The position numbers and the translations under genes are program-made. Source: Clostridiaceae bacterium (GTDB taxonomy: Bacteria > Bacillota > Clostridia > Saccharofermentanales > DTU023). From it: a stretch of DNA of 34,709 bases. Positions 1 through 34,709 of the stretch are shown piece by piece; the first letter of the stretch is position 1, and every line of letters starts with the position of its first letter. The stretch spans positions 1 through 34,709 of the forward strand of contig JAAYNE010000121.1 in NCBI GenBank assembly GCA_012521015.1, given 5' to 3'. The notes under the pieces were generated by a model. It saw nothing but the letters and a program-made list of their open reading frames with translations, ran no database searches and was not told the origin of the DNA.

Positions 1-2288
1 ATGATGAAGTTGTTGACGGGTTAGCGAAACTGTTTGACAATAAAAGATTTGCTTTAGATAGTTATCGTCGTTTTATTATGATGTTCAGTGATGTTGTTAT
101 GGAAATTGACAAGGCGAACTTTGAAAAAGTATTTGATGCTGCAAAAGAGGCTAAAGGCATTGAACTTGATACCGACTTGACAGCTGAAGATTTAGAAAAA
201 ATAGTTGCAGAATATAAAGTTATTTATAAAGAACAAACAGGCAATGATTTCCCGACAGATCCGTTTGAACAATTAATTTTATCTGTTACAGCAGTTTTCC
301 GTTCTTGGAATAATGAAAGAGCAATCTACTATCGTCGCATGAATAATATTCCTGCTGAATGGGGTACAGCCGTTAACGTACAAGAAATGGTTTATGGTAA
401 CATGGATGATACATGCGGTACCGGTGTTGCTTTTACCAGAGATCCTGCTACAGGCGAAAATGTTTTGTACGGTGAATATTTAATGAATGCTCAAGGTGAA
501 GACGTTGTTGCCGGAGTACGCACACCTGAACCGATTTCTCATTTAGAAGAACAATCAAAAGAATTATATGATCAATTTAAAGAAATTGGCGAAGTTCTAG
601 AAAAACACTATGGTGATATGCAAGACCTCGAGTTCACAATTGAGCGCGGCAAACTATTTATCCTGCAAACCAGAAATGGTAAACGAACAGCTCAAGCTGC
701 ATTGCGTATCGCTGTTGAAATGGCTGAAGAAGGTTTAATTTCCAAAGAAAAAGCTTTGCTGACAATTGACCCGAATCAACTTAATGCTTTATTGCATCCG
801 CAATTTGATCAAGCAAAATTAGCTGCAGCTGAACCTGTTGCTAAAGGCTTACCGGCTTCACCGGGTGCTGCTACAGGTGCCATTGTTTTCACAGCTCAAC
901 ATGCAAGCCAAGAAGCTGCAAAAGGCAAGAGCGTAATTTTAGTCCGTGATGAAACCTCCGCTGAAGATATTGAAGGTATGCATGCTGCTGAAGGTATCTT
1001 GACAGTGCGTGGTGGTATGACTTCTCATGCGGCTGTTGTAGCCCGTGGTATGGGTACTTGCTGTGTTGCCGGTTGTGGTGCGGTTTCGATTGATGAAGAA
1101 GCAGGCGTAATGACCATTGGAGGCGTAACATACAAAGAAGGTGATCAAATTTCATTAGACGGCTCAACCGGTTTTGTTTATGCAGGCAAAATTGACACTG
1201 TTAAAGCTGAAATTTCAGACCACATGAAAACAATCATGGACTGGGTTGATGAAATCAGAGTATTAAAAGTCAGAACCAATGCTGATTCACCGGAAGATTC
1301 ACAAACTGCGATCGATTTAGGTGCTGAAGGTATCGGATTAACCCGTACCGAGCATATGTTCTTTGCGGCAGACCGTATCTTACCTTTCCGTCGGATGATT
1401 GTTGCTGATACTGAAGAGGAAAGAAGAGCTGCGTTGGATCAAATTTTACCGGTTCAACAAGCAGACTTTGAAGGTATCTTTGAAGTAATGGTAGGCAAAC
1501 CTGTAACAATTCGTTTGTTAGATCCGCCCCTTCACGAATTCTTGCCTACAGAAGAAGCAGAAATTGCAGAATTGGCAAAAGATCTTGGTTTAGATATTGA
1601 CGATTTGAAAGCCAAGATACGTAGCTTAGAAGAAATCAATCCGATGCTCGGTCACAGAGGTTGCCGTTTGGCTATTTCATATCCGGAGATTGCTGAAATG
1701 CAAACCGCTGCGATTATCGGTGCTGCACTGGCAAAAACCACCGCTAATGAACCGATTGTTCCGGAAATCATGGTACCATTGGTAGGTGATGTCAAAGAAT
1801 TTGAATTTTTGAAAGATGTTATCACAGAGACTGCTGATGAACTGATTGCTGAAAGCGGCAAAAATTTAGAATATCACGTAGGTACAATGATTGAGATTCC
1901 GAGAGCTGCCTTGACATCAGATAAGATTGCTTTACAAGCAGATTTCTTCAGCTATGGAACCAATGACTTGACTCAAATGTCTTATGGTTTATCACGTGAT
2001 GATGCCGGTAAGATTTTGGATACTTATATCCATCGCGGTATTTATGATTCAGATCCGACAGCTCACTTAGACATTGAAGGTGTCGGTCGCTTGATGGAAT
2101 TGTCCTCAACTGAAGGTCGCAAGGCCAAGCCTGATATCAGTTTGGGAATCTGTGGTGAACACGGCGGTGATCCGGGTGCTGTAGAATTCTGTCATAGCTT
2201 GAACTTCGACTATGTTTCCTGTTCACCATACCGTGTACCGATTGCCAAATTAGCAGCTGCTCAAGCTCAAATTAAGAATCCGAGATAA
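1..2288 (+). CDS. ppdK: Pyruvate, phosphate dikinase, 5' partial
   Basis: The reading frame is open from base 3, so the gene begins upstream of the window; about 761 codons of a family usually near 875 are present. PPDK interconverts pyruvate and phosphoenolpyruvate using ATP/AMP, phosphate and pyrophosphate, and many anaerobes use it in glycolysis. The end of the nucleotide-binding domain is visible (LQTRNGKRTAQAALRIAVEM). The phosphohistidine domain follows, with GGMTSHAAVVARG; the His codon is at 1026-1028. The C-terminal PEP/pyruvate barrel has GLTRTEHMFF, NPMLGHRGCRL and GICGEHGGD, with the catalytic Cys codon at 2151-2153. All expected motifs are intact. A rho-independent terminator follows 42 bases after the stop, so this is the end of its transcription unit. 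The first in-frame ATG in the window (78) is internal to the protein. Confidence 0.97.
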   Translation, partial: DEVVDGLAKLFDNKRFALDSYRRFIMMFSDVVMEIDKANFEKVFDAAKEAKGIELDTDLTAEDLEKIVAEYKVIYKEQTGNDFPTDPFEQLILSVTAVFRSWNNERAIYYRRMNNIPAEWGTAVNVQEMVYGNMDDTCGTGVAFTRDPATGENVLYGEYLMNAQGEDVVAGVRTPEPISHLEEQSKELYDQFKEIGEVLEKHYGDMQDLEFTIERGKLFILQTRNGKRTAQAALRIAVEMAEEGLISKEKALLTIDPNQLNALLHPQFDQAKLAAAEPVAKGLPASPGAATGAIVFTAQHASQEAAKGKSVILVRDETSAEDIEGMHAAEGILTVRGGMTSHAAVVARGMGTCCVAGCGAVSIDEEAGVMTIGGVTYKEGDQISLDGSTGFVYAGKIDTVKAEISDHMKTIMDWVDEIRVLKVRTNADSPEDSQTAIDLGAEGIGLTRTEHMFFAADRILPFRRMIVADTEEERRAALDQILPVQQADFEGIFEVMVGKPVTIRLLDPPLHEFLPTEEAEIAELAKDLGLDIDDLKAKIRSLEEINPMLGHRGCRLAISYPEIAEMQTAAIIGAALAKTTANEPIVPEIMVPLVGDVKEFEFLKDVITETADELIAESGKNLEYHVGTMIEIPRAALTSDKIALQADFFSYGTNDLTQMSYGLSRDDAGKILDTYIHRGIYDSDPTAHLDIEGVGRLMELSSTEGRKAKPDISLGICGEHGGDPGAVEFCHSLNFDYVSCSPYRVPIAKLAAAQAQIKNPR

Positions 2289-2330
2289 TTATTCGAATGA
2301 GAAGCTGTTTAAGCAGATCATGAGGAGAAT

Positions 2331-2370
2331 AAAAAGACCGCTTCGTTGTTCATGGGAGGCGGTTTTTTTA
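2331..2370 (+). terminator. Rho-independent terminator after ppdK
   Basis: CCGCTTC pairs with GGGAGGCGG (one T-G wobble). The flanking AAAAAGA continues the stem into a run of seven T. It lies 42 bases past the ppdK stop. Confidence 0.85.
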
Positions 2371-2425
2371 TTTCTATATAGTTTATTTGTAACTCAAATG
2401 TAATGAAAATAATTCTCCCGGATTC

Positions 2426-2454
2426 TTGACGAACTACAACATGTATGGTAGAAA
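2426..2454 (+). promoter_or_regulatory. Probable sigma-A promoter of the riboswitch-nrdDG unit
   Basis: TTGACG (2426-2431), a 17-base spacer, then TAGAAA (2449-2454). It sits immediately upstream of the riboswitch and after the ppdK terminator. The -10 matches the consensus at only 4 of 6 bases. Confidence 0.5.
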
Positions 2455-2464
2455 TATTAAGGAA

Positions 2465-2665
2465 CAACTACATATAGTACTTTCAAGTCGTCGCAAGACG
2501 TACATGGAAACAGGTGTAAATCCTGTGCGGTCCCGCCGCTGTAACGCTTATCGAATTTCACATAACCACTGAGCTTTAAGCTTGGGAAGGGTGAAAGGGG
2601 AGCGAAGCCAGAATACATGTCTTGAAAGGTATCCGTGTCACGATGTATGACAGGAGCGGGTAAAC
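2465..2665 (+). promoter_or_regulatory. Cobalamin (B12) riboswitch
   Basis: The conserved core of the AdoCbl-type aptamer is visible. GGAAACAGGTG followed by AATCCTGTGCGGTCCCGCC and GCTGTAA lies at about 2505-2545, and the degenerate B12-box (GCCAGAATACATGTC) at about 2608-2622. The distal part (ACAGGAGCGGG) closes the element; outer boundaries are approximate. The downstream genes encode a B12-independent ribonucleotide reductase. Control of such enzymes by B12 riboswitches is an established theme in bacteria that also carry the B12-dependent class II enzyme. I therefore infer repression of nrdDG by cobalamin, and a class II enzyme elsewhere in the genome. Confidence 0.9.
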
Positions 2666-2701
2666 ATATTGCAGATTTTTCGATATCTATATTTTGTTTA
2701 T

Positions 2702-2729
2702 AACTCTCTTCTGTCGGAAGGGAGTTTTT
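2702..2729 (+). promoter_or_regulatory. Expression-platform hairpin overlapping the nrdD ribosome binding site
   Basis: AACTCTCTTC pairs with GAAGGGAGTT (10 bp, one T-G wobble) around a short loop, followed by a short T run (the last T at 2729) and then the start codon at 2730. The 3' arm contains GGAAGGGAG, the only Shine-Dalgarno sequence for nrdD. The hairpin could therefore terminate transcription or hide the ribosome binding site; the T run is short, so either is possible. Confidence 0.7.
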
Positions 2730-5039
2730 ATGTTAAATAGAGCAGGGTTGGCGTACCCGAAGAACATTCTTAAACGCGATGGTTCGTTGATGCCTTTTGA
2801 TGCTTATAAAATCCGCCAAGCTATCAGTAAGGCAAATCGTACAATACCAAGTGAAACAATGAGCGATCAGGACTTGGATGCGATTACTGCTAATGTTGTA
2901 CGCAAGCTTCAGGATGCAGACACTCCGGGAGTAGAACAAATACAAGACATTGTTGAGTTAGAATTGATGAGTTTTGGTGTTGTGCGTACTGCGAAGGCTT
3001 ATGTTCTCTATAGAGCAGAGCATGCTAAACGCAGACAGGCAGCAAACAATCTTATGGAGAGTTATAAGCAAATTACTTTTACCGACTCGCTCGACAGTGA
3101 CTTGAAAAGAGAAAATGCCAACATAGACGGCAATACTGCAATGGGTACTATGTTGAAGTACGGCTCCGAGGGGGCAAAATCTTTTGTTGATAACTATGTT
3201 TTACCGGAAGATATGGCACATGCACATGCTGACGGTTTGATCCATATCCATGACAAAGATTTTTATATGCTGACGGCAACTTGCTGTCAAATTGATTTGC
3301 AAAAGCTTTTTGCACATGGATTTTCAACCGGTCACGGACATTTAAGGAGCCCGCAAAGCATTGAAAGTTATGCTGCTCTTGCCTGTATTGCAATACAGGC
3401 TAATCAAAATGAAATGCATGGAGGACAGAGTATTCCGGACTTTGACTATGCTATGGCGGAGGGTGTGAATAAAAGCTTCCGCAAGCATCTTGCTGATGTG
3501 CGAAATAGTCTTGAAGATTTGACAAGCGTTTTATATTATTCATCTTCCAATGCAGAGAACTCAGAAAACGCCGGTACTGAATTGCTGAAAAAATTAGATG
3601 GCAAGAGTTACGATGACTTATTGACTATGATGGCAGAGCTTGAAGAAGGGAAAGAAGAATATACATTATTGGATATTATTAATAAACGCACGATTCGCAG
3701 CACAAATCAGGCGATGCAGGCTTTAATCCATAATTTAAATACGATGAATTCAAGGGCAGGGGCGCAAGTTCCTTTCAGTTCTCTTAATTACGGAACAGAT
3801 ACTTCAGAAGCCGGTCGTCTGGTAATTCGTGAATTGTTGCATGCAACCTGGGACGGCTTGGGCAGAGGCGAAACGGCTATTTTTCCGGTGCAGATTTTTA
3901 AGGTGAAAGATGGCATCAATACTAAGCCGAGCGACAAAAATTACGATCTATTTAAACTAGCCGTAAAAGTTTCTGCAAGAAGATTGTTTCCCAATTTCAG
4001 CTTTCTCGATGCTCCTTATAACATTGCTTTTTATAAAGAGGGTGACAGTAATTCCGAGGTGGCATATATGGGCTGTCGAACAAGAGTTATAAGTAATGCT
4101 TATGATCCGAATCATGAGTGCACCAAAGGTAGAGGGAATCTAAGCTTTACGTCCATTAATCTGGTACGTCTCGGTATTGAGGCAAGGGGTGATTTAGAAA
4201 AATTTTATCAAAGTCTCGATCAAACGATGGAGCTTGTTTTTCGTCAGTTGAGACAGCGTTTTGAAATTCAACGCAGAAAAAAAGCGAAAAATTATCCCTT
4301 CCTCATGGGACAGGGCTTATGGCTGGGTTCCGAACACTTGGAAGAGGATGAAGAATTAACAGAGATTTGGAAGCACGGTACACTTTCTCTTGGTTTTATC
4401 GGACTGGCGGAGTGTCTTGTTGCTTTGACCGGAAATCATCATGGTGAATCTAATGAAAGTCAGAAATTGGGTCTTGAGATTATTACTCACATGCGTAAAA
4501 AATGTGATGAGCGCACGCAAGCGGAGCTATTGAATTACACATTACTGGCGACCCCGGCGGAAGGGCTCTCCGGTCGTTTTGTCAATATTGACAGAGAACG
4601 TTTCGGAAAGCTCCCCGGGATTACCGATCGAGAATACTATACAAATTCTTTTCATATACCTGTGTACTTTCCGATTTCAGCAACGAGAAAAATCGATCTT
4701 GAAGCCCCCTATCATGCTTTGACGAATGCCGGGCATATCTCCTACATTGAGATGGATGGTGATCCTTTGCAGAACCTTGAAGCCTTTGAACAATTAATTC
4801 TTTACATGAAAGAAAGAGAGATAGGCTACGGGTCAATTAATCACCCTATTGATCATGATCCCATTTGCGGCTATAGCGGCATTATCGGTGATGTATGCCC
4901 CGGCTGCGGCAGAAAAGAGAGTGAGGGACCACGTTTTCATCGTATCCGTCGTATCACGGGATATCTCGTTGGAACTGTAGACCGTTTTAATGATGCTAAG
5001 AGAAAGGAGCTTTTTGATCGTGAAAAACACTCCCTATAA
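2730..5039 (+). CDS. nrdD: Anaerobic (class III) ribonucleoside-triphosphate reductase
   Basis: This 769-residue glycyl-radical enzyme reduces ribonucleotides to deoxyribonucleotides in the absence of oxygen. The start at 2730 is chosen because GGAAGGGAG lies five bases upstream; an in-frame ATG at 2694 lies in the leader before the hairpin and has no SD. An N-terminal ATP-cone (about residues 12-100, KRDGSLMPFDAYKIRQA) is followed by the barrel with CCQIDL and QNEMHGG motifs. The C-terminus has the glycyl-radical motif RITGYL (Gly about 744). Just before it is a zinc-binding segment reading DPICGYSG then VCPGCGR. Only three Cys are present where the family usually has two CxxC pairs; the first is Asp. 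nrdG overlaps the 3' end, so the two are co-translated. Expression is probably set by the upstream B12 riboswitch. Confidence 0.96.
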   Translation: MLNRAGLAYPKNILKRDGSLMPFDAYKIRQAISKANRTIPSETMSDQDLDAITANVVRKLQDADTPGVEQIQDIVELELMSFGVVRTAKAYVLYRAEHAKRRQAANNLMESYKQITFTDSLDSDLKRENANIDGNTAMGTMLKYGSEGAKSFVDNYVLPEDMAHAHADGLIHIHDKDFYMLTATCCQIDLQKLFAHGFSTGHGHLRSPQSIESYAALACIAIQANQNEMHGGQSIPDFDYAMAEGVNKSFRKHLADVRNSLEDLTSVLYYSSSNAENSENAGTELLKKLDGKSYDDLLTMMAELEEGKEEYTLLDIINKRTIRSTNQAMQALIHNLNTMNSRAGAQVPFSSLNYGTDTSEAGRLVIRELLHATWDGLGRGETAIFPVQIFKVKDGINTKPSDKNYDLFKLAVKVSARRLFPNFSFLDAPYNIAFYKEGDSNSEVAYMGCRTRVISNAYDPNHECTKGRGNLSFTSINLVRLGIEARGDLEKFYQSLDQTMELVFRQLRQRFEIQRRKKAKNYPFLMGQGLWLGSEHLEEDEELTEIWKHGTLSLGFIGLAECLVALTGNHHGESNESQKLGLEIITHMRKKCDERTQAELLNYTLLATPAEGLSGRFVNIDRERFGKLPGITDREYYTNSFHIPVYFPISATRKIDLEAPYHALTNAGHISYIEMDGDPLQNLEAFEQLILYMKEREIGYGSINHPIDHDPICGYSGIIGDVCPGCGRKESEGPRFHRIRRITGYLVGTVDRFNDAKRKELFDREKHSL

Positions 5040-5565
5040 ATATGCAGAAGATGCTTACCTTCATCTGGCCGGTCTGGAAAAACATTCTATTGTTGATGGT
5101 CCGGGGATCAGGATGGTGGTATTTGCACAAGGCTGTCCTCACCGTTGTCCCGGTTGTCATAATCCGGAAACCCACTTACCACTTGGCGGTGAAAAGCGGT
5201 CAGTAGATGAACTGCTTGTATACTATGAAGAAAGCAATTTGCTGCGTGGCGTAACGCTATCCGGCGGTGAACCTTTTTGGCAGGCAAAGGCATTTTCTTG
5301 CTTAGCAAAAGCCATACGTGAGCGAGGCGGTGATGTAATAACGTATACCGGATATTATTATGAGGTTTTACAGAAAATGAATGATCCGGACGTTGATGCT
5401 CTCATTTCCTATACCGATTTGCTGATAGATGGTCCTTTCATAAAAGAATTGAAAACTTTGACACTGGCTTTTCGCGGTTCCAGCAATCAGCGACTTATTC
5501 CCTTAAGTGAAGCAGGGAAAGAACTTTGTCAAATCATAGAATTAGCACAAGTAGTACATTTTTAA
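5020..5565 (+). CDS. nrdG: Anaerobic ribonucleotide reductase activating protein
   Basis: A radical SAM enzyme of 181 residues that generates the glycyl radical on NrdD. The GTG at 5020 is preferred, with AAAGGAG ten bases upstream; an in-frame ATG at 4990 lies further inside nrdD and lacks an SD. The cluster-binding motif CxxxCxxC is at Cys39, Cys43 and Cys46 (GCPHRCPGCHN), and GLEKHSIVDGPGIR is the typical family N-terminus. SGGEPFWQ and TYTGYYYE follow. It overlaps nrdD by 20 bases, the standard operon arrangement. Nothing looks damaged. Confidence 0.95.
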   Translation: MKNTPYKYAEDAYLHLAGLEKHSIVDGPGIRMVVFAQGCPHRCPGCHNPETHLPLGGEKRSVDELLVYYEESNLLRGVTLSGGEPFWQAKAFSCLAKAIRERGGDVITYTGYYYEVLQKMNDPDVDALISYTDLLIDGPFIKELKTLTLAFRGSSNQRLIPLSEAGKELCQIIELAQVVHF

Positions 5566-5631
5566 TTTGCAAATAAATAGTCAAACGGGCTGGAAATTAT
5601 TTATTAGATACTTGATAGAGTATGAAAATAA

Positions 5632-6438
5632 TTGTTATTATCTAGTAATATGACTATTCAATCAACAAACACATCAAATAGGACGGTTAACCAAAAGCCT
5701 AGAGCGACTGAATTGGATGTGATTCGGGGTTTGGCTATTTTTTTTACGATAATTCATCATTTTATGTATGATGTTCATTTTATCTTCGGCTATCCGTATT
5801 TCAGTTGGCTGTTCGGTCCGGTAATGGAGAGTGTTTTCCATCCGTTGGCCTATATTATGTTTCTTGGTGTTGCCGGTATCAGCAGCAGTTTTTCTCGTAA
5901 TAATATCAAGCGCTCAGGGAGACTTGCGCTGATTGCGATAGGTTTAAATCTGGTAACTTTGATTATCTCTATAGTTATAAAATCCGATTATTATATTCTG
6001 TGGCAAATGCTTCATTGTTTGGCACTGTGTACTTTGCTGAATGGTTTATTTGAAAAAACAGCTTTGAAAGAAAAAACAAAAATTATAGTTTTGCTTCTTG
6101 CGGGTTTTTTAATTATTTTTTATCTGCCGCAAATTATTAAGGTTTTTAAATTAGACTCCAAAGGGTCTCCATTATTCTTACCGTTCGGTATCGGTCATTT
6201 GCGTCCGGAAGTTCCGGATATGATTGATTATTTACCCCTGATTCCGTATAGCGGATGTTTTTTTGTCGGTGTAGCTTTGGGAAAAATAATTTATCCTGAC
6301 GGTGTAGTACAAAAACAATATTGTACCGAAAAAATATTTAAACCTTTAGCTTTTATGGGAAGGCATTCTTTGCTAATTTATGCAATTCATCAACCGATTT
6401 GGATAGCCTTGATTTGGTTATGGACAAAGATTTCTTAA
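5632..6438 (+). CDS. DUF1624 / heparan-alpha-glucosaminide N-acetyltransferase-like membrane protein
   Basis: An integral membrane protein of up to 268 residues with about seven hydrophobic segments. The N-terminal signature RATELDVIRGLAIFFTIIHH is typical of DUF1624 and related acyltransferase-like membrane proteins, which in characterised relatives move acyl groups across the membrane. The substrate here is unknown. The start is uncertain. TTG at 5632 has a weak GATAGAG 11 bases upstream, whereas ATG at 5650 has no visible SD. It lies 66-84 bases after nrdG and 17 bases before hemZ in the same direction. No separate promoter is obvious, so it may be read with the nrdDG unit. Confidence 0.8.
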   Translation: MLLSSNMTIQSTNTSNRTVNQKPRATELDVIRGLAIFFTIIHHFMYDVHFIFGYPYFSWLFGPVMESVFHPLAYIMFLGVAGISSSFSRNNIKRSGRLALIAIGLNLVTLIISIVIKSDYYILWQMLHCLALCTLLNGLFEKTALKEKTKIIVLLLAGFLIIFYLPQIIKVFKLDSKGSPLFLPFGIGHLRPEVPDMIDYLPLIPYSGCFFVGVALGKIIYPDGVVQKQYCTEKIFKPLAFMGRHSLLIYAIHQPIWIALIWLWTKIS

Positions 6439-6455
6439 TCCGGGAATATTGATTT

Positions 6456-7946
6456 ATGCAAGTAATTTTAGAAAATCATCAAGAATATCAGAGCATTGCA
6501 GAAATTTTGCGCCTGTTTTTTCTTGAGGTCGGGAAATTGGAATCAGGTGTTATCTTGGTGGCGGATTCAGAATATGCAGATATTATTTTACATTCATTTA
6601 TTGAATGTGAAGTCAGTGTAGAGCAAATGCGTAGCCAAGCTGATCAGACTGAAATATCGGTGCAAAGCAGAATTGTAGGTTCGGATTTGTCGATTGCAAC
6701 AAAAGTTGTACCTTCTGCGCTTAGACGTGAGATAAAGAGACAAACCTATTTCTTATTGAGTAAATTAACCAATGTTCACTATCCATGGGGATCACTCACC
6801 GGAGTGAGACCAACTCAAATAGTTTATCGCAGCTTTTTAGAGAATCACCATGATAAAAATCTGACAATTCAAGACTTAATAGAGGATTGGTATGTTGTGC
6901 CAGATAAAGCTGAAATCGGTTTAAAAACTGCTGTGACAGAAGCTAAAATTTTAGCTGCTTTACAATCTGAATTACCGATGCTGTATATAGGAGTTCCTTT
7001 TTGTACAACAAGGTGCAGTTATTGTAGTTTTATTACGCAAGATGCGATCAATATGGGTACAAAATTAGACATCTATGTACAAGCTTTATTGCAGGAGATT
7101 ACAGAGATTTCAGATTATTTCAAACGAATCAATAAGCCATTTCAAGCGATTTATATGGGCGGAGGTACGCCGACAGTTCTTTCCGATCAAGGTTTTACCA
7201 AAGTTATAACTGCAATTAAGGAGCAAGTTCCGCAAATAGAGAATTGTGAAATTACAATTGAAGCCGGGCGCCCTGATTCGATTACGCCTGCAAAGTTAGC
7301 GGCAATCAAAACCATAGCTGAAGCCAGGATATGTATTAATCCTCAAACAATGCATGATCAGACATTACAGATTATCGGTAGAAACCACTCGGTTGAAGAT
7401 GTTTATCGAGCATATGAATTGGCACGTGCTAATGATTTTTCGTCGATTAATATGGATTTAATATTGGGACTTCCAGGTGAAACCGGAGAAGATTTTTTAT
7501 ATTCCTTAGATAAGTTATTGGAACTTGATCCGGAGAGTATCACAATTCATACTATGGCATTAAAAAGATCTGCTTTTTTAGAACAACAATATGCCGCACA
7601 ATATTTGAAATTAAGATTTCCCGATCGGGAATTAAGTAATACTTTCAGTATTGCAATTCAGAAATTGGCAAAACAAGGTTATCAACCATACTATTTATAT
7701 CGGCAAAAGAATACACGTGGCGGTTTGGAGAATATTGGTTTTACGAAAACGGGATATGCCTGTGTTTATAATGTTGGTATGATGAGTGATCAAATTTCAA
7801 TAGTTGGTCTGGGTAGTGGTTCGAGTTCAAAGAGAGTTGATGGCGATCGATTAGAGCGGATATATAATCCGAAAGACTTGACAAATTATGTTGAGCGGCT
7901 TGCAGAAATAATTCAACGCAAGATAAATTTCTTCAGCGAATCATAA
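6456..7946 (+). CDS. hemZ: HemZ-type coproporphyrinogen III oxidase-like radical SAM protein
   Basis: A 496-residue protein of the oxygen-independent coproporphyrinogen oxidase superfamily. The long N-terminal domain with PWGSLTGVRPTQI (about residues 110-122) is diagnostic of the HemZ subgroup of Bacillota rather than HemN/HemW. The radical SAM motif is Cys183, Cys187, Cys190 (PFCTTRCSYCSF), followed by YMGGGTPTVL, EAGRPDSI and DLILGLPGET. The biochemical role of HemZ is less settled than that of HemN, and no other haem genes are in the window, so a haem-synthesis role is an assumption. The SD is weak (CGGGAA). The gene converges on the minus-strand deacetylase gene. Confidence 0.88.
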   Translation: MQVILENHQEYQSIAEILRLFFLEVGKLESGVILVADSEYADIILHSFIECEVSVEQMRSQADQTEISVQSRIVGSDLSIATKVVPSALRREIKRQTYFLLSKLTNVHYPWGSLTGVRPTQIVYRSFLENHHDKNLTIQDLIEDWYVVPDKAEIGLKTAVTEAKILAALQSELPMLYIGVPFCTTRCSYCSFITQDAINMGTKLDIYVQALLQEITEISDYFKRINKPFQAIYMGGGTPTVLSDQGFTKVITAIKEQVPQIENCEITIEAGRPDSITPAKLAAIKTIAEARICINPQTMHDQTLQIIGRNHSVEDVYRAYELARANDFSSINMDLILGLPGETGEDFLYSLDKLLELDPESITIHTMALKRSAFLEQQYAAQYLKLRFPDRELSNTFSIAIQKLAKQGYQPYYLYRQKNTRGGLENIGFTKTGYACVYNVGMMSDQISIVGLGSGSSSKRVDGDRLERIYNPKDLTNYVERLAEIIQRKINFFSES

Positions 7947-7966
7947 ACTGGTGTTTGATTTTATAT

Positions 7967-7987
7967 AATAATGACGCAATTATTTTT
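7967..7987 (+). terminator. Weak AT-rich terminator-like hairpin between convergent genes
   Basis: AATAAT and ATTATT form a 6-bp stem around GACGCA, followed by a short T run. It lies in the 52-base gap between hemZ and the convergent deacetylase gene. The stem is weak. Confidence 0.3.
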
Positions 7988-7998
7988 GTCGAGTCGAA

Positions 7999-9081
7999 TT
8001 AATAACCTAACTCATCTACCGGCGAATTATGGATTCCGTGTGGGATTAGTGGAACTTCATAAATCTCATACAATTCAGAAACCGTGACAAAACGATAATT
8101 TTGTTCGTATAGGATAGGTAAACTTTGTTTCAAAGCTTCAAGTGTCTCGGGAAATAAAGAATGCATGAGGATTACTGATCCGGGTCTGGTATTTTCTATG
8201 GAATTGCTAATTAAATTTGCATTTCGCAAACGCCAGTCTTCAGTATCATGATTCCAAATAATATGAGGATATGGTAAAGCTTCCAGAACTGAATCATTAT
8301 AAGCACCATATGGCGGACGGATCATAGTAGGGGTAATACCCGTATACTCCTTAATTTTTTCATTTGTCAGATTAATTTCTGCAAGTAATTCTTCATGCGA
8401 TAATGTTGTTAAATCCGGATGACTGAATGAGTGATTAGCGATTTCAGAACCTTGTTCTGCGATTGCTTTTACAGTATCTGAATAATAATCTATTCGACTT
8501 CCAACCAGGAAAAATGTGGCATGAGCATTATATTCGTTTAACAAATCTAAAATTTCCAAATCAACTTCATCGTATGGACCGTCGTCAAAGGTCAGAGCAA
8601 TATAATTATAATCAACTAAAGAGTATAAGGATTTCTCTGAAGCTGAAGGTTCGGTCGTTTCGCCGGGTTGGTTTTTTTCAGGATCCGAAGTATCAGATTC
8701 TTTAGAATTTGCAGGATCTGAATCAGATTCAGAAATCGTTTTTTCAGTTTTTTCGCTACTAATACTTGATAAATCTATGATTGAGTGTAGGGTATTGCCG
8801 TCCTGATTGATGTTTTGCTCTTGACTATTCAAGGAATTTTGTTCAAGAGAATTATGTTCATCAGTCGGATCAATTTGACTTTGCTGATCGGTTTGCTTTA
8901 AATTGTTTTCGGAGATCGAATCTGGAGCGTCTTGCATGACTAATCGGGCTGTGCTTTTAATTTTTTGTGAATTTAAAAGAAACAAAATAATGACTGCAAT
9001 AATTAGCAATCCACTGAGTACAGGAGCTACAATTTTCAGGATATTTCTTTTTTGATGTTCTTTATTATGTTCTTTATTCAT
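7999..9081 (-). CDS. Membrane-anchored polysaccharide deacetylase (NodB domain)
   Basis: A 360-residue carbohydrate esterase 4 protein. A basic N-terminus and one transmembrane helix (about residues 14-37) anchor it, with the rest outside the cell. Residues about 40-150 are a low-complexity linker rich in Ser, Glu, Asp and Asn. The NodB domain begins near 158 and has every catalytic motif: TFDDGP (Asp166, Asp167), HSFSHP (His217, His221, metal ligands), RPPYGA (255-260), DTEDW (279-283) and LMHS (His307). Family members remove acetyl groups from peptidoglycan or other acetylated glycans; peptidoglycan is the likely substrate but is not proven by sequence. It is transcribed alone, convergent with hemZ and divergent from rnr. 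No good SD is visible before the ATG. Confidence 0.93.
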   Translation of the reverse strand: MNKEHNKEHQKRNILKIVAPVLSGLLIIAVIILFLLNSQKIKSTARLVMQDAPDSISENNLKQTDQQSQIDPTDEHNSLEQNSLNSQEQNINQDGNTLHSIIDLSSISSEKTEKTISESDSDPANSKESDTSDPEKNQPGETTEPSASEKSLYSLVDYNYIALTFDDGPYDEVDLEILDLLNEYNAHATFFLVGSRIDYYSDTVKAIAEQGSEIANHSFSHPDLTTLSHEELLAEINLTNEKIKEYTGITPTMIRPPYGAYNDSVLEALPYPHIIWNHDTEDWRLRNANLISNSIENTRPGSVILMHSLFPETLEALKQSLPILYEQNYRFVTVSELYEIYEVPLIPHGIHNSPVDELGY

Positions 9082-9084
9082 GGT

Positions 9085-9112
9085 TTGACTTTATTTAATA
9101 ATATCATAATAT
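9085..9112 (+). promoter_or_regulatory. rnr: Possible promoter for rnr
   Basis: TTGACT (9085-9090), 16 bases, TAATAT (9107-9112) in the 179-base gap between the divergent deacetylase and rnr genes. The -10 is a 4-of-6 match and the implied leader is about 140 bases, so this is tentative. Nothing else stands out in the gap. Confidence 0.3.
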
Positions 9113-9260
9113 CTATATGTTAAAATAAAAAAGTTTAATTGTGAAGGGCAGTAATAGATAATTAATAAAACATAAGCAAATTTTAAAGAATAAAGTATAG
9201 AAGAAGTGGAAAATCAATGAGTTTATGTAAGTTAATTACCTTAAAAAATAGGAGGAATGA

Positions 9261-11192
9261 ATGAACGCATTAGTGGGTGTATTACGCCAAAACGGCAAGC
9301 ATGGAATTGTTGAATTGGATCGTAAAAATGATGAACTAGGTGCGCGAATTAATATACCTCGAAAATTTCTTTATGGTGCTCCATTCAATATGAAAGTGGT
9401 TTGCGATTATAAGGGGACAGATTCCGGAGGTGAACCTTGGGGTTCGGTAATTGAAGTTTTAGGGGAAGAAGGAAATCCGGATACTGCAATTTTGGGGATA
9501 ATCAAGCATTATAATTTACCTTTGGAATTTCCCTCCGGAGTTCTTGAACAAGCGAAATCTTTCGGTAATAATATATCGGAACAGGAGATTGCCGAAGAAA
9601 TTAATCAGGGCAGAGTGGATCTGCGTGATTTGCCGACACTTACAATTGACGGTGAGGATGCAAAAGATTTAGATGATGCAATTGATATAGAAAAGCTGGA
9701 AAATGGAAATTATTTGCTTTATGTCCATATAGCTGACGTATCGCACTATATAAAAGACAAATCTGAATTGGATCAGGAAGCTTTCAAAAGAGGCAATAGT
9801 GTATATTTGGTTGACCGGGTAATCCCGATGTATCCGCCGCAATTGTCTAATGGAATTTGCAGTTTGAATCCGGATCAGGATCGTTTTGCTTTCACGGCAG
9901 AAATGGAGATTAATCATCAGGGAAAAGTTGTTAAAGGAAAACTTTATCCTTCAGTTATTTGCAGCAAAGTCAGAACTTCGTACAATGAAACTCAATCGAT
10001 TCTGAATGGAGAAGAGGTTGGCGAGGATCGACCGGATTGGCTTAGAAATCAATTATTTTTGATGAAGGAATTGACCGATATTTTACAAGCAATGCGCAAA
10101 AGACGTGGAGCTTTGGAATTTGAATTTCCTGAAATAAAAATTGATTTGGATAATGCAGGTAATCCTACGGATATTTATCCGGAACCGGATCTTTATACTC
10201 ATCATATGATTGAATCTTTTATGATTGCGGCAAATGAATATGTTGGCGATTTGGCGCAAAAACATAAAATTCCGATTATTTATCGGGTACATGAATTGCC
10301 TGATCCGGAAAAATTGAATGTTTTTGCTGCATTAGCAAAACGGTTTAATATCAGACTACAAATTGATTATGAAAAACCGGAACCGAAAGAACTGGCAAAA
10401 GCACTTGAAGAAATGAAAGATCAACCATATGGTTTAACTCTTTCCACAATGTTGTTGCGCTCATTAGCAAAAGCCCGCTATAGCGAGAAAAATTTAGGTC
10501 ATTTCGGTTTAGCTTCAGAGAATTATTGTCATTTTACAGCACCGATCAGAAGATATTCCGATACATATACTCACCGTAGCCTGAAACACTGGTTGGCTGG
10601 GCAAGGCAAAGCCGGCAAGGAATCTTTAAAACGTGCTAATCGAATTAGCGATCACGTTTCAGATACGGAAAGAATAGCTATTGATGCAGAACGCGATACG
10701 GTGGATCAAAAAGCGGCGGAATATTATGCTGACAAAATTGGTGAGATATTTGACGGAAAAATCTCCGGATTTGCACCGGCAAGCATGTTTGTGCAATTGG
10801 AATCGCTAGTCGAAGGTGCAGTCTTTTTTAGAAATCTAAACGGCTATTATGAATATGACCCGGAGCAATTTATTGCAATCAACCGAGACACCGGTGATGT
10901 TTTATCTTTAGGCCAAAAAGTAAAAGTTCAAATTGCGGCAGTTGATACGAATCGTCGTTTTATTGATTTTACTTTATTGGAACATGATACTGCCTGTACA
11001 AATAATAACGGGTATTATAGAGATTCTCGAAATGAACCTAATTCTAAACTGAATAAAAAACGAAAAATGGCTGCAAAATCGTATGGCAAAACGAAAAAAG
11101 TCAAATCATCCGGGGATAATATTGAACATAATCCTTTTTCGAGACGAAAGCGCTCAAAATTGAAAAAAAGGCGTAAAGACAGAAGGAGATAA
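9261..11192 (+). CDS. rnr: Ribonuclease R (RNB-family 3'-5' exoribonuclease)
   Basis: A 643-residue exoribonuclease that degrades structured RNA. GGAGG lies six bases before the ATG. It begins with a cold-shock-like OB domain (residues about 1-70), then the RNB catalytic domain with TIDGEDAKDLDDAID carrying the metal-binding acids (Asp130, Asp136, Asp138, Asp139). HFTAPIRRYSDTYTHR is a further RNB motif, and an S1-like domain spans about 495-580. A lysine/arginine-rich tail (about 590-643) probably binds RNA. It is shorter than the usual 700-800 residues: the N-terminal helix-turn-helix extension and probably one cold-shock domain are missing. mtaB starts two bases after its stop, using an SD inside the rnr 3' end, so the two are co-translated. 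Confidence 0.94.
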   Translation: MNALVGVLRQNGKHGIVELDRKNDELGARINIPRKFLYGAPFNMKVVCDYKGTDSGGEPWGSVIEVLGEEGNPDTAILGIIKHYNLPLEFPSGVLEQAKSFGNNISEQEIAEEINQGRVDLRDLPTLTIDGEDAKDLDDAIDIEKLENGNYLLYVHIADVSHYIKDKSELDQEAFKRGNSVYLVDRVIPMYPPQLSNGICSLNPDQDRFAFTAEMEINHQGKVVKGKLYPSVICSKVRTSYNETQSILNGEEVGEDRPDWLRNQLFLMKELTDILQAMRKRRGALEFEFPEIKIDLDNAGNPTDIYPEPDLYTHHMIESFMIAANEYVGDLAQKHKIPIIYRVHELPDPEKLNVFAALAKRFNIRLQIDYEKPEPKELAKALEEMKDQPYGLTLSTMLLRSLAKARYSEKNLGHFGLASENYCHFTAPIRRYSDTYTHRSLKHWLAGQGKAGKESLKRANRISDHVSDTERIAIDAERDTVDQKAAEYYADKIGEIFDGKISGFAPASMFVQLESLVEGAVFFRNLNGYYEYDPEQFIAINRDTGDVLSLGQKVKVQIAAVDTNRRFIDFTLLEHDTACTNNNGYYRDSRNEPNSKLNKKRKMAAKSYGKTKKVKSSGDNIEHNPFSRRKRSKLKKRRKDRRR

Positions 11193-11193
11193 T

Positions 11194-12564
11194 TTGCCGA
11201 AATTATACATACATAGCTTAGGTTGCAAAACAAATCATTATGAAACTCAGGCACTGGTTCAACAATTATCAGAGCATAATTTTGAATTGGTTGAAAAAAT
11301 GCAAGATGCCGATGTAGGAATTTTGAATACCTGTACGGTAACTGCTGAAGCAGGGCGAAAATCCAGACAATTTCTCCGCAGAATGAAAAAGCAAAATCCG
11401 GCAGCTCTGATTGTTGCAATGGGTTGTTATTCACAATTATACGATGTTACAAAAGATTGCGACATTGCGGTCGGAACAAGCCGGAGAAATTCAATTGTTG
11501 ATCTGATTTTAAATAAATTGCCAATTCTTAATCCAGAGCAAATTAAACCGATGTCTTCGAGTAGAAATAACAATGAAAAGGAAACAATTTCTGTTCAAAG
11601 ACAACCTGAACCAAGACTTTTAAGTAAAATTAGTAATGAAACCGAATATGAAGAATTGGGTATTGTTTCTCAACAGTCAGATACCAGAGCCTTGATTAAA
11701 ATTCAGGATGGCTGTAATGAATTCTGCACTTACTGTGCAATTCCTTTGGCAAGAGGTCGAATTCGAAGCAGAATCAGGCGAAATATTGTAAAAGAAGCGG
11801 AAAGATTGGTTGAATGCGGTTTTAAAGAAATTGTTTTAACAGGCATCCACATTTGTTCGTTTGAAAGGGAATCAGGTCGCAGTAGTGATGCTCTAGCCGA
11901 ACTTTGTCTTGAATTGAACAGTGTACCGGGCTTATCTAGAATCAGATTAGGTTCATTGGAGCCTTTGTCAATTACACAATCATTTCTCAACATTTTACGT
12001 CAAGCGGACAAGGTATGTCCACATTTTCATCTCTCATTACAATCCGGGAGTGACAGTGTATTAAAAAGAATGCATAGAAAATATAATTCCGAACAATATT
12101 TGACAAGAGTTCAACTTCTACGTGAAATCTATCCTGACCCTGCGATTACAACGGATATCATGGTGGGTTTTCCGGGAGAAACGGATAAAGAATTTGAACA
12201 GAGTTTGGCATTTGTCAAAAAAATAAATTTCAGTAGAATTCATGTGTTTCCCTATTCGCTTAGGCCGAATACTTTGGCGGCGAAAATGGAACAAGTTCCG
12301 CAAGATATTGTTAAGCGTAGAGTACAACATATGTTGGAGGCAGGTGAAATTTTAGCTGCAAAATATGCTGAAAAGTTCATAAATATAATAGTTGAAGTTT
12401 TACTGGAAGATGTCACCGAAGCCGAATCTGAATCATTTATCAGAGGATATACACAACATTATGTACGTACCCTGATTCCGAAAAAACAAGGTAAAACCGG
12501 AGAAATTAAAAATGTTTTAATATCCGATACGCAAAATGATGAATTAATTGGTAGAATTGTATGA
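11194..12564 (+). CDS. mtaB: tRNA (N6-threonylcarbamoyladenosine(37)-C2)-methylthiotransferase MtaB
   Basis: A 456-residue radical SAM methylthiotransferase that converts t6A37 to ms2t6A37 in ANN-decoding tRNAs. The start is TTG at 11194, with AGAAGGAG six bases upstream; the next in-frame ATG is far inside. The N-terminal domain holds the auxiliary-cluster cysteines Cys11 (GCKTNHYE), Cys47 (NTCTVT) and Cys78 (GCYS). The radical SAM triad is Cys174, Cys178, Cys181 (DGCNEFCTYCAIP), followed by ARGRIRSR, LTGIHI and a C-terminal TRAM-like region. The GCKTN signature and IPLARGR sequence favour MtaB over MiaB or RimO. It is translationally linked to rnr. Confidence 0.94.
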   Translation: MPKLYIHSLGCKTNHYETQALVQQLSEHNFELVEKMQDADVGILNTCTVTAEAGRKSRQFLRRMKKQNPAALIVAMGCYSQLYDVTKDCDIAVGTSRRNSIVDLILNKLPILNPEQIKPMSSSRNNNEKETISVQRQPEPRLLSKISNETEYEELGIVSQQSDTRALIKIQDGCNEFCTYCAIPLARGRIRSRIRRNIVKEAERLVECGFKEIVLTGIHICSFERESGRSSDALAELCLELNSVPGLSRIRLGSLEPLSITQSFLNILRQADKVCPHFHLSLQSGSDSVLKRMHRKYNSEQYLTRVQLLREIYPDPAITTDIMVGFPGETDKEFEQSLAFVKKINFSRIHVFPYSLRPNTLAAKMEQVPQDIVKRRVQHMLEAGEILAAKYAEKFINIIVEVLLEDVTEAESESFIRGYTQHYVRTLIPKKQGKTGEIKNVLISDTQNDELIGRIV

Positions 12565-12614
12565 TACTATATAATTTATAGTAGATAGTTAGTAGAAAAG
12601 AAAGAGGTAATACA

Positions 12615-12878
12615 ATGGCTAATCAAGAAACTGCAAAATTTGTAACCGGTATCAACCGTAAAGCGGAAGCTGCCGATATTATGACACAAGTTATGGCAGC
12701 ATTAAAAGAAAAAGGATATAATCCAAAAAATCAACTGGTAGGCTATTTTATTTCCGGTGACCCTACTTATATTACGAATCATCAAGGAGCAAGAGCAATC
12801 ATTAGTAAAATGGAGCGTGATGAACTGTTGGAAGTTATCTTAACAGATTATTTAGATAACCTTAAACAACAATCATAA
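12615..12878 (+). CDS. ireB: IreB family regulatory phosphoprotein (UPF0297)
   Basis: An 87-residue cytosolic protein with the conserved family core [20 protein letters not shown] and the typical length. In enterococci IreB is a phosphorylation target of the Ser/Thr kinase IreK and modulates cell-wall stress resistance; that function is carried over from the family and not shown here. An N-terminal Thr (residue 6) is present where the enterococcal phosphosites lie, but the exact site is unclear. AAAGAGG precedes the ATG. ruvX and a DUF1292 gene follow directly, the order widely conserved in Bacillota. Confidence 0.93.
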
Positions 12879-12894
12879 TAGCTTAAAGGTAATT

Positions 12895-13332
12895 GTGATG
12901 ACGAGGTATCTTGCGATTGATTATGGGACTGTACGAGTGGGTTTGGCAATAAGCGATCCTTTAGGTCTGATAGCTACAGGATTTAGAACTCTTAATCATA
13001 AAGCGAAAACAATGGATGAAATTGCATTTGAAATTGCTGAAATAGTCGAGAACCAAAATATTACCGATTTAATCCTTGGTTTACCTAAACGCACCGATGG
13101 TAAAGTCGGAGAAAAAGAGCAGTTAACCAGAGATTTTGCTGAAATACTTGAGAACGTGACGGGATTAAAGCCGATTCTATATGATGAGCGATATACTACG
13201 GTAATTGCGCATCAGTTTATGAATCAAACAGGTGTTAACCCTAAACGTAAAAAAGTGATTATCGATCAGGTTGCCGCTGAAATTCTTTTGCAAAATTATT
13301 TAGAAAAACACTCAAAGAACATTTTTGGATAA
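12895..13332 (+). CDS. ruvX: Holliday junction resolvase RuvX (YqgF family)
   Basis: A 145-residue RNase H-fold protein, also annotated as a pre-16S rRNA 5'-processing nuclease; which activity dominates varies between species. Family motifs are intact: LAIDYGTVRVGLAISDP (first catalytic Asp), LILGLPKRTDGKVG, LYDERYTTVIA and IDQVAAEILLQNYL (last Asp). GTG at 12895 and ATG at 12898 are adjacent starts; AAAGG at 12885-12889 suits the ATG slightly better. It lies 16 bases after ireB. Confidence 0.95.
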   Translation: MMTRYLAIDYGTVRVGLAISDPLGLIATGFRTLNHKAKTMDEIAFEIAEIVENQNITDLILGLPKRTDGKVGEKEQLTRDFAEILENVTGLKPILYDERYTTVIAHQFMNQTGVNPKRKKVIIDQVAAEILLQNYLEKHSKNIFG

Positions 13333-13390
13333 CGTTTGAAATGTTAGGTGTTTTTCATAAGTAAAATAATTCAAATTAATTGGAGGATTT

Positions 13391-13789
13391 ATGTATAGAA
13401 ATAAACTATTCCTTTATAACGCTGAAACAGGTTCAGGTTGCGCTTGTGGACATGGTCATGATGATTGCCATCATAACGACAACGGTGCTGAATATGATGA
13501 ATTTGATGAGTATGATGAAGGTGATGAGTTTGAAGAAGATATGATGATAGAAATCGTGGACCCGGAAACAAATGAGGTTTATCAATTTTATCTGGGCGAT
13601 GAATTTGACTATCAGGATGATCTTTATTATGTTTTGGTAACAGTCGATGACGACCCTGTTTTTGTAATAGCTCGAGTGGTAGAGCAGGACGGCGAAATTT
13701 ATATTGAAACCTTAGAAGATGAAGAAAATGAAGAAATTTATGAAGTTTATGATAAAATTTTAGAAGAAACTTTTGAAGATGAGGAATGA
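13391..13789 (+). CDS. DUF1292 domain protein, acidic, with a Cys/His-rich N-terminus
   Basis: A 132-residue, very acidic protein. The DUF1292 core is at about residues 52-130 (EIVDPETNEVYQFYLGDEF, YYVLVTVDD, VVEQDGEIYIETLEDEE). Its position after ireB-ruvX is the standard one for this family, whose function is unknown. Residues 15-28 read GCACGHGHDDCHHN, a compact Cys/His cluster that could bind a metal ion; it is followed by a run of Glu/Asp. GGAGG precedes the ATG. The start of the next gene overlaps its 3' end. Confidence 0.9.
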   Translation: MYRNKLFLYNAETGSGCACGHGHDDCHHNDNGAEYDEFDEYDEGDEFEEDMMIEIVDPETNEVYQFYLGDEFDYQDDLYYVLVTVDDDPVFVIARVVEQDGEIYIETLEDEENEEIYEVYDKILEETFEDEE

Positions 13790-14234
13790 TCAAGCACAAA
13801 AACCTCTACAAGGTGTAGAGCCCAAATCTTATCCAGCAAAACAAAAACCTGTTTTTCCCAGGAAAGCAGCACTGGAAGGACAAAAACCGACTGCTGCCGG
13901 GAGTAAAAAAATCTCTCGACGTGATTTGAGAAAAGGCCTTGTTAAGAAAAGCAGAGCTGATTCCCTGAGTGATGAAATACTCGGAATTATTGTTGAAGAG
14001 CGTAGCGGACAGACATTTTATATTTCTTTAATCGATAATTTTGTCTATAAGAGAAAAGAATATGCAGTCATGTATCATCATCGAATTGAAGATGGTGTTG
14101 GCAGTCTGCCCGAGATGATAATTATGCGCTCTTATCGTGATAAAGATAAACAATATTTTACCTCAATACGCGATAAAAATGAGTTAAACACTATTTTTGA
14201 AGTGTTTTACGATCGTTTCCAACAATCAGTATGA
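13773..14234 (+). CDS. Second DUF1292-like protein with a basic N-terminal extension
   Basis: A 153-residue protein overlapping the previous gene by 17 bases (ATG at 13773; ATG at 13779 is an alternative). Residues 1-65 are Lys/Arg/Pro/Gln-rich and probably disordered. Residues about 68-150 (EILGIIVEERSGQTFYISLI, KRKEYAVMYHHR, SIRDKNELNTIFEVFYDRF) have the strand pattern of the preceding DUF1292 protein. I infer a diverged duplicate that became basic where the first is acidic. Function is unknown. Translation is probably coupled through the overlap, as there is no clear SD. Confidence 0.75.
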   Translation: MKMRNDQAQKPLQGVEPKSYPAKQKPVFPRKAALEGQKPTAAGSKKISRRDLRKGLVKKSRADSLSDEILGIIVEERSGQTFYISLIDNFVYKRKEYAVMYHHRIEDGVGSLPEMIIMRSYRDKDKQYFTSIRDKNELNTIFEVFYDRFQQSV

Positions 14235-14244
14235 TGGAGGATTC

Positions 14245-15165
14245 ATGAATTTCCATTCTCTTCAGCCATTCACAATAGAACAGGCTGAATTATATACACA
14301 TTATTTTAAACAGAGTGATACCAGATTAGCAGATGCTTGCCCTAATAGCAGATTTGCCTGGAATGTAGGTTATGCTTATCGATATTTAATTTTAGAAGAT
14401 TGTTTCTGCTTAATTTCAGATGGTGGAATTTTTACTGAGCCACATTTTTCTTTACCTTTAGGCAAATTAAACGCTGAAAAGCTGCAAATTATCATCCGAA
14501 AAATTGAACCGATTTTCAAACAGGAGGACTGGTTACTTGTCGGTATGTTTATTGATCAGGAATATACGACTTTATTCTCAGAACTTTCAGCGTATAAGAT
14601 AAAAATGTCATATGAAGAAGATTTTAGCGATTATATTTACCGAACTTCCGATTTAGCAAATTTAAAAGGCAAGAAATATCGTGCCAAACGCAATCATGTC
14701 AACCGCTTTATTCGGGATCATGCGGAATTTGAATACCATTCTCTGGCAAAATCCGATCAGAAAAAAGCTGTTGAATTAGTTAGGACATGGTGTCAGGATA
14801 AAGAGGTAGATTGTTCTGATCCTTTAGCAAGTGATTGCGGACCGATTGATAATTTATTTAATTTTTGGGATGAATTGGATGTGCGTGGTGGTGCTATTTA
14901 TTATAATTCAGATTTAATTGCCTTTTCAATGGGTTCGGTTATTTCAGATGATCAAGAAGCTGTAATACATTTTGAAAAGGCTCATCCTGATTATGAAGGT
15001 CTTTACTCCGCGATAAATCAACTGACTGTAATCCATGAATTTTCTGAAACCGAATTAATTAATCGTGAGGAAGATATGGGTGAAGAAGGTATTCGAGTTG
15101 CAAAAGAATCTTATTTGCCTATTGAAAAATTAAAAAAGTATAGAATAGTAATAACGAAAAAATAA
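14245..15165 (+). CDS. DUF2156 / phosphatidylglycerol lysyltransferase C-terminal-type protein
   Basis: A 306-residue soluble protein. ATG 14245 is chosen because ATGGAGGA lies just upstream; a longer in-frame ATG at 14197 overlaps the previous gene and has no SD. The sequence matches stand-alone DUF2156 proteins, which have a double acyltransferase (GNAT-like) fold. Supporting segments are LKGKKYRAKRNHVNRFIRDH, LIAFSMGSVI, VIHFEKAHPDYEGLYSAINQ and NREEDMGEEGIRVAKESYLP. The related domain in MprF moves lysine from tRNA to lipid, but this protein has no membrane flippase part. Its acceptor is unknown, although an aminoacyl-tRNA-dependent reaction is plausible. Confidence 0.82.
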   Translation: MNFHSLQPFTIEQAELYTHYFKQSDTRLADACPNSRFAWNVGYAYRYLILEDCFCLISDGGIFTEPHFSLPLGKLNAEKLQIIIRKIEPIFKQEDWLLVGMFIDQEYTTLFSELSAYKIKMSYEEDFSDYIYRTSDLANLKGKKYRAKRNHVNRFIRDHAEFEYHSLAKSDQKKAVELVRTWCQDKEVDCSDPLASDCGPIDNLFNFWDELDVRGGAIYYNSDLIAFSMGSVISDDQEAVIHFEKAHPDYEGLYSAINQLTVIHEFSETELINREEDMGEEGIRVAKESYLPIEKLKKYRIVITKK

Positions 15166-15190
15166 ACATGATTTAAGAAAGATATTGTTT

Positions 15191-16255
15191 ATGGATAAAA
15201 ATGAACAAAAAAAGCAACAGGAAAATCAAACACAGTCTCCGAAACAACAGCAATTCCAGGAACCAACATTGCATCAAGTTCAACAACAATACTATTATCA
15301 GCAACCGTTCGATATAAGCTCGGTTCAATATGTCCATAATCAACAGATACAGGACCCTGAATTTTCTCAGCATTTGAACAAACCTGTTCCGTATTGGCGG
15401 ATTTGGCTTGTTTCATTCGTTTTTTTAGCAATACACTTCGTTGTATTGAATTTAGGCGGAATTATTGCAAGTGCGATTAAGATTGCAACAAATCCGGTGA
15501 GAACACAACAAGAAATGATAAATCTTCTAATGTCCTCTGACATTCAAAATTGGGCTTGTGTCATCATGGGATTAATCTGTATACCTATTTATATTGTGTT
15601 TTTGGAAAAGCGCAATCACAAATTTATCGGCAGCTTGGGTCGGCATAAATTGAAAGTGGGATCCGTTTCAAGTATGTCACTGGCAATAGTCGGTTCATTG
15701 GGTCTGGTAACATGTTTGCTTTTATTGTTGCAGGAATTAGGCAAAAATGTAATCTTTATTAATCAAAAACTGCATGAATATCAGGAATTGACGGAATTAA
15801 TTATTTCGGAAGAAAGCAATATAATCTTGCAAATTGTTGCAACTGTAATTTTTGTACCGATTGCGGAAGAACTTTTGTTTAGGGGGATTGTATTAGGTGA
15901 ACTTAATTTACGATATTCACCACGTGTAGTTGTTCTTATTCAAGCAGTATTGTTTGGTTTATTTCATATGAATTTTATTCAATCACTATATACATTTATT
16001 CCGGGTTTGCTCTTAGGGATTGCTTATTACTATACCGGGAACATTATCATACCGATCATTATGCATATGATATTTAATTTATTCGGCGGAGTTATATCCA
16101 CATTTCTGGTGGGAAAAATCTTAAATTATCTAAATTATATTGAATTGGCCACAGGTGTATTTTCGCTGATTATAATAGCTGTTTTCTTTATCAAAGCAAA
16201 ACCCGATGCAAAACATAAACTTCAATGGGAGCATAATTATCCGCACAATGTTTAA
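15191..16255 (+). CDS. CPBP family intramembrane glutamic endopeptidase
   Basis: A 354-residue membrane protein of the CAAX protease/bacteriocin-processing (Abi) family. ATG 15191 is preferred to TTG 15185 because the weak SD (AAGAAAG) is better spaced. Residues 1-65 are Gln-rich and cytoplasmic, followed by about seven or eight hydrophobic helices. The active-site motifs are complete: AEELLFRG (Glu226, Glu227, Arg231), FGLFHMNF (His259) and HMIFNLFGG (His292). Family members cleave substrates inside the membrane, and some process signals or confer bacteriocin immunity. The target is unknown. The next gene overlaps by eight bases, suggesting a functional or translational link to the extracellular protein that follows. 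Confidence 0.92.
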   Translation: MDKNEQKKQQENQTQSPKQQQFQEPTLHQVQQQYYYQQPFDISSVQYVHNQQIQDPEFSQHLNKPVPYWRIWLVSFVFLAIHFVVLNLGGIIASAIKIATNPVRTQQEMINLLMSSDIQNWACVIMGLICIPIYIVFLEKRNHKFIGSLGRHKLKVGSVSSMSLAIVGSLGLVTCLLLLLQELGKNVIFINQKLHEYQELTELIISEESNIILQIVATVIFVPIAEELLFRGIVLGELNLRYSPRVVVLIQAVLFGLFHMNFIQSLYTFIPGLLLGIAYYYTGNIIIPIIMHMIFNLFGGVISTFLVGKILNYLNYIELATGVFSLIIIAVFFIKAKPDAKHKLQWEHNYPHNV

Positions 16256-19200
16256 ACGAAGATATGGTAGAATCAAGAAAAGAAATTTTGTTGTATTAGC
16301 TATCTGTCTGATAGCCGTATTGATTCCCGTATTGACGTTATATTTATTCTCTGCCGAAAGAGTTGAACTTAGCAATATAGCTGACTTTTCAATTAGTGAT
16401 CAATCTTCTCGTCAAGTTGTACAAGGCTTAGGTTTCGATATTACCACAGTTAATGATGGTAATCTGCTGAACAACAATTCTTTTGAACCTTTGGTATATA
16501 AGCAGAATCTGAGAATAGATTCTGGCAACGATGAAATTATCAAGGTTGCAATGCCTAATGATCCGGCAACCCGGATTTTTCCGGAAAACTTTTTTGTGGA
16601 TGCGAATGCTGAAGTTTTTGCAACGGATTCCGAAGGGCGTCGTACCTTTAAAAAAAGCGGCAAGGTCAGCCAATATTTGCCTGATCAGATTAGTGAATTT
16701 CAGCCGGTAAGTTTGCCGCCGGATCTGCCGCGCAATATTAGCTGGAACAGTGTTGTTGAATCAAATGAGAAAGTAATTCTAGGTGGGAACAAGGGATATA
16801 TCCTAAGTATAGATTCTTTTTCGACAACAACTTTAAGTCGTTTGCCGAGTGAAGAGAAAGTGATTGGTGTTTGTGTTTTTGACGACTTGTTTTTGGCTCT
16901 AGATGAAAACGGTGGTTTTTATAAGTCTTCCGATTCACTTAAGTGGGAATTGATTTTCCGGATTGCTGACAAATTTTTGTTGACAGAATCAAAAAGCAAC
17001 TTGACAGATAATACCGAAAGATTCGTTGTTAAAACAGATGATATTGAAACATCAACGAGTGAAACAAGCAATACCGAAACATCAACAGATAAAACAAAAG
17101 ACATTAAAACGCAGACAAGTGAAAAAAATAATGACGAATTATCGGCAAGTAAAACATCAACGAGTAAACCGGCTGATACCGAAACATCGGCTGTTAAAAC
17201 AGATGTTGCGGAAACATCAACAGAAAAAACAAATGACACCGAAACATCAACTGGTAAAACGGATAATGTCGAAATTTTGACGGGTAAAACAGATGAAGCT
17301 GCCATATCGGTTGATGAAATAGATAATACTGAAATTGAAGCAAAGCCATCAGAAAATATTAAATGGCTGGATTTAAGTTCAAGAATTGATGATCAAGGCA
17401 ATTCCATATTCATGGCAGTCGGTGAAGCAGGTTTTGTTTTGTACGGAAATTTAGAGAAAAACTACACCAAAAGACTTGAAACTTCACAAAATATTAATGC
17501 AGTTACTTCAAATTCTGATGGATTTTATTTGGTTGGTGACAATTCTTTAGCGTTTTATTCATATGATGGAGAGAACTATCGATACTTAGATGTTCCGCTA
17601 AAAGCGAATTGGCAAGCTGTTGCTTCACGTGGTAGCCAAATAATGATTGCAGGTGATCAAGGGCAGGTGGTTTTCAGTAAAGATGGCTATTCATTCGATT
17701 CTTTGAATAATGAAACGATCAGTGAACTTTCATTGCAATATACCGAGCAAAACCATGATGACCAAGAAGTCATTGTAATTAAGCCGCATTTCATTTCTTG
17801 TAGCATTTTGAGCAATGAGCAATTTGTCTTACTTGATTCACGTGGTATGTCGTTCTTTTCCGATAATTTGGGAGTGACCTGGAAAAATTTAAGTGATCTT
17901 GCTACAAACAAATTTAATCTTGTGCAGAGATTGCCGAGTGGAAGACTTGTGATGGCAGGATTAGATGGCAGAATTGAATATGCGATCATGGGTTTGGTCA
18001 TAAAGCTTGATAGTAAACTGGAACAGGGAAAATATGAAAATGGTGATTTCTTAGTTTTAGAGCAGATTTCGACTACGCCGATTATTCAACCGAAAGTGGA
18101 AGAATCAGAAACTCTGGTTGGTGATTGGTATATCAGCAATCCGTCCGCTGTACAAATTCAGATAAATCATAATGCACCTGATGGAGGTAGAGCGGCTCTT
18201 GAAGTAGATTTATCACAAGGGTCAAATTCCGACAACAAATTTACAGGCTTGTTTAGTAAACAGACTATTGAGCGGCAGATTCCACAAAATTCGGGCTTAA
18301 TTATTCAACAAAAACTAGAAGATATCGCATATGCAAATATTAAAAACAATACACTTTTTAGTTTTGAGTTTTGGGCGAAATCCGATTCTGATGACTCGAT
18401 CAATCTGAATCTTTCATTTGAGGGATTAAATTTGCAAATTGAGCAGGTTAACAAAATTATTTCCGGTGACTGGAAAAAGCATCAAGGTTATTTTGTAATT
18501 CCTAAGAATTCGCTGAGAGAAGATAAATCGCTCTGGTTGCAAATTGAACTTACCGGTTCAGGCAAACTGTATTTGGACAATTTATGGTTCGGTGTGGCAG
18601 ATAATTTAGGGAAAAATGTATTGGCAAATCTATCTGAAGATTTGCCTAAGAATTCAATTATGCGTTTGAGTTTTATTCCGATCGGCAGTAAAAGATATCA
18701 TTCGGAAAGCTGGTTATCCTCTGAAAAATATTACAGTTCATATTATCAGGATCAAACCGAAGTCAAACTTCAAGGGCAAGCTAATTTGGCAAAGAGTTTG
18801 GAGCTTTGCAACACATTTAATGCTAACCCGTGGTTAATTATTGATTCTCAAGCATCAGATAGCGAATTGAAACATTTGATGCAGTATTTGTTTGGTCAAC
18901 AAAGCACACCTCTAGGGGAATTACGAACTGTACATGGTGCATTAAGTCGTTACAGTGATATTTTCAATCAGATATATCTTGAAATAGGCGATCCAAATGG
19001 ACTTTTGGAAAATGATTGGCAACGCAAATCATATGTAAATTGGGTTGTTCAGGTTTTGTCAGAAACGCCGGAATATGCACAAGTAAAGAAAAAATTAATT
19101 TTTGTGGATGGTATGCAATATAAAGATAATATTATTTTATCAGATGCCGATTATCATGCTTCGGATTTCAATTTAAATAATAAAATCAATAATCTAACCG

Positions 19201-19736
19201 ATTTAAAACAATTCAATGACGATTTTACAGAATTACTGCCCAGAGATCCGGGGCGAGGAACAGCAATTCGTTCAGAGCTAATTCGTCAGACCAATCAGCA
19301 TTTTGCTGAAATTAGATTGGCTGATGTAATTGCAACAGCTTTAAGTATGATGGGTGATGAAATTGACGCAACTTTATTAAACATTGATTTAACTTCGGAC
19401 TCAGAGATAAATCCTTTTGCTCATTGTTATGGCAATATAGGTCAAGCGATTTCAGGCACGAATCCATATACCTTAACTTCCGGTATTGAGCAGGAAAATG
19501 TATTAGCTTATGCCTACGGTTCCGGTAACAAAAGAATTATTGTTTTGATAAATTTATCTGAAATGTCATCCAGCTGCCAGATTCTCAATATTGACCTCAA
19601 AGGATTCAGACAATCGATCTATGACTCAAAAGGTACTGTCCTTGAACAATCCAAGGTTAGACATCACAAAACGATATATTCACTTTTACCCGGCGGAGTT
19701 ATTGTACTTGAGGGAACGTTACAGAAAAACAAATAA
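16248..19736 (+). CDS. Large membrane-anchored extracellular protein with propeller-like and glycosidase-like regions
   Basis: About 1162 residues from ATG 16248, which overlaps the previous stop; an in-frame ATG at 16206 is deeper inside that gene. A basic N-terminus (FKRRYGRIKKR) and one transmembrane helix (about residues 15-34) predict an extracellular body. Short repeated strand motifs such as VILGGNKGYIL, FMAVGEAGFVL, FYLVGDNSLAF and IMIAGDQGQVVF suggest a beta-propeller split by a Thr/Ser-rich repeat (about 265-365). A carbohydrate-binding-like beta-sandwich follows (FSFEFWAKSDSDD to LYLDNLWFG). The C-terminal third resembles the barrel and C-terminal beta-domain of arabinofuranosidase-type glycosidases (NPWLIIDSQASDSELKHLMQ; YLEIGDPNG). 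The usual Asn-Glu acid/base pair is not seen there. Function is unknown; substrate binding rather than catalysis is my guess. Confidence 0.75.
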   Translation: MFKRRYGRIKKRNFVVLAICLIAVLIPVLTLYLFSAERVELSNIADFSISDQSSRQVVQGLGFDITTVNDGNLLNNNSFEPLVYKQNLRIDSGNDEIIKVAMPNDPATRIFPENFFVDANAEVFATDSEGRRTFKKSGKVSQYLPDQISEFQPVSLPPDLPRNISWNSVVESNEKVILGGNKGYILSIDSFSTTTLSRLPSEEKVIGVCVFDDLFLALDENGGFYKSSDSLKWELIFRIADKFLLTESKSNLTDNTERFVVKTDDIETSTSETSNTETSTDKTKDIKTQTSEKNNDELSASKTSTSKPADTETSAVKTDVAETSTEKTNDTETSTGKTDNVEILTGKTDEAAISVDEIDNTEIEAKPSENIKWLDLSSRIDDQGNSIFMAVGEAGFVLYGNLEKNYTKRLETSQNINAVTSNSDGFYLVGDNSLAFYSYDGENYRYLDVPLKANWQAVASRGSQIMIAGDQGQVVFSKDGYSFDSLNNETISELSLQYTEQNHDDQEVIVIKPHFISCSILSNEQFVLLDSRGMSFFSDNLGVTWKNLSDLATNKFNLVQRLPSGRLVMAGLDGRIEYAIMGLVIKLDSKLEQGKYENGDFLVLEQISTTPIIQPKVEESETLVGDWYISNPSAVQIQINHNAPDGGRAALEVDLSQGSNSDNKFTGLFSKQTIERQIPQNSGLIIQQKLEDIAYANIKNNTLFSFEFWAKSDSDDSINLNLSFEGLNLQIEQVNKIISGDWKKHQGYFVIPKNSLREDKSLWLQIELTGSGKLYLDNLWFGVADNLGKNVLANLSEDLPKNSIMRLSFIPIGSKRYHSESWLSSEKYYSSYYQDQTEVKLQGQANLAKSLELCNTFNANPWLIIDSQASDSELKHLMQYLFGQQSTPLGELRTVHGALSRYSDIFNQIYLEIGDPNGLLENDWQRKSYVNWVVQVLSETPEYAQVKKKLIFVDGMQYKDNIILSDADYHASDFNLNNKINNLTDLKQFNDDFTELLPRDPGRGTAIRSELIRQTNQHFAEIRLADVIATALSMMGDEIDATLLNIDLTSDSEINPFAHCYGNIGQAISGTNPYTLTSGIEQENVLAYAYGSGNKRIIVLINLSEMSSSCQILNIDLKGFRQSIYDSKGTVLEQSKVRHHKTIYSLLPGGVIVLEGTLQKNK
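17029..17345 (+). repeat. In-frame Thr/Ser/Lys/Glu-rich degenerate repeat
   Basis: About ten degenerate units of roughly 8-11 codons with the consensus ETSTxKTxDx (DIETSTSETSN, NTETSTDKTKD, VAETSTEKTND, DTETSTGKTDN). They interrupt the propeller-like region of the large anchored protein. The peptide is probably an extended, disordered spacer. Such short tandem units can change in copy number by slippage. Confidence 0.8.
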
Positions 19737-19756
19737 ATTTGTTGTGAGGTAAAAAA

Positions 19757-20941
19757 GTGGTTGATAATTTTGCGCAACTTTATTATTTGGATTCATATCA
19801 AAGCGAGTTTACAGCAGAGGTAACAGCTGTTAAAGAAGAAAAAAATAAAATTTGGCTATCCTTGTCTCAGACTTGTTTTTATCCGCAAGGTGGCGGTCAA
19901 CCGGGTGATCAGGGAATTTTGCAATTGATTGAACCCAATAATCAAACTGTAAAGGTTTTTGATACGATTTGGTCTGACGATATTATTTGGCATCAAGTTG
20001 ATCAATTGTTGGCTAAAGGAACATCAGTTGTCGGACAAATTGATTTTGCCAAGCGTTATGATTTGATGCAGCAACATAGCGGTGAACACATTTTTTCCGG
20101 TATTGTAAATCGTGAATACGGCTATACAAATGTCGGTTTTAATATTAATTCAACGGAGATGACTTTTGATTTTGACGGAGACTTAAATTGGGCACAGATT
20201 TTTGAAGTTGAAACAGAAGCAAATCAAGCTATCTACGAGAACATTCCGATCGAGATTCGTTATATTACTCAATCAGAACAAGACATGTGGACCTATCGGA
20301 GTAAATTGCAACTTGAGCAAAATATCAGATTGGTAATTATTCCGGGATATGATATATGTGCATGTGCAGGTACACACCTTGCTCGTACCGGAGAAATTGG
20401 TCAAATCAAAATCATTAAACGTGAATCTTATAAAGGTGGAGTTCGCTTAACAGCTCTCTGTGGTACAAGAGCATTGCGTTATTTTCAAAATCTGTTTCAA
20501 GTTATACAAAATGTCGGTGAAGTTATGTCTGCCAATCCGGATAATTTATTGGAAAAAATAATCAATCAACAATCTGAGATTTCTGATTTGAAATTTCAAA
20601 TTAACAAAAAAAACAAAGCATGGTTGGATCTGTTTGTACAAAAATTGCAGCCTAATACAGAAAGAATAATATTAACCAATCCCGAGTTTGATAAATATGA
20701 ATGGAAATATGTATGTCGATATTTGAGCGAATATGTAAGTGACTTTGTCGGTATTTTAACATCAAAAACTCAACATAATCAGCTTTTATTTTTGTACTCA
20801 AATAAGCAAGATTTGCGAACAATTATTCCGGAGTTAAAAGAGAAATTTAATTTCCAAGGTGGAGGAAATGCGAGTTTGATCCAGGGTTCGTTAGAAACAG
20901 AGTTGTCAATTATTAAAAATTTTTTAAACAGAATAACTTAA
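19757..20941 (+). CDS. Alanyl-tRNA editing protein (AlaX-L type, with DHHA1-like C-terminus)
   Basis: A 394-residue stand-alone homologue of the AlaRS editing domain, which removes Ser or Gly wrongly attached to tRNA-Ala. The start is GTG at 19757, with GAGG eight bases upstream. The N-terminal barrel has FYPQGGGQPGDQG (about 41-53). The zinc/active-site motifs are HSGEH (His107, His111) and CAGTH (Cys203, His207). A coiled-coil segment (about 260-290) and a C-terminal DHHA1-like region with FNFQGGGNASLIQGS make this the long AlaX form. It follows the large extracellular protein by 20 bases and ends the co-directional gene run. Confidence 0.93.
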   Translation: MVDNFAQLYYLDSYQSEFTAEVTAVKEEKNKIWLSLSQTCFYPQGGGQPGDQGILQLIEPNNQTVKVFDTIWSDDIIWHQVDQLLAKGTSVVGQIDFAKRYDLMQQHSGEHIFSGIVNREYGYTNVGFNINSTEMTFDFDGDLNWAQIFEVETEANQAIYENIPIEIRYITQSEQDMWTYRSKLQLEQNIRLVIIPGYDICACAGTHLARTGEIGQIKIIKRESYKGGVRLTALCGTRALRYFQNLFQVIQNVGEVMSANPDNLLEKIINQQSEISDLKFQINKKNKAWLDLFVQKLQPNTERIILTNPEFDKYEWKYVCRYLSEYVSDFVGILTSKTQHNQLLFLYSNKQDLRTIIPELKEKFNFQGGGNASLIQGSLETELSIIKNFLNRIT

Positions 20942-21070
20942 AAATGTATTTGTTTTTATTGAAATATCTTAAAAATAGACTTTTAAGACTAATTAATTGT
21001 TCAAATAGCACAAGTAAATCAAATATTTCTAATCAATTCTCCAAATTTTTCGAAAAGTCCAACTTATCTC

Positions 21071-21099
21071 TTGACCTGAAATAAAGCTATGAATATACT
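21071..21099 (+). promoter_or_regulatory. Promoter-like sequence inside the 1.1-kb gap
   Basis: TTGACC (21071-21076), 17 bases, TATACT (21094-21099). The -35 and the next eight bases (TTGACCTGAAATAA) are identical to the promoter-like sequence at 32787. No clear gene follows, so it may be a remnant or may drive a non-coding RNA. Confidence 0.45.
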
Positions 21100-21871
21100 T
21101 TAATCAAGCTTCAGGGAATTCTAAAAAACCTTGATCGAAAAATCTAGCACCATGAAAATGGTTCGGGATGGCAGTAACTTGATAACTGAACATTTAGCTG
21201 GCAAAAGAAGAGTCGAATTACCTAAAGGTAAAACCGATCTACATAAGAGGCAAAAATGGTATGATAAATAATTACTATTAATTATTAATCGGCTATTAAA
21301 TAATAAAATATCAGTCAAGATATTAAAACCCAAAATAGCTGAAAATAGTGAGAATAAATAGTAAAAAGATTCAGTATATAATCAGATACCAATTTAAATA
21401 TTCTAGCAATGCACTTGTGGTATAGATCTTAAAAGAGTTTATAGGTAGATCATTGATTGGATCAGAAATACACAATGAATGATAAAATTATAAAGAGTTG
21501 CCGGCTTGAACAACTACCATTAAGAAGTAATAAAAAATGAATGTTAAGTTGAGTATTGTAAATGCTAAGTTAGAAAAGGGATTGCAAGTCAAACAATTGA
21601 ATAAAAACATAGGGTTCAACAGAATACGAGAATGTATAAAAAACGTCAGAAGTACTGTTGGTAAAATGTAAGACATAGCCTGGAATGTGATGAGTTCAAG
21701 CGTTAGATAAAAAAAGTTCCGTTAATGTAATAGAGTAACGATCGAAGAATTGGCAGGTTCGCTGAAGCTTTTAAATTACTCTAAAAATTCTAAAACTTTA
21801 ATTCCCCAAAAATCGGAAAATCATTTGTAAGTTTCATAAAGATAAAAGCAATTTGCGGAAAAGTCGATATA

Positions 21872-21927
21872 TGCTCAAAATTTTAAGCTGTTTAAACTTC
21901 AATTTGCTGAACTCTGATTTTTGAGCA
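21872..21927. repeat. Hairpin element, copy 1
   Basis: TGCTCAAAA (21872-21880) pairs perfectly with TTTTGAGCA (21919-21927) around a 38-base interior. The interior includes AATTTGCTGAA and GATTTTTGAG, which match the element after clpC at 32571-32628 position for position. The outer stem differs between copies but stays paired. Confidence 0.6.
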
Positions 21928-21933
21928 AAACTT

Positions 21934-21957
21934 AAGGGGATGGTTTTTCGTCCCTTT
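21934..21957. terminator. Terminator-like hairpin, possibly bidirectional
   Basis: AAGGGGA (21934-21940) pairs with TCCCTTT (21951-21957) around a 10-base loop, with T-rich flanks on either strand. It lies about 100 bases beyond the minus-strand hpt stop and could end that unit or a plus-strand transcript from 21071. Confidence 0.5.
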
Positions 21958-22059
21958 ATTTTGAATGTTTTTAAATATTTTTAACAATTTTCCGAAGGTA
22001 CTGGATGCTTTATTCTAAAAACATTTGGCTGAAAATTATTCAACATAAAACATTAAATT

Positions 22060-22593
22060 CTAATACGTTTCATTCAATTTTTTGATGTAGCCAAGATTAC
22101 GATATTGTTCTCTATAATCAAGTCCGTATCCGACGACTCTGGTATAATCAATTTCAAATCCGATATACTTTAGAGGCAAATTGATCATTAACTGATCGGG
22201 ATTAGCTAACATAGCGACTAGATTGATGCTTGCAGGATTGAATTTTTCTAAATGCTCAAACATATAATGAGTTGTCAGTCCGGAACGGACTATTTCTTCA
22301 ACGACCAAAACATCATTTCCGGCAATATCGATTTCAATATCTCGGGTAACCTGAACAATATTTGTTGCAGACTGAACTTGACTGATTGCCATAAAATCGA
22401 ATTTTAGCGGAAGCTTAATTGCACGTGTAAGATCTGCTAAAAAATATGTTGAGCCTTTGAGCATTGCGATAACGCTAAAAGGTCTGTTTGAATCTTGATA
22501 ATCTTGGGTAATTTGTTGTCCGAGTTCGATAACTCTTTTGGCAATTTGTTGTTCGGTAAATAAAATATCATTATTTTCCTGATTGTCCTGCAT
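22060..22593 (-). CDS. hpt: Hypoxanthine phosphoribosyltransferase-like protein with altered PRPP motif
   Basis: A 177-residue type I phosphoribosyltransferase fold. Overall it follows bacterial HPRT, which salvages hypoxanthine/guanine with PRPP: MLKGSTYFLADLTRAI, the PRPP loop VLVVEEIVRSGLT, and the C-terminal VVGYGLDYREQYRNL. Two functional sites differ. The PRPP motif normally reads E-D/E-x-x-D, but here it is Glu99, Glu100 and then Arg103 in place of the catalytic Asp. The flexible-loop segment that normally begins SSYG reads ISQVQ. The protein may have lost or changed activity. It follows the kinase-like gene by nine bases on the same strand and is surely co-transcribed. The family call is firm; the enzymatic activity is doubtful. 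Confidence 0.85.
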   Translation of the reverse strand: MQDNQENNDILFTEQQIAKRVIELGQQITQDYQDSNRPFSVIAMLKGSTYFLADLTRAIKLPLKFDFMAISQVQSATNIVQVTRDIEIDIAGNDVLVVEEIVRSGLTTHYMFEHLEKFNPASINLVAMLANPDQLMINLPLKYIGFEIDYTRVVGYGLDYREQYRNLGYIKKLNETY

Positions 22594-22602
22594 AGAAACT
22601 CC

Positions 22603-23640
22603 TTATTCAAAACGTTGAATTAGCGATAAGAAATCCCGCCGATAAATGATTTTAACATTAATTCCAGGATATAGTTCTTCCAGTTTTTTAAGTTTTTTTC
22701 GTTTGGCACTCACATACCTTTGATCCATCGTAGTTAACTCTAAATATAAATCAAACTTGGGTAAATAGAAATCCGGACTGAATGCCATGGTAACTCTGTT
22801 TTCTTCATCCCACTCAACCGGAAAAAATTTTGGTTCATAACGCCATTCAACTTGATATAGATTAAGCAATCTGGCAAATTCTTTTTCGGATTCATTTTTG
22901 AATTCAGGTATATCAGTACTTTGTAGAATAGCCTGCTCGCTATCACCTTGTTTTGCTAAATGACGATTGATTTCATAGTCCTCAATTAAGCTATTAACTA
23001 CACTTAAACAAGCATCTAAAGATAATTTATCCGTATTCAATATCAAATGAAAAGAGTCGAATTGATTGTCATCGGCTTGGAATAATGTGCTAACAAAGCG
23101 ACGATATTGACGATCAATTCTTTGGGTTAAATCACCAGATGATATATCGGCAATCTGAGTAGCAGGAATGAATTTTTCCATGAACTTTAATTCATGCAAA
23201 GAATCAATTGATGTAGAAAAATCTTTGTTCTTTTCCTTGTATTGCAAATAATTACGATATTGCTCCTGAGAGATTTCTATTCGTTGTTCACGGATTTCCA
23301 ATGGTGAAACGGTTCGTAAATGAATTGCTCTGGGATGATCTTTTAAAAAGTAATTAGCACCGCAACCAAGCAATATGGCATTATGATTTTTAGCCCAGTC
23401 ATGGATTGAACCTTCTAAATATGCTTTGAAATTCATTTGTTGATCTGTAGTAATTGGCTCAAAAAAATACTTAGCACTTACTTCAAGCATCTGTTTTTCA
23501 TGTTCACTGGCTATCGGCTTGAGAAATATTTCAATCATTTGATCAAAATCGATTAGAGTATATCCGCTTTTATTTGATAAACGTTCAGCGAATTCATCTC
23601 CAAAACTACCGGCTTCTCTGGAAATAGTTAATATGGGCAC
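22603..23640 (-). CDS. Cytidylate kinase-like domain fused to a PD-(D/E)XK nuclease-like domain
   Basis: A 345-residue protein starting at GTG (AGAGG upstream). The N-terminal ~200 residues resemble the cytidylate-kinase-like family: ILTISREAGSFGDEFAERLS replaces the usual P-loop-like GSGG motif, and ILLGCGANYFLKDHPRAIHLRTVSP follows. The C-terminal ~95 residues (about 250-345) form a separate domain with WRYEPKFFPVEWDEE, FSPDFYLPKFDLYLELT and KRKKLKKLEELYPGINVKII. That pattern is typical of PD-(D/E)XK nuclease-fold proteins (Asp in PDFYLP, Glu in LYLELT), although the usual Lys after Glu is Thr here. It is paired with an unusual HPRT homologue. Both domain assignments are from motifs only, and the role is unknown. 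Confidence 0.72.
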   Translation of the reverse strand: MPILTISREAGSFGDEFAERLSNKSGYTLIDFDQMIEIFLKPIASEHEKQMLEVSAKYFFEPITTDQQMNFKAYLEGSIHDWAKNHNAILLGCGANYFLKDHPRAIHLRTVSPLEIREQRIEISQEQYRNYLQYKEKNKDFSTSIDSLHELKFMEKFIPATQIADISSGDLTQRIDRQYRRFVSTLFQADDNQFDSFHLILNTDKLSLDACLSVVNSLIEDYEINRHLAKQGDSEQAILQSTDIPEFKNESEKEFARLLNLYQVEWRYEPKFFPVEWDEENRVTMAFSPDFYLPKFDLYLELTTMDQRYVSAKRKKLKKLEELYPGINVKIIYRRDFLSLIQRFE

Positions 23641-23678
23641 TTGAACCTCTTTTCAGAATTGATCAGAAACTATAGAAT

Positions 23679-23707
23679 ATTATATCATGAAATTTATTTT
23701 GATTGAA
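23679..23707 (-). promoter_or_regulatory. Promoter of the kinase-like/hpt unit
   Basis: On the minus strand TTCAAT (23707-23702), 17 bases, TATAAT (23684-23679), about 40 bases before the GTG start. The -10 is a perfect consensus match. Confidence 0.65.
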
Positions 23708-23760
23708 CACAAACAAGAAGAATTATTGACTAATAAAAGCTGAATTTTCAGGAGTATTGA

Positions 23761-24696
23761 ATGGATAAAAATAACATAATTAAATCAGGTATTGTTGGCT
23801 ATCCGTTGAACTATTCTATTTCACCGGTCATTCATAATTATTTATACGAACAGGCCGGTAGACAAGGCGAATATAAGGAGTTCAGAGTTCGGCCGGAAGT
23901 ATTTGCCGAGAGAATGGATGCTATACTGGAAGAATATCCATATTTGAATGTTACGATTCCATATAAAAAAGAAATTATTTCACATTTACAAGGAACCTCT
24001 GATAGCGCAAGGATTTTGGGTGTTGTCAATACCGTTGCTTGTGAACTGGGTTACAATACGGACGGTATGGGATTGGAGTTAGCTTTGGCGGAATGGCCGA
24101 AACCCGATCATGCAATGATTATCGGAGCGGGAAATACTTCACGGACAGCACTATATACGTTGCTTGATATGGGGATACCGAATATTTCTTTGATTCACAG
24201 AAATGTAAATACTTTAAAAAAATTAAAGCTGGAATTTGCTTCAATGATTAAAGTAAAAGCATTATCTGCAAGAACTTTTGTAAGCATATCGACTAATCAA
24301 CAAATTACTTTTTTGAATAATCCGGAAGAAACATTCAATTTTGCTCCCAAAATAGATTTGTTAATTAACACAACTTCAGCAGGTATGTATCCTGAAATTG
24401 ATCAAATCCCTTTGGCTGAAGAGATCATTCAATATATTTTAGTTGAGTCAAAACCAAGAGTGTTTGATGTAGTTTATAATCCGATTCGTACCAAATTACT
24501 AAAGATGGCAACTGAAAGTGAATTGGAAATTAAGAATGGGCTTTCAATGCTATTTTATCAAGCATACGCTTCTCACTCAATTTGGTTCGAAGAGGAGTAC
24601 TCTGTTGAAAAAGCACAAAAACTTTGGAAGAATTTTGTCGCAAAATTTGATCCGGAAAAATTCATTGTAGAAAATTGGCCGAATAAGAAACTTTAA
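23761..24696 (+). CDS. aroE: Shikimate dehydrogenase (NADP+)
   Basis: A 311-residue enzyme that reduces 3-dehydroshikimate to shikimate for aromatic amino acid synthesis. The N-terminal substrate domain has NYSISP (Ser19, Ser21), NVTIPYKKEI (catalytic Lys69), VVNTV (Asn90) and YNTDGMG (Asp101, the second catalytic residue). The Rossmann segment reads IIGAGNTSRTALYTLL, slightly unlike the common GGAxRA form, and INTTSAGMYPE follows. NGLSMLFYQA closes the domain. It is slightly longer than the usual 270-290 residues because of the C-terminal tail. CAGGAG lies 8-10 bases before the ATG. It is divergent from the kinase-like gene, and no other shikimate genes are in the window. Confidence 0.95.
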   Translation: MDKNNIIKSGIVGYPLNYSISPVIHNYLYEQAGRQGEYKEFRVRPEVFAERMDAILEEYPYLNVTIPYKKEIISHLQGTSDSARILGVVNTVACELGYNTDGMGLELALAEWPKPDHAMIIGAGNTSRTALYTLLDMGIPNISLIHRNVNTLKKLKLEFASMIKVKALSARTFVSISTNQQITFLNNPEETFNFAPKIDLLINTTSAGMYPEIDQIPLAEEIIQYILVESKPRVFDVVYNPIRTKLLKMATESELEIKNGLSMLFYQAYASHSIWFEEEYSVEKAQKLWKNFVAKFDPEKFIVENWPNKKL

Positions 24697-24699
24697 CTT

Positions 24700-24733
24700 T
24701 ATTTCAGAATAATTTAAAAATTTTTCTGAAATA
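24700..24733. terminator. Perfect 10-bp hairpin between convergent genes
   Basis: TATTTCAGAA (24700-24709) pairs exactly with TTCTGAAATA (24724-24733) four bases after the aroE stop. There is no long T run on either side, so termination is likely but not certain. Confidence 0.5.
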
Positions 24734-24781
24734 GAATTTCAATTATCAGTTTAGTTTTAAAGAAATTGTGCAAAAGATAAT

Positions 24782-25729
24782 CTAGCTTTTTCTGCAAAAC
24801 AGCTTAAAAAATTTACGAAAATAAAACTTCAATTCTCGAAATATACTTTTAATGATATTGCCTAAATTGAATCTACGAGGAAAAAATTGAGCTTTCTTCT
24901 TAATATAAGCACGAATCAACATTGCAATTTCTTGAGTATGGACTTGAGTATTGTAATGCATCATATAATCTTCTGTATTAGGTGCGGCATAAAAAAAACG
25001 ATACCAAGCACCATATGCATCACCTAATCCGAATAAATGTCCGGCTTCATGTGCTGCAACTTGTTTCAAACTCTGTGTGCTGCGTAAATCATTGATCACA
25101 GCATAGCCGGGAAAATTTCGACTCCAATTGTAGCCAAAGCTTTCAATTTGCCCGGTGCGAAAAATTCCCCAGAACCTGCGAAAGAGTCCACTTGCAACAT
25201 GTGATGGTAAAAGTTTGGACTTTTTGACGAAGATAGGTATTGGTCTCGTTTTGCCTTTTAGTAATCGCTTTAAGAAAACAATTCTTGGATTTTGCTGACC
25301 GGATAAGATATCTTCATATAGTTTGACATGTAACGGTAATTTTGCCAGATGTTGTTCGGATAATTGATATTCTATATCTTTTGAAGCTTCACAACCGGGT
25401 AATTTTGTTAAATTTTGCTTAGATAGTTGATTTGACGTCTCTTTTAACAAGTTGTGATTATTATTGCGAGCGAGTGTTTTTGCTTGATGTTGTTTGACCG
25501 GACTTTGCCCTGTTTTTTGTAATAGGAAAAAATCTGAACATGCCTGACTGAGTTCCGGATTCATCGGGTAAAAACCGGACCAATTTTGTTCAATGCCCTT
25601 GATAACATAGTGTTTGTAGGAATGGTTGTGTGAAAAAATATTAAGTGCAAATTTATTAAAGGATACGTAAACTGTTAAGTGAAAGCCGCTATGCGGATCA
25701 TAATTTAGACGTAAAGGTGAACGGTTCAT
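24782..25729 (-). CDS. Putative metzincin-type zinc metalloprotease
   Basis: A 315-residue protein with one clear functional motif, AAHEAGHLFGLGD (about residues 225-237). This is HExxHxxGxxD, giving His227, Glu228, His231 and an Asp237 third ligand as in snapalysin-type metzincins. A likely Met-turn (DYMMHYN, about 254-260) follows. The rest matches nothing I recognise. Residues 100-112 and 121-133 are a near repeat (NQLSKQNLTKLPG, YQLSEQHLAKLPL). No signal peptide or membrane helix is visible, unusual for a protease of this class; the C-terminus is rich in Arg, Lys and Phe. The gene lies seven bases after the upstream membrane-protein gene and is presumably co-transcribed and functionally linked. 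Protease activity is inferred from the motif only. Confidence 0.65.
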   Translation of the reverse strand: MNRSPLRLNYDPHSGFHLTVYVSFNKFALNIFSHNHSYKHYVIKGIEQNWSGFYPMNPELSQACSDFFLLQKTGQSPVKQHQAKTLARNNNHNLLKETSNQLSKQNLTKLPGCEASKDIEYQLSEQHLAKLPLHVKLYEDILSGQQNPRIVFLKRLLKGKTRPIPIFVKKSKLLPSHVASGLFRRFWGIFRTGQIESFGYNWSRNFPGYAVINDLRSTQSLKQVAAHEAGHLFGLGDAYGAWYRFFYAAPNTEDYMMHYNTQVHTQEIAMLIRAYIKKKAQFFPRRFNLGNIIKSIFRELKFYFRKFFKLFCRKS

Positions 25730-25736
25730 AATCAGC

Positions 25737-26546
25737 TCATGGTTTATTTGCCTGAATATTGTTTTTCAGCCAAGATTTCAAGCTGATTATTTTAAATTTT
25801 CGAGCTAAACGTTTATACCACGGGAACAAAGAGATGTCCTGCGGATAAAACAGATGAGCATGACTCATATCGAGAAAAATCGGGTAAAGATAAGAAGTTT
25901 GCTCAGTACTGACATAGTTTACGATTCCGGCTCCGGCAGAGAGAATTTCTTCTTCGTTTTTCATATCTGTGATCAAAATCAGATTATTTTGGCTGACAGG
26001 CTTTTTCAGGTTTTCCGATTCGATAAACCTTAAAGTTTCCGACAGAATGTTATCAACAATCAAGACATTTAAAATAGGACGATAAAGTAAAAATATTCGA
26101 TGGTATTTACTCTGAAATTTATGATTAATGAAAGGAGTCTTTTTTTCAAAAATCAAACCTAAGCGATGCTTGGCAACTTGTTGGTAATTTTGTCGATCAA
26201 ACCAATCGGTGATCATTTGTACAATATTTCCTTGTCGTTTAATCTGACTCAGCAAAACAGTATCAAGTTTGTATTTTTCCACCTTAGCTAATTTTGCCAA
26301 ACTTTTGGGGTCGGCAGGGTTATAGGGGTGAATTACGTGATCAGCAATCATTGTGTTTATGCTACCTACACAAAATATAATATATAGAATTGCTAAACCG
26401 GCAAAGATTAGATTCAGCCATTTCATTGCGAGCAAAGGTTGTAAATGTTGAATATTGCTTCGAATCCATAATAGAGCAAATCCAAGCAATAAAAGAATAA
26501 AAATTTGGCTGATTATATTGCGGATTTTCCAATACTTCCGTTTCAC
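25737..26546 (-). CDS. Uncharacterised membrane protein upstream of the putative metalloprotease
   Basis: A 269-residue protein starting at GTG with AGGGGTG just upstream. Two hydrophobic helices near the N-terminus (about residues 13-28 and 45-65) form a hairpin, leaving about 200 hydrophilic residues after residue 70, probably in the cytoplasm. I recognise no domain. The soluble part alternates strands and helices (RIFLLYRPILNVLIVDNIL, NLILITDMKNEEEIL, YLYPIFLDMSHAHLFYPQD). It is the first gene of a two-gene unit with the metzincin-like protein, so it may anchor or deliver that protein. Confidence 0.7.
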   Translation of the reverse strand: MKRKYWKIRNIISQIFILLLLGFALLWIRSNIQHLQPLLAMKWLNLIFAGLAILYIIFCVGSINTMIADHVIHPYNPADPKSLAKLAKVEKYKLDTVLLSQIKRQGNIVQMITDWFDRQNYQQVAKHRLGLIFEKKTPFINHKFQSKYHRIFLLYRPILNVLIVDNILSETLRFIESENLKKPVSQNNLILITDMKNEEEILSAGAGIVNYVSTEQTSYLYPIFLDMSHAHLFYPQDISLFPWYKRLARKFKIISLKSWLKNNIQANKP

Positions 26547-26806
26547 ACTTCACCCCTAATTTTTTATAATTGTATCATTAAAAAAAACATTTTAAAACTT
26601 GAGATTTAATCCAGTGACTAAATTATGTTTCCTATTAAATTGTTCAACTAATGTAGATTTAGAAAATTCTAGAAATTCAATCGGTGGCAATTAAACAACT
26701 TTTACCACAATTTTTTAGTATAAGTTATAAGATTGTTACTTTAATTTCATCTTAAATAATTAAACGAAAAAGAGAGAATGGATTATCTGCAAGGAAAAAT
26801 ACTTTA

Positions 26807-27088
26807 TTAATTATTTTCTACAGAATAAGGATCCTTAACATCAGCCACTTCCAAAGAGTTTTTCCGGGATTTAAGAAAGGGTTGTTCAAAATCGTTCCCG
26901 ATTAAAGTGTCAAGACTGACTTTAAAATAAGAGCTGATTTTTTTGGCAACAGCAAGACTGGGAATTCTTTCAGCATTTTCATAATGTGAAACCAAACTGC
27001 GAGAAATGCCTAGTTCTTTTGCTAACATTAATTGAGTTAAATTATTTTGTTTGCGTAATTGTTTGAGATTATTTGAAAAATCTGTCAT
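26807..27088 (-). CDS. XRE family transcriptional regulator
   Basis: A 93-residue DNA-binding protein. The start at 27088 is preferred over a longer frame from 27163 because AGGTGG lies six bases before it. The helix-turn-helix is at about residues 7-60 (LKQLRKQNNLTQLMLAKELGISRSLVSHYENAERIPS). A short C-terminal tail carries no ligand domain. Its upstream region contains an inverted repeat overlapping a promoter, so autoregulation is likely. It diverges from a second XRE gene 246 bases away. Targets are unknown. Confidence 0.88.
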   Translation of the reverse strand: MTDFSNNLKQLRKQNNLTQLMLAKELGISRSLVSHYENAERIPSLAVAKKISSYFKVSLDTLIGNDFEQPFLKSRKNSLEVADVKDPYSVENN

Positions 27089-27114
27089 AAGACCACCTAA
27101 ATTAAAATGAAATA

Positions 27115-27149
27115 ATGTTACAATCAGCGACTGTTTCTTATTGTAACAT
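27115..27149 (-). promoter_or_regulatory. Operator-like inverted repeat overlapping an extended -10
   Basis: ATGTTACAAT (27115-27124) and ATTGTAACAT (27140-27149) are perfect 10-bp inverted arms 15 bases apart. The right arm, read on the minus strand, contains TGTTACAAT, an extended -10 (TGnTACAAT) for the XRE gene starting at 27088. A protein bound here would block that promoter. Confidence 0.65.
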
Positions 27150-27253
27150 ATTTTCAGAAACAAGTAGTTAGTTAATTACAAATTGGACAGAGTAAATTTT
27201 GACAAATTTAGGAAATCAAAAATTTAATTTGATTCAGTCTTTTTTATTTAATG

Positions 27254-27282
27254 CTGAAGAATATTTAAATTCGTGATACAAT
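27254..27282 (+). promoter_or_regulatory. Promoter of the small plus-strand XRE gene
   Basis: CTGAAG (27254-27259), 17 bases, TACAAT (27277-27282), preceded by TGA to give an extended -10. Confidence 0.5.
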
Positions 27283-27285
27283 AAG

Positions 27286-27305
27286 TAACATCAAAGTACA
27301 TGTTA
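27286..27305 (+). promoter_or_regulatory. Second operator-like inverted repeat
   Basis: TAACAT (27286-27291), eight bases, ATGTTA (27300-27305), just downstream of the -10 at 27277. The half-site ATGTTA is the one found in the repeat at 27115-27149, in opposite arrangement. Confidence 0.45.
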
Positions 27306-27334
27306 AATCAATAATGATATTAAGGAGTAACAAG

Positions 27335-27520
27335 ATGCGTGATTGGTTAAAAGAACTACGATTAGTATCAGGCTATACTCAGACCGATATTGCCAATTCA
27401 TTGAGAATTTCACGTTCTTACTATACGCAAATTGAGTTGGGGAATAGAAATCCTTCTCCTAAAGTAGCAATTGAATTAGGTAAATTATTAGATTTTGAAT
27501 GGACTCGATTTTTTGAATGA
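27335..27520 (+). CDS. Small Cro-like XRE regulator
   Basis: A 61-residue protein that is little more than a helix-turn-helix (residues about 3-58: LKELRLVSGYTQTDIANSLRISRSYYTQIELGNRNPSPKVAIELGKLL). ATG 27335 is chosen because AAGGAG lies seven bases upstream. It diverges from the 93-residue XRE gene, and both upstream regions share ATGTTA half-sites. The pair resembles a small two-regulator switch, but no phage or conjugation genes lie nearby. Confidence 0.88.
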   Translation: MRDWLKELRLVSGYTQTDIANSLRISRSYYTQIELGNRNPSPKVAIELGKLLDFEWTRFFE

Positions 27521-27636
27521 GAGCTGCAGATTCTACTTAATAACAAATTTTTGCAAATTATAGAATAACAGCTGCAGTATTCCGTTTATCGATAAATGTT
27601 TGCTAGCTTAATTTCACAATTGTTCATTTTTGTATC

Positions 27637-27664
27637 TTGAAGATGCTTGTCAGAATGCTATAAT
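27637..27664 (+). promoter_or_regulatory. Promoter of the ctsR-mcsA-mcsB-clpC operon
   Basis: TTGAAG (27637-27642), 16 bases, TATAAT (27659-27664). The -10 is perfect and the CtsR box begins ten bases later. Confidence 0.75.
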
Positions 27665-27673
27665 AGTTTTAAA

Positions 27674-27696
27674 AATCAAAGAAAGTCAAAGTCAAA
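27674..27696 (+). promoter_or_regulatory. CtsR operator
   Basis: AATCAAA-GAA-AGTCAAA matches the known CtsR heptad tandem (RGTCAAA-NAN-RGTCAAA) with one mismatch. A third GTCAAA follows directly at 27691-27696. It covers the start-site region of the operon, so CtsR represses its own operon. Confidence 0.85.
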
Positions 27697-27738
27697 ATAT
27701 GAAATAATCAAATACCAAGATAGTAAGGGAGTGGGTTA

Positions 27739-28221
27739 ATGTCAAAGATAAGTGATGCAATAGAAGCAATTTTAAAGCAAATGTTGGATGAGAATGAAGG
27801 AATTGCAGAATTTACTCGCAATGAATTGGCAGAAAAAATGAATTGTGTACCTTCACAAATAACCTATGTTCTCCAGACCCGATTTACCAACGGTATGGGC
27901 TATCTCAAAGAAAGTAAGCGTGGAGGTGGAGGCTCGATAACTATCAGAAGAGTGGAGTTTTCTTCACCTAAACAACAACTAGCTCAGCAAATTCAATCTG
28001 TACCAAAAAGTCTCAGTCAACAAAAGGCATATTTAATTTTGGATAATTTGAGTGAACAAGAAGTCATTGATGAGAGAATTTCAAAAATAGTCAAATCTGC
28101 AGTCTCGCATCAAGCTTTACATAAAGTGCCGAATCTGATTGTCGATCAAGTCCGTTCAGATGTTTTTGTAAATATCTTATTAGTACTTTATCAACAAAAA
28201 TATGCAGGAGGAAAAAATTAA
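27739..28221 (+). CDS. ctsR: Transcriptional repressor CtsR
   Basis: A 160-residue repressor of the class III heat-shock genes. The N-terminal winged helix-turn-helix (about residues 1-72) contains NELAEKMNCVPSQITYVLQTRF and the glycine-rich wing RGGGG at 61-65. In Bacillus that loop is the heat-sensing and DNA-contacting part. The C-terminal part is the dimerisation and McsB-recognition domain. AAGGGAG precedes the ATG. The mcsA start codon overlaps its stop (TAATG). An operator matching its consensus lies 43 bases upstream. Confidence 0.96.
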   Translation: MSKISDAIEAILKQMLDENEGIAEFTRNELAEKMNCVPSQITYVLQTRFTNGMGYLKESKRGGGGSITIRRVEFSSPKQQLAQQIQSVPKSLSQQKAYLILDNLSEQEVIDERISKIVKSAVSHQALHKVPNLIVDQVRSDVFVNILLVLYQQKYAGGKN

Positions 28222-28790
28222 TGTTATGTGAAAAATGTCTGAAAAATGAAGCTAATATTTCGGTTAAAACGATGATTAATGGTGTTGCGAAAACCTATCA
28301 ACTCTGCTCCGAATGTGCGCAAAAACAGGGACTATTCCAACCAGGATTTGGCTTTGAGAGTTTTCCGATGTCCAATTATTTAGGTCAAGCTTTATTTAAT
28401 TTTCCTTTTGGTTCATTAAGCAACCAACCGAAAACTATCGGAACCAAAATAGATAAGTCCGTATGTTGTCCAGCCTGCGGTCAGGAATTTGCCGATTTCA
28501 GAAAAAGCGGTCTATTTGGTTGTCCAGAATGTTATTCAACATTTCATGATGTAATTTGCTCAATGTTGGATCAAATTCATGGTGGGCATATTCATAATGT
28601 TACTCAAATTGTACCGCATAATATAGAAGTCGATAAATCGGAACCACTTACGGAGATTGAACAATTAAAATCTGAGTTAAAAGAGAAAATTCAATTGGAG
28701 CAATATGAAGAAGCTGCTGTAATTAGGGATAAAATTAAAGAATTGACTGCTGCCGAAAATAGTGATCCGGCAAATGATATTGAATCTTAA
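28221..28790 (+). CDS. mcsA: McsA, zinc-binding activator of McsB
   Basis: A 189-residue protein with paired CxxC zinc motifs. The first pair is Cys3/Cys6 and Cys29/Cys32; the second is CPAC and CPEC (about 83-107). A C-terminal UVR motif is at about 148-180 (LKSELKEKIQLEQYEEAAVIRDKIKEL). McsA activates the arginine kinase McsB and helps deliver CtsR to ClpC. It is translationally coupled to ctsR by a one-base overlap, and mcsB follows 27 bases later. Confidence 0.94.
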   Translation: MLCEKCLKNEANISVKTMINGVAKTYQLCSECAQKQGLFQPGFGFESFPMSNYLGQALFNFPFGSLSNQPKTIGTKIDKSVCCPACGQEFADFRKSGLFGCPECYSTFHDVICSMLDQIHGGHIHNVTQIVPHNIEVDKSEPLTEIEQLKSELKEKIQLEQYEEAAVIRDKIKELTAAENSDPANDIES

Positions 28791-28817
28791 ATTGAACCTG
28801 AAGGAGAAGAAAAAAAT

Positions 28818-29852
28818 ATGAGTTGGTACGAAGAACACGGAGCTGATCAGGACGTAGTAATCAGTACGAGAGTACGTTTTGCCCGCAATATTAAAGGTTA
28901 TAAATTTCCCCATTTGCTAAATAATACAAAAACTGCCGAGTTGACCAATGAAGTTGTTACAGCTGTGCAAAGGCTTGATCCAAAATCTTTTCACTTGGTT
29001 GAATTGAATAGTATGAATTTGATCGATAAACAGAGTTTAGCGGAAAGACATTTAATTAGCCCACAATTGATTAATTCTAAACAGAATAAATCCTTGTTAA
29101 TAAATAAGAATGAAGATTTGAGTGTACTGATTCTGGATGAAGATCATTTAAGAATTCAAGCTATTAAAGCCGGTTTTAGTCCGGATCAGGCTTTTAAGCA
29201 AGCCAAAAATTTAGCTGTTGCCTTGGAAAGTGTTTTGGAAATAGCTTGCGATCAGGAATTCGGTTACTTGACAGCCTGTCCCACCAATGTAGGAACCGGA
29301 CTTAGGATTTCTGCTCTCTTACATGTTCCGGGTTTGGAACATTTGAATCAATTAAAGTATATGATCGAATCTTTGCGCAGATCGGGCTTTACAGTTAGAG
29401 GTTATTATGGTGAAGGCAGTTCCGAACAAGGTCAAATGTTGCAAATTTCAAATCAAATTACATTAGGCAAGACGGATCAGGATTTAGTCAATCAGTTTAA
29501 AACGATACTTAGTGTTTTTATTAAACAAGAACGTGAAGCAAGAAAAAACTGGTATGAAAATGAGCAAATAAAATTGCAAGATAAAATTTATCGCTCTAAG
29601 GCAATTTTAAGTAATGCATATTTAATTGGACATGAAGAGGCATTTAATTGTTTGAGTGATATACGTTTAGGTCGTGCTTTAGGTTTTGCCGGATTTCCGG
29701 ACTATACTGATATTTTAACTCTGATTTATTTAATCGGTGTAGGATCAATTCAGAAAAAAGAAGGGCAAATCATAAATAGTGAACAAAGAGATATTGCCAG
29801 AGCTAAATTAATAAAAAATTATTTTGCTGATGTTACTAATAATAAAGAATAA
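28818..29852 (+). CDS. mcsB: Protein arginine kinase McsB
   Basis: A 344-residue guanido kinase-family enzyme that phosphorylates arginine residues on proteins, marking them for ClpC-ClpP. It has ISTRVRFARNIKGY (residues 15-28), AERHLIS, DEDHLRIQ and the loop LTACPTNVGTGLR with Cys154, the residue equivalent to the catalytic-loop Cys of creatine kinase relatives. RLGRALGFAG lies near the C-terminus. AAGGAG at 28801-28806 is 11 bases before the ATG. It belongs to the CtsR-controlled operon; clpC follows after 87 bases without an obvious promoter. Confidence 0.96.
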   Translation: MSWYEEHGADQDVVISTRVRFARNIKGYKFPHLLNNTKTAELTNEVVTAVQRLDPKSFHLVELNSMNLIDKQSLAERHLISPQLINSKQNKSLLINKNEDLSVLILDEDHLRIQAIKAGFSPDQAFKQAKNLAVALESVLEIACDQEFGYLTACPTNVGTGLRISALLHVPGLEHLNQLKYMIESLRRSGFTVRGYYGEGSSEQGQMLQISNQITLGKTDQDLVNQFKTILSVFIKQEREARKNWYENEQIKLQDKIYRSKAILSNAYLIGHEEAFNCLSDIRLGRALGFAGFPDYTDILTLIYLIGVGSIQKKEGQIINSEQRDIARAKLIKNYFADVTNNKE

Positions 29853-29939
29853 TAACTTTTGATTAAAAACTTTAAAATGATTTGAAAACAACTGTGAGAA
29901 TTAATAAATTAATAATTATTGAAAATGGAGGAAATAGAT

Positions 29940-32495
29940 ATGATGATAAAATTATCCGAACGTTCCGGTAAAGTGCTTACTGAAGCATATAAAACAGCAA
30001 GATCTTACGGTATAGATTATATTGGAACGGAGTATTTGTTAAAAGGAATTCTGGTAGAAGGTGGCAAAGCCGGTCAAATTTTGAATAAGTATAATTTAAC
30101 TGTCGAGAATATAACAGAAGTCTTGAATCAATTTAATAAACAAGAACCGAAGGATTTCTCTGTTGATAGCAATGTCAGTGGTGATCAGATTTACCAAATG
30201 ATGACACCCAGAACTAAACAGGTTCTAAATTTGGCTGCGAGAGAGGCAAATGTACGAAATGTACCTGCAGTTGAACCTGAGCATCTATTATTAGGAATTT
30301 TAAGAGAAGGTGATAGTGTTGCAGTCAGAATTCTCCGTAGTGCGAATATCAGTATCCAAAAACTTTATGCCGAGATAATTCAAAGTTTTGGTGGTTCTTT
30401 CTTCGACAGCCTTTTTGGTCAGCTGGCAAATAGTCCTGAGGGACCGGATTTGGCTGGTAAAAGCAGCTCGTCCGGACAAGCCGGACCAAAAAACAGTTCT
30501 ACGCCGACTTTGGATCAATTCGGCATTGATTTTACTGAGGTGGCAAGAAATGACGGATTTGATCCGATTATCGGTCGTGATGAAGAGATTATGCGCTCAA
30601 TGCAAATTCTTTGCCGCAGAACTAAAAACAATCCGGTACTGATCGGTGAACCCGGTGTAGGAAAAACTGCTATTGCAGAAGGCTTAGCTCAAAAAATTGC
30701 TGCAGATGATGTACCTGATCTTTTGAAAAACAAACGGCTCTTTTCGCTTGATCTTACCGGTATGCTGGCAGGTGCAAAATACAGGGGTGAATTTGAAGAA
30801 CGTCTGAAGAACGGCATCGATGAGGCGGCAAAAGCTGGTAATGTAATTTTATTTATTGATGAATTGCATACTATCATTGGTGCAGGAGCATCCGAAGGTG
30901 CTATGGATGCTTCAAACATCTTGAAACCGATGCTGGCAAGAGGTGAAATGCAGGTAATTGGCGCAACGACAATTGATGAATATCGAAAGAATATAGAAAA
31001 AGATGCTGCTTTAGCCAGAAGATTCCAGCCTGTGATGATTGATGAACCGAGTGAAGAAGAATCAGTCCGTATCTTGAGTGGTTTAAGAAAAAAATATGAG
31101 GATCATCATAAAGTTGTAATTACTGATGAAGCAATTGAAGAAGCGGTTAAATTGTCCAGTCGTTACATTACGGATCGATTTTTACCGGATAAGGCAATTG
31201 ACTTGATTGATGAAGCTTCATCGAAAATCAGGATGAGTATTTCGGAAGAACCGCAAGATTTGAAAGATAAAGAGGAAGCATTAGCAAAAATTATTCAGGA
31301 AAAAGAAACAGCGGTAGAAAAAGAAGAATTTGAACAAGCTGCGAAACTCCTGCAAGAAGAAAATAAATTAATAGCAGAGATTGATGCAGTAAAGACTGAA
31401 CAAAATGATAATGAAACGAAAGAACGTCCTGAAATTAAAGTTGACGATATTGCGGAAATCGTTGCTTCTTGGACCGGAATTCCAGTAATGAAGTTGACTG
31501 AGGATGATCATGAAAAAATGAAAAATCTGGAAGCTGAACTCAAAAAACGGGTAATTGGTCAAGATGAGGCGGTAGCTGCAGTTGCTAAGGCAATTCGCAG
31601 AGGCAGGCTGGGCTTGAAAAATCCGAATCGTCCGACAGGATCTTTCGTTTTCTTGGGTACAACCGGTGTCGGTAAAACCGAATTGGCAAAAGCTCTGGCA
31701 GATACAATGTTCGGTGATGAAAATGCAATGGTCAGAATTGATATGTCTGAGTACATGGAAAAATTTGATGTTTCAAAACTGATTGGATCTCCTCCGGGTT
31801 ATGTTGGTTATGAAGAAGGCGGACAGCTAACTGAAAAAGTAAGGAGAAGACCATATACAGTTATTTTATTTGATGAAATTGAAAAAGCTCATCCGGATGT
31901 GTTTAATGTTTTACTACAAGTTTTGGAAGACGGTCGTTTAACAGATGGTCAAGGTCGCACAGTCGATTTCAAAAATACTATAATTATCATGACATCGAAT
32001 ATCGGAGCACGTCTTTTAACTTCAAGCAGTGGCGGAAAGATTGGTTTTGCAGCACCGGTAAATGATGAGCAAGAGGATAATTCTCAAATTGATGAAAATT
32101 TATATGGCGGCAGAAGCTATGAAGAAGCCAAAGAATTAATTATGAAGGAAGTAAAAAACACTTTCCCCCCTGAATTCCTGAACAGAATTGATGAAATGAT
32201 TTTCTTTACGATGTTGTCGCAAGAAGCATTATTGCAAATTGTGAATATTATGCTGGCCCAACTTGAAAAGAGAATTGCCGATATCGGCATCCAAATTGAA
32301 GTCACCGATCAGACAAAAAATTGGCTGGTCAAGAACGGCTATGAACCGCAATATGGTGCCAGACCGTTACGTCGTTTGATTCAATCTGCAATTGAGGATA
32401 AATTCTCGGAGGCGATGCTGGATGATATCATTGCAGAAGGTGATACGGCTTTAATAGATGTACTGGATGACCAAATTGTAATCAGTAAAAAATAA
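29940..32495 (+). CDS. clpC: ATP-dependent Clp protease ATP-binding subunit ClpC
   Basis: An 851-residue Hsp100 unfoldase that feeds substrates, including arginine-phosphorylated proteins, to ClpP. ATG 29940 is preferred: GGAGG at 29927-29931 sits eight bases upstream, whereas an in-frame TTG at 29919 precedes that SD. Two Clp_N repeats are at residues 1-145, followed by a longer-than-usual Gly/Ser linker (about 150-195). The first AAA+ domain has GEPGVGKT (236-243) and LFIDELHT. A UVR-type middle coiled coil spans about 440-485 (VEKEEFEQAAKLLQEENKL). The second AAA+ domain has GTTGVGKT (573-580) and ILFDEIEKAHPDV, and YGARPLRRLI is near the C-terminus. It is the last gene of the CtsR operon. 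Confidence 0.97.
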   Translation: MMIKLSERSGKVLTEAYKTARSYGIDYIGTEYLLKGILVEGGKAGQILNKYNLTVENITEVLNQFNKQEPKDFSVDSNVSGDQIYQMMTPRTKQVLNLAAREANVRNVPAVEPEHLLLGILREGDSVAVRILRSANISIQKLYAEIIQSFGGSFFDSLFGQLANSPEGPDLAGKSSSSGQAGPKNSSTPTLDQFGIDFTEVARNDGFDPIIGRDEEIMRSMQILCRRTKNNPVLIGEPGVGKTAIAEGLAQKIAADDVPDLLKNKRLFSLDLTGMLAGAKYRGEFEERLKNGIDEAAKAGNVILFIDELHTIIGAGASEGAMDASNILKPMLARGEMQVIGATTIDEYRKNIEKDAALARRFQPVMIDEPSEEESVRILSGLRKKYEDHHKVVITDEAIEEAVKLSSRYITDRFLPDKAIDLIDEASSKIRMSISEEPQDLKDKEEALAKIIQEKETAVEKEEFEQAAKLLQEENKLIAEIDAVKTEQNDNETKERPEIKVDDIAEIVASWTGIPVMKLTEDDHEKMKNLEAELKKRVIGQDEAVAAVAKAIRRGRLGLKNPNRPTGSFVFLGTTGVGKTELAKALADTMFGDENAMVRIDMSEYMEKFDVSKLIGSPPGYVGYEEGGQLTEKVRRRPYTVILFDEIEKAHPDVFNVLLQVLEDGRLTDGQGRTVDFKNTIIIMTSNIGARLLTSSSGGKIGFAAPVNDEQEDNSQIDENLYGGRSYEEAKELIMKEVKNTFPPEFLNRIDEMIFFTMLSQEALLQIVNIMLAQLEKRIADIGIQIEVTDQTKNWLVKNGYEPQYGARPLRRLIQSAIEDKFSEAMLDDIIAEGDTALIDVLDDQIVISKK

Positions 32496-32570
32496 TGTAA
32501 AACAAAGCTATAAAATCATAGAATTGTTAAATCTAAGTATATTTTATGATTTATATAAGAAAACCGAATT

Positions 32571-32628
32571 TGTCTCAAAAATTTGAGTTCTGCAAATTTC
32601 GAATTGCTGAATTTCGATTTTTGAGACA
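32571..32628. repeat. Hairpin element, copy 2, after clpC
   Basis: TGTCTCAAAA (32571-32580) pairs exactly with TTTTGAGACA (32619-32628), and T-rich sequence (TTTTCTTATTTC) follows. It could end clpC transcription, but its 38-base interior is large for a simple terminator. The interior aligns with copy 1 at 21872-21927. Confidence 0.6.
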
Positions 32629-32786
32629 TTTTCTTATTTCTAAATCGAATTCATTTATTAACAATACAAGTTATAAGTGATATTGAAATTAATATTTCAT
32701 AGGTCAGAAAATCCTAAAACATAATGGTAAATGTTGTCAATGAAAAGATTTTGTTTTTATATTTTCTTAAATTTAATTGAACCTTA

Positions 32787-32815
32787 TTGACCTGAAATAA
32801 TGTTTATTTTATTAT
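32787..32815 (+). promoter_or_regulatory. Promoter of the BspA-type gene
   Basis: TTGACC (32787-32792), 17 bases, TATTAT (32810-32815). It predicts a leader of about 200 bases before the ATG at 33022. Confidence 0.65.
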
Positions 32816-33021
32816 TAGGATATAAAATATTTAAACACCATTATATTAATTGCAACTCAACGAACTTAATTTTTTGAGGAACGAAAACGATCAAGAACGA
32901 TCGAACAATCAAAATTATCAAAATTTTCGACCTATCGAAACAATTGCAAAAACCGTTCAACAAAATCCCATTCAAAAATTCAAAATTAAATAATCCAAGC
33001 ATCAGGATAAAGGAGAAGCCT

Positions 33022-34709
33022 ATGAAGGAGAAATTGTACTTGAGAATTCAGGCATTCGTCCTGGTATTGTTACTCACATTAACCACTTTAGTCATATCCC
33101 CTGAACAGGCTCTGGCTGATACGGAAGTTGTTGCAGGTGAAGAAACGCCGGAAGTTACTTCAGGCGAAGAAGCGATACCGACTATAAACGATACAGAAGA
33201 TCAAAATGATTCAGAACAATCAAACAATATAGAAAAATCGGATACCGGTACTGATATCACAGATGAATCACAGGAGAAGACAGTAGAATCGACGGTTGAA
33301 ACGGAACAAGTGGAGGAAGAAGCTGTTTCAGATAAGCAAGACGAACAAGATGCAGATACTGCGATGACGGATCACGCTGAACGCGATATAGGCGCTAGAG
33401 TCGTCTATACACCGGAGGAAGATTTTAACTTTGATTCTGCGACAGGAACTATCAGGTTTTACATTGGATCGGACAAAGTTGTCAACATTCCGCCTTATAT
33501 AAAAGGAGTAAAAGTTGAGCATATCGGAGAAGGGGCCTTTAGGTACCTGCATATAACAAGTGTCACAATACCGAACAGTGTTAAAACTATCGGAGATCAT
33601 GCGTTTATTATGAACAAACTCACGAGCGTCACGATACCGGACAGTGTCATTGAGATTAAAGACGTTGCGTTTCAAGACAACAAACTTACGAGTGTTACGA
33701 TACCGAACAGTGTCACAGAGATAGGAGAGCGGGCATTTTATAACAATCAACTTAAGAGTGTAACAATATCTGGCAATGTTACCTACATAAAAGACTCATC
33801 CTTTAGAAAAAATCAGCTCACGAGTGTCACGATACCGAACAGCGTCAAAAAGATAGGGAAAATGGCATTTGCTGAAAACCAACTCGCAAGTGTTACGATA
33901 CCGAACAGTGTCATGATCATTACTTATGCTGCATTTTATCAGAACAAACTGACAAATATTACGATTCCTGAAAGTGTCAGGAGTATCGGAATAAGAGCTT
34001 TTTCGTATAATCAGGCAAGCTGGGCTTCAATCCCTGACAGTATTAATTACATTTTAGATTATGATGGAGAATCACTTGTCTATCAACCAACCATCGAAGA
34101 AGTAGGGAAACATTGCTTTAATCCCGAAGTACCTTTAATTGGAAAACGTTACATCAAAGCGAATTATAACATTCGTGAGACACCTAACGGAAAAGTGATT
34201 ACCAAACTTTGGCGCCCGTTATATGTAACCGGCACCAGCACAAGCACTGGTGAATGGCTTGAGTTTAACTATAATGGAGAACAAGCCTATGTTGCAATGA
34301 CTGCAATTACAAAAAATCCACCACCAATGACCGGATATGCTAAACAAACCTTGAACCTAAGAGACGTACCCGGCGGATCGATTATCGGCACAATCCCGAA
34401 AGGTCATAAAGTGAGTGGTATTTTTGTCCGTAATACGGTAGAAACAACATATAACGGTAAAACCGGTTATGTGTCTGCTTCGTTATTGCAAAAGGATCCG
34501 GTCCAGGTAACACGCTATGTTAAGGCAGGTTCGAATATCAGGAGTGCGCCGGGCGGAACAATAATCGAAACCTTAAAGATGCCGATCTTTGTGACCGGAA
34601 CAATTACAGGAAACTATCTCAGATTTACCTATAAAAATCAAACAGCCTATGTGGCAATGAGTTTAACCACGACTCAAAATCCGCCGATTACCGGTTATGC
34701 CAAAAGTGC
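33022..34709 (+). CDS. Secreted BspA-type leucine-rich-repeat protein with bacterial SH3 repeats, 3' partial
   Basis: The frame runs open from ATG 33022 (AGGAG six bases upstream) to the window end, 562 codons, with no stop. A signal peptide covers residues 1-32, with likely cleavage after ALA. An acidic, Ser/Thr/Glu-rich linker spans about 33-115. A BspA-type (LRR_5) domain follows at about 170-345: seven or eight units of 22 residues with consensus LTSVTIPNSVxxIGxxAF. At least three SH3b-like units of about 60 residues come next (ANYNIRETPNGKVI, TLNLRDVPGG, GSNIRSAPGG), and a fourth starts at the edge. BspA repeats act in adhesion in some oral and intestinal bacteria; SH3b units often bind cell wall. 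I infer a surface protein held to the wall by SH3b repeats. Confidence 0.9.
   Translation, partial: MKEKLYLRIQAFVLVLLLTLTTLVISPEQALADTEVVAGEETPEVTSGEEAIPTINDTEDQNDSEQSNNIEKSDTGTDITDESQEKTVESTVETEQVEEEAVSDKQDEQDADTAMTDHAERDIGARVVYTPEEDFNFDSATGTIRFYIGSDKVVNIPPYIKGVKVEHIGEGAFRYLHITSVTIPNSVKTIGDHAFIMNKLTSVTIPDSVIEIKDVAFQDNKLTSVTIPNSVTEIGERAFYNNQLKSVTISGNVTYIKDSSFRKNQLTSVTIPNSVKKIGKMAFAENQLASVTIPNSVMIITYAAFYQNKLTNITIPESVRSIGIRAFSYNQASWASIPDSINYILDYDGESLVYQPTIEEVGKHCFNPEVPLIGKRYIKANYNIRETPNGKVITKLWRPLYVTGTSTSTGEWLEFNYNGEQAYVAMTAITKNPPPMTGYAKQTLNLRDVPGGSIIGTIPKGHKVSGIFVRNTVETTYNGKTGYVSASLLQKDPVQVTRYVKAGSNIRSAPGGTIIETLKMPIFVTGTITGNYLRFTYKNQTAYVAMSLTTTQNPPITGYAKS
33550..34035 (+). repeat. Tandem 66-base coding repeats (BspA-type LRR)
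   Basis: Units of about 66 bases each contain a variant of AGTGTCACGATACCGAACAG. They encode 22-residue leucine-rich repeats; the fourth unit (SVTISGNV) and the last are the most diverged. Confidence 0.85.
34150..34709 (+). repeat. Tandem SH3b-like coding repeats, running off the window
   Basis: About three and a half units of roughly 60 codons, joined by linkers such as KNPPPMTGYAK and QNPPITGYAK. The near identity of the linkers suggests recent duplication. Confidence 0.75.

What the first reader, a model, noticed from the sequence alone, without database searches (positions are those of the whole stretch)
24782..26546. Metzincin-type protein without export signal, paired with an unknown membrane protein
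HEAGHLFGLGD with a probable Met-turn predicts a zinc protease, but there is no signal peptide. The rest of the protein, and the co-transcribed two-helix membrane protein, match nothing I recognise. The pair could be an intracellular or membrane-delivered proteolytic system.
Basis: partly seen in the sequence, partly recalled or inferred. Interest (0 to 1): 0.55.

Follow-up and report, generated by a model that had tools for sequence, protein, structure and literature searches.

The report
Cytosolic relative of Rhs-borne metzincin domains
This is a conserved zinc-protease gene of an uncultured clostridial order whose closest relatives elsewhere are the C-terminal ends of exported Rhs proteins, but which here is a strongly basic, apparently intracellular protein that in some lineages travels with a two-helix membrane protein; it suggests that these bacteria keep such a protease domain inside the cell for a job of their own, not yet known.

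Summary
P1 (24782-25729, minus, 315 aa) has HEAGHLFGLGD and a Met-turn (M257), with no signal peptide and no room for one. P2 (25737-26546, minus, 269 aa) lies 7 nt upstream, with two transmembrane helices and a ~200-residue domain. "Matches nothing" needs revising: P1 is collinear with an unnamed C-terminal domain of clostridial Rhs and secreted proteins (sequence evidence). In its order P1 forms a single-copy clade (81 of 188 genomes). All 37 members checked keep HExxHxxGxxD, are strongly basic and lack an export signal; relatives outside the order are neutral to acidic. P2-P1 adjacency survives in 13 of 18 P1-bearing genomes of the family, across changing neighbourhoods, but is not obligate: P1 lies elsewhere in genus g3 and family f3, exists without P2 in family f2, and P2 persists without P1. 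P2 is the more stable gene. Best reading: a cytosolic, probably membrane-surface zinc endopeptidase with few native substrates, with P2 as lineage-specific dock or substrate. Activity, fold and interaction are unproven; AlphaFold with four close sequences failed (pLDDT 37.5, 41.5).

The parts
24782..25729 (-). P1: 315-aa putative cytosolic zinc endopeptidase (metzincin signature HExxHxxGxxD + Met-turn), net charge +26, calculated pI 10.0
25019..25051 (-). Codons for the zinc-binding helix HEAGHLFGLGD (residues 227-237)
   Evidence: sequence; invariant in alignment A1, present in all 37 order members checked
24959..24967 (-). Codons for the Met-turn YMM (residues 255-257), fixed spacing of 17 residues after the third ligand
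   Evidence: M257 invariant in A1
25139..25210 (-). Order-specific insertion LPSHVASGLFRRFWGIFRTGQIES (residues 174-197), in the order's P1 proteins but not in the relatives outside the order
24785..24883 (-). Basic C-terminal tail (residues 283-315, +9, amphipathic when drawn as a helix)
25737..26546 (-). P2: 269-aa membrane protein, two N-terminal transmembrane helices (about 10-28, 45-63), then a ~200-aa domain of unknown fold; charges weakly suggest both ends in the cytosol
26547..26600 (-). Leader of P2: Shine-Dalgarno AGGGGTGA before the GTG start and a promoter-like match (TTTAAA-16-TACAAT, TG before the second hexamer) at 26596-26569
   Evidence: promoter-like sites in this region are only somewhat above shuffles: 22 against 13.1, sd 3.7
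26807..27163 (-). XRE-type regulator upstream of P2 (neighbour in most genomes of this genus; not part of the pair elsewhere)
27314..27520 (+). Second, divergent XRE-type regulator

Best explanation
P1 is an active zinc endopeptidase of the metzincin type that works inside the cell, probably at an anionic surface (most likely the inner face of the cytoplasmic membrane, through its basic body and C-terminal tail), cutting one or a few of the cell's own proteins. It is a free-standing, single-copy, mostly vertically inherited form of a domain that elsewhere in Clostridia sits at the C-terminus of Rhs proteins and secreted proteins. P2 is a more stable, near-universal membrane protein of the same families; in several genera the two genes became translationally coupled, and there P2 most likely anchors P1, presents substrate to it, or is itself the substrate. 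Shown: the sequence signature and its conservation, homology to the Rhs-borne domain, absence of an export signal, basic charge, recurrent but not obligate linkage. Inferred: catalysis, membrane-surface location, P2 as partner.
For: HExxHxxGxxD in all 37 order members checked, with the Met at a fixed 17-residue spacing in all that are complete there. Best PDB profile hits are snapalysins, E=2.6e-4, over the active-site helix; Reprolysin_5 covers P1 194-262 including the Met-turn, E=7.5e-4, below its cut-off; Reprolysin_3 covers nearly its whole model on the relative L178, E=1.2e-3, below its cut-off. Collinear alignment over the whole domain with Rhs/secreted C-terminal domains, found by profile at E down to 6.5e-15, with Rhs_assc_core directly before it. 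No 19-residue segment above 1.22 mean hydropathy in order members. Net charge per residue: P1 median +0.063, above 99.6% of 486 neighbouring conserved genes; 11 relatives outside the order -0.063 to 0. The order clade is separated from the others with SH-aLRT 98. P2-P1 gap from -41 to +21 nt in 13 genomes, with upstream neighbours differing (XRE/ctsR in g1; tmcAL-like in G005; alanyl-tRNA-editing-like gene in g4; whiA-htrA in g5; racemase-like genes in g7). dN/dS 0.1-0.2.
Against: No structure: the AlphaFold models are unusable. No family model reaches its cut-off. Basic charge fits nucleic-acid binding as well as membrane binding. P1 has other close neighbours in other lineages (ribokinase-like gene in g3, a zinc-ribbon HD protein in f2), so adjacency to P2 may be partly incidental. 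P1 presence changes at least 7 times on the P2 tree, so it is dispensable.
Confidence: 0.5

Rival explanations
1. P1 is a toxin or effector that leaves the cell by an unrecognised route, with P2 as its membrane-bound immunity protein.
For: Homologous domain in Rhs polymorphic-toxin-like proteins; P2 is next to it and membrane-bound; immunity proteins can persist without toxin.
Against: No delivery domain; no Rhs core in any of 7 genomes of the genus; single copy and family-wise inheritance; none found in phages, plasmids or viral contigs; P2 is in every genome of family f1 (at least a fragment) and in no P1-bearing f2 genome; strong purifying selection, not hypervariability.
Confidence: 0.12
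2. P1 is a nucleic-acid-associated protease, working like Wss1/SPRTN on protein bound to DNA.
For: All order members are strongly basic; no export signal. In f2 it lies near dnaX-ybaB-recR-like genes.
Against: Coupled in several genera to a membrane protein; third ligand and Met-turn differ from the Wss1 type (own knowledge); no nucleic-acid-binding domain found; the f2 neighbourhood also holds a divIC-like gene.
Confidence: 0.15
3. P1 and P2 are functionally unrelated; their adjacency is inherited by descent within one family, and P1 acts alone.
For: Unlinked in g3 and f3, P1 without P2 in f2, P2 without P1 in g2 and g6; linkage needs only 3 changes on the P2 tree.
Against: The pair stayed together while its upstream neighbours changed, with overlapping or nearly touching genes in 13 genomes.
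Confidence: 0.3
4. P1 is catalytically dead and uses the zincin fold for binding only.
For: No activity data exist.
Against: Zinc ligands and the general-base Glu are invariant across deeply diverged members.
Confidence: 0.05

Closest known systems
C-terminal metallopeptidase-like domain of clostridial Rhs and secreted proteins (unnamed; L169, L171, L173, L178)
   Same: Collinear over the whole domain: N-terminal strand, GI..W..Y segment, NWS..PG strand, VAAHEFGHxLGLGDAY, Met-turn, D/EI.M..A helix, QFF
   Different: P1 is free-standing, has no export or Rhs part, is strongly basic, and carries an insertion (PSHVxSxxxRRxWGxF) and a basic C-terminal tail
Snapalysin (MEROPS M7)
   Same: HExxHxxGxxD with Asp as third ligand plus a Met-turn; best solved-structure match of the profile
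   Different: Snapalysin is secreted; Pfam M7 and NCBIfam snapalysin cut-offs are not reached
Mini-zincins, M94/DUF1025 (Acel_2062; PMC3890501)
   Same: HExxHxxGxxD and no signal peptide, presumed intracellular
   Different: M94 lacks a Met-turn, is ~110 aa and has a negative surface; P1 has the Met-turn, is basic, and PF06262 does not match
Listeria Mtz-Tim metzincin/TIMP-like pair (PMC8235301)
   Same: Metzincin signature, tandem partner gene, divergent XRE pair beside it
   Different: Mtz is Sec-secreted and Tim is a lipoprotein; P1 has no signal peptide and P2 is a two-helix membrane protein. Sequence homology was not tested
Tox-MPTase1-5 (PMC3482391)
   Same: Zincin domains at the end of Rhs toxins
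   Different: No Pfam Tox-MPTase model matches P1 or its Rhs relatives

Membership tests
Metzincins (clan MA(M)) | HExxHxxGxxH/D zinc-binding motif | tested here: met
   All 37 order members checked
Metzincins (clan MA(M)) | Met-turn C-terminal to the third ligand | tested here: met
   Met at fixed 17-residue spacing; sequence level only
Metzincins (clan MA(M)) | Zincin fold | tested here: inconclusive
   AlphaFold mean pLDDT 37.5 with 4 close rows; indirect support from partial profile matches
Metzincins (clan MA(M)) | Zinc-dependent peptidase activity | not testable with these tools
   needs protein
Snapalysin M7 | Family model at its curated cut-off | tested here: not met
   Pfam M7 best E 8e-4 among members, no family over cut-off for P1; NCBIfam snapalysin 12 bits against 300
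Snapalysin M7 | Secreted | tested here: not met
   no signal peptide, no hydrophobic segment
Rhs polymorphic toxin | C-terminal domain homologous to P1 | tested here: met
Rhs polymorphic toxin | Rhs core or other delivery domain | tested here: not met
   P1 is 315 aa, domain only; no Rhs core in the genus
Rhs polymorphic toxin | Cognate immunity gene adjacent | tested here: not met
   P1 without P2 in f2; unlinked in g3 and f3
Tox-MPTase1-5 | Pfam model match | tested here: not met
   none listed at E up to 1 for 20 members
Mini-zincin M94 (PF06262) | No Met-turn, ~110 aa, Pfam match | tested here: not met
   Met-turn present; no PF06262 match
Listeria Mtz-Tim | Signal peptides on both proteins | tested here: not met
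   P1 none; P2 has two transmembrane helices and no lipobox seen by eye

The most novel reading that the evidence does not exclude
An order of Clostridia keeps a metzincin domain of the kind otherwise found on Rhs and secreted proteins as an intracellular, membrane-surface regulatory protease, which in several genera works with a dedicated two-helix membrane protein that presents its substrate or is its substrate.
Probability: 0.3. Interest if true: 0.65.

Novelty: new variant of a known kind. Interest (0 to 1): 0.45.

Why it matters
Most bacterial metzincins known are exported (own knowledge; PMC8235301 says metzincins are commonly secreted or externally bound). A conserved clade without any export signal, sharing ancestry with domains carried by Rhs proteins, would be one protease domain used both on exported proteins and for an internal task, and would point to an uncharacterised branch of proteolysis in uncultured Clostridia. 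It also flags P2, a near-universal membrane protein of these families, and an Rhs C-terminal domain that no family library names.

Tried and rejected
Pfam, NCBIfam, PHROGs, PADLOC for P2: nothing credible (phrog_16606 E=0.008, unknown function). PDB profile with P2: chance hits to transmembrane helices only. Viral contigs, phages, plasmids: none. Idea that P2, the HD protein that follows P1 in f2 and the proteins that follow P1-like domains in Rhs loci are one family: rejected, they look unrelated. P2 in 291 genomes sampled across the class: only the window's own. Phylum-wide search with the wider profile: besides the window's own P1 only short matches around the active-site motif. A regular expression for the insertion was too strict (21 of 37); the alignment shows the insertion in the rest too. 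Two region requests and two family scans failed on coordinates and were repeated.

Full report
What is there. On the minus strand P2 (GTG 26546 to 25737, 269 aa) is followed after 7 nt by P1 (ATG 25729 to 24782, 315 aa). P1 has HEAGHLFGLGD (H227, E228, H231, D237) and a Met-turn YMM (M257). Shuffled P1 gives such a motif in 12 of 200,000 trials, and no gene outside the P1 family among 1,254 examined has it. The P1 frame is open for only 12 codons before the ATG, so a signal peptide cannot have been missed. P2 has two hydrophobic segments (10-28, 45-63) and a domain of about 200 residues; charges weakly suggest both ends inside. Both genes are under purifying selection.

Family and reach. P1 occurs in 81 of 188 genomes of its order, 13 of 30 genera, families f1, f2 and f3, essentially once per genome. 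The nearest relatives in the species collection are titled 'Clostridiaceae bacterium' MAGs. P2 occurs in 54 of 188 genomes, in f1 (38 of 38, one of them by a fragment only) and f3, never in f2 or f4, and in none of the other 290 genomes of a class sample. P1 was not found in phages, plasmids or viral contigs, nor P2 in viral contigs.

What P1 is. No curated family reaches its cut-off. A profile of the order's P1 proteins finds, elsewhere in the class, C-terminal domains of larger proteins. Four of these (L169, L171, L173, L177) have the Rhs-associated core directly before the domain (for L169 below the family's cut-off); L178 has a copper-amine-oxidase N-terminal-like domain, and L176 begins with a hydrophobic signal-like stretch. 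L177 has lost the full HExxHxxGxxD motif. L172 (366 aa) is a further free-standing relative outside the order; it is not basic. The closest solved structures by profile are snapalysins (E=2.6e-4, active-site helix only). The pattern strand - helix with W - strands - HExxHxxGxxD helix - Met-turn - helix is the order of elements in metzincins (inference, from general knowledge of the fold). The predicted structures were unusable, so the fold is not shown.

What is different about the order's version. All 37 members checked keep HExxHxxGxxD and none has a hydrophobic stretch of export-signal strength. They carry an insertion, PSHVxSxxxRRxWGxF(R/K), absent from the relatives outside the order, and a basic C-terminal tail. 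Net charge per residue has median +0.063, above 99.6% of 486 neighbouring conserved genes, while 11 relatives outside the order range from -0.063 to 0. P2 is basic too (median +0.056). The order's proteins and the others lie on opposite sides of a branch with SH-aLRT 98; that tree has no independent root, so which form came first is open. No genome of the window's genus has an Rhs core.

The pair. Of 18 f1 genomes with P1, 13 (genera g1, g4, g5, g7) have P2 immediately upstream, with gaps from -41 to +21 nt. Upstream neighbours differ: XRE regulators and ctsR-mcsA-mcsB in g1, a tmcAL-like gene in G005 of the same genus, an alanyl-tRNA-editing-type gene in g4, whiA-htrA-like genes in g5, racemase-like genes in g7 (these names are mine, read from the sequences, except where a family scan is cited). 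In g3 P1 instead overlaps or abuts a ribokinase-like gene and precedes thrS; in f3 it is elsewhere; in f2 it precedes a zinc-ribbon HD protein (24-290 nt, same strand, 14 of 14). P2 remains without P1 in g2, g6 and in G015 of g4, where P1 alone is missing from the same neighbourhood. On the P2 tree, P1 presence needs at least 7 changes and linkage 3. So P2 is the stable gene and P1 the optional one; the pair is a recurrent association, not a fixed system.

Mechanism proposed. P1 most likely cuts a small set of native proteins at the inner face of the membrane; P2, where coupled, docks it or is cut. Steps shown: signature, homology, charge, lack of export signal, linkage pattern. Steps inferred: activity, membrane surface, partnership. 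Nucleic-acid association is the main alternative for the basic charge, and simple lack of relation between P1 and P2 is the main alternative for the pair.

Known kinds. P1 works like a metzincin by signature, but membership rests on sequence alone. It fails the tests for snapalysin (cut-off, secretion), for mini-zincins (Met-turn present; PMC3890501), for Tox-MPTase1-5 (no model match; PMC3482391), for an Rhs toxin (no delivery part, no fixed immunity gene) and for the Listeria Mtz-Tim pair (no signal peptides; PMC8235301). Searches of the open literature for intracellular bacterial metzincins returned nothing closer than these.

Noticed in passing
window 26807-27163 (-) and 27314-27520 (+): Two divergent XRE-type regulators next to P2-P1 in most genomes of the genus, an arrangement that recalls the cI/cro-like switch beside the Listeria metzincin-TIMP pair; absent in G005, where P2-P1 persists.
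   Followed up: partly
window 25335-25382 and 25398-25445: Internal duplication in the P1 linker (QLSKQNLTKLP / QLSEQHLAKLP, 48 nt at 71% identity, 63 nt apart); the nearest relatives lack one copy, which explains most of the extra length of the window's P1.
   Followed up: yes
window 22603-23640 (-): 345-aa protein that starts like a cytidylate kinase and ends with a PDFYLP...YLELTTM...K stretch reminiscent of PD-(D/E)XK nucleases; conserved in all 7 genomes of the genus beside the pair.
   Followed up: no
L169, L171, L173, L177, L178: An Rhs/secreted C-terminal metzincin-like domain that no Pfam or NCBIfam model covers at cut-off; in L173, L175 and L178 it is followed by related exported proteins with repeats (cluster c81), and in L179/L180 by a membrane protein family (c82).
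   Followed up: partly
L149-L168 (family f2): P1 is usually followed by a zinc-ribbon plus HD-domain protein and lies near dnaX-ybaB-recR-like genes, an S4 protein and a divIC-like gene.
   Followed up: partly
L087, L090, L096 and others: P2's usual place is a core cluster hprK-murB-rapZ-whiA-(200-aa membrane protein MDYLEGFLIGPVWSDTEY)-htrA; that 200-aa membrane protein is also conserved and uncharacterised here.
   Followed up: no
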